From Vulcanisaeta souniana JCM 11219 (GTDB taxonomy: Archaea; Thermoproteota; Thermoprotei; Thermoproteales; Thermocladiaceae), in the NCBI RefSeq assembly GCF_026000775.1, contig NZ_AP026830.1:1821056-1885055 (forward strand): a stretch of 64,000 nt of DNA, given 5' to 3'. This document shows, one piece after another, positions 1-64,000 of the stretch. Made by a program: the position numbers and the translations under genes. The stretch's first letter is position 1; each line of letters starts with the position of its first letter. Below the pieces are notes generated by a model. That model was not told where the DNA came from. It made no database searches and saw only the letters and a program-made list of their open reading frames with translations.

Positions 1-2
1 AG

Positions 3-575
3 GTGCTTAATCTGCCGTCTGGCTTGACAATACTGGCCGTTAGTGATGAGGCTTGGGAGACCATGAAGAGAACCAATTACAAGGGGTTCTACCTAAACAT
101 TAGGTTGTGGAGGGATGTGGTGGAGAAGATGGAGTTCCCATACACCCACAGTGAGCCGTTGATTAATGGCTTACTTGAGTCTCTCAAGATGATTCACGAG
201 GAGGGGTTGGACAACGTCTATAGGAGGCATAGGGCTGTGGCGAGGGGTGTGGTTAGGGCTGTTGAGGCCGTGAACCTCAGGTTAATCCCCGAGTTGGAGG
301 TTTTCGCGAGTCCAACCGTCACGGCATTCTACATACCAAACGGCTTGAGTGACGTGAAGGTTATAGAAACGGCGAGGAGGTACGGAGTCTTCATAGCCGG
401 TTCATGGGGGCCATTGAAGGGTAGGGTGCTCAGGATTGGGCACATGGGATATACGGCATCCATAAACGCTATGTCCAACGCCATAATAGCTTTGATGAAG
501 GCCCTCAATGAGCTGGGGTATCACGTTAAGGTCGGTGATGCCGTAGAGGCCTTCCTGAGCGGTGTTGGGGCATGA
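3..575 (+). CDS. Class V aminotransferase, C-terminal part (alanine-glyoxylate / serine-pyruvate type), cut by window edge
   Basis: About 190 residues are visible, matching the C-terminal half of PLP-dependent class V aminotransferases that move an amino group between alanine or serine and glyoxylate or pyruvate. The opening VLNLPSGLTILAVSDEAW is the stretch that normally follows the PLP-binding lysine, so that lysine and the N-terminal half lie upstream of the window; the GTG at position 3 is internal, not a start. The C-terminal small domain contains the usual RIGHMG motif near residue 142. The stop overlaps the start of the permease gene by 4 nt (ATGA), so the two are probably cotranscribed, which hints at an amino-acid catabolic pair. 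The family is clear; the exact substrate is not. Confidence 0.85.
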   Translation: MLNLPSGLTILAVSDEAWETMKRTNYKGFYLNIRLWRDVVEKMEFPYTHSEPLINGLLESLKMIHEEGLDNVYRRHRAVARGVVRAVEAVNLRLIPELEVFASPTVTAFYIPNGLSDVKVIETARRYGVFIAGSWGPLKGRVLRIGHMGYTASINAMSNAIIALMKALNELGYHVKVGDAVEAFLSGVGA

Positions 576-2086
576 ACATCTTCGTTAGGGAGAGCACGGG
601 CCTTGTTAGGGAGGTTGGCCCATTTAGATTGCTGCTAATGAGCATGGGCTATAATGGCTTCCTCACGATACCGTTCGTTTACCTTGCTGGGCTTTACCTA
701 TACGGCGCAGGGTCCATAGCCTACGCGGCCCTGGTAGTCTCATGGTTAATGTTCATACCTGGGGCATTGCTATGGTACTACATAACCAGGCAGTACCCGA
801 GGACCGCGGGTGACTATGTGTATTTCTCAAGGCTAAGCCCACCTATTGGTTTCGCGGCGTGGTTCAACTTCACTGTGGGTGAGATGCTTTATGACGCAGT
901 CCTCGTGTACTTCGCCATAGCCCAGTTAGGCACTGTAATGCAGGCATTGAATAACCCATTAGCAAGTGTGGTGCTTAATCCAAGGAACGAGTTCATACTA
1001 GCCGTAATACTAATCACTGTGTTAATCATGGTTAACGTAGTCTCGGCCAGGGCTGGATTAACGATGTTCGCAGTCATGTCCCTGGCTGCCTTGGCGACCT
1101 TCATAGCGTCAGCCATCTATGTGTTATCACTGCCGCGGGGTATAATTGAGGGCTCACTAGGTATTGAATACCTAAAGGCTGCGAATGAAGCCAATAAGGT
1201 GTCAGTGACTGGTGGGTTATATGGGTTGTTCGGTATGGTCGCCTTTACCACAGCCGTCTGGGCCTACATGAATTACCCTGTGACCATAGGTGGTGAAATT
1301 AGGAGGGATAGGTTAACGGTATTACTCGGTATCATTGGTGTGCTCGTGCTAGGTGGCCTATTTTTCACATTGTTTGTTGCAGCGTTCCTTAAGGGCTTCG
1401 GCTTGAGGTTCTACGTTGGGGCTAGTTACATGAGCGCCTACGGGTTGGATAATGGCTACATACTTGTTAACCCTGGCGCTGACTTGGCCTTGATGCATAC
1501 GCCAATAGCCATTGCCCTTGCGTATTCGTCAGTTCTTTGGTACATAGCGCCGGTGGCCGGCGTTATCGTTCAAATATCAAGGTACTTACTCGCCTTCTCC
1601 ATGGATAGGGTCCTCCCAATGGCCCTATCCTACGTAAGCTTAAGGACGCACTCGCCCATAATGGCTCACTTGGTAGACTTGGTGGTTACCATAGCCCTCA
1701 TATACATACTAATCCTAACACCACTAAGCTCGGCGCTGCTCTATGCGATAGACCTCGATGCGTTAGTGCTCTTGGTCTTCACATTCGTGGTTTCAATACT
1801 GCTGGCGTTGGTAATGCATGTTAGGGGCATTATTAAACTCGAAGCAAGTAAGAGACTCCTAATTACTCTGGACCTCGTATACTTAATGGTTCTATCAATT
1901 TTCGTTTACTATTGGCTAACGCAATCACAGTATTACTTATTAATCACAGGTAGCCCGTTACAGTTGTTGGCCGAGTCATCGATAATATTCATAGTGGGCC
2001 TAGTGGTATTTGCTGCTGCCTCATATATTAGGAGTAAGGAGGGGATACCGCTATCTCTGACATACGCTGAAATACCACCTGAATAA
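572..2086 (+). CDS. APC-superfamily amino-acid permease
   Basis: A 504-residue protein with about 12 hydrophobic segments. The N-terminal region (LMSMGYNGFLTIPFVYLAG, then a PRTAGDYVYFSR motif around residues 72-83) is typical of amino acid-polyamine-organocation transporters. It would act in the cytoplasmic membrane importing or exchanging amino acids. The ATG overlaps the stop of the aminotransferase gene, indicating translational coupling and suggesting that the permease supplies that enzyme's substrate (inference). A fragment of a second permease of the same superfamily lies at 63110-63391. Substrate cannot be read from sequence. Confidence 0.85.
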   Translation: MNIFVRESTGLVREVGPFRLLLMSMGYNGFLTIPFVYLAGLYLYGAGSIAYAALVVSWLMFIPGALLWYYITRQYPRTAGDYVYFSRLSPPIGFAAWFNFTVGEMLYDAVLVYFAIAQLGTVMQALNNPLASVVLNPRNEFILAVILITVLIMVNVVSARAGLTMFAVMSLAALATFIASAIYVLSLPRGIIEGSLGIEYLKAANEANKVSVTGGLYGLFGMVAFTTAVWAYMNYPVTIGGEIRRDRLTVLLGIIGVLVLGGLFFTLFVAAFLKGFGLRFYVGASYMSAYGLDNGYILVNPGADLALMHTPIAIALAYSSVLWYIAPVAGVIVQISRYLLAFSMDRVLPMALSYVSLRTHSPIMAHLVDLVVTIALIYILILTPLSSALLYAIDLDALVLLVFTFVVSILLALVMHVRGIIKLEASKRLLITLDLVYLMVLSIFVYYWLTQSQYYLLITGSPLQLLAESSIIFIVGLVVFAAASYIRSKEGIPLSLTYAEIPPE

Positions 2087-2099
2087 TAAGCGGGTTGAA

Positions 2100-2500
2100 T
2101 TCAACATGTTAGTTAATAACTGTGGTTGTACAATCATTATTAACCCAATCCATCCCTTAGGGAATACTGACATTATGTACTCAAGCTCCTCCTTAGTGAT
2201 TGGGTTAAGACCGGGATAACCTAGTGACTTCGTTAAGAATGATATCTTGCTGGAGCTTATCAATCCCTTAACCCCCCGAAATTCATTGAAATCATTTCGA
2301 CAATGGTGGACCTAACAGAACCAGCAAAATCGGTAAGTCCCACTTCAACCTATCCAAACCTCTTATCAACCTGCCATAACCTCATTTCGATCTCTCTGAA
2401 CTTGCCGCCAAGCCAATACAACACGCGCCCAGCATACCTATCACCGTGATCATCAATCCCAATATCAAAATTAGTAATTCATAGACAATTAAAGGTTGAT
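2100..2500 (-). pseudogene. Degraded coding remnant, family not recognised
   Basis: This 440-base gap between two convergent genes is not featureless. Read on the minus strand, about 2500 to 2360 encodes a protein-like stretch (…DIGIDDHGDRYAGRVLYWLG…) that hits a stop, continues in frame (…TDFAGSVRSTIVEMI…) to another stop, then resumes in a different frame (…KSLGYPGLNPITKEELEYI…) to about 2100. Good amino-acid composition with stops and frame changes is what a decaying gene looks like. I cannot name the family; a short functional ORF at 2100-2263 is the alternative. Confidence 0.4.
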
Positions 2501-2527
2501 CTCAAGTTACGCCGCTTATCATTGTTT

Positions 2528-3382
2528 TTAATGCACCTTATTGGGTGTATCTTTATCGATCACTACCCTGATACCTTCATTTGATGGTTCAAAGACCTTG
2601 GCTTCATAACCAACGGACCTTAGGCAATTAATTAAGGCCTCAGCCTCATCCCTATGCGTTAGGAACACCAGGACCTTCTTCTTAACGTAGTAGGCATCGG
2701 CGTGGCGTACACATGGCCTTACCCTACCCTCGAGGTCTCTGGTTAGGAAGCCAATCTCCCTTGAGAATGCCGTGCTTAATTCCGTAAATTTCTCATAAGT
2801 TGGCTCATTAATTAATTCATCAATGTACCTACGACCCAGTGTTACCAATTTATCCTTTAATTCCTGGAGCATGTCACTCGTTAGGTATTTACCCAGGTCT
2901 ACCGTGACTATCATTAAGTCTTGCGAGTATGGAATTTTATCAATAATCCCAACGCCTGGGGCACCGGCCCTTAGCCTAAGCTCAATGCCACCTCCGTAGT
3001 ACTCGGCAATTACGTCGCCAAGCCCTGTGCCAAGCCTTACCTCAATCATGTGAGCGACCTGGGCTGCCTTTATCAACGGCTTATGTGCAATTACCGCGGC
3101 ACCTAGAGCCGTGCCGAGCGCAAGTGCGGCGCTCATCCCATAACCAACACCTAGTTGTACGGGTGATGAGTAATTAACCTCGGCATTAACACCTAGCTTC
3201 CTGAACGTTAAATCTATGTGGTCGATGTCGTACTTAATGGGACCGGCCGCTGGCATAATCGTAAGCCTCACCCCAGGCCTAATGACAATGCCGCAGCCCA
3301 GCGAGCCCGTACTAATTGGGTCGTTTCCATAAATCGGCAGCCAGATGCTCGTAACATGGAGTGGTACGTCGAGTATTATCAT
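2528..3382 (-). CDS. Pantoate kinase (archaeal GHMP-type, CoA biosynthesis)
   Basis: GHMP-superfamily kinase of the archaeal pantoate kinase family, which phosphorylates pantoate to 4-phosphopantoate in the archaeal route to coenzyme A. Visible features are the N-terminal VPLHVTSIW segment (like the family's PGHITGFF start), the ATP-binding loop SPVQLGVGYGMSAALALG and a C-terminal GHMP_C-like domain. An open frame extends upstream to 3664 but overlaps hisD and lacks family similarity, so I place the start at the ATG at 3382 (285 codons including stop), about 27 nt downstream of a TATA-like CTTAAATACA on this strand; ATGs at 3394 and 3406 are alternatives. A later CoA-pathway enzyme, GTP-dependent dephospho-CoA kinase, is at 16417. 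Confidence 0.8.
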   Translation of the reverse strand: MIILDVPLHVTSIWLPIYGNDPISTGSLGCGIVIRPGVRLTIMPAAGPIKYDIDHIDLTFRKLGVNAEVNYSSPVQLGVGYGMSAALALGTALGAAVIAHKPLIKAAQVAHMIEVRLGTGLGDVIAEYYGGGIELRLRAGAPGVGIIDKIPYSQDLMIVTVDLGKYLTSDMLQELKDKLVTLGRRYIDELINEPTYEKFTELSTAFSREIGFLTRDLEGRVRPCVRHADAYYVKKKVLVFLTHRDEAEALINCLRSVGYEAKVFEPSNEGIRVVIDKDTPNKVH

Positions 3383-3395
3383 GGTCACTGGCATG

Positions 3396-3418
3396 CTTAA
3401 AAGCATGTATTTAAGCAC
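3396..3418. promoter_or_regulatory. Compact divergent promoter for pantoate kinase and hisD
   Basis: Two TATA-like elements sit between the divergent starts: cttaaaagc on the plus strand (around 3400), 26 nt before a GTG at 3426 of hisD, and cttaaatac on the minus strand (around 3411), about 27 nt before the pantoate kinase ATG at 3382. The spacing implies leaderless transcripts in both directions. This is inference from spacing only. Confidence 0.5.
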
Positions 3419-3425
3419 ATTATGG

Positions 3426-4643
3426 GTGTCACCCTTGAGGTTAAGTAGGGAGTCACTCCTTGGCGAGTTTAGAAGAATGAGGAGTTTAGATAAATACGTT
3501 GATGCTGTTAGGGCTATTATAAATGATGTTAGGACCAGGGGTGATGAGGCCGTGATTGCATATACCGAGAGGTTCGATAGTGTTACGCTCACTAAGATAG
3601 AGGTTGATGTTGACGAATTAAGGGAACTTGCATCAAGGGTTAATAAGGACGTTGCGCAGGCCATAGACGAGGCCTATAAGTCCGTGGAAGGCTTCAACCG
3701 TAAGTTAATGCCCAGTGATTTCGAGGAAGAGTACTGTGGGTTGATTAGGGGTGTTAAGTGGGTGCCCATTGATAGGGTTGGGATTTACGTGCCCAGGGAT
3801 TACTTCTCGACTCTCATAATGACGGGTGTCATAGCCAGGGTTGCCGGCGTTGGCGAGTTGGTAATAACTACACCGCCGAATAAGGACGGTAGTATAAGCC
3901 CAGAGATAGCCTATGTGTCGCTCAAGCTTAATGCCAGGGTGTTCAGGGTGGGTGGTCCGCAGGCCATTGCAGCCATGGCCTTTGGGACCGCCTCAATACC
4001 CAGAGTTGATAAGATAGTTGGTCCAGGCAATACCTACGTGCAAGCCGCTAAGTACCTAGTTTCCCAGTACGTGGGTATTGACGGTATTGAGGGGCCGACG
4101 GAGCTCGTGGTCTGCGCAGACCCAGCAATAGATCCAGGTATTGTTGCCCTGGACATTATGGCCCAGCTTGAGCATAACTCAGCAATTGCCGTATTGATTA
4201 CTTGGGATGAGAGATACCTAGGCATCATTGAGGCAAGGCTAGGTAACCTGAATTATGTATCAACTCTCGTCAATGGACCCAGGGACTGCGTGTACATAGT
4301 CAATGAACTGGCGCCTGAACATGTAACATTGTGGGGCCTAGATAACTTAATCAGTGATGTTAGGAACGCAGGCGCCGTGTCAGTATCAACGCCCTCCGCA
4401 ATGATCGACTACGTGGCTGGGCCAAGCCATGTATTACCCACGGAATCCTCAGCCAGGTGGAGAGGCGCCCTCTCAGTTTACGACTTCATAAAACCCATAA
4501 CCTACGTCAAGGCCCTGAGTAAGGACCTTGCCGCCGAACTTGCAAAGCATGGCGCCACATTGGCTATACATGAGGGATTTAATAACCATGCCAAGTCAAT
4601 AACCGAGTGGTTATTTACGGACAAACCCAATAAAGTGGCGTAG
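3426..4643 (+). CDS. hisD: Histidinol dehydrogenase
   Basis: Catalyses the last two oxidations of histidine synthesis (L-histidinol to L-histidine, NAD and zinc dependent) in the cytoplasm. Signature features are GPGNTYVQAAK, the IEGPTELVV segment, the catalytic-region motif PEHVTLW, GPSHVLPT, and a C-terminal zinc-ligand region (HEGFNNH). The length of 405 residues is close to the family's usual 420-430. I prefer the leaderless GTG at 3426; ATGs at 3405 and 3477 are possible. The gene converges on hisH and the two coding regions overlap by 33 nt at their 3' ends. Confidence 0.93.
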   Translation: MSPLRLSRESLLGEFRRMRSLDKYVDAVRAIINDVRTRGDEAVIAYTERFDSVTLTKIEVDVDELRELASRVNKDVAQAIDEAYKSVEGFNRKLMPSDFEEEYCGLIRGVKWVPIDRVGIYVPRDYFSTLIMTGVIARVAGVGELVITTPPNKDGSISPEIAYVSLKLNARVFRVGGPQAIAAMAFGTASIPRVDKIVGPGNTYVQAAKYLVSQYVGIDGIEGPTELVVCADPAIDPGIVALDIMAQLEHNSAIAVLITWDERYLGIIEARLGNLNYVSTLVNGPRDCVYIVNELAPEHVTLWGLDNLISDVRNAGAVSVSTPSAMIDYVAGPSHVLPTESSARWRGALSVYDFIKPITYVKALSKDLAAELAKHGATLAIHEGFNNHAKSITEWLFTDKPNKVA

Positions 4644-5216
4644 TACCTCCAATCCCTGTCTCTTGCCGCTTTTTTCTGGGTGGAATTGAACACCAAATGT
4701 CATCGACCTTTTATCGCATAGTACACTCAATATATTACCATCTCCATAACGTGTAATTCCAGAGTACGGCAGATCATTACCCGGGTTGATCACTGCATAA
4801 CTATGCATGAAGTAGAAATACCCATTACCATCAAGTATCTCACAGGGCCTCACAGACCTAACCAGGTCCCAACCAATGTGCGGCACCCTAGGCCCTCCGA
4901 GCCTACTTACCCGACCTAAATACCATGACAAGCCACTTAGCGAGCCCTCATCACTGCCCTCAAACATTACCTGGAGCCCAAGGCATATGCCGAGCATGGG
5001 CACTGAACCCCTAACCTTAGATAAGTCATCCCTAAATCTGCCAAGTCTCGACATGGCTGCATCAAATGAACCAACTCCAGGTAGAACTACGGCGTCCACG
5101 CTCATTAATTCGCTGGGCTCATTAATAATTATGGGCTCAGAATCAACCCTTCTGAACGCATTAATTAGGCTTCCCAGGTTACCCACGTTATAGTTTATTA
5201 TGCCGACCTTAACCAT
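4611..5216 (-). CDS. hisH: Imidazole glycerol phosphate synthase, glutaminase subunit
   Basis: Class I glutamine amidotransferase that supplies ammonia to HisF (7007-7768). The nucleophile elbow is LGICLGLQVMFEGS (catalytic Cys) and the second catalytic part is GVQFHPEKSG (His, Glu); the N-terminus VGIINYNVGN is typical. About 201 residues, normal length. The ATG at 5216 overlaps the hisE stop by 8 nt, so hisE-hisH form an operon, away from their pathway partners. The 3' end runs 33 nt into the convergent hisD. Confidence 0.94.
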   Translation of the reverse strand: MVKVGIINYNVGNLGSLINAFRRVDSEPIIINEPSELMSVDAVVLPGVGSFDAAMSRLGRFRDDLSKVRGSVPMLGICLGLQVMFEGSDEGSLSGLSWYLGRVSRLGGPRVPHIGWDLVRSVRPCEILDGNGYFYFMHSYAVINPGNDLPYSGITRYGDGNILSVLCDKRSMTFGVQFHPEKSGKRQGLEVLRHFIGFVRK

Positions 5217-5514
5217 GGGCACCAACCCTGGCCGTATGCCTATTGACTAATTCCTCGCATATGTCATCGAATTTAATTCCCATGAACCTAAGGAGTACGA
5301 GTAAGTGGTACATTAAATCCGCTGTCTCCCTAACGACCCAACCCCTATCGTCCCTCATGGCAGCCACCACCACCTCCACAGCCTCCTCACCAACCTTCTT
5401 ACTAATCAAGTCCACACCACCATTTACGAGCATACGGGTATAACTGCGAGAGTCCCCATGTTCAATCCTTTCGTCAATTATCCGCTGAAGCTCATCCAGA
5501 AATTGACAAACCAT
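5209..5514 (-). CDS. hisE: Phosphoribosyl-ATP pyrophosphohydrolase
   Basis: Second step of histidine synthesis: hydrolyses PR-ATP to PR-AMP and pyrophosphate. All-alpha MazG/HisE fold with the metal-binding motifs GEEAVEVVVAA and ETADLMYHLLVLL. About 101 residues, normal for a stand-alone HisE. HisI, usually fused or adjacent, is a separate gene at 6146 on the other strand. The ATG at 5514 (GTG at 5517 just upstream) follows a strong TATA-like run at about 5533-5551, consistent with a leaderless message. First gene of the hisE-hisH pair. Confidence 0.93.
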   Translation of the reverse strand: MVCQFLDELQRIIDERIEHGDSRSYTRMLVNGGVDLISKKVGEEAVEVVVAAMRDDRGWVVRETADLMYHLLVLLRFMGIKFDDICEELVNRHTARVGAHG

Positions 5515-5532
5515 CACTATCCATTACTATAT

Positions 5533-5551
5533 ATGTTTTATATATTTTATT
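5533..5551 (-). promoter_or_regulatory. TATA-rich promoter of hisE-hisH
   Basis: On the minus strand an AAATATATAAAAC run is centred about 26-28 nt upstream of the hisE start, the expected distance for an archaeal TATA box and a leaderless transcript. Confidence 0.5.
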
Positions 5552-5573
5552 CATTGCTGAAACCTCGCCTTAA

Positions 5574-5967
5574 AAGTCGGGGTTACGCAGGACCTTAGCC
5601 TAGAATGCTCGGCCAACTTGCCATTTGAATTTATGACCATTAAACTATACCATGTTTCACGAGTTTACATCAATCACTAGAATGTAGCCGCTTGGTGCAA
5701 TTGGCTCTGTCTCATGCTTGAGGGTTATGGCAATACATAAGTATTTACCATTAACCTAAGCCCTGGCCAATTTGGACCTACCGCCCTCACTAAGCCCCTC
5801 CCTAATGTACCTGACCTCAACGTCAGTGAGGTTGATAATTAATACCCTACGCTAATAATACCTCTCACTCTTAAGACATTTCCAGTTAAATCGATGAAGA
5901 TATTCCCACTCCCACTAGGTTCGTTGGCAAGCCTAATACCAATGCTGAAAACCACATGGCCCTACCC
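5574..5967 (-). pseudogene. Fossil of a TnpB-type (IS605 OrfB) transposon nuclease
   Basis: The 630-base gap between hisE and hisI holds a decayed TnpB gene on the minus strand. From about 5830 downward it reads VEVRYIREGLSEGG, a stop, then VNGKYLCIAITLKHETEPI and SGYILVIDVNS, the RuvC-I region of TnpB with its catalytic aspartate; several stops follow (…FNGHKFKWQ…). Upstream, 5967-5850 gives NIFIDLTGNVLRVRG in another frame, so at least one frameshift and four stops are present. It is not functional. No element ends can be recognised. Confidence 0.75.
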
Positions 5968-6145
5968 AGTGCTGGTGCAGGTTATAACCCCACCGGCAGG
6001 GAGCCACAACCCGAAGTGATTAAGGATGTCCCTAGGGTAGGGCACTACCAACAGTAGGATGACTAGGACCGTTGGGTGCAGGAAACGGGACGCAATTACA
6101 CATCTATAAGAAAAACTAAATAATCAGAGTGCCTCGGTAAGGATA

Positions 6146-6583
6146 ATGATTAACTTGCCGGGCAATGTTAAAGTATTAAGATTAAGTGAGGAGGACGCTA
6201 GGAAAATCGCCGATTCCCTGTGGTATAGGCATGCGGATAATACTGTGATAGCCGTTGCCCAGGATCACGATACAAAGGACGTACTGATGGTGGCAAGTAT
6301 GAATAGAGATGCCGTAATTAAGACATTAACCACTGGCATGGTACACTACTGGTCATTGAGCAGAAGGACGCTTTGGTTAAAGGGTGAGACCAGCGGTCAT
6401 TACCAATATCTAATAAACTTTAGGGTTGACTGTGACGGGGATGCCATACTCCTACTCGTGTATCAAGTCGGTAATGCATGCCACCTGGGCACTCGCTCAT
6501 GCTTCGACTTAGGTGACATAACCAACCTACGCCTACGGTATAAGGAAACTGAGGGTTCCTCAATAGAATTCAATGACGGTTAA
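6146..6583 (+). CDS. hisI: Phosphoribosyl-AMP cyclohydrolase
   Basis: Third step of histidine synthesis: opens the adenine ring of PR-AMP. Stand-alone enzyme of 145 residues with the family signatures VLMVASMNRDAV, YWSLSRRTLWLKGETSGH and the zinc/magnesium motif VDCDGDAILLLV, followed by CHLGTRSC with the conserved cysteines. An AT-rich TATA-like stretch (about 6109-6122) precedes the ATG by about 30 nt. It is a single gene separated from hisE by a TnpB fossil, which may have broken up an ancestral his cluster (inference). Confidence 0.93.
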   Translation: MINLPGNVKVLRLSEEDARKIADSLWYRHADNTVIAVAQDHDTKDVLMVASMNRDAVIKTLTTGMVHYWSLSRRTLWLKGETSGHYQYLINFRVDCDGDAILLLVYQVGNACHLGTRSCFDLGDITNLRLRYKETEGSSIEFNDG

Positions 6584-6584
6584 G

Positions 6585-6692
6585 CTAACCTACGTAACCC
6601 CTTAGCAGTAACGCTCTAATATCCCTAAGAAACCATGTTAAGTCTCCGTAGGCATTCCTTTCAAAGACCACAATGACGGTTAATAATACCAT
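6585..6692 (-). CDS. Possible leaderless microprotein (35 aa)
   Basis: A 35-codon frame starting at the ATG at 6692 (MVLLTVIVVFERNAYGDL…) lies about 25 nt downstream of a good minus-strand TATA box (TTTTATATATGG, around 6713-6724), exactly where a leaderless start is expected. The product begins hydrophobic and ends basic. It ends 2 nt beyond the stop of the convergent hisI. No family recognised. It could be the tail of a decayed gene instead. Confidence 0.35.
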   Translation of the reverse strand: MVLLTVIVVFERNAYGDLTWFLRDIRALLLRGYVG

Positions 6693-7006
6693 GGCTAATC
6701 TGCGTCATAAGCCATATATAAAATACTACGAGTAACATGAAACAACTACCAATCCGCTAGTTTCTTCATATTGGCAACAATGCGCGATATTGCGTATTAC
6801 ACTCCCGTGATTAATGCATGCAATTACTGCATTAGGCATCATGATGTATGAACAGTGCATCATCGTGGCTCCATGAAGAATTATGTTTAAATTAACTAAA
6901 TACTAACAATTATTATATTATAAGGATCTAAACCAGTGGGCTCATGGGCATGGACTTCACCATTGTACATGGAGATTTTTACGCATCCTTAGCCGGCAGC
7001 AACAAA
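6693..7006. other. Intergenic stretch without recognised gene
   Basis: About 310 bases, AT-rich towards 6900 (a run with ttatattataagg). Apart from the TATA box serving the possible microprotein, I see no ORF, RNA fold or repeat that I can support. It lies upstream of hisI's convergent partner and downstream of the hisGABF operon. Confidence 0.4.
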
Positions 7007-7768
7007 CTACATCCTTACCTTAATACCCGCCTCCATCAGGTATGCCTTGAGTCCCTGGATGTTTATCACCCCCATGTGAAAGACACTCGCAGCAAGGGCA
7101 GCGTCTGCATACATTAGGACCTCCACAAAGTGCTTAACCCCACCAGCGCCGCCGCTAGCAATGACTGGTATGTTGACCACCTTGGAGACCACTCTGTAGA
7201 GTTCCACGTCGTAGCCAGCCCTGGTACCGTCGGCATCAATGCTCGTTATCAGTAATTCACCGGCGCCAAGGTCCTCAGCGCTCTTTGCCCACTCAATACC
7301 ATCAAGTCCAGTCTCCCTCTTACCGCCCTCCACATAGACCCTCCATGTATTGCCCTGTTTCTTAACATCAATTGCAACAACCACTGATTGGGCACCGTAC
7401 TCCCTGGAGAGCATTGTTATTAATCCAGGGTTTTTAACGGCCGCCGTGTTAATACTAACCTTATCAGCGCCGGCCTTAAAGGCAGCGTCGGCATCCTCGA
7501 GGTTCCTGATGCCACCACCAACACCCAGCGGTATATTCAGTGCACTGGCTACGTTGCTGACGGTCTTTAGGAATGTCTTCCTGCCCTCAATGGTAGCCGT
7601 TATATCGAGTAGGAAGATCTCATCAGCACCCTCCTCTTCATACCTGGCCGCCAACTCCACTGGGTCACCCATTATCCTGAGGCCCTCAAAATTAACGCCC
7701 TTAACTACGACGTTGGCGTCGACGTCTAGGCAGGGTATGATCCTCCTGACAATGCCTAAGGGTCTCAT
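7007..7768 (-). CDS. hisF: Imidazole glycerol phosphate synthase, cyclase subunit
   Basis: TIM-barrel cyclase that, with ammonia from HisH, converts PRFAR to imidazole glycerol phosphate and AICAR. The catalytic aspartates lie in the N-terminal IPCLDVD motif and in the barrel segment VVAIDVKK; the phosphate-binding loops GVGGGIRN and ASGGAG are present. 253 residues, normal length. The ATG overlaps the hisB stop in an ATGA, making it the last gene of the hisG-hisA-hisB-hisF operon. Confidence 0.95.
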   Translation of the reverse strand: MRPLGIVRRIIPCLDVDANVVVKGVNFEGLRIMGDPVELAARYEEEGADEIFLLDITATIEGRKTFLKTVSNVASALNIPLGVGGGIRNLEDADAAFKAGADKVSINTAAVKNPGLITMLSREYGAQSVVVAIDVKKQGNTWRVYVEGGKRETGLDGIEWAKSAEDLGAGELLITSIDADGTRAGYDVELYRVVSKVVNIPVIASGGAGGVKHFVEVLMYADAALAASVFHMGVINIQGLKAYLMEAGIKVRM

Positions 7769-8373
7769 TGCATGGTCCCCTTGAGGCTCCTCGCTGCCTT
7801 ATCACCCACATACTCCATGGCCTGTGCCATTGATAGACCAAGGGACTTGAACAATGCCTCGGCCATGTGGTGATCATTCTCGCCCCACCTTATCTCTGCA
7901 TGTATTGTGGCCCTAACATGAGTAGCCAGTGTCCTAATTATGTGTGGCACCATCTGTGTTGTTAAATCGCCAATCCTCTCTCCAACGAATGAACCCCTAA
8001 ACACCCAATAAACTCTGCCGCCCAGGTCTATTGCTGTGGCAGCCAATGCGTCGTCCATAGGCACCATAGACCAACCAAACCTCCTGATACCAACCCTATC
8101 ACCCAATGCCCTGTCTAATGCCATACCCAAGGTGATGAATACGTCCTCAACCACGTGATGATCATCAAATCCCCTAAGGTCCTCAGCCATAACCTCACCT
8201 GATGAACCCATGTAGAACATGAACGTCTCAACCATGTGATTGAGGAATTTGATTGGTGTAACCACCTTAATATCGCCAGGACCTAGGCTCAGGTTAACAT
8301 ATACACTGGTCTCCTTCGTCTCACGCTTAACCTCAGCCCGCCTAACCTCAGTACTACCAGTCACAACGCACAC
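7765..8373 (-). CDS. hisB: Imidazoleglycerol-phosphate dehydratase
   Basis: Monofunctional dehydratase (no fused histidinol-phosphate phosphatase domain). Two manganese-binding motifs are visible, DDHHVVEDV and GENDHHMAEALFK, with the repeat structure of the family; about 200 residues is normal for this form. The start is a GTG at 8373 or 8364, inside the end of hisA; overlapped genes on both sides indicate a tight operon. The absence of a phosphatase domain matters because no other histidinol-phosphatase is recognised in the window. Confidence 0.94.
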   Translation of the reverse strand: MCVVTGSTEVRRAEVKRETKETSVYVNLSLGPGDIKVVTPIKFLNHMVETFMFYMGSSGEVMAEDLRGFDDHHVVEDVFITLGMALDRALGDRVGIRRFGWSMVPMDDALAATAIDLGGRVYWVFRGSFVGERIGDLTTQMVPHIIRTLATHVRATIHAEIRWGENDHHMAEALFKSLGLSMAQAMEYVGDKAARSLKGTMQ

Positions 8374-9034
8374 CCTTTACGTACAATGCATAGCCAATTA
8401 TCACACCGTCAAACCCAAAATTCCGTAACCGCTCAATATCATTGCAGCTGGAAACTCCACCAGCATAGAACAACAGATCGGCCTCGCCCCTAAGTAAGTC
8501 CACATGCCTTGGATTGAGCATGAGTCCCCGTCCCGTGCCCTCCACATTAATTGCCGTATATATCATCACATGAACCCTGGGCAATGAATTAATTACTGAT
8601 TCAAGTTCACCCACGGGCCTTGACCAACCCCTACTCATTACCCTGTCATCCTTGACGTCAATAGAGACGGCCACTGATTCATAACCTAACTCATTAATGA
8701 AATCCTTGACTACACTTGGTTTCTCAACAGCCGTTGTACCGAGAACCACCCTTTCACAAAACCTAAGTATCTCCTTTCCGGTCTCTGGAGTCCTGATCCC
8801 GCCACCAACCTCGCATCTTCTCTTGAATTCCTCACTGATCCTACCTATGGAACTAATATTAACGGGTTTACCAAGTTCAGCACCGTCCAGATCCACAATA
8901 TGGACCCAACTAAAGTCCCTGACTAATTTAATGGCATCATCAATACTAAGCCTCACCAACTCAGTACCCCTCACTCCCATAACCCTCTTAACGGCATAGC
9001 CGCCACTAATGTCGATTGATGGGATCACAATCAC
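8354..9034 (-). CDS. hisA: ProFAR isomerase (HisA)
   Basis: TIM-barrel isomerase acting on ProFAR to give PRFAR. N-terminal IPSIDISGGYAVKR carries the catalytic aspartate; the second half has VSIDVKDD and the phosphate-binding loop FYAGGVSS. 226 residues, near the family's 230-245. It starts with GTG, overlapping the hisG stop by one base (TAGTG), and ends 20 nt into hisB, so translation is probably coupled. Confidence 0.93.
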   Translation of the reverse strand: MIVIPSIDISGGYAVKRVMGVRGTELVRLSIDDAIKLVRDFSWVHIVDLDGAELGKPVNISSIGRISEEFKRRCEVGGGIRTPETGKEILRFCERVVLGTTAVEKPSVVKDFINELGYESVAVSIDVKDDRVMSRGWSRPVGELESVINSLPRVHVMIYTAINVEGTGRGLMLNPRHVDLLRGEADLLFYAGGVSSCNDIERLRNFGFDGVIIGYALYVKGVRCDW

Positions 9035-9912
9035 TATGTAATCACCTTCTCAATGCTCATGACGAGTATGTCCTTGGCACCAGCGTTCCTCAATCTAACC
9101 AGAAGGCTGGGTAATTCATTCTCAGGAACTACTGAAATAACCTCCTTAAATGGCTTATTGGCTATGTCAGCAACGGTGGGTCCCTCCATGGAGGGTAGTA
9201 CGGAAAGCACACTGGCCAGTTTCTCAGTGGGTACATTCATTAATATGAGCTTCCTGTTAGTTGAGGACTTAACACCATGAAGAAGAACCAGGAATCTCTC
9301 CATCACGTCATTGCAACCATTACGCCTAGAGCCATTGGCTATGAGGGCTGCCTCGGTCTCCATAATTACACCAATGGGTTTAAGCCCATGAAGGCGCAGC
9401 GTGGTTCCCGTTGACATGACGTCAACAATAGCGTCAGCAACACCCAGGGAAGGCATTATTTCAGCACTACCCGAAATCTTAACGATCTTAACCTTCTTAC
9501 TAAGGCCCTCAAAGTAATTCCTGGCAAGGTTAACATACTTAGTAGCGATCCTCATGCCGTCTCTAATACCGTTAACATCATTAATACTTGATGATGATGG
9601 GACAGCGATCACGATCCTACCACCACCAAAACCAAGTCTCTCAACCACCTCAATTTTTGACTGGCTTTCAACAACATAATCAAGACCCGTTATACCCATG
9701 ACAGCCGCACCAGACTCAACTATATACGGTATATCCTCAGGCCTAACCCTAATGATATTAAGCCCAGGCCAGTTAGTCGGCAGCATCAATGCCCTTTCAT
9801 CATAGAACTGAGCCTTGATCCCCACCTCCTCCAACAACTTTAGTGTTGGTTGTACCAAACGGCCCTTTGATGGGATCGCCATTATGCATGTTCCAGGAGC
9901 ATCAAACAACAT
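9034..9912 (-). CDS. hisG: ATP phosphoribosyltransferase, long form
   Basis: First and committed step of histidine synthesis: ATP plus PRPP to PR-ATP. Catalytic domain with IPSKGRL and MGITGLDYVVES, then a C-terminal ferredoxin-like HisG_C regulatory domain (about residues 218-290, from RKLILMNVPTEKL), so feedback control by histidine is likely built in and no HisZ is needed. 292 residues. First gene of hisG-A-B-F. TATA-like runs (ctataaatatag and cttatatatc on the minus strand, 9925-9955) lie just upstream. ATG at 9882 is an alternative start. Confidence 0.95.
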   Translation of the reverse strand: MLFDAPGTCIMAIPSKGRLVQPTLKLLEEVGIKAQFYDERALMLPTNWPGLNIIRVRPEDIPYIVESGAAVMGITGLDYVVESQSKIEVVERLGFGGGRIVIAVPSSSSINDVNGIRDGMRIATKYVNLARNYFEGLSKKVKIVKISGSAEIMPSLGVADAIVDVMSTGTTLRLHGLKPIGVIMETEAALIANGSRRNGCNDVMERFLVLLHGVKSSTNRKLILMNVPTEKLASVLSVLPSMEGPTVADIANKPFKEVISVVPENELPSLLVRLRNAGAKDILVMSIEKVIT

Positions 9913-9957
9913 GTATCTAGGAGATATATAAGTATTACCTATATTTATAGATGATAA

Positions 9958-11046
9958 TTACAGACCACGATGCTTCACAATATTCTCCAGAGTGGAAATA
10001 AACATCTCGGCAACGTTCATCGGTGGCACAGTAACCCTAAGGCAATCCTCACAGAGAACTTTACCACTCAAGTTCCTAACCACAAAACCCCTCCTAAGCA
10101 ACTCCTCATGCACACCATTAGCCTTTTCCTGACTACCGACGTGAAATGTTATGAAGTTCGTCACTGATGGAATTGGGTTAAGACCCAAGTCGTCCAGCGA
10201 CTTAGTCATGATATCCCTAACACTCACCATATTATCAATCCCCCTCTCAACATAATCCCTTAATTCTAACGCCCGTAGAACCAAGACCATTGATGTGTAT
10301 GGAATATTATGCGGCAGTGAGAGTCTCTTAAGGCCATCAATGACCGTGTCAGAGGCCACCACATAACCAACCCTGAGTCCCGCAAGACCCCATGCCTTAG
10401 AGAACGTCCTGATAACAGCGATGTTCTCATAATCCCTGGTTAAGTCAATCACACTGAACCTGGCGAATTCCGCATAAGCCTCATCAATCACAATAAGGGA
10501 ATCAACATGCGAAACCAAGTACTCAATATCCTCCCTGCTAAATAAATTACCCGTGGGATTATTTGGATCGCATAGATAAATGATGTCATGAGAACCACCA
10601 AGCCTTATCAATTCCTCTAGGTTAAGTTCATAAGTACCATCCCTAAGCAGTACCTGATTTGCCGTCAAACCCATTGACTCGGCTAATATCCTTGGCATGG
10701 AGTACGTTGGTTCAACAATTAAGATTTTCCTAAGGCCATGTAACGCGAATTGAATGAGGAGCCTTAGGCCCTCATCGCCGCCGGCAACGGTAAATACATT
10801 ACCGGCATCAACATTGAGGTACCTAGCCAATGCCTCATTGAATGTGGGATTAAGGGGCTCTGTGTAGTACCTAATCAATTCAGGATCGAGAGCCGCACTT
10901 AGTAATTTCTCATAGTACTGGCGGGGCAGGAACAAGTTTTCATTAAAGTGAAGCCTATATACTTTATAGCCTACATTCGGTTCCTCATAGAAGCTGAGAG
11001 ATAGCACGCTCTTCCAGGGCACTGGATTTCCCTTAGTAACAGGCAT
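9958..11046 (-). CDS. hisC: Histidinol-phosphate aminotransferase
   Basis: PLP-dependent class I/II aminotransferase converting imidazole acetol phosphate to histidinol phosphate. The PLP lysine lies in RTFSKAWGLAGLRVGY; NNPTGN and the IDEAYAEF segment are present, and RLHFNENLF near the N-terminus is typical of HisC. 362 residues, normal length. It stands upstream of hisG on the same strand but is separated by about 45 nt containing hisG's own TATA-like elements, so it may be a separate transcript. Confidence 0.93.
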   Translation of the reverse strand: MPVTKGNPVPWKSVLSLSFYEEPNVGYKVYRLHFNENLFLPRQYYEKLLSAALDPELIRYYTEPLNPTFNEALARYLNVDAGNVFTVAGGDEGLRLLIQFALHGLRKILIVEPTYSMPRILAESMGLTANQVLLRDGTYELNLEELIRLGGSHDIIYLCDPNNPTGNLFSREDIEYLVSHVDSLIVIDEAYAEFARFSVIDLTRDYENIAVIRTFSKAWGLAGLRVGYVVASDTVIDGLKRLSLPHNIPYTSMVLVLRALELRDYVERGIDNMVSVRDIMTKSLDDLGLNPIPSVTNFITFHVGSQEKANGVHEELLRRGFVVRNLSGKVLCEDCLRVTVPPMNVAEMFISTLENIVKHRGL

Positions 11047-11180
11047 TTAAGCATTATATAGTTTACTTATTCCGGGTAGGTACATTGACGTTATTAAAGG
11101 ATCATTAAGGACGCCAACCCTTTGATTTTAATTCTCTTTCAATTACTCCTCAACAAATCCAGTAATTATATAGAGAAAAG

Positions 11181-11190
11181 TATTATAACT
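11181..11190 (+). promoter_or_regulatory. TATA-like box before the AbrB-type gene
   Basis: tattataact ends about 26 nt before the ATG at 11216, the spacing expected for a short-leader or leaderless archaeal transcript. Confidence 0.4.
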
Positions 11191-11215
11191 ATTTTCAATT
11201 AACAATTGCACAGAA

Positions 11216-11521
11216 ATGATCGAAAAAACAATCAACAATCTACCATATAGGGCAAGGATATACATAAACAACCAAGTCCTACTACCGGCAAATCTGGTAA
11301 AGGCCTTGAACCTAGAGTGGGTAAGGTACGCAAACATAGTGATCAGTCATAGGGACGCAGTAATAGAACTAGAGAAGGTGCTCCTACTCAGGACGAAGCG
11401 TACGGCAAGTAGGCAATTCACAATACCCAAGGAGATCAGGGAAAAATACGGCATAATGCCGTTGGATGAAATAGAAATAATCTCAATAGAACCAATAAAG
11501 GCAAGAAAAAGCAAACCATAG
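11216..11521 (+). CDS. Tandem AbrB/SpoVT-like DNA-binding protein
   Basis: A 101-residue protein with two copies of the swapped-hairpin type motif: residues about 13-50 (ARIYINNQVLLPANLVKALNL…) and about 62-96 (RQFTIPKEIREKYGIMPLDEIEII). The second copy has the canonical 'x-IPKEIRexyGi-xxgD' pattern of AbrB/MazE-type proteins. Such proteins bind DNA as transcription regulators or antitoxins; no toxin gene is adjacent. An AT-rich TATA element precedes the ATG. Likely a lineage-specific regulator; target unknown. Confidence 0.65.
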   Translation: MIEKTINNLPYRARIYINNQVLLPANLVKALNLEWVRYANIVISHRDAVIELEKVLLLRTKRTASRQFTIPKEIREKYGIMPLDEIEIISIEPIKARKSKP

Positions 11522-11697
11522 ACTAAACCCGAACTAAGTAAAATGATCAATCACCATTAAAATCAATTACCTACATGTGAACTCAATGCCAGGTATATGG
11601 TTAGTAATATCACTACGAATCTAAGTACATTAAGAATATACTAAGAAAAAGCAATAAACTCAGAAAAATATACCAGAACAAACAACTACCAAAGAAG

Positions 11698-12288
11698 GTG
11701 GGTGGGGCCACGGAAACAGAGAAAACAATAGAGAAAATAGCAATCGAGAAACTAAGGAGAAAATTCCCAAACAAGGCCAACTCATGGATAAGAAGAGCCA
11801 TAACAAGATTTAGGGAAAACACCATCAGGCAATTAAACGAGAATACCTGGATCGTGGATGGCGATCCGAAATTAGGCGATAAGTACCTGAACTACATAGT
11901 TCATTTCAAGGACGGTAGGTATCATTGCTCGTGCTTCGAGTCCAGCTGGGGCCCACGTAGAAAGAATGAATTATGCACCCACATAGCTGCCGTAATACTT
12001 CACAGGGAGTACTCCAAGTTATTGCAACCAATTTACGCAGCTATCATAAACATGGAGTGCGAGGGAGACTACCACTTCGAAGTCCTCGACAAGGAAGTTA
12101 AGGTCATAAAGCAAGTAAAGGCATTGAGCAGTGATGCTGTCGAGCCAAGGTACAGGGTGACGTACGTACTAATGAGCAACGATCCAAGAACCGTCAAAGT
12201 AAGGTACGCATGCAAAGACGAGGCAAACGAACGAGAAGTAGTACTAAGCAAAACAATGAGGTACATGGTCGAGTTGTTAATGCGGTGA
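11698..12288 (+). CDS. SWIM-type zinc-finger protein
   Basis: A 196-residue, basic protein whose middle (residues about 80-101) has the SWIM pattern CxC-x(n)-CxH: HCSCFESSWG… followed by ELCTHIAAVIL. SWIM domains bind zinc and often mediate DNA or protein contacts. The N-terminal 60 residues are charged and probably helical (KKFPNKANSWIRRAI-like); the C-terminal half has no recognised motif. The start is a GTG at 11698. It lies between the AbrB-type gene and a tRNA. Function unknown; a role in DNA recombination or regulation is only a guess from the domain. Confidence 0.6.
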   Translation: MGGATETEKTIEKIAIEKLRRKFPNKANSWIRRAITRFRENTIRQLNENTWIVDGDPKLGDKYLNYIVHFKDGRYHCSCFESSWGPRRKNELCTHIAAVILHREYSKLLQPIYAAIINMECEGDYHFEVLDKEVKVIKQVKALSSDAVEPRYRVTYVLMSNDPRTVKVRYACKDEANEREVVLSKTMRYMVELLMR

Positions 12289-12540
12289 GCGAGCACTAAC
12301 ACGAAGACACAACTAAGCACCACGATATTGCACAATCCACGACAAACCACGAAATAAGGAAGATAAGAAATAATCCAAACAATGAGGAATGAAACAAAAC
12401 ACTGCAATCACAAACCCATGATGATAACTAAGACCCAACACCCATTCCCCTGCAACATACACGGCAATTCTCACAAAGCAAGTACACCCCAATGAAACCA
12501 CACACCACTAATCCCTAGATGTGAAGAATTATTGTATGAC

Positions 12541-12661
12541 TGGAGCCCCGGCCGGGATTCGAACCTTCCCCGCGGTTAACCCGCGACCGGGACCTCCCGC
12601 TTACGAGGCTTGCACGGGGCTTTCGCCCCAGGGCGCTCCGACCGGGCTGAGCTACCGGGGC
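12541..12661 (-). tRNA. tRNA-Thr (CGT) interrupted by two non-canonical introns
   Basis: On the minus strand the gene folds as a complete cloverleaf once two short segments are removed. Exon features: acceptor GCCCCGG/CCGGGGC, D stem GCTC/GAGC, anticodon stem CCC+GC pairing with GCGGG, loop CTCGTAA (anticodon CGT, 12603-12605), variable loop AGGTC, T arm CCGG+G / TTCGAAT / CCCGG, discriminator T and encoded CCA. The 21-nt intron 1 (12610-12630) sits inside the anticodon stem (after base 29) and carries a GGGGC-GAAA-GCCCC hairpin. The 22-nt intron 2 (12565-12586) sits within the T stem (after base 52) and carries a CGCGG/CCGCG hairpin. U73 with G1-C72 and C2-G71 agrees with archaeal tRNA-Thr identity. 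Intron ends may shift by a base. Confidence 0.85.
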
Positions 12662-12683
12662 GATGCTTTTGCTTGTTGTATGG

Positions 12684-12692
12684 GTTTTAAGT
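12684..12692 (-). promoter_or_regulatory. TATA box of tRNA-Thr
   Basis: CTTAAAAC on the minus strand, centred about 26 nt upstream of the first tRNA base (12661). The remaining bases up to 12983 hold no gene I can support. Confidence 0.5.
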
Positions 12693-12983
12693 TTTTTTGT
12701 GATGCCTTTCTTTCCTTGTGGCTATGTTTATAAGTGGATTGGGGGTTACGTAGTAGGGTTTAAAGCGTATTGCAAAATAGAAAGAAAATCTTCTTTGTGT
12801 TATGCAAGTTATATGTCGTTACTGTAATTAGAACCTTTTAATTTAGTGCAACTGAGCGGAAGGAAGATTGGCACGTGTTCCTATTAATGTTTATCTATCA
12901 TGGCGTGAAAGTTCTACACGGTAATGCCTTTAATGCTTGACTTAGGTGGTGGGTATTGGTAAAGCTTGGGATGTGTTTGATGC

Positions 12984-13646
12984 CTATGATCCTTGGTTCG
13001 TCATTACGTCCTCAACTGCTTGGTTGAATAGATAGCCTATTTCGTGTACCTTGACTGTATCCTCATGCCTCGGTCTCGTTATTGTGGCTATGTAAATACC
13101 GTAGTCCGAGTGGTTACCCTCTTCTGGCCCCTGTGGGTTTCCATAAGGCGAGAATAGTATTATGTGCGTTATATCGCCCTTCATTATTAAGGTTCTCAAT
13201 GCCCTATCGAGTTGGTTATAGATTTCGCACTTGAGTTGTGGTTTTGTGTGTAGGAATCTGTCAAGCGCGTTAATTGAGGCTATCACGGGCCTTGACTGGG
13301 CCTCGGTTATTATGGTACTTATTACGTTGTTTATCTCCGTTATTGGATCCACCTCCTGGTTCATCCTAATGCTGTACTTGCCGTATGTTGGGTCGGCGAT
13401 TGGTATGTTTATTAGTGATGCCCTGGTTAGCTTAACGAGCGGTGCCTGTATTGGGTCTATGCTTGGTATATCCTTTATGGGTTCCATCATGAGTATTGAC
13501 CACCATGATCTGTCTGGGTATTGGGGTTTCCTATTCTCGGTGACGCCCCTCTCCACTGAGTTCATTAGAGACAGTAGAAAGCTGGCCTCGCACTCCATGA
13601 ATCCCTGGTACTCAAGCCCAGGTATTCCCAGTAGTATTGGCTGCAT
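12984..13646 (-). CDS. Conserved-looking protein of unknown function
   Basis: A 220-residue soluble protein. I do not recognise the family. The central segment (residues about 118-170: RPVIASINALDRFL… and THIILFSPYGNPQG) alternates hydrophobic strands and helices in a Rossmann/RecA-like manner, but there is no Walker A motif. The minus-strand TATA-like ATATTAAAAGC near 13670 is about 25 nt before the ATG, supporting this strand over the overlapping plus-strand frame 13231-13650. Upstream is truD on the same strand, downstream the tRNA-Thr. Confidence 0.55.
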   Translation of the reverse strand: MQPILLGIPGLEYQGFMECEASFLLSLMNSVERGVTENRKPQYPDRSWWSILMMEPIKDIPSIDPIQAPLVKLTRASLINIPIADPTYGKYSIRMNQEVDPITEINNVISTIITEAQSRPVIASINALDRFLHTKPQLKCEIYNQLDRALRTLIMKGDITHIILFSPYGNPQGPEEGNHSDYGIYIATITRPRHEDTVKVHEIGYLFNQAVEDVMTNQGS

Positions 13647-13714
13647 CTAAATGCGTCATTACTTTGCTTTTAATATCATTTCTTAGTCATAAGTATGACT
13701 TATTAATGCATTAA

Positions 13715-15064
13715 TTACGTGAAGTCAACCTCAGGTTGTCCACTCTTCATTAATTCCCTGAGGAATACCGTGGCGTAGTTACCCCTAGGTAATCTAAATA
13801 CCAGAGTTAGGTCGTTGCCTGATATACTTATGTTAAATATTGACGGCCTAATGAAGAGCGGCCTATAACCACCCCTAATCAATAGCCTTGGTATTGATTT
13901 AACCCTAAACATTGACGGATCAACCCCCTCCCTCCTAAGGACCTCAAGCTCAATGTCACCCTGCGGCCCAGGAAGAAGCTTTGTTGAGTAGCCCACTAGG
14001 TGAGCCACGGGTATTGCACGGCTCCTCTTCACCAACTCATTCACCTTATTTGTCATGGCCTCGTTTACGTGGATCATGTGCCTTGTGGGTAATCCACGCT
14101 CATCCAGGAGGACCACCATGTCCCCCTGCACTGCCATATTTATTGGTAGGTTCCTACCAATGCGTTCGCTCAGTGCTAAGTTGAATATGTATGACTGGTA
14201 GGCTTCTATATAGATTGTTAGTAATTCATGTGGTAACTTCCTTATGGCATTGCCGAAGTCCCTTGGATTACTTGATAAGTGCCTAAGCACAGCCCTCTCA
14301 GGGTAATACCTGTACCCCCTGGGTATTAACTCAAGGGCCTTTGCATAGTTTCCCGTTCTAGCAATGAACTCCCTGGCCTCTCTAATTCTCGGTGGCTCCG
14401 TTGGGTATGCATGCGTCAGTAATTCATTAATTGCTTCCTCGAACTTACCAAGGATTATATACTTACCAATTATGTGCGAGTTTGGTCTTTTTAGTCCGAA
14501 GCGTTGATAACCGTAGTACGTCGGCAAACCCCTCTCCATTACCTGGTTTATTATGCAGGTAATGTTATCCCTACCGGCCTCGTTAATGCCCCTTACCCTT
14601 ACTGTGAATTCATTTCCCCAAATATCCCTGGTCGTGAATGCCCTATCCATGCTGAACACCTCGAGAACCCTGATATTTTTACTAAGTTCCCTCGGTACGT
14701 TGTTAATCGACAAGCCCCTAACCGAGACTACCTGTGACGTGATCGCCAATGCATCCTTAAGCCCTCCAAAGCTAATATCCCGGGCATCAATACCTAGTCT
14801 CTTACTTAGTATTAGTAATAATGTGATCGCGTCAATGCCCCTCTTCTCTATTATCATCCATGTCCACGGGCCCGGTTTGCTAATTATTTTCGGCATTGGT
14901 TTCTGCGTTAGGCTCGTTGGTACGACCTGCCCATCAATTAGGACCTCCTCAACTATAAAATCCTCGAGGCTCTGTTTCACCCTACCACCAATGCCCTCAC
15001 AATCACTTATGTAGTAATTCATCCCCACATGTCTATCTAGCCATGCCTTTGATAACAATGGCAT
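13715..15064 (-). CDS. truD: tRNA pseudouridine synthase TruD (archaeal)
   Basis: Makes pseudouridine in tRNA (position 13 in the bacterial enzyme; archaeal members may also modify position 35). The active-site motif FGGLKDALAITSQ contains the catalytic aspartate; downstream FTVRVRGI and YYGYQRFGLKRPNSH are typical. 449 residues, longer than bacterial TruD because of the archaeal insert domain. An internal ATG at 15022 (MNYYISD) is an alternative start. Located next to a tRNA gene, but no functional link is implied. Confidence 0.92.
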   Translation of the reverse strand: MPLLSKAWLDRHVGMNYYISDCEGIGGRVKQSLEDFIVEEVLIDGQVVPTSLTQKPMPKIISKPGPWTWMIIEKRGIDAITLLLILSKRLGIDARDISFGGLKDALAITSQVVSVRGLSINNVPRELSKNIRVLEVFSMDRAFTTRDIWGNEFTVRVRGINEAGRDNITCIINQVMERGLPTYYGYQRFGLKRPNSHIIGKYIILGKFEEAINELLTHAYPTEPPRIREAREFIARTGNYAKALELIPRGYRYYPERAVLRHLSSNPRDFGNAIRKLPHELLTIYIEAYQSYIFNLALSERIGRNLPINMAVQGDMVVLLDERGLPTRHMIHVNEAMTNKVNELVKRSRAIPVAHLVGYSTKLLPGPQGDIELEVLRREGVDPSMFRVKSIPRLLIRGGYRPLFIRPSIFNISISGNDLTLVFRLPRGNYATVFLRELMKSGQPEVDFT

Positions 15065-15097
15065 TTTAGTGAAGCTAATGGAAACCCTTAATATTGT

Positions 15098-15391
15098 TTA
15101 GCCAAGGCATTGGATCATTGCCTCGGCAATTCCTGAGTAGGCAGTATTTAGGCATTCCTGGCATAGAGTTCTCGTGACCCTGTTACCGTTTATTTCAACA
15201 TAACCAATGTCCTCGGGCTTAATCCAGCGCCCGCAGGAAGAACACCTCCTCAGGCCTAGTAATCTATTCACTTCCCTGCTTATTTTTAGGGCCTCTCTGT
15301 TCATAAGCAAATGCTTCTCATTATTTATTGCGGTAATAACCAGGGTTAATCCCTTAACCCTCATTAGTGAAAGTTTTCTGTAACTAATCAT
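15098..15391 (-). CDS. Small zinc-ribbon protein
   Basis: About 97 residues: an N-terminal basic part, then a zinc ribbon CSSCGRWIKPED (about residues 50-61) paired with CQECLNTAY (about 77-85). Two CxxC pairs about 24 residues apart would bind one zinc. It lies 33 nt upstream of truD on the same strand and is probably cotranscribed, suggesting an RNA-related role (inference). No named family. Confidence 0.6.
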   Translation of the reverse strand: MISYRKLSLMRVKGLTLVITAINNEKHLLMNREALKISREVNRLLGLRRCSSCGRWIKPEDIGYVEINGNRVTRTLCQECLNTAYSGIAEAMIQCLG

Positions 15392-15470
15392 CAATTGACT
15401 AGTCTCCCTGTGATTAATAAATTACTTCCAGAGTTATGTATATGTTGAGTGACAGAGTTAACTAAAAGTT

Positions 15471-16376
15471 TCACTTCACTTCCTGACCACGACTCAACAA
15501 GCACCACTCAATAAGTTCATCAACGCGGGTAAAGGATGACCTACGTACGTCATACCCCATACCACCTAACTTACCTATCAGGGAGAGGTAATCGCTAAGT
15601 CCCATACTTTGAGGTAGGGAAATGAACGTGCCACCAATGCAGTAATTAGCGTCGGTATCAACATTAATGGGTTTCGGTAGGGTAAGCACAGCATCCCTAC
15701 CCACAATCCTACTCACTGCCCTAGCCCTAAACCTAACAAGTGCGGAGAAGACAGGGTCGGAGACCTCGATATCCTCAACCCTGGACATGGGGAATTTACT
15801 GTATGGTATAATCCCTGAATTTGACCAGTCAACAACGTAAATACTCGATACATACTGCCTAGACACGTATACAGAGAAAACTCTCTTTGTTACCATGCAC
15901 TTTGATTCCAGGTCTATCGTGAGTTCCCTACCGATCAACCTATTGGGAACTAAATCCGGTGGTTCCCTAACTCCCATGAGTATCGACTCGGGGTTTTCAT
16001 AGAAAATCGCAAGACCCAGGTCAAGCGCGTTAATATCGTTAACGAGCTTAAGGTAATTATTCATCATTATCAGATCAACAAGTGAGAAATTCCTCCTGTT
16101 GAGGAGATCAATTAATGACTTGGTTAAATCTTGTTCATTAATCAACCTCCTCTTATACTGAACGGCTAATGCATGGACATCCTCTATGAACATGGTATTA
16201 CTGGTTAATCCATTCCAAACCCTAAGGAAAACGCTATTAATTGAATCATCGTAACCACCACCAACCATGACGATCAGGGACAACGCTTCTCTCATATTCT
16301 TCATCAATGAATCATTGAGCGCATCATAATCCTCAATAAGCCTCTTCCGTTCTGGATGATCTATATATGCAAGCAC
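15471..16376 (-). CDS. Protein of unknown function (301 aa)
   Basis: A soluble protein with a helix-rich first half (residues 1-130, RKRLIEDYDALNDSL…) and a second half rich in beta segments. I do not recognise a family or catalytic motif. It is transcribed divergently from the dephospho-CoA kinase gene (starts 40 nt apart) with AT-rich DNA between them (16380-16410) as the likely shared promoter area. Confidence 0.55.
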   Translation of the reverse strand: MLAYIDHPERKRLIEDYDALNDSLMKNMREALSLIVMVGGGYDDSINSVFLRVWNGLTSNTMFIEDVHALAVQYKRRLINEQDLTKSLIDLLNRRNFSLVDLIMMNNYLKLVNDINALDLGLAIFYENPESILMGVREPPDLVPNRLIGRELTIDLESKCMVTKRVFSVYVSRQYVSSIYVVDWSNSGIIPYSKFPMSRVEDIEVSDPVFSALVRFRARAVSRIVGRDAVLTLPKPINVDTDANYCIGGTFISLPQSMGLSDYLSLIGKLGGMGYDVRRSSFTRVDELIEWCLLSRGQEVK

Positions 16377-16416
16377 GTGTTACTCCTTATTAATACGCTG
16401 TTAATAAACCATTACT

Positions 16417-16938
16417 GTGTATGTCCTGGTGAGTAAGTGGGCTAGGTCCATGATGGCTTGGCCATTAGGTGTGGCAATTAGCAAGGAAGCCCCAGACTCA
16501 ATTATTAGGGTGAAGAGTGAGTATGAGAATGCATTCTTGATAACAGTCGGTGATATAGTTACCATGAACACGATTAAGTACTGGAGAAAACCCAATCTGG
16601 CCATTATGGACCTAAAGACGAGGAGAACCATTGGCATAGAATCATTAGACAGCTCCTTTGATGTAGTTATAAACATTAGTAACAGACCCGCCACATTGAG
16701 TATAGATGCTATTAACAGGGTAGGTGATGCGGTGAGGACTGCCTTGGGAGGCGATAATGTGCTTGTCCTGGTTGACGGTGAGGAGGACTTGCTTGCAATA
16801 CCTGCCGTGCTCATGGCCCCCAGAGGCTCCGTGATACTCTACGGACTTTACACAGGTTATTTAATCGCAATACCGATAATTAATGAATATAAATTGGCCT
16901 TCATGAAGTTACTTCTAATGATGCCACCGGCTAAATAA
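16417..16938 (+). CDS. GTP-dependent dephospho-CoA kinase (DUF359 family)
   Basis: Archaeal-type enzyme performing the last step of coenzyme A synthesis, phosphorylating dephospho-CoA with GTP. Family hallmarks in order: VGDIVTMNTIKYW (about residue 46), PNLAIMDLKTRR, NISNRPATLS, then the strongly conserved VLVDGEEDLLAIPAVL and a PRGSVILYGLY segment. 173 residues, normal length. The start is a GTG at 16417. Together with pantoate kinase at 2528-3382 the window encodes two archaeal-specific CoA enzymes. Confidence 0.9.
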   Translation: MYVLVSKWARSMMAWPLGVAISKEAPDSIIRVKSEYENAFLITVGDIVTMNTIKYWRKPNLAIMDLKTRRTIGIESLDSSFDVVINISNRPATLSIDAINRVGDAVRTALGGDNVLVLVDGEEDLLAIPAVLMAPRGSVILYGLYTGYLIAIPIINEYKLAFMKLLLMMPPAK

Positions 16939-17176
16939 GGCTCTAGAACCACATGTGCTTAGTCCACATTGACCTGTTTAGTTTCATAACGATCTCTGCC
17001 CTAAATGGCAAGACTCTAAATACTCAGCGATAAGCAGGTTAAATACTCATTCCTTACCTGACCAAAAGAGACAACAGATCTTTCCCTTTCTGAGTGAAGG
17101 TCGGATAAGCCCCAATGCAGACCTTGACTCCTTAGTGGTACTCATCGTGAACCTAATAACAAGTACCATATTTCCA

Positions 17177-18136
17177 TCAAATGCTTATACTATATTTCAG
17201 TTTTCTTTTCTCCTCCTCATTCCCCGGCTTTTTAAATATGAAGAGTTTTTCGTGCTGTATTAATAGGAAGCCCCTGCCCCTCATTCTCTGCCATACTTCC
17301 CTCGTGGTCTTCATCCTATGCTGTATCTTTATGACCTCCTCCTTAAGTATGAAGCCCACGTTTAGGAATACCCCGAGGACCCTGTGCGATATGGGTACGT
17401 AGTGCCTATGCATCCTCGTATCACCAATGAGCACGGCCGCATACCCACCTGGCTTAAGCACCCTGTAGATCTCCCGCGCCACCTCCCCCATTAACCTTAT
17501 GTAATTCTCCAGGTTTTTAGCACATGATAAATCATCCTGTGAGCACTCACCACCCTTATACTCAATGATGTTCCAGTAGGGTGGATGCGTGAATACAGCA
17601 TCCACTGAGCCATCCCTAATTAAGTCCAGTTTCCTCGCATCGCCGTGGTAAATACGAGTGAATGCCTTCATAACGTCCTCAAGGATCACATCGCCGACCC
17701 TATAGGGGACCAAGTCAGCACTTGAGTGTTGTTTAATGCTCTCCTCAAGCCAATAAAGCCTATGTAGCGTGAGCATTACGGCATTATAATTAACGTCAAC
17801 ACCAATACAATTCCTACCCAGAAGCTTGGCCTCAATGCATGTGGTGCCTGAACCAACCATTGAGTCGAGTATCGTATCACCCTTATTTGTGTACATGAGT
17901 ATCAACGCCCTGGGTATCTGGGGGGCCCAGTTGCCTCTGTAATCACCCTTGTGCGTAGCCCAGGAACCCCTCCTGGGAAAGCTCCATACCGTGGTTGAAA
18001 CATCAGTGAGCTCCGTGGAATCAGGCAGTAAACGCTCAACCCTAATGGGCTCAAGGGAAATCTCCTGGTCCTCAATATGAATAACCCTATTCCTAGAAAC
18101 AAACTCCAAATACTCACTAAAACCAACTTCGCGCAT
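17177..18136 (-). CDS. DNA methyltransferase, N4-cytosine/N6-adenine type
   Basis: A 319-residue SAM-dependent methylase. Motif I (AdoMet binding) is DSMVGSGTTCIEAK at residues 91-104, with IGVDVN after it; motif IV is THPPYWN at about 183-189, the (D/N/S/H)PPY type used for amino-methylation of bases. The segment RGNWAPQIPRALILMY before motif I resembles motif X, so the order is X-I-IV. No restriction endonuclease gene is beside it, so it may be an orphan methylase; a tRNA guanine methylase is a less likely alternative. C-terminus is lysine-rich. Confidence 0.75.
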   Translation of the reverse strand: MREVGFSEYLEFVSRNRVIHIEDQEISLEPIRVERLLPDSTELTDVSTTVWSFPRRGSWATHKGDYRGNWAPQIPRALILMYTNKGDTILDSMVGSGTTCIEAKLLGRNCIGVDVNYNAVMLTLHRLYWLEESIKQHSSADLVPYRVGDVILEDVMKAFTRIYHGDARKLDLIRDGSVDAVFTHPPYWNIIEYKGGECSQDDLSCAKNLENYIRLMGEVAREIYRVLKPGGYAAVLIGDTRMHRHYVPISHRVLGVFLNVGFILKEEVIKIQHRMKTTREVWQRMRGRGFLLIQHEKLFIFKKPGNEEEKRKLKYSISI

Positions 18137-18420
18137 GACATTACCTTTCTCATTAAATTTAATTTTAAATTCACCTATGGAAAATGATCCATTTCATGTA
18201 GATAATTCCCAAATAAAGTAAATTAAATACATAATGCCCCTAGTACTCATGTTTGTATGGCTACGCATGTTATTTTACTTACATAGTCTTATTAACCCTT
18301 AACTATGAATATTTCGCAAATGTACAATCAGTGACTAATTCTTTCTTTTCCTATTGCTAGTTCAATTTCTTGATTATTCGATAAAATGCTTATATCTCGT
18401 GCTAATTTTACCGTTAATGT

Positions 18421-19008
18421 ATGTCCCGCTTCACAATGGGGAGCGAGATTAGTAAATTACTGGATAATATAGTCAGCACATCGATGAACCAAATACCGCC
18501 ACCAGCAAGGTTTAGCGATTATGATGCCCAGGTAATTACGAAATTCAAGCCAATACTCACGTCAATAACCGAGGACGTGGTTAAGAACTTTTACGACATA
18601 CTATTTTCCTATGAGCCAACGGCTGCGGTTTTCCAACCTGACGAGAGGCCGTTGAGGGAGAAGACGCTTAGGGATTGGTGGATCAGGACATTAAATGGTC
18701 CGTTTAATGAGGATTACTGGTTGTGGCAGGCCTACGTAGGCGTCATTCACTATAGGAGAAACGTTACGCCACCCATGTTCATGGGTATGTGGGCCTGGAT
18801 CATAGACAACGTAATCAGAAAAACACAAACCAGTCCCGAGTTAGTTTCTGCATTGGTTAAGCTTGGCGCCACCCAGTCATCACTCATGGTCGGTGGTTAC
18901 TACGACATTGTAGAATACGCACTGAACAGAGTTGATATAGGCAGCGATTTACTTAGGAACCTCGTTATTTCAATTATTGAGGAATTAGCGACAAGCATTA
19001 AAAAGTAG
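18421..19008 (+). CDS. Protoglobin (single-domain haem gas-binding protein)
   Basis: 195 residues of the protoglobin / globin-coupled-sensor globin fold. The proximal haem histidine is H110 in AYVGVIHYRRNVTP, and the N-terminal helices before a long A/B region (TSITEDVVKNFYDILF) are typical of protoglobins. It lacks any output domain, so it binds O2, NO or CO directly rather than signalling. A TATA-like gcttatatc at 18388-18396 precedes the ATG by 26-29 nt. It precedes the cupredoxin gene by 120 nt in the same direction; a role in nitric-oxide handling would fit the nar/nor genes elsewhere in the window (inference). Confidence 0.88.
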   Translation: MSRFTMGSEISKLLDNIVSTSMNQIPPPARFSDYDAQVITKFKPILTSITEDVVKNFYDILFSYEPTAAVFQPDERPLREKTLRDWWIRTLNGPFNEDYWLWQAYVGVIHYRRNVTPPMFMGMWAWIIDNVIRKTQTSPELVSALVKLGATQSSLMVGGYYDIVEYALNRVDIGSDLLRNLVISIIEELATSIKK

Positions 19009-19099
19009 TTTAGGAATTAAAAAACCAAGCCTACTAAGTAATTTCCTGCTGGTCTCTTCCTCTTGATAATGACGTAGTTACACGACTGGTTTCACATAG

Positions 19100-19108
19100 G
19101 TTTTTTAT
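19100..19108 (+). promoter_or_regulatory. TATA box of the cupredoxin gene
   Basis: gttttttat lies 26-28 nt before the GTG at 19132, which supports the GTG (rather than the ATG at 19141) as a leaderless start. Confidence 0.45.
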
Positions 19109-19131
19109 GCAGGAAACCGGATTAATGCCCC

Positions 19132-19944
19132 GTGACTGGTATGAGTAGGACCTGGATTTGGATTGCGGTTGGTATTGCCATTGGCTTAGTGATTAGTCTA
19201 GGCTTAGTCTACGCAATTATGCCCTATTACTATAATTACTACTACGGTAATTACCCTGGCGCCCTGCCTATAGGTCCCAGTGCGAGTAATTACTATGGTG
19301 GTTACACCTACGGTACATATTCAATAAGTCAAATCATTAAGGAAGTTATGGAAGTGCCGAGCTACGCCCATGTTTACCCGAATAACAATACTATAGTATT
19401 CACTAGTAAGGATATTAACTTATTAGTCGTGGCCATGATGGGTGACGATGCAGAGAGGATGTTTAATGCAACTCCTCCGTCATATGTGCATGGCGATGTC
19501 TTTGTTATTTATGGGCTCATAAACCCAACGCTGGTCATGCCTGCGGGCGCCGTTGTTCATGTTACCTTCGTTAATCTCGATGATGACATGTACCATAACT
19601 TCGTGATTACTACGGTGACACCCCCATACCCATATTATGTAATGCCCTACATGGGCATGTACGGCGGTATGGGTCCACAAATGATGCTCTTCATGAGGTG
19701 GTTACCACCGGCTAACTATAACACTGGTTATGCTTATGGCTACGAATATACATTCACGATCACCGCACTAGGTACGTATTGGTACTTATGCACCTATCCG
19801 GGGCACGCAGAAGAGGGTATGTATGGAGAGATAATTGCCGTGGGTAATGGCTTAAGCACATCGGCATACCCATATCCTACTGCTCAATACCCAGGTACAT
19901 ACTATGGACCTGGTTGGATGGGTGGTATGATGGGGTGGTGGTAA
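19132..19944 (+). CDS. Membrane-anchored cupredoxin (type 1 copper protein)
   Basis: 270 residues. A single N-terminal membrane anchor (residues 8-30) leads to a Tyr/Gly-rich linker and an extracellular cupredoxin domain. All four type 1 copper ligands are visible: H155 (DDMYHNF), C220, H225 and M230 (YLCTYPGHAEEGMYG). An insert between the first His and the Cys is rich in Met, Tyr and Gly, and the C-terminal tail is Tyr/Pro/Met-rich, which may hold extra copper or be disordered. It probably carries electrons outside the cell membrane, perhaps to a terminal oxidase or reductase. It overlaps the next gene by one base (TAATG). Confidence 0.88.
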   Translation: MTGMSRTWIWIAVGIAIGLVISLGLVYAIMPYYYNYYYGNYPGALPIGPSASNYYGGYTYGTYSISQIIKEVMEVPSYAHVYPNNNTIVFTSKDINLLVVAMMGDDAERMFNATPPSYVHGDVFVIYGLINPTLVMPAGAVVHVTFVNLDDDMYHNFVITTVTPPYPYYVMPYMGMYGGMGPQMMLFMRWLPPANYNTGYAYGYEYTFTITALGTYWYLCTYPGHAEEGMYGEIIAVGNGLSTSAYPYPTAQYPGTYYGPGWMGGMMGWW

Positions 19945-20159
19945 TGCCTTGCCCATGTATGTGGGGTTGGTGGAGTTGGGGTTTTGGCCCATGGTTCGGC
20001 TTTGGGTGGTTTGGATGGATAGTCGGCGCCCTAATCGTCGTGTTATTTCTAATACTCATAGTACTCGTAATAGTTTGGATAATCAGGAGTTTATCGCGGA
20101 CATCATCAAGCGGTGGCCATCAACATGGAAGTCATGAGCATGGTTCATGCCACGGTTAA
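19944..20159 (+). CDS. Small membrane protein with His-rich metal-binding tail
   Basis: 71 residues beginning CPCMWGWWSWGFGPWFGFGW, a very Trp/Gly/Phe-rich start with a CPC motif, then one transmembrane helix (about residues 26-48) and a C-terminal tail with five histidines and a cysteine (HQHGSHEHGSCHG). The start overlaps the cupredoxin stop (TAATG), so the two are translationally coupled. I do not recognise a family; the coupled position and tail suggest copper delivery or sensing for the cupredoxin (inference). Confidence 0.65.
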   Translation: MPCPCMWGWWSWGFGPWFGFGWFGWIVGALIVVLFLILIVLVIVWIIRSLSRTSSSGGHQHGSHEHGSCHG

Positions 20160-20172
20160 ATCGTAAAAATCA

Positions 20173-20328
20173 CTAATTGCTCTTAAAATCCTTAAGTTTC
20201 ACTATATTTCTACCTTTAACCTTAATGACCTCTACCAAGCCCTTCTCCTCAAGCCTACGTACTATCCTCCAGGCCTGGACCTTCGACAAACCTAGGTCCT
20301 TCATTATCTGGTACTGAAAAACCTCACC
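20173..20328 (-). pseudogene. C-terminal winged-helix half of a split membrane-bound regulator
   Basis: Encodes GEVFQYQIMKDLGLSKVQAWRIVRRLEEKGLVEV…, a MarR/TrmB-like winged helix. It is the missing C-terminus of the gene at 21819-22207: joining that gene's …YVIKSG to this GEVFQYQ… restores an uninterrupted domain. An insertion (20329-21818) separates them. An in-frame ATG inside the insertion (20361) could still produce a 62-residue solitary winged helix. It converges on the cupredoxin pair with 13 nt between. Confidence 0.75.
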
Positions 20329-20378
20329 GCTCGCCCGGTGGTGGTCTTTTTTGTGGTTCATAGTTGTTTATGTCCACC

Positions 20379-20492
20379 GCCGGGTTCACCGCGGCTTCTT
20401 ATCCCCGGCCCCCCGCCTGCGGGAGCGTGGCTCCCATCGGCGAAGGGCGGTTCACGCCGTAGTCCCCCTCGCCAGGCTCATCGGGCTCATCC
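20379..20492 (-). ncRNA. GC-rich structured stretch, possible element-end / omega-RNA-like RNA
   Basis: About 115 bases far richer in G+C than the surroundings, with many potential stems (gggagcgtggctccc; ccgcctgcgg; gcggttcacgccg). In hyperthermophiles such islands usually mark structured RNA. Read on the minus strand, it resembles the 3' end of crenarchaeal TnpB elements (by recollection of such ends, not by a search). It is next to the element boundary at 20329. Strand and function are uncertain. Confidence 0.35.
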
Positions 20493-20553
20493 CAATGTTA
20501 TTAGTACAGAAAGACTTATAGGTTTTTCTGTATTTCTTGTTCTTGATTTCTGT

Positions 20554-20700
20554 ATGCCTGAGGAGTATGTTTTCCATGCTAGGATTTCGAGGACAGGCCA
20601 CGGGCTATTGTGCATATACATACCGAGGGAGCTCAGCTCAAAAATGCAACACCTGTATAGGAGGGAGGTGATTATACGTGTCACAGTCCCAGATGAGTAA
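20554..20700 (+). CDS. 48-aa swapped-hairpin-like protein preceding TnpB
   Basis: Begins MPEEYVFHARISRTGHG and contains CIYIPRELSSKMQHLYRREVIIRV, a beta-turn-helix-beta pattern like a single AbrB-type motif. The ATG follows a TATA-like acttatagg (20512-20520). It overlaps the start of the TnpB gene, so the two are probably translated together. It may be a small DNA-binding partner or repressor of the TnpB nuclease (inference). A longer in-frame extension upstream runs through the GC-rich stretch and is not credible. Confidence 0.5.
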   Translation: MPEEYVFHARISRTGHGLLCIYIPRELSSKMQHLYRREVIIRVTVPDE

Positions 20701-21748
20701 TGGAGGGGTTGTTGATGCATCTAAGCTAGTTGCGCATGTGACAATAGCAGGCAGGCTGGTTCCAGAGGCAAGCGATGACTTCATGAAGCTAGCTAGGCTA
20801 GCGCATGACTTTAGGAAGGCCGTGCTCTACGCGACTAGGATGATTGCCAGGGGAGTTGACGCCAATTCAATCCTCAGAGAACTAAGGTCAATGCTGAACA
20901 AGGCATATGGTGATTCAGCATACAAGGTTGCAAAAGCACTCGTCGAGGGATGTAGGTACAGCAATGGTAATCTAAGGCACATCAAGGTGAAGAAGCTGTT
21001 CATTGTAAGCGAAGGCGAAGCAACTAGGCTTGGAAATAGAAATGTGAGGCTAGGCCCACTAGGTGTTGTTAAAATTAAGTATCCATACGATGGCTCGTGG
21101 CTCAGTTTCAAAGCACTATTCGGTGAAGAGTACATACCGCTGGTTAAAGAGCTTGTAGAGCTGAGCAGGCAGAAGAGGATGAGCTATGGTGCTAGAATTG
21201 TTTTCAGAAGCGGGAGGATATACCTCCACATCTCAATACCACTAGAACTCTATCTAAAGCATTTTAAGAGGGGAGAGGCCAGGGGAAGCCTCGTTGTGGG
21301 GTTCGACTTGAACAGCGATAGGATAAACATGGTGATAGTCGATAAGTACGGGAGGATAAGGGACACCAGGGCTGCGTGGTTCCCAGAAGTAACATCACAT
21401 GGATTCCCAAGAAACAAGGCTAGGGCTAGGAGGCTTGAAGCACTTTCGGAGTTGCTTAGGTATGCTTACTATCACGGTGTCGGTGTTGTTGTCTTTGAGA
21501 ACCTCCTCCTCATTAAGAGGAGGAGGTTTGGCAAAAACAGGGTGGCAAACCGCAAGATTGCGAGGTTTGCAAAGAGGGAGTTATTAATGCATGGCATTAT
21601 CATGGCAATGAAGTACGGCTTCAGGGTGTACCTAGTAAGTCCAAGGGGCACATCAAAATCTAGAGAACATGATGAGGTCATGAAGAGACTAGGCCTGGAT
21701 AGGCATATGGCATCGGCATACCTAATAGCCATGAAGGGGCTAAAATAA
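20678..21748 (+). CDS. TnpB-like RuvC nuclease without zinc ribbon
   Basis: 356 residues from a GTG at 20678 (ATG at 20693 possible). The RuvC catalytic triad is complete: D210 (VVGFDLNSD), E274 (VVVFENLLL) and D341 (GLDRHMASAYLIA). The zinc ribbon with CxxC pairs that TnpB normally carries between the SPxxTS motif (321-326) and RuvC-III is absent; only about 15 residues lie there. TnpB proteins are RNA-guided DNA nucleases that help IS200/IS605/IS607 elements persist. The gene runs towards the 61-bp end block, opposite to the orientation seen in the IS607 element at 39-41 kb. Confidence 0.85.
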   Translation: MSQSQMSNGGVVDASKLVAHVTIAGRLVPEASDDFMKLARLAHDFRKAVLYATRMIARGVDANSILRELRSMLNKAYGDSAYKVAKALVEGCRYSNGNLRHIKVKKLFIVSEGEATRLGNRNVRLGPLGVVKIKYPYDGSWLSFKALFGEEYIPLVKELVELSRQKRMSYGARIVFRSGRIYLHISIPLELYLKHFKRGEARGSLVVGFDLNSDRINMVIVDKYGRIRDTRAAWFPEVTSHGFPRNKARARRLEALSELLRYAYYHGVGVVVFENLLLIKRRRFGKNRVANRKIARFAKRELLMHGIIMAMKYGFRVYLVSPRGTSKSREHDEVMKRLGLDRHMASAYLIAMKGLK

Positions 21749-21762
21749 CCATGAACAACCTC

Positions 21763-21823
21763 AGTTGATAATAAATGAACATAAAAATACCTCTATCAAC
21801 ATGAAAAAGAATACAGCCCCAGA
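21763..21823. repeat. 61-bp block shared with the IS607 element (copy 1)
   Basis: Starts agttgataataaatgaac and ends cagccccaga. Aligned without gaps to 40881-40941, 51 of 61 bases agree by eye. It covers the junction of this element with the interrupted regulator gene and is probably the element's terminal sequence including its TATA-like core. Confidence 0.8.
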
Positions 21824-22207
21824 CTTAATCACGTACTCGAGGACCTCACGCTCAGTCTTAGGTAATAGCCTTAAGACCTTACTATAATAATCATTGGAAT
21901 AACCAGTCACGGAATTACCCTTCGCCGCAGTCTCCTGCATCGCCGCGTAACTCAGTCCTTGGGAATTCCCGGTGGATCTTATGAGGATTATTGGCGCAAT
22001 TACTGTAATTATGCCCACGGTTAGTAATGCCAGGGGTAGGAATAGCGGGTAGTACATCATCGTTCCGCACATCATTCCCATGCAGTGGTAATAGGCCATG
22101 TAATTAACCATGACTAACGCGCCATAGAGTAAATACGCACTTACGCCCAATATGATTGCGCCTACTATGATTAATACATTACGCAACACATTATGGTCTC
22201 CACTCAT
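21819..22207 (-). pseudogene. N-terminal half of a split membrane-bound winged-helix regulator
   Basis: Starts at the ATG at 22207. Two transmembrane segments (residues about 9-33 and 53-76) flank a short loop rich in Met, Cys, His and Tyr (AYYHCMGMMCGTMMYY), then a linker and the beginning of a winged helix (TEREVLEYVIKSG) where coding is cut by the insertion; the frame now runs 20 residues into the element and stops at 21761. The intact protein would have been a membrane sensor with a cytoplasmic DNA-binding domain. The metal-ligand-like loop and adjacency to cupredoxin genes suggest copper or redox sensing (inference). Confidence 0.75.
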
Positions 22208-22252
22208 TATTGTTTATTTAACGTCGTAATTTAATAAATCCTTCTAGGCGAT

Positions 22253-23161
22253 TCACTCCTCAATGACTGTATTCCTTAAAATACCTATTTTCTCAATCTC
22301 CGCCTCAACGACGTCGCCGTTCTTCAGGAACTTACCCTTTGGAAAACCAACGCCTGATGGTGTTCCCGTGCTTATGTAGTCACCAGGCTTGAGCGTAACG
22401 CCCTGGGACGCCCAGTGAATTAATTCGGGTATCTTAAATATTAAATTCCCCGTGTTGTCGTCCTGCTCCACATTGCCATTAACCCTAAGCATAAGCCTTA
22501 GGTTGTGCGGGTCCTGTATTTCATCCCTAGTCACGATGTATGGGCCCACCGGCGTTGATGAATCCATGCTCTTGCCGTAGATCCAATCCATTCCATAGGG
22601 TTCCTTACTTGGGAATTGCCAGTCACGCATTGACACATCATTAAGGATTAAGTACCCAAAGATGTAATCAAAGGCCCTATTAACGTCGATGTACTTACCC
22701 CTCCTACCAATGATTATGGCCAGCTCTACCTCCCAATCAACCTGCTTCGAAACCCTGGGCTTAAGTATTGACTGATTATGCCCAATGATCGCATTGGGGA
22801 ATTTGGGGAAGAAGTACGGCCTATCGAGGGGCTTAGCACTGCTTTCCTCACCATGAGCCCTGTAATTAACGGCTACACACAGGACCTTCTCAGGTTTAGT
22901 TACAGGCGGCAACCAGGTTATTGAATTTGGGTCCTTGAAAAACGCTGGGTCACTACTCCTCAACGCCTTATCTAGTAGGTCCTTAACCATGGCCAGGACA
23001 GGGTCACCGCCGCTTATTAATGCCTTCATGTCATAGAGAAAGTTTGGCGCCTCGACCGCATCATAAATATCCATGTACGCGCTAGGTAGGTCAAGAATAC
23101 CCTTACTTGTGTATACACCAACTTTAACCAGGTTATTCCATGTGAAGGAAAGTAACTTCAC
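22253..23161 (-). CDS. Fumarylacetoacetate hydrolase family protein
   Basis: 302 residues with the FAH-fold signatures: CVAVNYRAHGEES, the metal ligands in DWEVELAIIIGRRGK, and the C-terminal STGTPSGVGF loop. Members hydrolyse or dehydrate/decarboxylate 2-oxo acids with a divalent metal; in thermoacidophilic archaea some act in sugar-acid degradation. Exact substrate not determinable. Stands alone on the minus strand, 46 nt upstream of the split regulator gene. Confidence 0.85.
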   Translation of the reverse strand: MKLLSFTWNNLVKVGVYTSKGILDLPSAYMDIYDAVEAPNFLYDMKALISGGDPVLAMVKDLLDKALRSSDPAFFKDPNSITWLPPVTKPEKVLCVAVNYRAHGEESSAKPLDRPYFFPKFPNAIIGHNQSILKPRVSKQVDWEVELAIIIGRRGKYIDVNRAFDYIFGYLILNDVSMRDWQFPSKEPYGMDWIYGKSMDSSTPVGPYIVTRDEIQDPHNLRLMLRVNGNVEQDDNTGNLIFKIPELIHWASQGVTLKPGDYISTGTPSGVGFPKGKFLKNGDVVEAEIEKIGILRNTVIEE

Positions 23162-23209
23162 GGAAATAACGTAATCACAGCATTAATTTAAATATCACTG
23201 CTAACTGGT

Positions 23210-24289
23210 TTATGCTTCTCTCCAGCCTCCCTTAATTATGTATTCCTCGATGGCCATTGCCGCATCTATGCCGTTTTTCAGTGCCTTACCTATTAGGCTC
23301 GGTCCAGTTGCCACATCGCCTGCTGCAAATACGCCCTTCCTTGTTGTCCTATGTCTTTGGTCAATATCAATTGTATTGTGAGGCGTTATTTTAATACCGC
23401 AGCATCCATCCTTAAATGGCGGTGTTGGTATTTCACCAACGGCGGCTATTACGTTATCCATCTCCATTACATACTCACTGCCTGGCACTGGTTCTGGGGC
23501 TGGTCTACCGCTTTTATCCGGTTTGCCGAGTCTCATCTTGACCAGCTTGACCGCCTCAACGTAGTCCTTGCCCAACACCTCAGTTATGCCAACTAACTCT
23601 ACGAACTTTATACCCCTCTTTATCAATCCCTGTATTTCCATCTTTCCAGCTGGCGCCTCATTTATGGTCCTTCTGTAGAGCACGTAAACCTCCTTGGCTC
23701 CCTGCCTCTGTGCCTCTATTGCCGCGTCAACTGCCGTTAGCCCGGCTCCAATGACGGCCACCTTACTACCGGTTGGGTATATCACGGATTTTGGTAGGTA
23801 GCCGAGTTCACTGGTATAGATCCTGTATAGGTAGTCAAGAGCTAGGTAAACGCCCTTCAAGTTTTCACCGGGTACTCCCAAGTCCCTGGATTTCCAAGTC
23901 CCCGTTGCTATCAACACTGCGTTATAATTATTAATTAGGTTTTCAAGGCGAACCTTGTTTTCTGCGAAATCATCACCATCAGCATGCACCTCCTCATCGG
24001 CAACGACCTTAGTCCTGAGTATGAAGTTAACACCTAACTCAATTAATTCCTTAATTCCAGCTTTAACATTCTTCTTTGGAACTCTGTAATCCGGTATACC
24101 GAAGATCATTAATCCACCAGGCTCTGGCAATTTATCATACACATCAACCTGAAAACCCCTGCATATTAAGTAACCAGCAGCGCCAAGACCAGCTGGGCCA
24201 GCACCAATAATAGCCACCTTTTCACTACGCTTTTCAATTTTTTGACCTGGAGAACACTTAAGTGCGAACTTCACGGGGTGGCCATGCAT
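23210..24289 (-). CDS. FAD/NAD(P)-dependent oxidoreductase related to glutamate synthase small subunit
   Basis: 359 residues. The FAD-binding dinucleotide fold IIGAGPAGLGAAGYL is at about residues 27-41, the GGLMIFGIPDYRVPK motif that defines the GltD/NfnB family follows, and a second dinucleotide fold for NAD(P) (VIGAGLTAVDAAIEA) is in the middle. It lacks nearly all of the N-terminal iron-sulfur domain of bacterial GltD (about 150 residues); only GHPVKFALKCSPGQK remains. It may transfer electrons between NADPH and ferredoxin or another partner. Upstream DNA is AT-rich with promoter-like runs. Confidence 0.85.
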   Translation of the reverse strand: MHGHPVKFALKCSPGQKIEKRSEKVAIIGAGPAGLGAAGYLICRGFQVDVYDKLPEPGGLMIFGIPDYRVPKKNVKAGIKELIELGVNFILRTKVVADEEVHADGDDFAENKVRLENLINNYNAVLIATGTWKSRDLGVPGENLKGVYLALDYLYRIYTSELGYLPKSVIYPTGSKVAVIGAGLTAVDAAIEAQRQGAKEVYVLYRRTINEAPAGKMEIQGLIKRGIKFVELVGITEVLGKDYVEAVKLVKMRLGKPDKSGRPAPEPVPGSEYVMEMDNVIAAVGEIPTPPFKDGCCGIKITPHNTIDIDQRHRTTRKGVFAAGDVATGPSLIGKALKNGIDAAMAIEEYIIKGGWREA

Positions 24290-24487
24290 GGACCATTATA
24301 TAAACCTTTCCTAGTGCCTAATTCAAGCGTAATTTTACGAGTAGATCAATATATATTCAATAATTACAAGGAAATTGTGTTAATTGTTAACAAGACATTA
24401 TTAATAGGATGCACCATAAGAAGTAAGCGTGTAAATATCATAAGGACAATAATTTATATAGTCACTACTAATATTTAACCAAACCCA

Positions 24488-25333
24488 TTATTTATTGCCC
24501 CGTAAATAAACAACTGGACTATTCTTAGGAACCTTAAGTAGCTTAATCATGGGCCCGCACTTAGCCCTGAATAGGAAGATGACCCTTAATCCTAGGTCGT
24601 TTTCTAAATATGACTCGAAATTACCCACGCCCTTAGAAATAACTAAGTCATGACGCCTTAGGTCCTGCCATAAACCCCTGTTATAGAACGGTGGGTATCT
24701 ATTTCCTGTTGACACGATCTTCACCTTATCACTTAATACCTTGCTCACGTAGTCAGCAGTGACATCAACCTCATAGGGCAAGCCCCTCGCGTATACAGTG
24801 ACCCTGAGACCCATGTCAACTAACTTCCTAATTAACAATGCGTCTATTTGAAACTCTCCAGAGTTATCAACAACGTAACCAACGTCGTGAATATCATTAA
24901 GCATTTTCGCTAGGCCTTCCTTAGTGATATTAAGCCAGGCTGCTTCCTCAAGGAGTTTATTCACGAAATCATTAATATCGAATTGATAGTCCCTCATTGG
25001 TACATCCACTGAATTAGCAGCCGCCGCTATCTCGAAGTACCTCGCTATATCATTACCTGCATCACTAACTACCTTACCAAGGATCAATGAGGCCGTATCC
25101 TCGAGGTTCTTCTTCTCGTCAGCATGCGGATCCTCATTGTTTAGGATCTTGGTTATTAAGTCAAAGGACTCTATGAAGAGCGGTGTCCTACCCCTTGGTA
25201 TCAAGCTTGATATGTGCATTGTTATGTGCATGTACGTATTAATATCGTCTATACCGAACTTCTTTATCTCTTTAGTTCTTGACTCCAGGGCACAGAGTAT
25301 ACACTCAGGGGTTTCTATATATAGCATTGGCAC
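24488..25333 (-). CDS. DUF89 / ARMT1-like metal-dependent phosphatase
   Basis: 281 residues of the DUF89 damage-control phosphatase family. Begins IETPECILCALESRTKEI with the CxxC of archaeal members; the middle has the metal-site motifs VDNSGEFQIDALLI and, later, DLVISKGVGNFE. Family members remove phosphate from damaged sugar phosphates and related metabolites. It could in principle fill in for a missing phosphatase, but nothing in its context ties it to one pathway. Confidence 0.8.
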   Translation of the reverse strand: MPMLYIETPECILCALESRTKEIKKFGIDDINTYMHITMHISSLIPRGRTPLFIESFDLITKILNNEDPHADEKKNLEDTASLILGKVVSDAGNDIARYFEIAAAANSVDVPMRDYQFDINDFVNKLLEEAAWLNITKEGLAKMLNDIHDVGYVVDNSGEFQIDALLIRKLVDMGLRVTVYARGLPYEVDVTADYVSKVLSDKVKIVSTGNRYPPFYNRGLWQDLRRHDLVISKGVGNFESYLENDLGLRVIFLFRAKCGPMIKLLKVPKNSPVVYLRGNK

Positions 25334-25452
25334 CCAATAAGTAGTGGATTAATAAGTATTGTTTTAATAAGTAATTTATATTCTCAGTAATCACGGATGG
25401 ATCTAGGCATAGCTTTTAATCTCCAACCCTATGAGTTGGATCCCAAAATAAT

Positions 25453-26310
25453 ATGAGCATTGATTCAATACTGAGCGAATTAAGGAAGGATCAGGTTCAC
25501 GGCGCATCGTGGTACTTCCTTAAGGGCATTGAACTCCTTGAGATCGCGTTAGGAAAAAAACTAGGCAAGGAGGAAATAAGGTCATTACTTAATGAAATAA
25601 GGAATATCAGGCCTGGCATGGCATCGCTACTGAACCTGACACAAGTGATTGACCAATCGCTAAGTCTGGACCTAGACCTTGGCATGATTATTAGCCGTTT
25701 AAAGGAGACCCATGAGAAGGCGCTTGAAAACTTATCGAAGCAATTGGATAGGTTTCCCGTAATGTGTGGATCCGGGGTAATGACCATTAGTTATAGTTCC
25801 GCGGTTAGGGTAGCCCTTTCCAAGTGGGGTAGGTGTATTGATGGCCTTTACATAATGGAGTCTAGGCCAGGTGATGAAATTACACAAGCCATCAAGGACT
25901 ACTCAAATCGCGTAGGTAGTGTGATACCAATACCTGACTCAGCCATTGCATCCTTCATGAATAAGGTTAATTACGTCATTGTTGGTGCCGATGGTTTATA
26001 CAGTGATGGTTACTTCCTTAATAAGGTCGGTACTGAAACCCTCCTCATAGTTGCGCGCAAATTTGATGTGAACACAATAGTTGTGGCTGAGTCCTATAAG
26101 GCAGTGACTGGCGGCATTAATGATGTATACGCAATTAGTGTTGAAATTGGTGGCTTAAGTGCACGGGTTCCATTATTCGATAAGGTGCCTCTTGACCTAG
26201 TTGATCACTTAATAACGGATTTTGAGATCATTAAAAAGCCAAAACCAAGCAATATTGAGGATTTAAGGGAGCACTTTATTAATAATGTCCTTAGGGTAGG
26301 TGAGCGATAA
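25453..26310 (+). CDS. eIF2B alpha/beta/delta-like protein
   Basis: 285 residues. The C-terminal Rossmann-like domain has VIVGADGLYSDGYFLNKVGTET… and VVAESYK, hallmarks of the eIF2B regulatory subunit / ribose-1,5-bisphosphate isomerase / methylthioribose-phosphate isomerase superfamily; the N-terminal third is helical. The isomerase active-site cysteine region is not obvious. In archaea these proteins may act in nucleotide or sugar-phosphate metabolism rather than translation. TATA-like ttttaatc (about 25411) precedes it. The stop overlaps the start of the next gene. Confidence 0.75.
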   Translation: MSIDSILSELRKDQVHGASWYFLKGIELLEIALGKKLGKEEIRSLLNEIRNIRPGMASLLNLTQVIDQSLSLDLDLGMIISRLKETHEKALENLSKQLDRFPVMCGSGVMTISYSSAVRVALSKWGRCIDGLYIMESRPGDEITQAIKDYSNRVGSVIPIPDSAIASFMNKVNYVIVGADGLYSDGYFLNKVGTETLLIVARKFDVNTIVVAESYKAVTGGINDVYAISVEIGGLSARVPLFDKVPLDLVDHLITDFEIIKKPKPSNIEDLREHFINNVLRVGER

Positions 26311-26747
26311 TGAAGACCTTTCTATGCCTAAGATGTGATGAATGTTGTTACTTCGATAATGAGGAAAGAGGACCCATACTATTTGAGGACGAATTAACTA
26401 GAATAAGGGCTCTTGCTAAGTCCAGGGGTTTCGATATTAAGTACCGTGAGTTATCAATTAATGGCATGAAGGTGTATAGGTGGTTAATAAGAGGTTATTG
26501 CCCATTTTATGATAAAGGGGGCAAGTCATGCACGATACATGCAGTGAAACCCCTTGCCTGTAGGATGTACCCATTGCTGTATAATCCAAGCACTGGGGAG
26601 GTATTAATATCAAAGGAGTGTAGGTGGGTAAGTGAGACAATTAATTCGGGTGAAGAGGTGGGGCTTGAAAGCTTTCCCAATGAGACTAGGGCGCTTGAGA
26701 CGGCATTATCACGATTGTACAGAGTTAGTATTAAAATCCATGAATAG
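26310..26747 (+). CDS. YkgJ-family cysteine-cluster protein
   Basis: 145 residues with the family's cysteine arrangement: CLRCDECCYF at residues 5-14 and CPFYDKGGKSC … CRMYPL downstream. The cysteines likely bind zinc or an iron-sulfur cluster. Function of the family is not established. The ATG overlaps the stop of the eIF2B-like gene (TAATG), so they are cotranscribed. Confidence 0.8.
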   Translation: MKTFLCLRCDECCYFDNEERGPILFEDELTRIRALAKSRGFDIKYRELSINGMKVYRWLIRGYCPFYDKGGKSCTIHAVKPLACRMYPLLYNPSTGEVLISKECRWVSETINSGEEVGLESFPNETRALETALSRLYRVSIKIHE

Positions 26748-26785
26748 TAAATACTTAATTAACCTAACAGTGTTGATAGGCTTGA

Positions 26786-28006
26786 ATGCAGGAGTTACCT
26801 GCAATAGAAGGCGGAAAGCCCATTAGGCCTAACCCACTTCGTTATAAGCCCTGGATAACTGATGATGATATAAAATTGGTTATTGACGTCCTTAAGTCGG
26901 GACAATTATCCGCAATAGGTGGTAGGTGGAACACGGCCCTCGAACAGGAATTAACCAAGTACCTAAGTACCAGGCACGCGATTACTGTTTCCAATGGAAC
27001 AACAGCCCTGCATGTCGCGCTTAAGGCCGTGGGTGTTGGGCCTGGTGATGAAGTTATAACAACGCCATTCACGTTCGCCGCATCGGCAACAACAATCCTC
27101 CACTCGAATGCAATACCCGTGTTCGCGGATATAAATAAAGAAACCCTCAACATAGACCCAGCATCCATTGAGGAAGCCATTACTGACAGAACCAAGGCAA
27201 TAGTTGTTGTTCATCTGGCGGGGTATCCAGCTGAGATGAATGATATAATGAAGATTGCGCAGGAAAGGGGTCTATATGTCATTGAGGATACGGCCCAGGC
27301 CCTAGGCGCTGCCTATAGAGGAAAAATGGCTGGCTCAATAGGTCATGTGGGTACCCTGAGCTTCTACCCAACAAAAACAATAACTACCGGCGAGGGTGGT
27401 GCAGTGGTTACTAATGATGATGAAATAGCAAGGAGTGCAAAGCTATTGAGAAATCACGGGGAAACCGGTAAGTATTACTACGAATTAATTGGTTATAATT
27501 ATAGGATGACTGAGTTCCAAGCAGCACTTGGTTATTCACAATTGATGCGTATCGAGGAGATAATTAGGCATAAGGAGACCTTCGCTAAGGTACTCATGGA
27601 GGAGATCCAGGATGTGGAGAACGATCTTATTCAGTTCCCACGCCCCAAACCATACATAAGGCATGCCTGGCACTTATTTCAATTACTTCTCAACCTTGAG
27701 AAGCTGAGGGTAAGTAGAGACAGGGTCGTCGACGCGCTCAGGGCTGAAGGAATTGAAGCATCAACCGTGGCTTATCCAATACCCCTCCATAAGGAACCAA
27801 TAATAATGAACATGGCAAACCATGGAAAGGGATGCCCCTGGTCATGCCCATACTACGGTAAGAAGGTGAGCTATGGACCATTACCAAATGCCGAGTGGGC
27901 CGCTGAACGTGTCGTCACAATATTACTTGGACCATTATATACAACTGAGGATGCCGTCGATACTGCGAAGGCTATAAAACGCGTTCTTAATTACTATAGA
28001 AGATAA
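26786..28006 (+). CDS. DegT/DnrJ/EryC1-family sugar aminotransferase
   Basis: 406 residues of the PLP-dependent sugar 3- or 4-aminotransferase family, forming amino sugars for glycans or related compounds. Visible motifs: NGTTALHVALKAVGVGPGDEVITTPFTF, IEDTAQALGA and the PLP lysine in LSFYPTKTITTGEGG. Normal length with a C-terminal domain. About 40 nt downstream of the YkgJ-type gene; could share its transcript. A sugar nucleotidyltransferase gene lies 1.3 kb further on, so both may serve glycan synthesis (inference). Confidence 0.88.
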   Translation: MQELPAIEGGKPIRPNPLRYKPWITDDDIKLVIDVLKSGQLSAIGGRWNTALEQELTKYLSTRHAITVSNGTTALHVALKAVGVGPGDEVITTPFTFAASATTILHSNAIPVFADINKETLNIDPASIEEAITDRTKAIVVVHLAGYPAEMNDIMKIAQERGLYVIEDTAQALGAAYRGKMAGSIGHVGTLSFYPTKTITTGEGGAVVTNDDEIARSAKLLRNHGETGKYYYELIGYNYRMTEFQAALGYSQLMRIEEIIRHKETFAKVLMEEIQDVENDLIQFPRPKPYIRHAWHLFQLLLNLEKLRVSRDRVVDALRAEGIEASTVAYPIPLHKEPIIMNMANHGKGCPWSCPYYGKKVSYGPLPNAEWAAERVVTILLGPLYTTEDAVDTAKAIKRVLNYYRR

Positions 28007-28050
28007 AAGGATAAAATTTAGTTTTGATTGTTTTTAGGGGTTTTGTTTGT

Positions 28051-28242
28051 TTAGGTTATTATGTTTCCTTGTTCGTCTACTTTTGCTATGACTTTTCTTA
28101 CTGTTTTTCCGTCTGGTGTCTTGAAGAGGGCCATTACGAAGCCCTTCCTACCCTTAGGCTGCACCTTCCAAACCTTACTGGGCTTCAACCTCCTACCCTC
28201 AACCTCATACTCCTTCCTCGCCAGATCCTCAAGGGACACCAT
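28051..28242 (-). CDS. Cren7-type chromatin protein
   Basis: 63 residues from the ATG at 28242. The core [19 protein letters not shown]… [13 protein letters not shown] matches the Cren7 pattern (VW-x-x-x-PKGRKG-x-x-x-x-LF), a small basic SH3-like barrel that binds and bends DNA in crenarchaea. A minus-strand TATA-like TTTTTAAATACC lies about 34 nt upstream. An in-frame ATG at 28260 is less likely. It indicates a crenarchaeal host. Confidence 0.82.
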
Positions 28243-28480
28243 ACTGGTCAATAAGTTCATTATTTGGGGGTATTTAAAAACATCGCTTGGGAATGCAACG
28301 GACGAATATATCGGTTACAATACGCTAAATCTTACATTACTTATTTACTAATAGCAAATATTACGATAATTATGACAACTCGAAGTTAAACAATATCAAG
28401 TTATGGGCTACGTTAATAATACGTGAAGAAATACGACGCTATTATTCATATGTGATTTATTTATCCCTATATAGCTATGT

Positions 28481-29176
28481 CTACTTTATCACAACTTCCT
28501 TAATAATGCCCTGTCTTTCGGCTTCTCTTATTATCTCACCACCGCTTATGACCACTGTGCCTAATTCATCGGCTATCCTAGACACCGCATCCTTGTTTAA
28601 TGCCTCACCGTCGTCACTAAGCATCTCAACTATAACAAGCGCTGGTAATATGCCAGCCATCCTTGACAGCAATAAGGACAATTCTGTGTGGCCAAACCTA
28701 CGTCCAACCCTGCCCAGAAGTATGGGCACATGACCTGGTGCGTAGAACTCGCCGTAAAATATCTTCTGCGCCTCTGCATTACGGCCCTCCTTAATCATCC
28801 TTACAACATCTGCAAGTCTCGTAATAGTCAATGCTCTATCAATATCCCTGATCCCCGTCTTCGTCTTTACATGGTTCACGTATATTGAGAACGCAGGGTC
28901 ATCCCCATACCCAGGCCTTTTAATGAGTCCATCGAAGCCTGCATTACGAAGCACATCACTCATGAAGTTAAGCCCTAATTGCTTACCCACGGAGTCCTCG
29001 GTAACGAAACAGATTAAACCACCAGCATTCTTTCTCATCCAAGTAATTACTGATGGCGTCACATGATCAGCCCTTATCACTGCATCAACCTCATTTTCCC
29101 TATTGTCGGAGTCATGAATGAACACTATTTTACCCTGCCTTAATAGTTCCAGTGCACTCTCGATCATACGCCTCAT
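28481..29176 (-). CDS. ribB: 3,4-dihydroxy-2-butanone 4-phosphate synthase
   Basis: Makes the four-carbon unit of riboflavin from ribulose 5-phosphate. Signature motifs: the acidic loop HDSDNRENEVDAVIRADHVTP near the N-terminus and, further on, PGHVPILLGR with RFGHTELSLLL. 231 residues, a normal stand-alone RibB (no GTP cyclohydrolase domain). A hydrophilic leader of AT-rich DNA (29177-29220, with aagtttaagttaataaattt) provides the promoter, probably shared in opposite directions with the nucleotidyltransferase gene. Confidence 0.92.
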   Translation of the reverse strand: MRRMIESALELLRQGKIVFIHDSDNRENEVDAVIRADHVTPSVITWMRKNAGGLICFVTEDSVGKQLGLNFMSDVLRNAGFDGLIKRPGYGDDPAFSIYVNHVKTKTGIRDIDRALTITRLADVVRMIKEGRNAEAQKIFYGEFYAPGHVPILLGRVGRRFGHTELSLLLSRMAGILPALVIVEMLSDDGEALNKDAVSRIADELGTVVISGGEIIREAERQGIIKEVVIK

Positions 29177-29264
29177 AAACTTAAAGTTTAAGTTAATAAA
29201 TTTAACTTTAAACTCAGGTTTATGGAACCTTAAAGCATTAATACTAACCGCCTAGTTTTACTTG

Positions 29265-29954
29265 ATGGTTAGGGCATTGATCCTAGCCGGTGGCTTCGGT
29301 AAAAGACTTCAACCATTAACACTAGACAGGCCTAAACCACTGATTGAGGTTGGCGGTAAACCAATTCTTCAATGGCAGATCGAGTGGCTCAGCAAGCAGG
29401 GTATTAGGGATGTAGTTCTTGCTGTTGGTTATCTCAGGACCAAGGTCTTTGAGGTAATGGGGGATGGCTCTAAATTCGGCGTTAGGTTGTTCTATAGCGT
29501 TGAGGAGGAACCCCTGGGTACGGGTGGCGCCATTAAGAACGCAATGAAGTTCCTTGAAGATGAGGTATTCGTGGTCCTTAATGGTGATGTTGTGACAAAT
29601 CTCCCAATTAAGCCATTAATAGATCAATTGAGCGGTAACGTGATCTCAACGATTGCCCTAACCCCCATGAGGAGCCCCTATGGTATTGTTCATATAGACA
29701 ATGAGGGATTTATAACTGAGTTCAGGGAAAAGCCACTACTTGACTACCTAATCAATGCCGGTGTCTACGCCTTCACTAAGGATATATTCAAGTACTTGCC
29801 GAATAAGGGCGATATTGAGGTAACAGCATTTCCCAAATTAACAAGTGAGAAGAGAATTAGGGGGGTTATTTATAGGGATGTTTACTGGAAGTCTGTTGAT
29901 ACTGTTAAGGATGTTGAGGAGGTCGAAAGGGTAATAACGGAGGTATACTCCTAG
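29265..29954 (+). CDS. Sugar-phosphate nucleotidyltransferase
   Basis: 230 residues, GT-A nucleotidyltransferase fold. N-terminal VRALILAGGFGKRLQPLTLDRPKPL is the nucleotide-binding loop; the middle has EPLGTGGAIKNA and VLNGDVVTNL. No C-terminal left-handed beta helix, so it is a short form like mannose-1-phosphate guanylyltransferases or glucose-1-phosphate nucleotidyltransferases of archaea. It makes NDP-sugars. I start at the ATG 29265, three bases after a TTG. Overlaps the end of the moaC gene on the other strand by 4 nt. Confidence 0.88.
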   Translation: MVRALILAGGFGKRLQPLTLDRPKPLIEVGGKPILQWQIEWLSKQGIRDVVLAVGYLRTKVFEVMGDGSKFGVRLFYSVEEEPLGTGGAIKNAMKFLEDEVFVVLNGDVVTNLPIKPLIDQLSGNVISTIALTPMRSPYGIVHIDNEGFITEFREKPLLDYLINAGVYAFTKDIFKYLPNKGDIEVTAFPKLTSEKRIRGVIYRDVYWKSVDTVKDVEEVERVITEVYS

Positions 29955-30934
29955 ACCGCTGGTGTTTTCAGCGCCTTAAGAACCTTAATTTCTTTAATTA
30001 CCGTGTATGGGTATTGACCATTTTCATCCTTTTCGTACTTCTTAACCATGTCCCAAACGGTCAGTAAGCCAACACCAACGGCAAAAACTGCCTCCATGGC
30101 AGAACCTGTGTTTGACACATTACGGGTGTCAACGGAGACCTCGACACCGTCCTCGACAACCTTAACATCGGCATTAACGTACGTTATGTAGTTAAGATGC
30201 ACGAGAGGTAGCACCTCCCACGCCTTTTTCGTAGCCATTATCGATGCAGCCTTAGCTATTGTTATAACATCACCCTTCTCCACATTACCCTGCCTAATTA
30301 ACTCCACGGTACTTTCCCTAAGCCTTACGAAACCCTTGGCTGACGCCTCACCATAGTAGGTTGGTTCGGCGGTTACATCGAACATAGTAACTACGGGTAA
30401 TCCACCCGTGTTATCCTCAAAGTCACCTAGTGATAAACTTATTCTCTCCTCAGACTTTACCTTACTAACTACCCTAATATCGAACATACCATCAACACGA
30501 CTAGAACCGCAGGTCTGTACTTGATTACCCATGAAATTCGTGACCCACTCAGGCGTGCAGGTCCTGCTACATCCCTTAATGGTATTCCATGCCGCGAGCA
30601 GACCGCTGAATAAGCCGAATAATACATCCATTTCAATACCTGTCTGCGCCCTAGTCCTGGCGAGCACACCCATTCTAATGCCATCCTTCTCATAGCGCAC
30701 CCTAGCCTCGATGTAGGTAATAGGAACCGGATGAAGCAACGGTATGAGCTTCCAAGCAGTTTTAGTGGCGTTAATGGCCGTTACCTTAGCTATGGCTGCG
30801 GCGTTACCAAGACCACTGACGCCAACCTTCATTAACTCACCCATGGTATCCTCATCAACCCTTAGAAAGCCCGTGGCAGTGGCCTCCCTATAGATGGGTT
30901 CCTTGCCTGTGATGTCGATCATCCTAACAGTCAT
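29951..30934 (-). CDS. moaC: Tandem MoaC-domain protein (molybdopterin precursor synthesis)
   Basis: 327 residues made of two MoaC domains (about 1-120 and 182-325), where the usual protein has one of about 160. MoaC makes cyclic pyranopterin monophosphate for molybdenum/tungsten cofactor, needed by NarG. Domain 1 keeps IPLLHP (H68) and TGIEMD (E101) but has AAWNTIKG, with Asn in place of the conserved Asp. Domain 2 keeps LPLVHL (H246) and TVWDMVKK (D295, K298) but reads TGSAME, losing the first Glu. Since MoaC active sites form between subunits, the two halves may complement each other. The linker holds three cysteines (C122, C126, C142). Confidence 0.85.
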   Translation of the reverse strand: MTVRMIDITGKEPIYREATATGFLRVDEDTMGELMKVGVSGLGNAAAIAKVTAINATKTAWKLIPLLHPVPITYIEARVRYEKDGIRMGVLARTRAQTGIEMDVLFGLFSGLLAAWNTIKGCSRTCTPEWVTNFMGNQVQTCGSSRVDGMFDIRVVSKVKSEERISLSLGDFEDNTGGLPVVTMFDVTAEPTYYGEASAKGFVRLRESTVELIRQGNVEKGDVITIAKAASIMATKKAWEVLPLVHLNYITYVNADVKVVEDGVEVSVDTRNVSNTGSAMEAVFAVGVGLLTVWDMVKKYEKDENGQYPYTVIKEIKVLKALKTPAV

Positions 30935-30961
30935 AACAAGGCATTACTACATTACGCCTAT

Positions 30962-31561
30962 TTAAACAACCCTCCTCAATGCATCAATTATTAACCTATA
31001 AACATCATTAGCGACAGAGTCCGGGTCCCTAACCGCATTAATAACTGGGTAATTATTTAAGGAAGCCCTTCTGAGGAGGAGCTCCCTAGCTCTATTGAGG
31101 AATTCCTTATCGGCCTCAAACACCTCAAGCTTATGCCTACTCCTTAACCTGCCTATGACAACCTCGATAGGCGCGTCAAGTATTATTGTTAGGTCAGGCC
31201 TAGGCACGAATTTATGAAGTTCCATTAACCAGTCCATGGGTAAACCCATTGTGCTCTGATAAACAAGTGTTGACTCCATATACCTTTCAGTAATGACTAA
31301 GTAACCATTATCAAGCATTGGTTTCACCTCACCATAGTAGTGCTGAACCCTATCGGCCGTGAAGAGGAGCGCGAATACCGATGGGTGCGCAATCTTCGAG
31401 TCTGACCTAAGGAGCCAATCCCTAATTAACCTGCCAATTGGTGTCTGACTGGGCTCGGCGGTAGTATGCACCCTGTACCCAGCTCTTTCCAATATATCCT
31501 TTAACTTCGTGATTATTGTCGATTTACCAACACCATCAATACCCTCAATCGCCACAAACAT
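30962..31561 (-). CDS. tmk: Thymidylate kinase
   Basis: Phosphorylates dTMP to dTDP. P-loop VAIEGIDGVGKSTI at the N-terminus, DR-containing LFTADRVQHY region, and the lid TERYMESTLVYQS. About 199 residues from the ATG at 31561, normal length; this start is about 30 nt after a TATA box shared with the divergent gene. Confidence 0.92.
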   Translation of the reverse strand: MFVAIEGIDGVGKSTIITKLKDILERAGYRVHTTAEPSQTPIGRLIRDWLLRSDSKIAHPSVFALLFTADRVQHYYGEVKPMLDNGYLVITERYMESTLVYQSTMGLPMDWLMELHKFVPRPDLTIILDAPIEVVIGRLRSRHKLEVFEADKEFLNRARELLLRRASLNNYPVINAVRDPDSVANDVYRLIIDALRRVV

Positions 31562-31589
31562 ACTTAGACCAACATACAAGTGTGAGAAT

Positions 31590-31600
31590 CACTTATATAA
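31590..31600. promoter_or_regulatory. Bidirectional TATA box between tmk and a membrane-protein gene
   Basis: acttatataa is nearly symmetrical and sits midway between two divergent ATGs (31561 minus, 31622 plus) only 60 nt apart, about 26-30 nt from each. One TATA element could serve both leaderless transcripts. Confidence 0.5.
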
Positions 31601-31621
31601 TTCATCCCAGTGCCGAAATTA

Positions 31622-32110
31622 ATGAGAAAAGGACTATTAATAATTGGAGTGGCACTTCTTGCCCTGGGAATAATTATATTCCTTATTGGGATCTATCTTA
31701 GTTCAAGTGTAGTAAGCGATATAATGTCATTGATTACGGAGACACGTAATGAGACTGTGGTGGCGCCGGGCTTGTCAGTAAGCATGGGTGCTGTTAACGA
31801 GGGATCCGCAATAATGGCTGTATATAATGATTCCCTGGGAAGGCCATTGCAGGAACTCATCACTGCACAGGGGAAGCTCGATACAAGAAGTATCGATGGA
31901 CAATACGTAATTATTTATGTGCCAGAGACGGAGAGAGGCTCGTTGTCACTGGTGAATAATTATAGCGAGAATGCCGTAGTTTATTATATATCTAATACGG
32001 TGAGTATAACTACATTGATACCCCTTGTGCTGTCCACATTTGTTAGTATAATCATGGTTATAGTTAGTGTGGTATTATTAATATTGGGTGTTGTGCTGAG
32101 GAATAAGTAA
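31622..32110 (+). CDS. Two-helix membrane protein, unknown function
   Basis: 162 residues from the ATG at 31622. Transmembrane helices near the N-terminus (LLIIGVALLALGIIIFLIG) and C-terminus enclose an extracytoplasmic domain of about 95 residues with beta-type composition. No family recognised. Transcribed from a TATA element apparently shared with tmk. Confidence 0.6.
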   Translation: MRKGLLIIGVALLALGIIIFLIGIYLSSSVVSDIMSLITETRNETVVAPGLSVSMGAVNEGSAIMAVYNDSLGRPLQELITAQGKLDTRSIDGQYVIIYVPETERGSLSLVNNYSENAVVYYISNTVSITTLIPLVLSTFVSIIMVIVSVVLLILGVVLRNK

Positions 32111-32157
32111 TTGAATGAAAGAAATCTTTATTAATAGCTGTTAATATAACGTGAACA

Positions 32158-33222
32158 ATGAAATCAAACATTAGGGTTGCAATAGCTGGCGTGGGTAACA
32201 CAGCGTCAGCCTTTGTTCAGGGACTTAGGTATTGCGAGGTGGAACAGGAACCAACAGGCCTGACCTTCCAACGCATTGGACCCTATGAACCAAGGGATAT
32301 AAAGGTGGTCGCCGCTTTCGACGTAGATTCACGCAAGGTCGGTAAGGACGTTGGTGAGGCGATATTCACACAACCAAATAATGCACTTAAGGTTATTGAG
32401 GTTGGTAAATTAGGTGTCATTGTAAAGGCCGGCCCATTACTTGACGGTGTTGCTGAGCAATTAAGGGGCTCCTTCATACCAATCACTGAGAGCGCAATTG
32501 AGGATGTAGTTAGGGAACTAGAGAGCACAAACACGCATATACTCATTAATTACTTACCCACGGGAGCGCAGAAGGCTAGCGAGGCCTATGCGGAAGCAGC
32601 CCTCAGGAGTGGGTCAGCCTTCGTAAATGCAATGCCCTCAGTAATAGCTACATCGAGCGAGTGGCAGTCAAGGTTCGAAACCAGGAAGTTACCGCTTGCT
32701 GGCGATGATGTCCAAAACCAGGTGGGCGCTACAGTATTACATAAAACCATAATTAGGTTACTCGCATTGAGGGGTGTTAAGATCGAGGGCACATACCAAC
32801 TAAACGTTGGTGGTACACCAGACTTCCTAAACCTAATGTATAGAAAGGGCCAGAAGGAAAAGACGAAGACGGAAGCTGTGAAGAAGATGGCTGAGGGGGA
32901 AGACTTTGACGCCTACATATCGCCTGTGGCCTACATAAAGTTCCTGGGAAGCAGGAAGAATGCTCATATGTTCATTGAAGCTCGTGGGTTCGCTAATGTA
33001 CCAATCAGGATAAGGGTGGACCTGGAGGTCTACGATCCGTTTAACAATGCTGGTGTAATGATTGACATAGTCAGGACCGTGAAGCTAGCAATGGATAGAG
33101 AAATTGGCGGACCACTCATCAGTCTATCAGCCTGGGCCTTCAAGAACCCGCCAGTTCACGCACCACCAGACGTGGCATACCAATGGCTCGTGGAATTCAT
33201 TGAGGGTAAAAGAAATAGATAA
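32158..33222 (+). CDS. myo-Inositol-1-phosphate synthase
   Basis: 354 residues, NAD-dependent enzyme converting glucose 6-phosphate to inositol 1-phosphate, which archaea use for phospholipid head groups and some solutes. N-terminal NAD-binding IAGVGNTASAFVQGL; the catalytic region contains GDDVQNQVGATVLHKTI and NVGGTPDFLNL, both characteristic of this family. Length is typical for archaeal members. It stands alone with a TATA-like run (about 32128-32145) upstream. Confidence 0.92.
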   Translation: MKSNIRVAIAGVGNTASAFVQGLRYCEVEQEPTGLTFQRIGPYEPRDIKVVAAFDVDSRKVGKDVGEAIFTQPNNALKVIEVGKLGVIVKAGPLLDGVAEQLRGSFIPITESAIEDVVRELESTNTHILINYLPTGAQKASEAYAEAALRSGSAFVNAMPSVIATSSEWQSRFETRKLPLAGDDVQNQVGATVLHKTIIRLLALRGVKIEGTYQLNVGGTPDFLNLMYRKGQKEKTKTEAVKKMAEGEDFDAYISPVAYIKFLGSRKNAHMFIEARGFANVPIRIRVDLEVYDPFNNAGVMIDIVRTVKLAMDREIGGPLISLSAWAFKNPPVHAPPDVAYQWLVEFIEGKRNR

Positions 33223-33589
33223 GCTATTAATTAAAAGGATCAGTTTCCTTCTCATTATGGCCCTAAGACGATTATTCATATTCATTGAATACGGCGAATT
33301 GAAGAACCATAATCAAGGGAACACCCACTAAAGCCGTGAGGCGTTAATTCATGTTCATCACCAACCAGTAAAGTTGGGGTAGGATTTAGGTAAAGGTATC
33401 GTATGGCCAATAACCACTTGGCATAAGGGCACTATATTTTCAATTAATTCACAAGCCTCATTGCATATGACAGATCAAGGCTTAATCGACAATCATACAT
33501 GTCATTCTATGTCTTGATGCTTTAACAGGTAATATACGCATGTAGAAAGCCATCATCGAATTGCTCCCTCTAATAATCTCTTAACTATA
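33223..33589. other. Intergenic stretch, possibly gene debris
   Basis: About 365 bases between convergent genes. No intact ORF. Minus-strand snippets such as MMAFYMRILPVKASRH near 33545 are too short and stop-ridden to name. I see no RNA fold or repeat that I can support. Confidence 0.35.
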
Positions 33590-34606
33590 TTATTCACTTG
33601 GTGTAAGCATTATTTTGACAAATTTAGTAAATGTTCCTGTTAACTCCTCAAAGGATTCTTGACCGCGCTCAAGTGGTCTAATATCAATCCAACCTTCACG
33701 TGGATCAAGAAGTCCCTGCTCCAATAGGTTCACGGCTCTCCTAAAATCCTCATCGGTATATGAGAAAGAACCCTTTATCTCAATTTCATTCCTAACTATG
33801 GCATTACCTGGTATCCTAACCTCATTATCATGAAGACCCACGAATATCACCTTGCCACTCCTACGTACTGCGCCTATGGCTAGTTTCCTAGTGTCCTCAG
33901 AACCAACGGCATCAATAACTACATCCACACCCTCAGGGTATGACTCCCTAATTTCCTTCAATGCTTCATCACCACTTTTCTCAATGAGTCTTGTGGCCCC
34001 AAACTTACGGGCCCATTCAAGCCTATTTTTATTAATTTCAACGACCGTTAAGTCCCTAATACCACCGGCTGATAGGATCTTTATTGCGAAGGTACCAACG
34101 GATCCAGCCCCAAGAACTAAGACCGAGTCTCCAAGAGATGCACCCGATAATCTTACGGCCCTTAACGATGTTGCTAATGGCTCAGTCAATGCACCCCTCA
34201 CGGGATCGCTTACTGGGTATAAATTGTCGTATGGTGCCAATGCATATTCAGCATACGCGCCTGGGTAGTCAATGCCAATTATCTTCCTTTCAACACATAG
34301 GTTCTTAAGACCCATCTTGCAATACCTACAATGACCGCACCCAATGACCGGATTTACGGTGAATAACCTACCTATAATATCCCTAGGCACACCAGGGCCC
34401 ACATCCTCAACAATGCCTGTGAATTCATGGCCCATCAACAATGGTGGTTTACGCAATTCATTCTTGCCTAAAAATCCCGACACGTCTGAGCCGCATATAC
34501 CCACATGACTGACCTTGAGTAAAGCCCACCCAGGTCCAGGTCTGGGTTTTTCAACATCCATAATATCCATTTTCCTAACGGCCGTCCAGACTAAGGCCTT
34601 CATCAT
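33590..34606 (-). CDS. Zinc-dependent medium-chain alcohol/sugar dehydrogenase
   Basis: 338 residues from the ATG at 34606. Catalytic zinc ligands in GICGSDVSG and GHEFTG; the structural zinc lobe is GCGHCRYCKMGLKNLC with four cysteines; NAD(P) fold LVLGAGSVGTFAIKIL. It oxidises an alcohol or sugar alcohol, like threonine or glucose dehydrogenases of this superfamily; substrate not determinable. TATA-like ttatacttattta on the minus strand (about 34625-34640) lies 25-30 nt upstream. Confidence 0.88.
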   Translation of the reverse strand: MMKALVWTAVRKMDIMDVEKPRPGPGWALLKVSHVGICGSDVSGFLGKNELRKPPLLMGHEFTGIVEDVGPGVPRDIIGRLFTVNPVIGCGHCRYCKMGLKNLCVERKIIGIDYPGAYAEYALAPYDNLYPVSDPVRGALTEPLATSLRAVRLSGASLGDSVLVLGAGSVGTFAIKILSAGGIRDLTVVEINKNRLEWARKFGATRLIEKSGDEALKEIRESYPEGVDVVIDAVGSEDTRKLAIGAVRRSGKVIFVGLHDNEVRIPGNAIVRNEIEIKGSFSYTDEDFRRAVNLLEQGLLDPREGWIDIRPLERGQESFEELTGTFTKFVKIMLTPSE

Positions 34607-34685
34607 TATCCAAAGCCTTATCCTAATAAATAAGTATAAATACATACATGATGTATAATACTAAGTCAATGCGTATAATTATCTG

Positions 34686-35450
34686 TTAAAGCATCAATGC
34701 ATAGAATGGTATGTGAACATCCTTTAACGGGCCCTTAATCATAATACCAGTTTTTGGCTGTATTTCAACCTCTAGTATTGTCGGTTGCACCGCCTGCCAC
34801 CTCATTTTCCTAATAAATAGGTACCTCTTGAAGTCGCCCTCTGTCGTCTGTGCAAGTCCCGTTATGAATACTCCGGCTGCCAGGAACTCCTCAACCCCGT
34901 ACCTCGAGATCACCCTGGCCCCCGTGGGTATTTCCGTGGTTATTATTGTTGTCACACCAACCTCCCTCTCAATACCCATGACCAAGGCCCTGATGTACTC
35001 TCTAAGAATCTGCACATCCTTCTCGAGCGTGACCAACGGCGCTATTGGGTCTATGACGAGCCTCTGGGCCTCCAGGGACTTCGCGTAATCGGCTATTGTG
35101 TATACCAGGGACTTGGCTATGGTCATTGGGTCCTTCTCCCTAATCTTCTCGATAATATCCATCTCAGGTATTAAGACCTCCAAGTAACCTTGTTCCCTAA
35201 GTGTCTCAAGGTCCCAGCCGAATCTCCTAACACCATTCATTAATTGGTCATAGGTCTCATCAACAGACACATAAATGCCAGGTTCACCATACCTAAAAAT
35301 GCCATTTATTAAGAAGGATAACGATAACAAGGTCTTGCCAGTGCCAGTTTCGCCACTTATTAGGTATGTTCTGCCCTTAATTAATCCACCACCAAGTACC
35401 TCATCAAGTCCTGGAATTCCCGTGGGCGTTAAATCATAGTATAATGACAT
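34686..35450 (-). CDS. KaiC-like RecA-superfamily ATPase
   Basis: About 254 residues, a single KaiC-type domain. Opens LTPTGIPGLDEVLGGGLIKGRTYLI; Walker A GETGTGKTLLS; Walker B region RLVIDPIAPLV. Stand-alone archaeal KaiC-like proteins are common and mostly unassigned, with suggested signalling roles. It follows the 2-oxoacid oxidoreductase operon on the same strand after 75 nt. Start taken at ATG 35450. Confidence 0.85.
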   Translation of the reverse strand: MSLYYDLTPTGIPGLDEVLGGGLIKGRTYLISGETGTGKTLLSLSFLINGIFRYGEPGIYVSVDETYDQLMNGVRRFGWDLETLREQGYLEVLIPEMDIIEKIREKDPMTIAKSLVYTIADYAKSLEAQRLVIDPIAPLVTLEKDVQILREYIRALVMGIEREVGVTTIITTEIPTGARVISRYGVEEFLAAGVFITGLAQTTEGDFKRYLFIRKMRWQAVQPTILEVEIQPKTGIMIKGPLKDVHIPFYALML

Positions 35451-35524
35451 CAATCAAGATAACACGTTTAAGTAATATAAAGATTGCGGATATGCATTTT
35501 AATTTAACCAAGTGAACGTATGGC

Positions 35525-38363
<2,839 letters not shown>

Positions 38364-38635
38364 CCATTATGCGTTCCATACCTATCAAGGTCCTATTAAA
38401 ACCCCAATATAAAAAGAGTCCTCTAGTTATCAGTTAGAATAAAAGGTTATAAATTATTAATTATTTAAAATCAGCATAAATAATTTAAAAATGATTAACA
38501 TAGATCACCAATAATTAATGAATATTATTCTTACAAGTAAGGTATAAATAATAAATAATTCTATAGTCATCTTAATAAAATATTAAAAACTTCTTAATAA
38601 AAACTTAAACGCAAAGGGCACAGATAAGTAATTTG

Positions 38636-38923
38636 ATGAGAGAGGAGGAATTCATACCCCATGCTATTCACACGTGGTTTGGCTACTTTAAGGACCGTAT
38701 AGTCACTAAGGAGGAGGGTGCTAAGCATAGTCGCTTCTCGAAGGATGCCGAGAATCGGTTGAGGGAAACATTGTCAACATTCGGCTGGGTCTACTGTATT
38801 GACTGTAAGCACCCAATCTTCGATCTTGAGGAAGCCCTTGAGCATTTGAGGAAGGGCCACGTACTAACTAATAGGTTCATGCCAGACGAGGTTGCGCCGG
38901 AGGAAGTTCCAATGGTTAGTTAA
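38636..38923 (+). CDS. Small protein with a C2H2-like zinc finger
   Basis: 95 residues. A single finger-like element, CIDCKHPIFDLEEALEHLRKGHV (about residues 53-75), has CxxC followed by two histidines; the rest is charged. No named family. AT-rich DNA (38440-38600, almost free of G+C) precedes it. It lies just outside the IS607 element. Confidence 0.5.
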   Translation: MREEEFIPHAIHTWFGYFKDRIVTKEEGAKHSRFSKDAENRLRETLSTFGWVYCIDCKHPIFDLEEALEHLRKGHVLTNRFMPDEVAPEEVPMVS

Positions 38924-39018
38924 GTGCGGAGCCCTAACTTTAAAAATTTAAAATCAAACTATCCCTGAAAGGACCCACACGCATTACTTAATTCCTGCTT
39001 TAATGATTCATCCCGTTT

Positions 39019-39074
39019 GTCCCTACACTTTCATTTCATTCATTTTGTGTTCATTCATGATCGAGTGTAGGGAC
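39019..39074. repeat. Inverted repeat at the 3' end of tnpB
   Basis: gtccctacact (39019-39029) and agtgtagggac (39064-39074) are perfect 11-base complements around a 34-base loop that includes the tnpB stop. This is the place where TnpB elements form the stem-loop end of the guide (omega) RNA or the transposon end hairpin; a terminator is an alternative. Confidence 0.55.
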
Positions 39075-40261
39075 TTAGCCCTCAACCACCTGCCGAGCTT
39101 TACGACAGGCGGGTCATGGGACCCCTTCGACCCCAACAGCACGGGGGTCACATCTCCAGCCCTTTTCAACAAGTTGTACAGTGAGACAACATCCCTATGC
39201 CATTTCTCTTTTCCCCTCTCGCAAACACCAACCCTTGGGGCAATGCCCCCATCGGGTTGGTAAATGATCTTCGATCCGTGGATTGGACACGTTGAGGAAG
39301 TATAAGAAGGATTAACTAAGACCACGGGGACACCAAACTCCCTAGCCTTCTCAATAATAGCATTCTTCATAGATGAAAACGCTGAACGGTAAATTCTCAA
39401 CCTAAGCTGAGAGTCTTTAACATCCTTAACCATATGTTCTGGAGTATTTCTTGGCAAGTCCTCCAAAATTATGGCACTACTACTTTCGTAAGCTTCCTTA
39501 ACGATCAGCTTAGCCAACTTCCTCCTAACATCAGCCTTTTTATCTCCCTCTCTCAACTTCTTTAACTTCCTCTTAACATCCCTATCCTTAGTTGACTTAC
39601 CAGTGGTCATCGACTTCCTCCTATACTCATAACCTAGAGTAATTTTCTTGGTGTTAGCCTCTAAAAGAATCGGTTTTTCATCAATTAATACAGAGACTGA
39701 ATTCTCATTGAGATCAACTGGGATGAAACCCTTAGGCTCGTAAGGTTTAGGCTCATCCTTCTTAAAGACAATATAGAGTTCCACCACATTACCCTTTAAC
39801 AATTTAAACCTAGCCTCACTCGCAATCCTCCAGCCCTTATTATAATATTCCCAAAAGATCTTAGGGAAGGTTGGAGAAATGAGAACCTTACCCTTCTTTG
39901 TGGAAATTGAGATTATACTAAGGCTGAACTTCCACAAGTGGTCATCTAAGTGCACAGTAACCATCCTCACTGACGGTTTATCAGTATAAGCCCTACCCCT
40001 CTTCTTTAACTTCTCAAAACTGTCTAATCTCTCACTCGCATCCTCACAGGCAGTGTAAATGTAGTGTGACGGTAAGTCCTTATGCTTCTCCCTCTCTTCC
40101 CCATAAATCCCAGCCTTAATCCTAGTGAAGGAGGCAGTTTTGCTTGACAGCCCATAATTTATTGCCTCCTCTAGAACCTCTCTGTACTCCTCCTCAACTT
40201 CTTTAAGCGCTGAGTATGTGGCGTAGTCGACCCTAACTCTTAACTTCACCGTCCTATCCAT
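39023..40261 (-). CDS. tnpB: TnpB (IS607-associated RNA-guided nuclease)
   Basis: 412 residues. RuvC triad: D183 (IPVDLNENS), E267 (ILEDLPRN), D357 (WHRDVVSLYNLL). Zinc ribbon is imperfect: CPIH at 325-328 and CERG at 347-350, so one ligand is His and one Cys is lost. TnpB uses an RNA from the element's 3' end to cut the empty donor site and promote retention. The start overlaps the tnpA stop by 8 nt. Confidence 0.9.
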   Translation of the reverse strand: MDRTVKLRVRVDYATYSALKEVEEEYREVLEEAINYGLSSKTASFTRIKAGIYGEEREKHKDLPSHYIYTACEDASERLDSFEKLKKRGRAYTDKPSVRMVTVHLDDHLWKFSLSIISISTKKGKVLISPTFPKIFWEYYNKGWRIASEARFKLLKGNVVELYIVFKKDEPKPYEPKGFIPVDLNENSVSVLIDEKPILLEANTKKITLGYEYRRKSMTTGKSTKDRDVKRKLKKLREGDKKADVRRKLAKLIVKEAYESSSAIILEDLPRNTPEHMVKDVKDSQLRLRIYRSAFSSMKNAIIEKAREFGVPVVLVNPSYTSSTCPIHGSKIIYQPDGGIAPRVGVCERGKEKWHRDVVSLYNLLKRAGDVTPVLLGSKGSHDPPVVKLGRWLRAKSLHSIMNEHKMNEMKV

Positions 40262-40862
40262 CTAGCTCACCCATCAACTTTTTTACACCTTGAACGAGGA
40301 CTGTCTTCTTGTGACTTCTCATTCCGTAAATTTTCCCAGCGAATGAAGCAATGATGGAGATTAAGTCTTCTACGAGTTCCTGCGTAGCATCTTTGGGCTC
40401 CTCGCCGAAAACTATCTCGATCTTAACACCCATGGTTGAGAAGAACTCCTCTAAGTACTCAAAGCCGAACCTCGTTAACCTATCCTTGTAGGTTATTAAT
40501 ACGACATCAATACTCCTTCCCTCAACCAGCTTGAATAGCCTTAACAATCCTTTCCTTTGCGTGTTTAACCCACTAGCTATATCTTTTAGCACTTCAACTA
40601 CCTTGTAACCCTTTGCCATTGCATAATTTGTCAAGTAGTTTATTTGCCTCTCTAAATCCTCTTTTTGATCAGCTGATGAAACCCTTGCGTAAATTACAGC
40701 CCTTATTTCCTCCCTCCTCTCTAAGTATTTCTTAATCTCACTGTAAGGTATCCTATACTTCCCACCCTCAGTTGTTACCACCCTTATCTTCCCTTCCCTG
40801 ACCCACCTTAACAAGGTTGAGTATGAAATGCCAAGGAGTTGACAAGCCTCCTTAGGTCTCAG
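40254..40862 (-). CDS. tnpA: IS607-type serine recombinase (TnpA)
   Basis: Small serine recombinase that moves the element. The MerR-like helix-turn-helix (LLRPKEACQLLGISYSTLLRW) is followed by the catalytic domain with YARVSSADQKEDLERQ (active serine), and GFEYLEEFF. No ATG or GTG precedes the helix-turn-helix in frame: the first initiator that preserves it is a CTG at 40862; the next usable codon, a TTG at 40814, would delete half of it. Coding potential continues only to about 40871, right next to the promoter-like TTTTTATATTC inside the end block. A non-standard start or 5' damage is possible. Confidence 0.8.
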   Translation of the reverse strand: MRPKEACQLLGISYSTLLRWVREGKIRVVTTEGGKYRIPYSEIKKYLERREEIRAVIYARVSSADQKEDLERQINYLTNYAMAKGYKVVEVLKDIASGLNTQRKGLLRLFKLVEGRSIDVVLITYKDRLTRFGFEYLEEFFSTMGVKIEIVFGEEPKDATQELVEDLISIIASFAGKIYGMRSHKKTVLVQGVKKLMGELDG

Positions 40863-40880
40863 TAGTCTCTCCGCAAAAAT

Positions 40881-40941
40881 AGTTGATAATAAATGAATAT
40901 AAAAAGATTTTTATTAACATGAGAAAGGATTCATCCCCAGA
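40881..40941. repeat. 61-bp block shared with the element at 20.3-21.8 kb (copy 2)
   Basis: Starts agttgataataaatgaata and ends tcatccccaga; about 51 of 61 bases match 21763-21823 with no gaps. It spans the tnpA-side end of the IS607 element and the last codons of the PaREP1 gene. Confidence 0.8.
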
Positions 40942-41423
40942 ACCCTAACCACACTATTCAGTAAGTTGCATATGTCCTTCACTGCGGCGTCCCTTGATGT
41001 ATATATGTTCATGATACCCTCGGGATCAACACCATTATATTGATACTGATGAAGCGCCAACGCGAGCAGGGACTCTTTCTCAAGGCCAAGTAACTTACCC
41101 ACATCGCGAATCATGGAGGTGGGCATGTAGGCTATTACCTTATCAACATTCTTAATACTATTGCGAAGCTCCTCCCTCCTCTCACCGGCCAATGCGGCAA
41201 GCAATGATTTAAATGCCTGAAACGCCTTATCGGCGGCGTTCCTGGTGTAACCCTCGACCAACAACCTTAATGCTAACCTAACCTCAGCCGAAGCTTCAGC
41301 TCTCCTGGCCTCAATGTATGCCCGTAGATCCTTCCAAGGCTTACCAAGTTGCTCAGGCAACATGAACCTATATCTAAGGTAATGCCATTCCTCAATAAAA
41401 GCCTTATCATTAACTCTAATCAA
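40914..41423 (-). CDS. PaREP1-family (HEPN-like) protein, possibly 3'-truncated
   Basis: 169 residues, helical. KPWKDLRAYIEARRAEASAE, then GYTRNAADKAFQAFKSLLAALAG and a C-terminal HQYQYNGVDPEG region are characteristic of the PaREP1 paralogues of Thermoproteales, which resemble HEPN domains. The last eight residues (LGMNPFSC) are encoded by the 61-bp element-end block, so the natural C-terminus may be lost. HEPN proteins often act with nucleotidyltransferase partners, but none is adjacent. Confidence 0.75.
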   Translation of the reverse strand: MIRVNDKAFIEEWHYLRYRFMLPEQLGKPWKDLRAYIEARRAEASAEVRLALRLLVEGYTRNAADKAFQAFKSLLAALAGERREELRNSIKNVDKVIAYMPTSMIRDVGKLLGLEKESLLALALHQYQYNGVDPEGIMNIYTSRDAAVKDICNLLNSVVRVLGMNPFSC

Positions 41424-41581
41424 TTAAATGAGCCATACTTTCGATTAAGTACTTATTATTTAAATGTATATATTTGAATAATGTTAAATATAAATCTAAA
41501 CATTAATGATCATTGAGTACCGTCAAAGTATTTGGGTTGTTACGATATTAATGACTAAAACGTGAGTAAATATTGATCACC

Positions 41582-43736
41582 ATGGCCGGGCGTAACTCAG
41601 TATGGCCTCGGGTCGTGCTTATGGTTACGATATTCGTCTACGTGGCTTACGGCATTATGGCGTGGTATACGTTCACGCATTTACCGCCAATACCCGCAGC
41701 CGTGGTTACTGAGAATGGTACTGTATTATTTACTTACAATGATGTGGTCATGGGCAAGTACTACTTCCAGAAGTATGGGCTTATGGATTACGGATCAATA
41801 CTAGGCATGGGGGGTTACTTTGGTATTGACTTCACATCATACGCCCTGAGGATTTACGAGGATACCGCCGCGCATTACCTGGGCTTTGACGCTGTGCCTC
41901 AGGACAATGCAAGTGCCATGGCCATCATAAGGCAGGATTTAATGCCAATTAAGGCAGACCCAACGCCTAAGGACGATGCCATTGTTGTTAGCAATGAATT
42001 CGCCCAGGGATTCTACAATGCTGTCAAGTTTCACTCCTGGATGCTTGGCCTGCATCTGAACAATTTAGGTTAAAGCCTGACCTAATAACCAATGAGACCA
42101 TTGTCAGGGATTTAGTCGCCTACTTCACGTGGAGCTTCATGATTGTAATGCAGGGTTATACCAATGGCTTCCCATATATGCCGGGCCTAATTGAGCCTGC
42201 GGTTAACGTAACCTACACCTCCTGGATCACGTTATTCACAATAATACTTATCGTAATGTCCATGACGGGCTACGTAGTACTTAAGCTCATGGATTACTGG
42301 AATGAGCCGAGGCTAAACATACAATTACCACCGCCTAACGATACACAAAGACTTACCCTACTCGCCTTCCTACTTGCTGGAATAGCCCTCGGGATACAGG
42401 GACTTCTTGGCGCCTATACAATGCATTTATACGCAGATACCATCATTATATGGCATAAACCTAATACCAGTATTACCCTTCAACATCAGTAGAGCCCTTC
42501 ATTATACCCTTACCGTACTTTGGATTGCAGTAACCTGGATTACCTTTTCCTTCTTCGTATTCCCATACTTCGGACTAAGTGTGACTAGGGGACAAGTACT
42601 CACGGTGTTAATTATCGGGGTTTTGACCTCAATCAGCACATTGCTCGGTATATGGATGAGCTACCTCCAGTTGATACCAGCACCCTGGTGGTTTATAATA
42701 GGAGCTCAAGGACGGGGTGCAACAACCCAGGGCACTTTATGGCTAATACTAATAACGGCGATACTGGGCTACGTATCATACCTATGGAACAAGGCGTCAA
42801 GAACAGCGCCTGAACCATTAAGATCCTTTGCAAAGATACTCTCGATAACCATAGCAGGTACGGTGGCCGGCGCCTTCATAGGTGCGCTGCCAATCGTACA
42901 ACCCTGGCCAGATTTCCAGGTGGATGACGATACATGCATTTGTTGAGGGCTTCTGGCCGCCCATAGTGGTTACAGTCATAGTCGTGCTCCTCGTCATAGC
43001 TGGCTTAATACCGCCTAAGTTGGGTACTGCGGTCGCGGGTATGGATGCCATCCTAGAAATAGTCACTGGCATGATTGGGATGATGCACCACTACTACTTC
43101 AATGGTTTACCCACATTCTGGACGTATGTGGGGGCCGTCATGGGCACTCTCGAGGCAATACCGCTGGGCTTTGTAATAATTTATGTAATATTGCTGTGGC
43201 GTAGGGGCGAAATTAGGACTGAGCTTCAAAAGACCATCGTAACCTATGCCTTAGTCGCGGGTATTGGCGGTGGTATAGGCGTTGTGGCGTTTGGCGCCAG
43301 CCTCATAAACCTACCCCTACTCAACTACTTCCTACATGGTGCACAAACCACAATGGCGCATGTTCACCTGGCCTTTCCATTGGCTTACGGCTTACCCAGC
43401 ATATTAATGTGGGTGGTTGCCTTCGCACTATCCGGTGGCTTTAGTGATGGGGATCTTAGGTACATGAGGTGGGCAGCCATCATCATAGGTGTTGGCTTCT
43501 ACCTTCAAGCATTACTATCACTAGTACCTCTAGGCGTATTACAGTTCATATATGAGTTTAAGTACGGCTATTGGTTCATAAAGACTATAATAACACCAAG
43601 TGGTCATTCTGGCTTCTGGGAGTTGCCATTAGTTGATGAATTCGTTTGGCTTAGGATGATTGGCGTCTTAGTCGCAGCGCTTGGCTTCGCCATAGTGTTA
43701 TATTTGGAATGCTCCTTAGGTTTAGGAAGGCATTGA
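41582..43736 (+). pseudogene. norZ: Quinol-dependent nitric oxide reductase (NorZ) broken by three frameshifts
   Basis: Four consecutive frames together give one about 715-residue qNOR, which reduces NO to N2O. Part 1 (from ATG 41582) has the N-terminal PPIPAAVVTENGTVLFT and YGSILGMGGYFG; part 2 has YFTWSFMIVMQGYTNGFPY; part 3 ALHYTLTVLWIAVTW; part 4 IHAFVEGFWPP, GMIGMMHHYYFNG and GTLEAIPL, including the haem/non-haem iron histidines. Shifts lie near 42065 (aacaatttagg), 42455-42465 and 42905-42920. Each is a one-base change in an otherwise well-kept reading frame, so recent decay or sequencing error are both possible. Confidence 0.85.
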
Positions 43737-43892
43737 GCAAACCATTACTTGAAGCCTTGGGTGCGAGTAGGTCTTACTAATCATCCCTAGTTCTTAATTA
43801 ATTAAAAATTAAAACCGGTTTTTCCATTATCATCGTAGAAATACTTTGATTCACTGTTAATAAGTACCATAATGAATCTTATAGTACTAATG

Positions 43893-44267
43893 ATGAGAAT
43901 TAAGGTTAAACGCATTTATGATGAGCCCGACCTCAGCGATGGCGTTAGAGTACTTGTTGATAGGTTATGGCCCAGGGGCTTAAGTCGTGAGAGGGCTAGG
44001 ATAGACGTGTGGTTAAGGGATTTAGCGCCGAGTGACGAATTGAGGCGTTGGTTTAACCATGACCCTGCCAAATGGGATGAGTTTAGGCTTAAGTATTGGA
44101 GTGAGCTTGATAGAAATATTAACGATTTAAGCAAATTATTAAGTATAATACGTGGTAATGGTGCCGTAACCCTACTTTATGCCACTAGGGATAGGTTACG
44201 TAATAATGCCGTGGCACTCGCTGAGTACTTAAGGGTTAGGTATGGGTTTGATTACGAGGTTATTTAG
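43893..44267 (+). CDS. DUF488-family protein
   Basis: 124 residues. RIYDEPDLSDGVRVLVDRLWPRGLSR… followed by WLRDLAPSDELRRWF and HDPAKWDEFR is the DUF488 signature. Function is not firmly established. It converges with the HTH gene, overlapping it by 8 nt. It follows the broken norZ in the same direction. Confidence 0.85.
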   Translation: MRIKVKRIYDEPDLSDGVRVLVDRLWPRGLSRERARIDVWLRDLAPSDELRRWFNHDPAKWDEFRLKYWSELDRNINDLSKLLSIIRGNGAVTLLYATRDRLRNNAVALAEYLRVRYGFDYEVI

Positions 44268-44886
44268 GTCTATCCTCATCAATGGTAATGCCGATCTCCT
44301 CAAAATAGTGCATCACAACCTTCTTAAGGGTCTTCCTAAGTAACTCACTAACCGTAGATATTGACAAGCCAAGCTGCTTAGCCAATTCCTTAAGGTTAAC
44401 CTCCCTATCGAAATACCCCATCTTATACGCAAGGAGTAGGACCTCCAACTGCCTTTCCGTGGGACTCGGCATGGGCAATTGCTCCATGTCAAGAACCCTC
44501 ACCTTAACACCACTGGACCTCAACTGCCTAATACTCGTTCTCAATCGCTTAATGCCTGGTGAGAGCACAGTATAAACAATGGAGTCCTCATTACCCGGCT
44601 TACCACCCTCCACGAGAAGCCCAGCCCTACTTAACGCCCTACAGGCGCTACAACTTGGCGCTGAGACCCACAGGGTTTCCTCATCAATCACGTTAACCTT
44701 AAGCCCACTCCTCCTTAAGTAATTAAGTAAGTCCCTGTCCACGGGCTTATCTAACTTAACTAGGTGCGTTGATACCTCATCACCCACGTTAACCCTAGCT
44801 ATGCTAAAGTTCAGATTGAACGCCTTGAGTGCGTTCTGAACCCTGCAATCACCCCTATGAGCCTCAAGTATTACCTTTAAGACCAC
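44260..44886 (-). CDS. HTH_10 (bacterio-opsin-activator-like) transcription regulator
   Basis: 208 residues. The C-terminal part (about 145-200: SPTERQLEVLLLAYKMGYFD… ELAKQLGLSISTVSELLRKTLKKV) is the HTH_10 domain; the N-terminal part (about 1-140) is a beta-rich sensor domain with CRALS. Similar archaeal regulators often control neighbouring respiratory or membrane-protein genes; proximity to norZ is suggestive only. Confidence 0.82.
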   Translation of the reverse strand: MVLKVILEAHRGDCRVQNALKAFNLNFSIARVNVGDEVSTHLVKLDKPVDRDLLNYLRRSGLKVNVIDEETLWVSAPSCSACRALSRAGLLVEGGKPGNEDSIVYTVLSPGIKRLRTSIRQLRSSGVKVRVLDMEQLPMPSPTERQLEVLLLAYKMGYFDREVNLKELAKQLGLSISTVSELLRKTLKKVVMHYFEEIGITIDEDRPK

Positions 44887-44906
44887 GACATCTTAACATA
44901 CCAGGG

Positions 44907-45261
44907 TTAATAAAGCAGTAGTGTACGTTCCCTCAATTTACCAGTCATCGGGTCAACCTCAAGCTCGAGAACCTCGAGCGTAGTTACGCCGGTTAAAACC
45001 TTATCGACCATATTCGACACAAGCACAGGCACAATCTCACCCTTACCCTCAATCTTAACCCACGCCCTAGACCTGTCAGCCTCAATAACCCCTAGCCCCC
45101 GTCTCAACCCTAGACCTACCAGTGATGCGTAGGCTGAGTTCGTTGGCTAATGACTTAAGTATTGCCGTCAGAGTAGCGTCAGTGTCAACCAAGGCCCTAA
45201 CCTCAACAACCCTACTCAAATCAGCATTACCGACCTTGGTATTAGCCCACACATGGCCCAT
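44907..45261 (-). pseudogene. Retropepsin-like aspartic protease gene, frameshifted
   Basis: From the ATG at 45261 the frame reads MGHVWANTKVGNADLSR… ALVDTDATLTAILKSLANE…, matching small archaeal retropepsin-like proteases, then stops after VETGARGY. One extra base in GCTAGGGG (about 45090) is enough: in the next frame the protein continues GVIEADRSRAWVKIEG… VTTLEVLELEVDP to 44907. In addition the catalytic DTGA motif reads DTDA. Both changes point to an inactive gene. Confidence 0.75.
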
Positions 45262-45301
45262 TAATAAAGTGGTGCTTACGGGATTAATAGCCCTTAAGGC
45301 A

Positions 45302-45808
45302 TTAGGGGCACGGACCTAGCCATGGAACTTTCTCACCATACCCCTTCTCAACATAACTCCTAAACCACTCCTCCTCAAATTCCCTGGGAACCCTCGGCTT
45401 CTTAACAACGTCGTAGTAGTCATAGGGCTTAATGTCAAGTATGGGAGTCCCTGTCCAGGCGTCGAGACCCCTCAACCACAGCCTGGGTGGTTCAACCTTA
45501 ACGAGCTCCAGCACCGATAAACCAATGGGGTTTGGCCTTAACGGATATCTAGTGGCAAATATGCCGACCTCTTTATCCGTTCCCTTCAGTCTAACCCTGA
45601 GTCTGACCTCCCTCTGCTCATGGAATATGTAAATGAGCATTACGTGGGAGTACTCCTCAAGTCCCAGCAATCCATCCACGTACTCATCATAAACCCTAAC
45701 AACGCCAATGAAGTCATACCTAGTGGCGTATCGACCCCTCTCTGGCTCATCAGGTCTTGGAAAGCCTACCTCAACATAGCCAATGGGCTTAAACGCGTAC
45801 TCAACCAT
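45302..45808 (-). CDS. tRNA m6t6A37 methyltransferase TrmO-like protein
   Basis: 168 residues from the ATG at 45808 (open upstream to 45865, but a TATA-like GGTTTATC lies about 27 nt before this ATG). FKPIGYVEVGF and the catalytic-region RPNPIGLSVLELVKVE are the signature of the YaeB/TrmO (UPF0066) family, which methylates N6-threonylcarbamoyladenosine in some tRNAs using AdoMet. Length is that of the archaeal catalytic domain alone. Confidence 0.85.
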   Translation of the reverse strand: MVEYAFKPIGYVEVGFPRPDEPERGRYATRYDFIGVVRVYDEYVDGLLGLEEYSHVMLIYIFHEQREVRLRVRLKGTDKEVGIFATRYPLRPNPIGLSVLELVKVEPPRLWLRGLDAWTGTPILDIKPYDYYDVVKKPRVPREFEEEWFRSYVEKGYGEKVPWLGPCP

Positions 45809-45896
45809 TGACTGAGTAAAGCATGGGATTAGATAAACCTTGCTAGTAACCATGAATAAAGGCATTTATAGCCATGCCCAGGCACCTTCTAGGCTG

Positions 45897-46154
45897 GAGA
45901 TGGAAGAACCCATAGTTCATCCCTGGAAGGACATTAACAAGTATATCGAGACCAGGGCCAAAGAGACACTCTACGAGCTTGAGTTGGCGGAGGAATTCCT
46001 AAAGAATGGGCTGTACAGGAATGCTGCGGGTAAGGCATTCCAGGGCTGGAAGGCTGTCCTAGCAGTCCTGGCCGCCAACTCACGTAGCGAATTGGCAGGT
46101 GAGTTCAGGGGCTTCGTTAGACTTAAGGAGAGGGTCAGGGTTGAGGCTGGTTAA
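45897..46154 (+). pseudogene. Truncated PaREP1-type (HEPN-like) gene
   Basis: The frame (MEEPIVHPWKDINKYIETR… GLYRNAAGKAFQGWKAVLA…) matches the first half of the PaREP1 protein at 40914-41423 (shared pattern PWKD…YIE.R…RNAA.KAFQ.(W/F)K). It ends at 46154, before the C-terminal third. Out-of-frame residues continue to about 46320 (VKYLLSKYLVEYRRDHLR; VRIKEKVRVITALKYG), consistent with debris of this or another gene. Confidence 0.6.
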
Positions 46155-46321
46155 GTACCTGCTTTCTAAGTACCTGGTTGAGTATAGGCGTGACCACTTA
46201 AGATCAGTGGTATCGATAGGAATGTGGTCGAGGAGACTGTTAGAATTAAGGAGAAGGTCCGCGTAATAACGGCGCTTAAGTATGGCTCGCTAGTGAAATT
46301 AAAATTGGGAAAGAGGGGATT

Positions 46322-47830
46322 TCAGGCCCGTGGGCTCTGGGTGGGGCAGTTTAGGTTTGACATGACCTTGGCTATTGCCCAAGCCCTCTCGGTGCTGCCC
46401 TCGCCCACTGCCTCTTCATGCATTCTTCTCAATGCCTCGCAGACCTTGGCAACTAGCTCCTGATGCTTCATGACTTCGCTATAACTTATGTAGACCACAA
46501 AATCATTACCTTGCGGGGATAGCTCGGCATTGTAGTCCGTATTTCTTAGTCTCTCCAGGATTGCTCTGGCATCCTCAAGCCTTTTACGCTTGATCCTTAA
46601 CTCCACGCCACCATTATTTTTCACGTGCACATTCATCCAAACGCCGGCAACCTCAACCAATGACCTACCTATCGGCTTAATCTTCGTGCTGGCCAACGCC
46701 AGTAATCGCCTGAACTTCTCGGCGTCGGACAATTGGCTTAAGTCCTCAATCATTACCCTAATCAATGTATTGCTAAGCCACTTCCTAGCGAGCTCGACGG
46801 CTTTCGAGCTATTAATACTATAGTATTTAATGACTTCACGATCAATATCCCTGAAGCCGATGGCCTTCATCCTATCGATGATGCCCCTCCACAACTCGTG
46901 CTTCGAATCACCAATCACGAGCCTAATCGTCTTCTTCTCAACATTGATATTACCATCTCCAAGAATAGCAAACAATAGGAACGTTAGGAACTCATCATCA
47001 CTAAACTTAGAAACCTCCTCGGCGACCCTGGCCTTGTTCTTAGCCTTGTTTCTATGGTCGACGGCCGTTAAACGCCACTTGATGTTGATGTTGGTCTCAT
47101 TGAGGTTCATACCTTCTATGTGCATAGCATTTCTTCCAGGCCACGTTACTAACCATGCGATGACCTGCCATGTTTGATTAGTGCTCATCTCCGGGTAGCA
47201 CTTTTTATTAATTGAGCCGTCTGTTAGGAACAAACCATGCTGCAATGGCTTGAGCGCGTTATCGCCAAATAGCTTGGGAGTTACGGCGCTAGTACTTCTA
47301 GAGCTAACCAATGATACGTTTATTGCTACGCCACTTCCTCTGACCCTAGTTACCTCAATTGCTATGTGCTCCGTGTATAGGTGTGTCATGAAGCTTTTAT
47401 CCTCATTAAACGGTTCTCCTCGTATGATTATTGTTACCTCGTTTCTCCTTAACTTTTCGATTAATTCCTCAAGCTCTCTTCGATAAGTCCTCAGCCATTT
47501 TTCCCTGGCTTGCCTTGCGAGCTCAATCATCTTCTTGGCTACCTCGATCATTGCCTTCCTCAGTTCGGCGATGGTTGGGTCATTGCTCTCCTTGGCCTTC
47601 CCCTCCATCGCCATTAACCAGTTGCTTAGTTCGTTGATTGTTTGATCGAATGGCGTCGTTGAGTCACTCAGCAACACGTCTCTGTGCTCCTCCAACCTCC
47701 TCATGAACTCATTGATCAACTTCATCACCTTCTCAACCACCTTTGGATCGCTGACCTCCTCACCACATTGAAGTCGCTTATCGCCCTCGACCTTCACGCC
47801 CCAGCAAATCCTCAAGCCATTAAGAGCCAT
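46322..47830 (-). CDS. PaREP2-type protein with LAGLIDADG-like motif
   Basis: 502 residues. The N-terminus (NGLRICWGVKVEGDKRLQCGEEV) and long charged helices (about 30-140) recall the PaREP2 paralogues of Pyrobaculum (assignment by memory, not search). At about residue 290 is LLFAILGDGNINVEKK, resembling the LAGLIDADG signature of homing endonucleases, followed by RLVIGDSKHELWRGII. These families are noted for frequent decay. Whether it cuts DNA is unknown. It lies in a zone of broken genes. Confidence 0.5.
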   Translation of the reverse strand: MALNGLRICWGVKVEGDKRLQCGEEVSDPKVVEKVMKLINEFMRRLEEHRDVLLSDSTTPFDQTINELSNWLMAMEGKAKESNDPTIAELRKAMIEVAKKMIELARQAREKWLRTYRRELEELIEKLRRNEVTIIIRGEPFNEDKSFMTHLYTEHIAIEVTRVRGSGVAINVSLVSSRSTSAVTPKLFGDNALKPLQHGLFLTDGSINKKCYPEMSTNQTWQVIAWLVTWPGRNAMHIEGMNLNETNINIKWRLTAVDHRNKAKNKARVAEEVSKFSDDEFLTFLLFAILGDGNINVEKKTIRLVIGDSKHELWRGIIDRMKAIGFRDIDREVIKYYSINSSKAVELARKWLSNTLIRVMIEDLSQLSDAEKFRRLLALASTKIKPIGRSLVEVAGVWMNVHVKNNGGVELRIKRKRLEDARAILERLRNTDYNAELSPQGNDFVVYISYSEVMKHQELVAKVCEALRRMHEEAVGEGSTERAWAIAKVMSNLNCPTQSPRA

Positions 47831-47859
47831 GGAACATCCGTAGGATTAATCCTCAACGA

Positions 47860-48337
47860 GACTAATAAGTCACTACCGACACAGCGCTGGATTGGGTTAA
47901 GCACGAGGTTGAAAGCGAACAAAACGCAAAACGGGAGTAAGGCGTACAAGCTCTACGCCGACTTCACCTACCACGCCCTCGGCAACCGCACATACGCGTA
48001 CTACAGCCCCAGCATGTACAGGGCGGAAGGCGGTGTGGAATTATTGAGGTTGATAGGTTCGGTTTGGTTGTTGGGTAACGCTTTTATAGGTCCTTTCCCC
48101 AGCCTTACCGTGGTTGGGGTTAGGAAGTTGACGGTTACTAGGGCGCCCGTGAACCCAAGCGAGTTGGGCATCGACTCGCTACCCTACGTCGGTGTTATTG
48201 GTGGTAGTGGGCTTGATAGGGAGGGTTTGCTGAGTCGTTACTTGGACCTCGACATGGTTAGGCAGGACATTGCAGCAATAATCGAGGGTGGTAAAAAGAT
48301 AATATCATCACTAGCCAATACCCAGCGCTCTGGCTAG
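47860..48337 (+). pseudogene. Probable 5'-truncated remnant of a repeat-family protein
   Basis: An open plus-strand frame with protein-like content (KAYKLYADFTYHALGNRTYAYY, then YRAEGGVELLRLIGSVWLLG, and a C-terminal LDLDMVRQDIAAIIEGG) lacks a convincing start; the first in-frame ATG is at 48014. It abuts the divergent PaREP2-type gene and overlaps the next gene by 4 nt. I take it as the tail of a PaREP-type paralogue that lost its front. It may instead be translated from 48014 as a 107-aa protein. Confidence 0.35.
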
Positions 48338-48639
48338 GTTCCCTGGGCTTTGTTGCCTCTCCTAAGGCTCCTAACCAGTAACTCACCGCGCCTTGAGAGC
48401 CTGTAGTAAACGTGGTGCTTACGAACTTCATTACTAAGCTTAAACTTGGCAACACTCCTCTTGAGCGTCTTACCACCCCTGACCCTCTCAATTAAGCCCA
48501 TCGACTCAAGCTTATCGAGAATCTGCAACACCTCCTCGAGCGGAATACCCGTGTTAATGGCTATTGACTTACCATAATCCACATTAGCCCTCTTCAGGTG
48601 CATAAGTACGGCAATGTCCTTATTCGTGAGTCCATCCAT
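48334..48639 (-). CDS. DUF2250-family winged-helix protein
   Basis: 101 residues. VLMHLKRANVDYGKSIAINTG, then LDKLESMGLIERV and KFKLSNEVRKHHVYYRLSRRGEL are the conserved blocks of DUF2250, a winged-helix family probably regulating transcription. Next to the nitrate locus but transcribed away from it. DNA from 48640 to 48908 carries no gene I can support, only a degraded snippet (APKEVIDAVESLDIDILIL at about 48757-48820). Confidence 0.8.
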   Translation of the reverse strand: MDGLTNKDIAVLMHLKRANVDYGKSIAINTGIPLEEVLQILDKLESMGLIERVRGGKTLKRSVAKFKLSNEVRKHHVYYRLSRRGELLVRSLRRGNKAQGT

Positions 48640-48908
48640 ATGGTATGGATTAGTATTGCAGAGCTACGTTAATTAAGCTTGACTTAGTCAAAATTTGGGA
48701 CAATAATGTGGAATAGATAGTATTTAAGATAGGGTAGGTATTTAGCGTCTAGGAGGCGCCCAAGGAGGTTATTGATGCTGTAGAGAGCCTCGACATTGAT
48801 ATATTGATATTAGGAAATTGATGAATTACCTTAAGGAAAGGTTAAGCTAAACAATAAGTAAATTTTGTTAGGTGTATTTTCATTAACAATTGAACTTTCC
48901 GCAGTTGT

Positions 48909-49454
48909 TTAGGTGATGCCGTACTTTTTCTTTAACTCATTGATCTCCATAACCCACTTCTCATGCCCTGTCTCATTCTCAATATCCTCAATGGTTCTCG
49001 AACTCTCTAGCGTATCCAATGCCAGTGACCCAGGGAATAACACGTCATTCTCCTTCTTAATATGCTGTGTGAGGTGGTCTGCAAGGAGCTTTAAATGATC
49101 TATTAATGCCTGCCTTGCACCTTCATCCTTATTATCAATCCACATCCTGAGTAATTCCTCACTTATCCTTATCAAGTACCTGGCAATGCCGTGCTCAGTA
49201 ACCATGACATAAACAGGACTACCCTCAAATGGAAATAACCTTAGGTTTAATGATGGGAACAATATGTACTCCTCCTTAGCATGATGGCACTTATCAATAA
49301 ATGCATCAAAGAACCTTATTAAAAACTCAAGGTCCCTGGCGTCAGAGTTATCGTTATTCACTATCTTATAAAGGACTTTAAGTGACTCAAGGATAACATC
49401 ATGATCCTTAATTAAATTATCAATCACATACGCGGTATTAACCCTAATAACCAT
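48909..49454 (-). CDS. Hemerythrin-like (HHE) protein
   Basis: 181 residues from the ATG at 49454. A four-helix HHE domain with likely di-iron ligands H18, H57/H58, E61, H88, H127, H131 and E135. Such proteins bind O2 or NO or repair iron-sulfur damage under nitrosative stress. The minus-strand TATA-like AATTATTTAATT is about 35 nt upstream. It lies back to back with narK, suggesting joint service in nitrate respiration (inference). Confidence 0.85.
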   Translation of the reverse strand: MVIRVNTAYVIDNLIKDHDVILESLKVLYKIVNNDNSDARDLEFLIRFFDAFIDKCHHAKEEYILFPSLNLRLFPFEGSPVYVMVTEHGIARYLIRISEELLRMWIDNKDEGARQALIDHLKLLADHLTQHIKKENDVLFPGSLALDTLESSRTIEDIENETGHEKWVMEINELKKKYGIT

Positions 49455-49699
49455 ACGCAATCAGATGTAAGGCAGCGGGAGGATAATTAAATAATTTAAT
49501 TTCGTGACAATGCACGCACACACTTACGAAAAACGTCACAAGAACCCTTAATGAGGTCGTGAATGAATTATTATGCATATTTACGCATTGCTTTATATAT
49601 TTTTATAATTATTTAAATTCATATCAATATGCACGGTACTTATCAAAACATTTTGATTCTCCCTATATTAAGGAAAAGATAAAAAGCCAAAAACAAAGT

Positions 49700-51019
49700 A
49701 TGAGTATGCCTAAGCGCGAAGAGGTATTGAAGAGGTATGGCATTCGTGGAAGTCCCACTACAGGCCTTATAGCTGGTACCATAGCATTCTTCGCAGGATT
49801 TGCTGCGGTTGCACTATTTGGTATAACGGTGCATACCGTGGCACCATTACTGCATTTAAACATTATTGAGGTCGGTTGGTTAGTGGCTATACCATTGGTA
49901 ACCGGTGCCCTACTTAGGATACCCTTTGGTGCGCTCGTTGATAATGTGGGTGGTAGGAGGATCATACTAACGCAGTTAATCATTGCCATAATAGGCATGA
50001 TTGGCTTAATACTAACCCTGCACGCCATATTAACGCACTCCATAGGATCAAGCATACTGGGTTATGCCCTACTCATGCTATTTGGCGCCGTTGCCGGCAC
50101 GGGAATATCAACATTCGCATCGGGCATAGCATACGTATCTTACTGGTTCCCACAAAGACGACAAGGCTACGCCCTCGGAGCCTATGCAGGGTTTGGTAAT
50201 GCGGCGCCGGGAATATTCACGGCAATACTGCCATATGCCTTAGCAGGCCTTGGGTTAATTGGCGCGTATACCGCGTGGGCGGTGTTCCTAGTAATAATGA
50301 CTGCGGTATTTACCATCATAGGTTATGACGCCTACTACTTCCAATTAGTAAAGAGGGTTGGTCATAATGAGGCTGAGCGCCTAGCCAAGGAGCTGGGGGA
50401 GGAATTAATACCAAGCGGCTCTGCAATTAGGAGCCTGAGTGAGTCGGCCAGGATTTGGCGTACGTGGTTACTAGTCATAATGTACTTCATATCCTTCGGT
50501 GGCTTTGAGGCATTAACAGAGTGGTTACCAACGTACTGGACTAATTACTTATCGTTGGGTATTGCCATGGCGGGCTTTATGACGGGCGTAGTATACTCAT
50601 TAATCACGGCATTAATGAGGGTACCCGGCGGCTGGTTTAGCGATAAATGGAGTGGTGAGAGGGTAGCGATTATCTCCTACATAATCCTGGTTATTGGAAG
50701 TATAATCATGATGTTGAGCCATAACTTCGCCCTTAGCACCGTAGGGACTATAGTAATGGCCATCGGCATGGGCATCGCGAATGCAGCAGTATTTAAACTC
50801 GTACCTAAGTACGTCCCAGAGGCTGTTGGCGGTGCCACCGGCTGGGTCGGGGGCTTAGGCTCGGCGGGTGGCTTACTGATACCGCCGGCTATGGCTACCT
50901 TCGTCGCAATATATGGCCATGTTGGTTATGCATTAGGCTTCATGATATATACGGTATTTGGCTCACTCTCAATAATCTTTGCAATAATACTTTATTGGCA
51001 TGAGCACAAACATAAATAA
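49700..51019 (+). CDS. narK: NarK-type nitrate/nitrite transporter (MFS)
   Basis: About 439 residues from the ATG at 49700 (ATG at 49706 also possible; the frame upstream of 49700 is AT-rich leader). Twelve hydrophobic segments. Nitrate-porter signatures: the loop FGALVDNVGGRRIIL between helices 2 and 3 and the Gly-rich helices GYALGAYAGFGNAAPGI and GGATGWVGGLGSAGG. Imports nitrate or exchanges it for nitrite. Strong TATA-like AT runs lie at 49590-49625. First gene of the nar cluster; its end is 22 nt before narI. Confidence 0.88.
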   Translation: MSMPKREEVLKRYGIRGSPTTGLIAGTIAFFAGFAAVALFGITVHTVAPLLHLNIIEVGWLVAIPLVTGALLRIPFGALVDNVGGRRIILTQLIIAIIGMIGLILTLHAILTHSIGSSILGYALLMLFGAVAGTGISTFASGIAYVSYWFPQRRQGYALGAYAGFGNAAPGIFTAILPYALAGLGLIGAYTAWAVFLVIMTAVFTIIGYDAYYFQLVKRVGHNEAERLAKELGEELIPSGSAIRSLSESARIWRTWLLVIMYFISFGGFEALTEWLPTYWTNYLSLGIAMAGFMTGVVYSLITALMRVPGGWFSDKWSGERVAIISYIILVIGSIIMMLSHNFALSTVGTIVMAIGMGIANAAVFKLVPKYVPEAVGGATGWVGGLGSAGGLLIPPAMATFVAIYGHVGYALGFMIYTVFGSLSIIFAIILYWHEHKHK

Positions 51020-51041
51020 TAATGAGCAACTGTGATTAAAT

Positions 51042-51749
51042 ATGCCGTCTCCCCTCGATGAGGTTCTTTGGGTTTCCCTGCCCTACATAGTCATTGTAGT
51101 ATTTATTGGTGGTCATGTTTACAGGTATGCAGTTGATCAATATGCCTGGGCCTCCAAATCCAGTGAGTTACTTGAGAAGCGTTGGTTAAACATGGGGTCC
51201 CAACTCTTTCATTGGGGTATACTTATCGTAATCCTAGGCCATATAGTGGGTTTATTGGTACCTCCAGGCGTCACTCAAGCCATGGGCATAACTACCGAGG
51301 AGTACCATAGAGTGGCTATAGTCCTTGGTGGCGCCTCCGGGCTTGTGGCTTATCTTGGTGCTTGGATCCTCCTCTTAAGGCGACTCTTGATAACTAGAGT
51401 TAGGAGGACTAGTGATGCAACGGACTTCCTCGTATTAATATTAATAATAGTGACGATGACCCTTGGATTATACAATACATTGATATATGATGTGTTCGTA
51501 CATCCATTCCCCTATAGGTCAACGATAGGTGCATGGTTAAGATCGGTACTTACCCTACAGCCTAACCCTAATTATATGGTTGATGTTCCAATAACATTTC
51601 AATTACATATAGTCTTTGCCTACATACTATTCCTCGTATGGCCATTCACAAGGCTTGTCCATGTCTGGAGTTACCCAATATTCTACCTTAGGAGGGCCTG
51701 GATAATATATAGGAGGGCCAGAAGGCCGGAGGTGGTGGTGCATGCCTAG
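51042..51749 (+). CDS. narI: Respiratory nitrate reductase, gamma subunit (cytochrome b)
   Basis: 235 residues, five transmembrane helices. Haem b ligands match the bacterial spacing: H57 and H67 (LFHWGILIVILGHIVG) and H189 and H207 (QLHIVFAYILF… LVHVWS). It oxidises quinol and passes electrons to NarH. Unusually it comes before narG, giving the order I-G-H-J. Its last codons overlap the start of narG by 8 nt, indicating coupled translation. Confidence 0.92.
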   Translation: MPSPLDEVLWVSLPYIVIVVFIGGHVYRYAVDQYAWASKSSELLEKRWLNMGSQLFHWGILIVILGHIVGLLVPPGVTQAMGITTEEYHRVAIVLGGASGLVAYLGAWILLLRRLLITRVRRTSDATDFLVLILIIVTMTLGLYNTLIYDVFVHPFPYRSTIGAWLRSVLTLQPNPNYMVDVPITFQLHIVFAYILFLVWPFTRLVHVWSYPIFYLRRAWIIYRRARRPEVVVHA

Positions 51750-54700
51750 GGCTAACTTCATTAAGGAAATCTTTAGGCATTTCTTACCCAGGGAGAGATT
51801 TAATAGCGGCTGGAGCGAGGTTGATAATGCTGATAGGGCTTGGGAGGACCTTTATAGGAATCGCTGGCAATTCGATAAGGTTGTTAGGTCCACACATGGC
51901 GTTAATTGCACTGGCTCCTGTAGTTGGAGGGTCTATGTTAAGGATGGTATAGTGGTTTGGGAGCATCAGGCGGTTGATTACCCGACCAATGGCCCCAACA
52001 TGCCTGAGTATGAACCGAGGGGCTGTCCAAGGGGTGCTTCGTTCTCATGGTACATATATAGTCCATTGCGTATTAAGCATCCATATGTTAGGGGCGAGCT
52101 CATGAGGCTGTGGAGGGAGGCTATGTCTAAGTTTGGTGATCCCATAAAGGCTTGGGAATACATAGTCACTAATCCTGAATTGGCAAGTAAGTATAAATCC
52201 GCCAGGGGTAAGGGAGGCTTCGTTAGGGCTTCCTGGGATGAAGTCCTTGAATTAATATCAGCCGCGCTCATATACACCATAAGGACCTATGGGCCTGATA
52301 GGATATTTGGCTTCACGCCAATACCCGCAATGTCCATGGTAAGCTTCTCATCTGGATCGAGGTTCCTTGAATTAATAGGTGGTGTAATGCTGAGCTTTTA
52401 CGATTGGTACGCAGACCTACCCATAGCTTCGCCCCAGGTATGGGGTGAGCAGACCGATGTTCATGAGAGCGCTGATTGGTTCAACTCAATGTACATAATA
52501 GTTTGGGGTACGAACATAGCCATGACGAGGACCCCAGACGCTCACTTCCTAGCTGAGGCCAGGTATAGAGGTACGAAGGTGGTTGTTGTGACCACGGATT
52601 ATACCGACGTTACAAAATTCGCAGACTTATGGATAGCGCCCAGGCCAGGCACTGATGCTGCCTTGGCTATGTCGATGATTCACGTCATATTGAAGGAGTT
52701 CTACGTGGATAGGCAGGTGGATTACTTCATAAACTACGTTAAGAGGTATACAGACTTACCGTTCTTAGTAGTATTAGAGAGAAGTGGAGATTCCTACATA
52801 CCGGGTAGGTTCCTGAGGGCTTCAGACTTAGGACTGAATGTACCAAATGCGGAGTGGAAGACCGTAGCCCTCGACTTAAATACTAAGCAGTTAGCCATCC
52901 CCAATGGTAGTATTGGATTTAGGTGGAGTAATGAGGGTAAGTGGAACCTTAAGCTCGAGGACTCAATAACGGGTAAACCCATAGATCCTGCGTTAACATT
53001 ATTGGGCATGCATGATGATGCAGTATTGGTTCAGACCTACGTTTTTGATGATAAGGGGCCAATACCTATCATCAGGGGAGTTCCCGTTAAGAGATTGAGT
53101 ATTGGTGGTAAGGACTTACTGGTCACGACTGTCTACGACTTATTGCTTGCCCATGTAGGCGTCAACAGGGGCTTACCTGGTGATTATCCATTAAGTTATG
53201 ATGATCCTAAGCCATTTACGCCGGCCTGGCAGGAGGTGATAACGGGTGTTGATAGGAGGGTTGCAATTAGGGTTGCAAGGGAATTCGCTAGGAATGCTGA
53301 GTTGACTGGGGGTAGGTCTATGGTCATCGTAGGCTCAGGCATTAACCATTGGTACCACTCAGACCTCATCTACAGGGCGATAATAACAATGCTTATGCTG
53401 CTCGGAACCATAGGTGTTAATGGAGGTGGCTGGGCGCACTACGTGGGTCAGGAGAAGGTTAGGCCCCTTGATTCCTGGTCCCACATAGCCTTCGCCCAGG
53501 ATTGGGTTAGACCACCAAGGCTCCAGAATACCACGTCATGGTCCTACATACATAGTGACCAGTATAGGTATGAGGACCTAAGCATGGGTAAGGTTGCCGT
53601 TAACCCCGAGTATGAGCATCCAGTGGACTATAACGTTATTGCGGTCAAGAATGGGTGGCTACCATTCTATCCGCAGTTCAGCATCAATCCAATAAGACTC
53701 TACGATGAAGCCACTAAGGCTGGGGCAAGGAGTGATGAGGAGGTTATTAAGTACGTAAAGGAAGGACTTACGAGGGGTAACATAAGGTTCGCTGTTGAGG
53801 ATCCCGACGCACCGGAAAACTTCCCAAGGGTATTATTCATGTGGAGGGCTAACTTCCTCGCCTCGAGCGGTAAGGGTCATGAGTACGTACTCAAGCACCT
53901 ACTAGGCACAGATAACTCGGTGATGGCTAAGGAGGGATTGATAAAGCCTAAGCTCGTCAATTGGCGTGAACCCGCACCCATAGGAAAGCTTGACTTAGTG
54001 GCCACGATTGACTTCAGGATGAGCACATCAGCGCTATACTCAGACATAGTGCTACCTGCGGCGACCTGGTATGAGAAGAATGACCTAAGCACCACGGACC
54101 TACATCCGTTTATACACCCATTTAACCAGGCCATACCACCACCCTGGGAGACTAAGGCTGATTGGGACATATTCGTGGCGTTAGCCAAGAAATTCAGTGA
54201 GATGGCGTGCAAATACCTAGGCAAGGTCAAGGATGTGGTTGCCGTACCGTTACTGCACGACACGCCTGGCGAACTGGGCAATAGGTCTGGCCCGAACATT
54301 GTTATCGTTGAGCGTGATTACTGCGATGTATACCATAAGATGATCACGCTCGGTCCCCTAATTAAGGATTCAATAGGTGCTAAGGGTATTACGTGGAGTG
54401 CCAGGGAGGAGCATGAGGGAGTCGGTAGACTTAACGGGATTGACGAGCACGGTCACCCACTATTGGTTAGGGATTATCAGATTGCTGAGGCGATACTGCA
54501 TTTATCTAGTACTACTAATGGCGAGGCATCGTATAAGGCATACAAGGCGCTTAGTGATAGGGTTGGTATTGACTTAACGCATATTGCGGAAAATCAAAGG
54601 GAGGTGGTGATACACTTCAGTGATCTATCCTACCAGCCAAGGAGAGTGTTAAGGACACCCATTTGGAGCGGTAAGGAATCTGAGGAGAGGCCATACACGC

Positions 54701-55314
54701 CATTTGCATTAAATGTGGAGGACTTAGTGCCTTGGAGAACGTTGACGGGTAGGCAGCACGTGTACCTAGATCATGAGTGGATCATAGAGTTTGGGGAGCA
54801 GCTACCGACGTATAAACCCCCCGTTGCCCAGGTACCGTTTAATAGCGGTGAGGGACCTAGCATTAGTGGTAAGTACTTGGTTGCACGTTACTTGACGCCG
54901 CATGGTAAGTGGCAGATACACTCAACATACATGGATAATCAAATAATGCTAACACTATTTAGAGGGGGTCCCGTTATTTGGATTAATAGCGATGATGCCA
55001 GGGAGATGGGTATTAAGGATAATGATTGGGTCGAGGTAATTAATAGAAATGGTGTAATCGTGGCTAGGGCTGTCACGTCGATAAGAGTTCCGAGGGGTAC
55101 CGTGATCATGTATCATGCCCAGGAGAGGACTGTGAATGTCGGTAAGTCCAAACTGACTAATAGGCCGGGTGGTACCCATAACAGCGCCACTAGGGTTAGG
55201 GTTAAGCCGACACACATGATCGGTGGTTATGCCCAATTAAGTTGGGCGGTTAATTACTACGGCCCGGTCGGTACCCAGAGAGATGAGGTTGTGATAATTA
55301 GGAGGTTGGGGTGA
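51742..55314 (+). CDS. narG: Respiratory nitrate reductase, alpha (molybdenum) subunit
   Basis: 1190 residues, reduces nitrate to nitrite with a bis-MGD molybdenum cofactor. The FS0 cluster ligands H52, C56, C60 and C95 are present (STHGVNCTGSC; EPRGCPRG), the Mo-ligand aspartate is D221 in SFYDWYADLP, and SPQVWGEQTDVHESADW follows. The N-terminus (NFIKEIFRHFLPRERF) has no twin-arginine pair or hydrophobic stretch, unlike the exported archaeal NarG of Haloferax or Pyrobaculum, and resembles E. coli NarG. Overlaps narI upstream and narH downstream (TGATG). Confidence 0.95.
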   Translation: MPRANFIKEIFRHFLPRERFNSGWSEVDNADRAWEDLYRNRWQFDKVVRSTHGVNCTGSCSWRVYVKDGIVVWEHQAVDYPTNGPNMPEYEPRGCPRGASFSWYIYSPLRIKHPYVRGELMRLWREAMSKFGDPIKAWEYIVTNPELASKYKSARGKGGFVRASWDEVLELISAALIYTIRTYGPDRIFGFTPIPAMSMVSFSSGSRFLELIGGVMLSFYDWYADLPIASPQVWGEQTDVHESADWFNSMYIIVWGTNIAMTRTPDAHFLAEARYRGTKVVVVTTDYTDVTKFADLWIAPRPGTDAALAMSMIHVILKEFYVDRQVDYFINYVKRYTDLPFLVVLERSGDSYIPGRFLRASDLGLNVPNAEWKTVALDLNTKQLAIPNGSIGFRWSNEGKWNLKLEDSITGKPIDPALTLLGMHDDAVLVQTYVFDDKGPIPIIRGVPVKRLSIGGKDLLVTTVYDLLLAHVGVNRGLPGDYPLSYDDPKPFTPAWQEVITGVDRRVAIRVAREFARNAELTGGRSMVIVGSGINHWYHSDLIYRAIITMLMLLGTIGVNGGGWAHYVGQEKVRPLDSWSHIAFAQDWVRPPRLQNTTSWSYIHSDQYRYEDLSMGKVAVNPEYEHPVDYNVIAVKNGWLPFYPQFSINPIRLYDEATKAGARSDEEVIKYVKEGLTRGNIRFAVEDPDAPENFPRVLFMWRANFLASSGKGHEYVLKHLLGTDNSVMAKEGLIKPKLVNWREPAPIGKLDLVATIDFRMSTSALYSDIVLPAATWYEKNDLSTTDLHPFIHPFNQAIPPPWETKADWDIFVALAKKFSEMACKYLGKVKDVVAVPLLHDTPGELGNRSGPNIVIVERDYCDVYHKMITLGPLIKDSIGAKGITWSAREEHEGVGRLNGIDEHGHPLLVRDYQIAEAILHLSSTTNGEASYKAYKALSDRVGIDLTHIAENQREVVIHFSDLSYQPRRVLRTPIWSGKESEERPYTPFALNVEDLVPWRTLTGRQHVYLDHEWIIEFGEQLPTYKPPVAQVPFNSGEGPSISGKYLVARYLTPHGKWQIHSTYMDNQIMLTLFRGGPVIWINSDDAREMGIKDNDWVEVINRNGVIVARAVTSIRVPRGTVIMYHAQERTVNVGKSKLTNRPGGTHNSATRVRVKPTHMIGGYAQLSWAVNYYGPVGTQRDEVVIIRRLG

Positions 55315-56843
55315 TGGTGATGAGGGTCCTGGCCCACATCTCCATGGTCATGAACCTCGATAAGTGCATTGGCTGCCATACGTGTAGTATAACGTGCAAG
55401 AATACCTGGACTAATAGACTGGGTGCGGAGTACATGTGGTGGAATAATGTCGAGACAAGGCCAGGTGTTGGGTATCCGAGGCGTTGGGAGGATCAGGAGA
55501 GATATAAGGGTGGTTGGGAGTTGAGAAATGGAAGGCTTAGGCTTAGGATTGGCGGTAAGATTTCAAGATTGCTGAGGATATTCTATAACCCATACCTACC
55601 CACTATTGATGATTATTACGAGCCTTGGACCTATGATTATGAACGACTAATAGAGGCTGAACAGGGTGAACAACCTGTTGCCAAGCCAAGGTCATTAATA
55701 ACAGGTGATGAAGTGGAGGTTAGATGGGGTCCTAATTGGGATGATGACCTTGCCGGTTCACTGGAAATAGCGTCCCAAGACCCTAACTTGGCAAGTCTTG
55801 AGGAGGAGATTAAACTTGAGTTTGAAAGGACGTTCATGTTTTACCTGCCTAGGATATGCAATCATTGCCTTAACGCGCCATGCGTTGCGGCATGCCCGTC
55901 AGGCGCCATCTATAAGAGGGAGGAGGATGGCATTGTGCTTGTTGACCAGGGAAGATGCCGCGGTTGGAGATTCTGCGTATCGGCATGCCCGTACAAAAAG
56001 GTATACTTTAATTGGCAGACTCATAAGGCTGAGAAGTGCACATTCTGCTACCCAAGGATTGAGAATGGACTACCTACGGTATGCTCGGAAACATGTGTTG
56101 GCAGGATTAGGTATATTGGAATATTGCTTTATGATGCCGATTCCGTACTGAAGGCGGCCTCTGAACCTGACCCAAAGAAATTGGTGGATGCTCAATTATC
56201 GATAATACTTGATCCAAGTGATCCGGAGGTTATGAAGTTGGCTAAGGATAATGGTATTTGGGATGATTGGATAGAGGCTGCCCAAAGATCACCAACCTAT
56301 AAGCTCGTTAAAAAGTGGCGCATAGCCTTCCCACTACACCCGGAGTATAGGACCATGCCCATGGTATTTTACGTACCACCACTAAGCCCCGTGCTCAGGC
56401 TGTTTAGTGGTGAGGAGTTGGGTGAGGTAGCGCCGGAGGATGTATTTCCGAAAATTGATTCATTAAGGATACCCATTAAGTACTTAGCGAGCATGTTTAC
56501 TGCGGGCAATGAGGAGTTAATACGTAATGCCCTTAAGAAGTTATTGGCGATGAGGATCTACATGAGGAGCCTTGAGCTTAAAAGCCCTAATAAGGATGCG
56601 CTTAAGGAGGTTGGATTAACGGAGCAAGACGCACTTGAAATGTATAGGCTGTTGGCTATTGCTAAGTATGAGGATAGGTTCGTAATACCTAAGTCACATA
56701 AGGAGAACATGCTTAATGCCTATTCGGAGCAGGGTATGTGTGGGTATGATCAGTTTAAGGAGGCTGTGCCTGAATTAAGAAATCAATTTATTAGTAATGG
56801 TAAGATAAAGATAAGAATCAGTAGGAAGGCCTTCAATGAATAG
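55314..56843 (+). CDS. narH: Respiratory nitrate reductase, beta (iron-sulfur) subunit
   Basis: About 509 residues carrying electrons from NarI to NarG. Four cluster motifs: CIGCHTCSITCK near the N-terminus; CNHCLNAPCVAACP; CRGWRFCVSACP, where Trp replaces a Cys as in the 3Fe-4S site of E. coli NarH; and CTFCYPRIENGLPTVCSETC. The ATG at 55314 overlaps the narG stop. The end overlaps narJ by 8 nt. Confidence 0.95.
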   Translation: MVMRVLAHISMVMNLDKCIGCHTCSITCKNTWTNRLGAEYMWWNNVETRPGVGYPRRWEDQERYKGGWELRNGRLRLRIGGKISRLLRIFYNPYLPTIDDYYEPWTYDYERLIEAEQGEQPVAKPRSLITGDEVEVRWGPNWDDDLAGSLEIASQDPNLASLEEEIKLEFERTFMFYLPRICNHCLNAPCVAACPSGAIYKREEDGIVLVDQGRCRGWRFCVSACPYKKVYFNWQTHKAEKCTFCYPRIENGLPTVCSETCVGRIRYIGILLYDADSVLKAASEPDPKKLVDAQLSIILDPSDPEVMKLAKDNGIWDDWIEAAQRSPTYKLVKKWRIAFPLHPEYRTMPMVFYVPPLSPVLRLFSGEELGEVAPEDVFPKIDSLRIPIKYLASMFTAGNEELIRNALKKLLAMRIYMRSLELKSPNKDALKEVGLTEQDALEMYRLLAIAKYEDRFVIPKSHKENMLNAYSEQGMCGYDQFKEAVPELRNQFISNGKIKIRISRKAFNE

Positions 56844-57348
56844 GCAGTCAATCCTTGAATTAATCGCGGACCTGCTCGAATACCCAACGGCTAAGTTAAT
56901 TAGCGATTTAAAATTAATGAGCGTCAATGATGGTTATGGTATTGGGGAGATTGAAATCTTCATAAGGGAGGTATTAAGCCGTGATCTTTACTATTTGCAA
57001 GAAATTTACGTGGAAACCTTCGACATGTCAAGTAAAACTAACCTTTACCTATCATACCACGTTTACGGTGATAGAAGTAAGAGGGGTTTATTCCTGGCAA
57101 GCTTAATGGAGCTTTACAATAAGTATGGATTTAATTATAACAGGAATGAATTACCCGACTACATACCAACAATACTTAGGTTCATAGCCAAATGCAACAA
57201 TAAATGCATAAAGGATACCCAGTTCAAGCATTTAATAAGTGTATTAAGCGATGCCATTGATAAAATAAGGAAGAACATGCCCCAGGAAAATCCTTACATC
57301 CACCTTCTCAATGCCGTGAAGATCATGCTAAGTGAAATTGAGAGATGA
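56836..57348 (+). CDS. narJ: Nitrate reductase assembly chaperone NarJ (TorD family)
   Basis: 170 residues, all helical, with LIADLLEYPTAKLISDL at the start and ETFDMSSKTNLYLSYHVYGD in the middle, the conserved block (FD…LYLxxHxxGD) of NarJ. It binds NarG during cofactor insertion. Cotranscribed with narGH as judged by the overlap. Confidence 0.9.
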   Translation: MNRQSILELIADLLEYPTAKLISDLKLMSVNDGYGIGEIEIFIREVLSRDLYYLQEIYVETFDMSSKTNLYLSYHVYGDRSKRGLFLASLMELYNKYGFNYNRNELPDYIPTILRFIAKCNNKCIKDTQFKHLISVLSDAIDKIRKNMPQENPYIHLLNAVKIMLSEIER

Positions 57349-57493
57349 ACGATCAGTTTCTCGCAAAAATATAGATTACTTATTTTTACGGTGAGAACGG
57401 AAAAGTAATTGAGACTTCTTACGTGAATTGACGTACGACAGTCTCAATAGTAATCCATATAAGAGGGGAGAGGTAATCCTACTAAGACCAGCC

Positions 57494-57844
57494 ATGGCTC
57501 AGAGAAAGCCTGCTGAGGAGCTAAGGAAGTACATAAGGGTTATCGATGATCAGGACATATGTATTGGCTGTGGTGCGTGCGTAAGTGTGTGCCCATACCA
57601 GGCATGGGAGCTTGATGAGAATGGTAAGGCAAGGCTAATATGGGACCTATGTTATGATGATTTCTCCTGCATACCCGTATGCCCAGTGAACTGCATATGG
57701 AAGACTCCCGAATCACCTGAGACCGCGAGGAAGAAGGATGGGTGGTATAGGTTCAGTCATGAGTTAACGCCAGAGGAGCAAAAGGTATTTGAGGAGTGGG
57801 CTCAGAAGTACGGGATAACAGGTAAACCAGCCAAAACATCATGA
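57494..57844 (+). CDS. Two-cluster ferredoxin-type protein beside the nar genes
   Basis: 116 residues from the ATG at 57494; the frame stays open upstream to about 57428, so a longer N-terminus is possible. Cluster 1: C23, C26, C29, C33 (CIGCGACVSVCP). Cluster 2: C53, C59, C63, C67 (CYDDFSCIPVCPVNC), with an extended first spacing. A C-terminal extension of about 45 residues contains WYRFSHELTPEEQKVFEEW. A TATA-like acttattttta (57379-57389) suggests its own promoter. It may pass electrons to or from a nitrite- or nitrate-reducing system. Confidence 0.8.
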   Translation: MAQRKPAEELRKYIRVIDDQDICIGCGACVSVCPYQAWELDENGKARLIWDLCYDDFSCIPVCPVNCIWKTPESPETARKKDGWYRFSHELTPEEQKVFEEWAQKYGITGKPAKTS

Positions 57845-57921
57845 TAGGTTAGAGAGGGCATCCCCTTAAAATTAACTTGTTTTTCCTTCAATTTCCAGCT
57901 TTATATCGAGGAGCTTTAGGA

Positions 57922-58758
57922 CTAACTTAACATCACTAGTATTATTGCCACTACTATTATTAGTGCGCCGAGGAACTTAAGAATGCTGAATCTCTCCCTG
58001 CCCATGGTGCTCGACATGGCCTGGGCTATCAATGGCATGGTGCCCGTCAGTATCACAGTAAGCCCAAGGCCTATTAAATCCATTGAAAGGGCAAACAGGG
58101 CAACACCAAGGCCCAGGTCAAGCACGGCTATGATGGGTAGGTAACCACGTACCGTCCCCCTAACGGCCTTAGCAATGTTACTTCCCATGAGGCGATTAAC
58201 CACGAATAGTACGATACCGGCCGCTGCAACCCTCGTGAAGGCTATGGAAATGGGATTTAACCCAGCAGTATCGGCGATCTTAATCATTGTTTGGCCCGCC
58301 GACCATGCAACGGCCGCGGAGAGCCCGAGGAACAAACCCTTAATCTCCCTCCTTGAACCACCACCGCGGGATAGTAGGTAGACGCCGGGTATTAATAGTA
58401 TGCTGGCCATTAGCTTCGTTATTGTCAGTGGTTCGCCTAGGAATACCGCGAATAACACTGTTAATGGTATGTAGGTGTAGGATGCCGGTGCGGCTATTGA
58501 GACGCCTGAGTAGTTTATTGAGAATAGGTATAGTGAGTCGCCAATGACGAGTGAAAGCAAGCCGCTCAGTGAGCCCCATATGGCTCCGTAGTTAAGCCCC
58601 AGCACCATTGCTGGAATTAGGAGTATTACTGAGGTGTAGAGCATCCTGAGGAAGTTCACTGTTAATGGGTGCATCCTCTTCATGAAGTCTCCATACATTA
58701 TTGATGCCCAGGCCCAGATAATGGCTGTTGATAATGCAGGTAGGTCCTCAATAATCAT
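57922..58758 (-). CDS. EamA/DMT-family transporter
   Basis: About 278 residues with ten transmembrane helices in two EamA repeats (first: AIIWAWASIMYGDFMKRM; second: GLFLGLSAAVAWSAGQTMI). Moves small metabolites across the membrane; substrate unknown. The ATG at 58758 is about 28 nt after a minus-strand GCTTTAAAGC TATA-like element. Confidence 0.85.
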   Translation of the reverse strand: MIIEDLPALSTAIIWAWASIMYGDFMKRMHPLTVNFLRMLYTSVILLIPAMVLGLNYGAIWGSLSGLLSLVIGDSLYLFSINYSGVSIAAPASYTYIPLTVLFAVFLGEPLTITKLMASILLIPGVYLLSRGGGSRREIKGLFLGLSAAVAWSAGQTMIKIADTAGLNPISIAFTRVAAAGIVLFVVNRLMGSNIAKAVRGTVRGYLPIIAVLDLGLGVALFALSMDLIGLGLTVILTGTMPLIAQAMSSTMGRERFSILKFLGALIIVVAIILVMLS

Positions 58759-58805
58759 AAGCCGAAGAATCAAGTAAACAATGCTTTAAAGCATATTCTC
58801 CGAGG

Positions 58806-59015
58806 TTAGTCAGGCCCGAAAACAATACCAATGTCCTTATCCGGCGGTTTAAAGGAGGGCACGCTTTTAGTTAATTTGCTCCTAATGGTGTTAACGCCAA
58901 CCTTAGTCATGAGGTCCCTAACCCCGTGAATACCCGACTCCCTATACATCTCAAGTAGAACCTGTGCCGCGAGCTCCGCATCCCCTGGGTCAACCGTACC
59001 AATGACGAAACCCAA
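58806..59015 (-). CDS. Small hypothetical protein (about 69 aa)
   Basis: A protein-like frame (GFVIGTVDPGDAELAAQVLLEM… IHGVRDLMTKVG… GIVFGPD) ending at 58806. There is no ATG; the best start is a TTG at 59015, about 50 nt downstream of the tRNA-Ala 3' end. The frame continuing upstream into the tRNA is not meaningful. Family not recognised. Confidence 0.4.
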   Translation of the reverse strand: MGFVIGTVDPGDAELAAQVLLEMYRESGIHGVRDLMTKVGVNTIRSKLTKSVPSFKPPDKDIGIVFGPD

Positions 59016-59067
59016 ATTAACTGGGAACAAACCCAGTGCATTAAGAAACAGAGAAAAGAATGACCCG

Positions 59068-59144
59068 TGGTGGACCGGCCGGGATTTGAACCCGGGTTCT
59101 CCCGCGTGCAAGGCGGGCATCCTTCCAGGCTAGACTACCGGCCC
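59068..59144 (-). tRNA. tRNA-Ala (TGC), no intron
   Basis: On the minus strand: acceptor GGGCCGG paired with CCGGTCC, including the G3-U70 wobble that identifies tRNA-Ala; anticodon stem CCCGC/GCGGG with loop CTTGCAC (anticodon TGC); T arm CCGGG-TTCAAAT-CCCGG; discriminator A and encoded CCA (59070-59068). Confidence 0.93.
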
Positions 59145-59166
59145 AAGGGAAAAGAACGGATTATTG

Positions 59167-59177
59167 GGAATTTAAGC
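59167..59177 (-). promoter_or_regulatory. TATA box of tRNA-Ala, overlapping the upstream gene's end
   Basis: GCTTAAATTC on the minus strand is centred about 26 nt upstream of the tRNA's first base (59144). It overlaps the last codons and stop of the acetyltransferase gene (ends 59172). Confidence 0.5.
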
Positions 59178-59894
59178 TTTTGCCTGTGCTTGGTTTAGTT
59201 CTTTCTCGTAGACTATGAACCTGCCGTAGTAATTCTCGAAATCGCCATTCTCCGTGGCCAATACCTCGGTTTTGGCAGGCATCGTTGGTGGCCCCACGGA
59301 GAATTCGCCAAGACCTATGCCCCTGCCGATGTACACTTCGTTTATAATAGTCATTACAAAATCCTCGGTGGCCCTTGTACATAGCCAATGCTTTCTTGTC
59401 ATGCAATAATAACCGTTTGTTTTCCTCAACGCATTCCTGATCACCTCCCGCATTGCCTCTCCGCGGACTATACTCACTGGGCTCGGCTTTGCCACGCCCG
59501 TGAATAGAGTTAATACCTCGTGAAACCCAAGGGACCTTGCTAGGCGGTGGCTTGGTTCATTCCAGTCGGCGATCATTAACATTACATGCCTAATACCGTT
59601 TTTGACTGCCTCGTTGAGTACGTACTCCGTCAATGCTCTACCAATGCCCATCCGTCTATAGCTGGGGTGAACCCGTATTCCCTCTAGCCATGCCGTACTC
59701 GTTTCCCTAATTAATACCATATTCATCACACCGACTACGTGGTTCTTAATAACCGCCACATATGCCGTGCCCTCGCTGATCCATTCATTAATGGCGTTAG
59801 GCACGTAGTCGCCCCATGGAAATGTATTTCTCGTGAATTCAATTATTTGCCCAGTATCGCTGGGTAGTGTCTTCCGTATCGTTAATTCAGTCAT
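59172..59894 (-). CDS. GNAT-family acetyltransferase
   Basis: 240 residues from the ATG at 59894. Residues 3-150 are a GNAT domain with the acetyl-CoA loop VHPSYRRMGIGRALTEYVL and a preceding VGVMNMVLIRE strand; the C-terminal about 90 residues are an extension of unknown role. The open frame upstream to 60275 overlaps the Clp1 gene and is spurious. Substrate (amine or protein N-terminus) not determinable. Confidence 0.8.
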   Translation of the reverse strand: MTELTIRKTLPSDTGQIIEFTRNTFPWGDYVPNAINEWISEGTAYVAVIKNHVVGVMNMVLIRETSTAWLEGIRVHPSYRRMGIGRALTEYVLNEAVKNGIRHVMLMIADWNEPSHRLARSLGFHEVLTLFTGVAKPSPVSIVRGEAMREVIRNALRKTNGYYCMTRKHWLCTRATEDFVMTIINEVYIGRGIGLGEFSVGPPTMPAKTEVLATENGDFENYYGRFIVYEKELNQAQAKA

Positions 59895-59985
59895 TATGGT
59901 CACCTGGTTTAATATTTCGATGATTTTTACCTTTTCCCTATTGCCCTGCAATAAAGCACTTAAATACGTATATGGGTTATTTCCC

Positions 59986-61101
59986 GTGGGCTCGTTGACT
60001 TTAAACTTCAGTAACGGTACCTTGATTGTGGAGGGTCCTGCCACGGTCACTGTGGTGGATGGACAATGTGAGGTGTTAGGTTGTCCCGTGAGAGATTCCC
60101 TAAATGTTGAGAGATTTAGGGCGTTGCCCATATTTGCCGGTGGTTCATGTACGTTATCCGTTAGTGGAGGTTCCGTTAGATACGTTGATGGCACCACAAT
60201 ACCGAGTGACTGGGAGGGACTTAACCTTGAGGGTATTGCCCTGGTCGTTGGTGATGTTGATTCTGGCAAGACCACATTGACAACATACTTATTGAATAGG
60301 CACGTGGCCAGGGGCTTAAGTACGTGTGTCGTGGATGCCGATGTTGGTCAGTCATCCATAGGGCCTCCAGGTGTTGTTGGGCTTTCCTGCGTTGGACTAC
60401 CAACACCGACATTAGAGGGTTTACACATGATTGGTGGGTTCTTCGTTGGTTGTAATAGCCCGTCGCAATGTGTTGGTAGGTTTATCAGTGGGGTTAGTGC
60501 CATGGTTAGGGAGGCCTTTAGTAGGACGCCGGGTCTCGTGCTGATTGACATGCCTGGCTGGGTTGTGGATGGTGGTATTGAGTTGATAAGGAATGTCGTT
60601 GATGCGGTTGGTGCGGACTACGTGGTGTCCATAGGCATTAACCTACGCTTAAGGTCGAGTGTCAAGGTGATTAATGTTTCTAGGCCAAAGTACGTGAGGC
60701 CCAGGAACCCGGATGAGAGAGGGTTTCTGAGGAATCAGGCTTTACGTAGGTACTTAAGTGGTGAGTTAGTTAATGTCAGTATTGAGTTAAACAGAATCAT
60801 TGGTAACTCGGTGATTGAGTGCATAGTCAATAATTGTGGCCATTACGTAATTGATAACGTGGCCGAGGTCACTAGGCATGGTGGTGTGGTTAAGGTGCCG
60901 TCTAGGCTCTTTAGTAATGTATTCATTGGTTTGGTACGTAGGGGTTTCCTGGCAGGTTTTGGTGTGATTAGGGAATTTAACCTTAGGGAAGGCGTCGTGA
61001 GCGCCATTGCTACGACGGATTACTTTGATGAGGCGGTCATGGGTAGATTACGCGTTGATCCTGAGAAGCTGGAGGAGGCCGAGCCATTCCCACTACTTTA
61101 A
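59986..61101 (+). CDS. Clp1/Grc3-type polynucleotide 5'-kinase
   Basis: 371 residues. A beta N-terminal domain, then the P-loop VGDVDSGKTTLT (89-100), VDADVGQSSIGPPGVV, and LVLIDMPGW (Walker B area): the pattern of archaeal RNA/DNA 5'-OH kinases related to Clp1 and Nol9/Grc3. I place the start at the GTG at 59986, about 24 nt after a TATA-like cttaaata (59959-59966), giving a leaderless message. It ends 4 nt into the convergent glycerate kinase gene. Likely role in RNA processing or repair, perhaps linked to tRNA splicing. Confidence 0.82.
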   Translation: MGSLTLNFSNGTLIVEGPATVTVVDGQCEVLGCPVRDSLNVERFRALPIFAGGSCTLSVSGGSVRYVDGTTIPSDWEGLNLEGIALVVGDVDSGKTTLTTYLLNRHVARGLSTCVVDADVGQSSIGPPGVVGLSCVGLPTPTLEGLHMIGGFFVGCNSPSQCVGRFISGVSAMVREAFSRTPGLVLIDMPGWVVDGGIELIRNVVDAVGADYVVSIGINLRLRSSVKVINVSRPKYVRPRNPDERGFLRNQALRRYLSGELVNVSIELNRIIGNSVIECIVNNCGHYVIDNVAEVTRHGGVVKVPSRLFSNVFIGLVRRGFLAGFGVIREFNLREGVVSAIATTDYFDEAVMGRLRVDPEKLEEAEPFPLL

Positions 61102-62411
61102 TGGCCTGAGACGAAGATCACCGTCACAATGTTTAGGTTGCTACCGGTCCACCCGGTACGTATTATGGTGTTTGTCCTTTCGAATATAACCGCGGTGTTA
61201 TTACTACGTAATTCACCTATGGGATCAATACCCGACTTCATGGCGTCCTCAATAAGGCGGCCATCAGCAACGCAACCTGCCGCATCCATATTGCCATCAA
61301 TGCCGTCAGTAGCTACGGAAAGCATGGAAATACCATCAATACCCCTAACCGATAGGGCAAAGCCTGTGCACATTTCCGTAGTTCTACCACCCCTGCCATT
61401 ACCCACCACAGTCACCGTCGGTTCACCACCCGATAGGATTAATCCTCTCCTTATTGGGACACCCCTAAACCTAGCCTCCAGGGCTATACTCGCCAAGTAC
61501 CTACCAACCTCCCTGGCCTCTCCATCCATCCTAGACGTAAGTATTAACGACTCCATACCAAGTGACCTAGTGTAATTGGCTATGTCCGTGAGTACGTCCA
61601 TGTTACTCGCAATTACGTAACTCCACGTGTTAGTTAATTCCTTGGGGGTCTCCTCAATTAGACCCTTTAAGCCCTGTTCAAGGGTATCCTTAACTGCACT
61701 CGGTACCTTGTCCCAAAGACCCCTATTCCTTAGTATAGCTATGGCATCCCCATATGTGGTTGGGTCGGGAACCGTTGGGCCGCTGGCAACCGTTGCTGGG
61801 TCATCACCAGGCACGTCACTGGCTATTAGGGTTATTACCTTACCACCCCTCCTAACCACCTCCCTGGCCAACCTACCGCCTTTCGTCATTGATAGGTGCT
61901 TCCTCACGGTATTTATCTCATGAATAGTGGCACCACTTCTCAGGAGTAAGTTATTGACTTTCTCAATATCCTCAAGGCTTAAGCCCTTAATGGGTACTTC
62001 AACGAGGGCGGAACCACCACCACTTATTAGGAATAGTACGTAATCACCACTCCCAACATTACTTACTAGGTCAAGTATTTTCATACCGGCGTTGATGCTT
62101 GCCTCGGTTGGTAATGGGTGTGTCGATTCGAGAATCCTTATTTTCCGTAAATTACCTGGTGTTCCCTTGGGTACTACGGCAATGCCATCAATTATCTTGT
62201 CATATGCCATATCCTCAATGGCTCTGGCCATACCTATTGAGCCCTTACCTATGGCTATAACGTAGAAGTCATCAACCTCGTGATCCATGATCCTCACCTT
62301 ACCATTGTTAATACTAATAGCCCTTGATGCCCTGAGGTATAGGTCTGAGAACTTGAGAATGACGCCAAGTAAATCACTCAACACATCACCGCTGAATACG
62401 GGAAATACCAC
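61098..62411 (-). CDS. Glycerate 2-kinase (GCK/MOFRL family)
   Basis: About 437 residues from the GTG at 62411 (ATG at 62459 is the other option). Phosphorylates D-glycerate to 2-phosphoglycerate, completing the non-phosphorylative or branched Entner-Doudoroff route. Motifs: AIGKGSIGMARAIED, FLISGGGSALVEVPI, NTVRKHLSMTKGG and the C-terminal MOFRL signature SGGEPTVTVVGNGRGG. The GTG start is exactly 26 nt after a TATA-like CTTAAAAAATC on this strand. Overlaps the Clp1-type gene by 4 nt at the 3' end. Confidence 0.9.
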   Translation of the reverse strand: MVFPVFSGDVLSDLLGVILKFSDLYLRASRAISINNGKVRIMDHEVDDFYVIAIGKGSIGMARAIEDMAYDKIIDGIAVVPKGTPGNLRKIRILESTHPLPTEASINAGMKILDLVSNVGSGDYVLFLISGGGSALVEVPIKGLSLEDIEKVNNLLLRSGATIHEINTVRKHLSMTKGGRLAREVVRRGGKVITLIASDVPGDDPATVASGPTVPDPTTYGDAIAILRNRGLWDKVPSAVKDTLEQGLKGLIEETPKELTNTWSYVIASNMDVLTDIANYTRSLGMESLILTSRMDGEAREVGRYLASIALEARFRGVPIRRGLILSGGEPTVTVVGNGRGGRTTEMCTGFALSVRGIDGISMLSVATDGIDGNMDAAGCVADGRLIEDAMKSGIDPIGELRSNNTAVIFERTNTIIRTGWTGSNLNIVTVIFVSGH

Positions 62412-62431
62412 GTGTATTGTTAATGGCGATT

Positions 62432-62442
62432 GATTTTTTAAG
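62432..62442. promoter_or_regulatory. Bidirectional TATA box between glycerate kinase and translin genes
   Basis: gattttttaag (plus) / CTTAAAAAATC (minus) lies about 26 nt from the glycerate kinase GTG at 62411 on one side and about 28 nt from the translin ATG at 62466 on the other. One AT box could drive both leaderless transcripts. Confidence 0.5.
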
Positions 62443-62465
62443 GATTGGGTTATTGACATAACCGT

Positions 62466-63041
62466 ATGATTGAGACCGAGAGACTTAGGACCAGGTTGAG
62501 GGAACTGGAGGAGGTCAAGGATGAGGTAATTGGAACTGGGGTTAAGGTGAATAGGTTATCCAAGTCAGTGATATATTCATTAATAAGGGATGATGTCGAG
62601 ACAGCACGCAAACACATTGGAGATATGCAGAGACTTGTTAATAAGCTCAGGGACTTAATAACCAAGTACCCAATGTATTATAACAATGCCGTCATTAGCC
62701 TTCAGGAATATGTTGAAGCAATGACCATGTGGTTCTTCATAACAGAGAATAGGATACCGGGTCTCAGCGAGTTGGGTGTTGATGCCGAGCCCTACGTAAA
62801 CGGCATTGCTGACTTCACGGGCGAGCTCAGTAGGAAGGCCACTGAGGAAATGATTAAGAATAACCTAGACTTTGCGTTGAGGGCTAAGAGAGTGATGGAG
62901 GAATTGTACCTGGATTTACTCAGTCTCGAGCCTAGGGATTACGAGATGAGGAAGAAGGTTGATTATGTATCGTCTAACATTAATTGGTTGAATGAGAAAA
63001 TATTCTATAAAACATTAAATATTAGGACAAATCAGGAGTAA
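62466..63041 (+). CDS. Archaeal translin-family protein
   Basis: 191 residues, all helical. SLQEYVEAMTMWFFI, YVNGIADFTGELSRKATEEM and the C-terminal YEMRKKVDYVSSNINW match the translin/TRAX signature (EYVEA; Y-x-x-G-x-x-D-x-x-GEL-x-R; LRKK-x-D). Eukaryotic translins bind single-stranded nucleic acids and, with TRAX, process tRNA and siRNA fragments; archaeal members form octamers with RNase activity in some species. Lies near a polynucleotide kinase gene, but not in an operon. Confidence 0.85.
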   Translation: MIETERLRTRLRELEEVKDEVIGTGVKVNRLSKSVIYSLIRDDVETARKHIGDMQRLVNKLRDLITKYPMYYNNAVISLQEYVEAMTMWFFITENRIPGLSELGVDAEPYVNGIADFTGELSRKATEEMIKNNLDFALRAKRVMEELYLDLLSLEPRDYEMRKKVDYVSSNINWLNEKIFYKTLNIRTNQE

Positions 63042-63109
63042 ATCATTAGGGACCTACACGTGATCGCCCATGGAGAAAGGCTTAAAAATCTTCTAAATTT
63101 CTCGATCTC

Positions 63110-63391
63110 GTGACCTCCCTTCACCGGAAATACAGAAAATGAACAAAGTTCTACAGTAAATACAGGTGTAAAGCTGAGAAAGGCCCTGACGTTTTGGGAC
63201 CTGCTCTTCCTATCAATATCAGGGATGGTTGGTAGTGGTTGGTTATTCTCGCAGCTTTAGCAGGCGCTGCATATGCTGGTCCAGCCTCATTAATATCATG
63301 GCTCCTAGCCGGCGTTTTCTTCATATTCATAGGCCTCTCATACGCCGAACTAGGCTGTTTCGGAATAAACGGCACATTTAAATACTTTTAA
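63110..63391 (+). pseudogene. N-terminal fragment of an APC permease, frameshifted and truncated
   Basis: Reads KLRKALTFWDLLFLSISGMVGSGWLFSQL then stop; in the next frame it resumes AALAGAAYAGPASLISWLLAG… GLSYAELG and stops. Together this is the first two to three helices of an amino-acid permease (compare the intact one at 572-2086). A TATA-like cttaaaaatc (63080) and a GTG at 63110 in yet another frame suggest a former leaderless start. The rest of the gene is missing exactly where the next TnpB gene begins. Confidence 0.75.
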
Positions 63392-63422
63392 ACTCTTCTG
63401 ATTACTTGACGAGTGGGGAAAC

Positions 63423-64000
63423 GTGGAGAAGCTGTATAAACTTAGTGGGTTCGCTAAGTTGAAGAAGTTGTCAAAGACCCTTAAGAGAACAGTAGTGTTA
63501 GAGGGATGGACCAACAGGACTGGTAGACAAGCTCTCAGAGAAATTACTGAAGCATATAGAAGTATGCTACAGGAAATGCTTGACTACGCCGTGGAGAATG
63601 GGGCCTCACAATCAACACTGCACAGAGTCTTCTACCACAGGTTTCGTGAACAATACCCATGGCTACCCACTAGGGTCATCAAGAGTTGCTATAGGGATGC
63701 TGTTAGGAGGGCTAAGTCCTTCAGGGAGTTGAAGAGGAAGGGATTAGCTAGGACAGATAAACCAGTAGTGAGAAACGTGACTATAACCTATTCTGATCTG
63801 CAAGATTGGAGACTAGAGAATGGCGTTATCAAGGTAAGGACTCATAGAGGATGGGTAGAGATACACTATAGGGGTCATAAACAGCTACATAGATACCTCT
63901 ATAATGGGTGGAAACTCTCTAGTGAGTTAAGACTTAAAATAAGTGGCGGAGGGGTTATTGTCTACTTGACGTTTACGAAGGACTTCGAGGTAGTGTATGA
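63423..64000 (+). CDS. tnpB: TnpB-family nuclease, N-terminal part, cut by window edge
   Basis: An open frame from the GTG at 63423 to the window end (192 residues visible). It starts EKLYKLSGFAKLKKLSKTLKR and contains the N-terminal OrfB/TnpB pattern (YRSMLQEMLDYAVENG, RVIKSCYRDAVRRAKSFRELKRKG, then beta-rich WVEIHYRGHKQL). The RuvC-I motif should begin just beyond the window. A TATA-like atttaaatac (63377-63386) precedes the GTG. It adjoins the truncated permease gene, so an insertion is likely. Confidence 0.75.
   Translation, partial: MEKLYKLSGFAKLKKLSKTLKRTVVLEGWTNRTGRQALREITEAYRSMLQEMLDYAVENGASQSTLHRVFYHRFREQYPWLPTRVIKSCYRDAVRRAKSFRELKRKGLARTDKPVVRNVTITYSDLQDWRLENGVIKVRTHRGWVEIHYRGHKQLHRYLYNGWKLSSELRLKISGGGVIVYLTFTKDFEVVY

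What the first reader, a model, noticed from the sequence alone, without database searches (positions are those of the whole stretch)
20173..22207. A membrane-anchored regulator cleanly split by a GG-targeted element
Joining …YVIKSG (from 21819-22207) and GEVFQYQ… (from 20328) through a single GG rebuilds an in-frame winged helix. This defines the element boundaries to the base and shows IS607-style GG insertion. It also implies loss of control of the neighbouring cupredoxin genes.
Basis: seen in the sequence. Interest (0 to 1): 0.65.

Follow-up and report, generated by a model that had tools for sequence, protein, structure and literature searches.

The report
IS607-type rider with divergent guide RNA
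A regulator gene of a hyperthermophilic archaeon is interrupted by a small mobile element that carries no transposase but has a TnpB-like RNA-guided nuclease and a guide-RNA gene facing away from it, a layout conserved in dozens of archaeal loci and for which I found no earlier description.

Summary
The insertion is real. In relatives the regulator is one intact gene beside the same cupredoxin gene; here an about 1.49-kb element (about 20329-21816) sits in its G-run. The junction is not fixed to the base: homologues read K-S-G-G-E-V from five Gs, a single-GG join gives K-S-G-E-V, and the filled site holds six Gs where seven are predicted. IS607-style GG insertion is supported: the left end matches that of a complete IS607 at 39-40.9 kb. 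The element has no TnpA. It carries a TnpB-like protein with invariant RuvC residues D210/E274/D341 but no zinc ribbon, preceded by a 48-residue AbrB/MazE-like protein. On the opposite strand a covarying RNA of about 165 nt ends exactly at the element's right end, like a TnpB guide RNA. The two units diverge from a palindromic TATA promoter. Outside the window, 36 of 39 RNA-model hits lie upstream of and divergent from a nuclease relative, 25 of them outside the training set. Best reading: a transposase-less rider on IS607 enzymes that guards its site with a separately transcribed guide RNA. Loss of cupredoxin control is plausible but untested.

The parts
20173..20326 (-). C-terminal winged-helix part of the split regulator (GEVFQYQ...); its first ~20 bases beyond the core are also the putative guide (20307-20326, TGAGGTTTTTCAGTACCAGA)
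   Evidence: ORF; intact homologues L015, L016 and others; winged-helix hits DUF7343/TrmB/MarR_2, all below Pfam cut-offs
20173..20361 (-). possible hybrid 62-aa ORF: MNHKKDHHRAS from the element fused in frame to the winged helix
   Evidence: expression untested
20327..20328 (.). CC (GG on the minus strand): exchange core at the RNA-side (right) end
   Evidence: CGG invariant at this end in the close alignment
20327..20493 (-). omegaRNA-like structured RNA on the minus strand, divergent from the nuclease gene; ends at the element boundary with hairpin CCCGGCGGTGG...CCACCACCGGG then CGAGCGG
   Evidence: covariance model hit 150.7 bits (training member); covariation; no Rfam match
20506..20531 (.). 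palindromic bidirectional TATA promoter/operator ACAGAAAGACTTATAGGTTTTTCTGT
   Evidence: 11 of 13 dyad positions; conserved in relatives
20554..20700 (+). 48-aa AbrB/MazE-like small protein (MPEEYVFHARISRTGHGLLCIYIP...)
   Evidence: conserved at this place in relatives; MazE_antitoxin Pfam hits in divergent members L072, L073, L077; dN 0.05, dS >1
20678..21748 (+). TnpB-like protein, 356 aa, RuvC D210/E274/D341, no zinc ribbon
   Evidence: weak NCBIfam TnpB hits; AlphaFold pLDDT 89.9 and Foldseek matches to Cas12f, TnpB and Fanzor; DED invariant in 33 homologues
21763..21820 (.). left end (LE), homologous to the tnpA-side end of the IS607 at 40881-40941; C-run 21817-21820 holds the core
   Evidence: 84% over 61 bp; 0 of 2000 shuffles
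21821..22207 (-). N-terminal membrane part of the split regulator (129 aa)
39009..40938 (-). autonomous IS607 element in the same window (tnpA 40254-about 40880, tnpB 39023-40261); candidate transposase source
   Evidence: Resolvase PF00239 and Cas12f1-like_TNB PF07282; empty site in G008

Best explanation
The regulator is interrupted by a transposase-less element moved in trans by an IS607-type serine recombinase through a GG core. The element encodes a compact, zinc-ribbon-less TnpB-like nuclease. On the opposite strand it encodes a separately transcribed omegaRNA whose scaffold ends at the right end, so that its guide is the adjoining host sequence. A 48-aa AbrB/MazE-like protein probably binds the palindromic promoter between the two units and represses both. 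When a recombinase removes the element, the nuclease with its guide RNA should cut the emptied site next to the G-rich flank and promote restoration from a remaining copy. Shown by sequence: insertion, ends, divergent architecture, RNA covariation, intact catalytic residues and purifying selection. Inferred: transcription, RNA binding, cleavage, repression and trans-mobilisation.
For: Intact homologues at the site. Three full copies in the genome plus a matching IS607 left end. RNA covariation: terminal stem has 10-12 pairs in 11 loci with differing stems, 0 of 20000 permutations; plain MAFFT alignment 95.4% paired, 12 double-change cells against 2.7 shuffled. Outside the window 36 of 39 RNA hits are upstream and divergent. 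G-U 129 against A-C 30 cells favours the divergent strand. DED invariant in 33 proteins, Cas12f/TnpB fold, dN/dS about 0.11. Two IS607 TnpA genes in the genome. No TnpA in any related locus. IS607 uses GG/(G)GG cores without target duplication (PMC6188088); bacterial IS607 TnpBs use G-rich TAMs beside LE (PMC11061315). The 20-nt guide matches the empty site in G008 exactly, preceded by GGGGG.
Against: No expression or biochemical data. One G is missing at the junction. The missing zinc ribbon might mean altered or lost activity. The RNA model was built from close members and the wide alignment is fitted to it, which inflates pairing and favours the modelled strand. Most loci reach only about 1.5 kb from the gene, so a distant tnpA is not excluded. 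The small protein in the window itself has no Pfam match, and its fold search was not significant.
Confidence: 0.72

Rival explanations
1. The structured RNA is not a guide RNA but a terminal structure read by the transposase, or a leader of the nuclease mRNA, and the nuclease uses another RNA or none.
For: No transcript data; the RNA lies at the recombinase end, so conservation could partly reflect end recognition.
Against: Compensatory changes alter the sequence but keep the pairing, unlike a protein-read DNA site; G-U excess is strand-specific; the RNA ends exactly where guides begin in known TnpB systems, and only a short left end follows the nuclease gene downstream.
Confidence: 0.13
2. 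The TnpB-like protein is a nuclease-dead, domesticated RNA-guided regulator (TldR-like), or the element is an immobile host gene.
For: The zinc ribbon is absent and one copy is shared at the same site with another species (L002/L033).
Against: D210/E274/D341 are invariant in 33 homologues. Copies sit at different sites, G008 lacks the window insertion, and L002/L003 are 98.4% identical paralogues.
Confidence: 0.08
3. The element is a decayed IS607 in which tnpA was lost and tnpB inverted once, with no special function.
For: No tnpA, IS607-type ends.
Against: The same divergent order recurs across Thermoproteota families, usually with a small regulator, and the genes are under purifying selection.
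Confidence: 0.04
4. The regulator is not lost: the guide-RNA promoter drives a 62-aa hybrid ORF that frees the winged helix from its membrane anchor, changing rather than ending control of the cupredoxin locus.
For: In-frame ATG at 20361 on the RNA strand; the winged helix is complete apart from the junction residues.
Against: Short ORF, no known translation signal, and the RNA scaffold would have to be translated; an in-frame ATG can arise by chance.
Confidence: 0.07

Closest known systems
IS607 family (tnpA serine recombinase + tnpB; e.g. ISC1926)
   Same: GG exchange core at both ends and target, no target duplication; left end homologous to an IS607 in the same window; right end resembles theirs (CGAGCGG here, CAAACGG there)
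   Different: No tnpA in the element; nuclease gene runs toward the left end, opposite to the normal order
TnpB-omegaRNA (OMEGA/reRNA) systems, ISDra2 and ISFba1
   Same: RuvC DED, TnpB/Cas12f-like fold, structured RNA ending at the right end with the flank as guide, G-rich flank at the left end
   Different: No zinc ribbon; RNA is upstream and divergent, apparently with its own promoter, instead of overlapping the 3' end of tnpB; a small AbrB/RHH-type protein is added
Non-autonomous elements / MITEs mobilised in trans
   Same: Depend on a transposase encoded elsewhere
   Different: Carry two conserved genes and an RNA rather than being gene-less
TldR (TnpB-derived RNA-guided regulators)
   Same: TnpB derivative with accessory gene
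   Different: TldRs have lost the RuvC catalytic residues (own knowledge); these are invariant here

Membership tests
IS607 family element | GG core at termini and empty target, no target duplication | tested here: met
   Empty sites in L015/L016 and exact count for the sister IS607; one G missing at the window's own site
IS607 family element | Encodes a TnpA serine recombinase with N-terminal HTH | tested here: not met
   No TnpA in the element or any related locus; TnpA genes elsewhere in the genome
IS607 family element | Ends homologous to those of an autonomous IS607 | tested here: met
   LE 84% over 61 bp, 0 of 2000 shuffles; RE ends alike
TnpB / OMEGA nuclease | RuvC D-E-D catalytic residues | tested here: met
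   D210, E274, D341 invariant in 33 homologues
TnpB / OMEGA nuclease | TnpB/Cas12f-like fold | tested here: met
   Foldseek: AsCas12f 1.7e-10, ISFba1 TnpB 2.2e-6, ISDra2 TnpB 1.4e-4
TnpB / OMEGA nuclease | Zinc ribbon (target nucleic-acid binding domain) between RuvC-II and RuvC-III | tested here: not met
   Sequence reads SPRGTSKSREHDEVMKRLGLDRH without CxxC pairs; no Cas12f1-like_TNB hit
TnpB / OMEGA nuclease | Guide RNA from the 3' end of tnpB, same strand | tested here: not met
   RNA lies upstream on the opposite strand in the window and in 36 of 39 other hits
TnpB / OMEGA nuclease | RNA-guided DNA cleavage next to a TAM | not testable with these tools
   Needs biochemistry
AbrB/MazE swapped-hairpin proteins (48-aa ORF) | Profile match to MazE/AbrB | tested here: inconclusive
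   L072, L073, L077 match PF04014 at 1e-9 to 1e-11; the window protein has no match; fold search not significant
TldR | Loss of RuvC catalytic residues | tested here: not met
   Residues intact

The most novel reading that the evidence does not exclude
A distinct, widespread archaeal lineage of TnpB systems makes its guide RNA as an independent transcript from a bidirectional promoter controlled by its own exchangeable repressor (AbrB- or ribbon-helix-helix-type), works without the zinc ribbon, and rides on different IS607 transposases by changing its left end.
Probability: 0.5. Interest if true: 0.75.

Novelty: new variant of a known kind. Interest (0 to 1): 0.6.

Why it matters
In the TnpB systems I know of and those cited here, the guide RNA comes from the 3' end of the nuclease mRNA, which ties RNA and protein levels together. 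A divergent, separately promoted and probably repressed guide RNA would be a different way to run an OMEGA system, closer to CRISPR loci where RNA and effector are separate. It would also show how a TnpB module survives without its own transposase, and would give a very small zinc-ribbon-less thermophilic nuclease to test.

Tried and rejected
Rfam (nothing above threshold). Pfam on the nuclease (no hit). An empty site for copy L003 in the genus (none found). Relatives on plasmids (none) and in viral contigs (none). Fold search of the 48-aa protein (not significant). First alignment of genome copies was made in the wrong orientation and redone. Literature searches for TnpB with AbrB, divergent guide RNA, or Thermoproteales TnpB gave no description of this layout; the library lacks most subscription papers and preprints, so absence is weak evidence. 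TnpA-type matching for L003 (left end like the second IS607, L090) is only suggestive (8 of 2000 shuffles, several pairs compared).

Full report
What was claimed.

The split is real. The N-terminal part (22207-21821, minus) and the C-terminal part (20326-20173, minus) are one uninterrupted gene in relatives. G008 is 94% identical over the N-terminal part, G002 90%, G004 71%, and several others have open frames of 160-186 aa. The cupredoxin gene (19132-19944; Copper-bind and SoxE domains) lies beside it in nearly all of those loci, so a functional link is plausible. Nothing here shows what the insertion does to its expression.

The junction is less clean than stated. The nearest intact genes read ...attaagtct-GGGGG-tgaggttt... 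(K-S-G-G-E-V). The window has tct-GGGG at one end and GG-tgagg at the other. IS607 recombinases exchange over an identical GG, without target duplication (PMC6188088), so five Gs plus a two-base core predicts seven; six are present. The complete IS607 at 39-40.9 kb gives the exact number: its empty site in G008 has five Cs, and the filled site has 3+4. One G was therefore probably lost at the regulator site after insertion. A single-GG join gives K-S-G-E-V, one glycine short.

What the element is. Three full copies exist in this 2.43-Mb genome. One (L002) is at the same site as the copy in G008 (L033), and L003 is a 98.4% identical paralogue at another site. The left end of the window copy and of L002 matches the tnpA-side end of the IS607 at 40.9 kb (84% over 61 bp; 0 of 2000 shuffles). 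L003 has another left end, which resembles that of a second IS607 (L090; 8 of 2000 shuffles, suggestive only). The element has no tnpA, and none was found in any related locus. The genome holds two IS607-type TnpA genes.

The nuclease. The 356-aa protein has no Pfam match and only weak NCBIfam TnpB matches. Its AlphaFold model (mean pLDDT 89.9) matches Cas12f, ISFba1 TnpB, Fanzor2 and ISDra2 TnpB. In 33 homologues D210, E274 and D341, the RuvC triad, are invariant. The zinc ribbon is replaced by a short stretch that leads into GLDRHMASAYLIA. dN/dS between the window copy and the nearest copies (L002, L003, L033) is about 0.11-0.12. Relatives occur in 43 of 398 sampled genomes of the phylum at E<=1e-20.

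The RNA. On the minus strand, 20493-20327, lies a GC-rich stretch that ends exactly at the element's boundary. In 12 related loci it folds into the same helices. On a plain MAFFT alignment 95.4% of cells pair, with 12 double changes against 2.7 in shuffles. The terminal hairpin has 10-12 pairs in 11 loci with differing stems, and no permutation of partners among 20000 does as well (that stem alignment was made by hand). A covariance model found the RNA again in most related loci. Of 39 hits outside the window, 36 lie upstream of and divergent from the nuclease gene, 25 of them in loci not used to build the model; a few of these are weak (E 0.001-0.02). The other three are a hit in a degenerate copy (L042), a second hit in L066 and a reverse-strand echo in L006. 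On the wider, fitted alignment 91.1% of cells pair, with 219 double changes. G-U cells outnumber A-C cells 129 to 30, which favours the divergent strand as the RNA (the model was built on that strand, so this leans its way). In known TnpB systems the guide RNA comes from the 3' end of tnpB and its guide is the flank beyond the right end (PMC11061315; PMC12817955). Here the guide position is the same, but the gene faces the other way. The 20 bases beyond the end (TGAGGTTTTTCAGTACCAGA) are exactly the sequence after the G-run in the empty site of G008, and bacterial IS607 TnpBs use G-rich flanks.

The small protein and the promoter. Between the two units lies ACAGAAAGACTTATAGGTTTTTCTGT, a palindrome around a TATA box. 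In one subgroup (L066-L070) the arms differ (GCATGAAA/TTTTAATGC) but remain symmetric (centres were chosen for best symmetry, so the p values are optimistic). A 48-54-aa ORF follows in most members of the main clade. Divergent members match MazE/AbrB (1e-9 to 1e-11), L061 weakly matches a ribbon-helix-helix family below Pfam's cut-off, and L075 looks similar by eye. An exchangeable small DNA-binding protein over a palindromic divergent promoter suggests an autorepressor of both RNA and nuclease; this is inference. The more distant relatives (about 30-37% identity, such as L040, L044, L046, L078) have the divergent RNA without a recognised small ORF.

Mechanism. Most likely the element is moved in trans by an IS607 recombinase, and its nuclease with its guide RNA cuts the emptied donor site so that repair from a remaining copy restores the element. 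The architecture is shown; expression, RNA binding, cleavage, repression and trans-mobilisation are not.

Novelty. The kind (TnpB with guide RNA on IS607-type ends) is known. The divergent RNA, the absent zinc ribbon, the small regulator and the lack of a transposase together make a variant for which I found no description in the papers searched. The searched library is incomplete, so this is not proof of novelty.

Noticed in passing
window 39009-40938: Complete IS607 (tnpA + tnpB) inserted at the end of a PaREP1 gene (40917-41423, minus), with an empty site in G008 that fixes its ends; its tnpA frame shows no ATG/GTG before the HTH, so its start codon or activity is uncertain.
   Followed up: partly
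L002 and L003 (own genome 635993-637461 and 1248948-1250343): Two copies 98.4% identical inside but with different left ends, each resembling a different IS607 of the same genome; suggests end swapping.
   Followed up: partly
L021/L030 (G009): The same regulator gene is also broken (frame interrupted near codon 66) in another species of the genus; incomplete genome, so possibly an assembly error.
   Followed up: no
L066:3392-3581: A second RNA-model hit away from the nuclease gene, possibly a solo guide-RNA copy; weak score.
   Followed up: no
L035, L060, L062, L070 RNA ends: In some subgroups the RNA's terminal bases read CCC or CTC instead of CGG and the pairing bases inside change with them, so the closing helix seems to covary with the insertion core.
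   Followed up: partly
RNA closing helix (window 20327-20400 region): UGAUGA opposite YGA between two helices in relatives looks like a kink-turn, as reported for OrfB-linked RNAs in Pyrococcus (PMC3124441); not tested.
   Followed up: no
window 18421-19008: Protoglobin gene next to the cupredoxin locus (PF11563).
   Followed up: no
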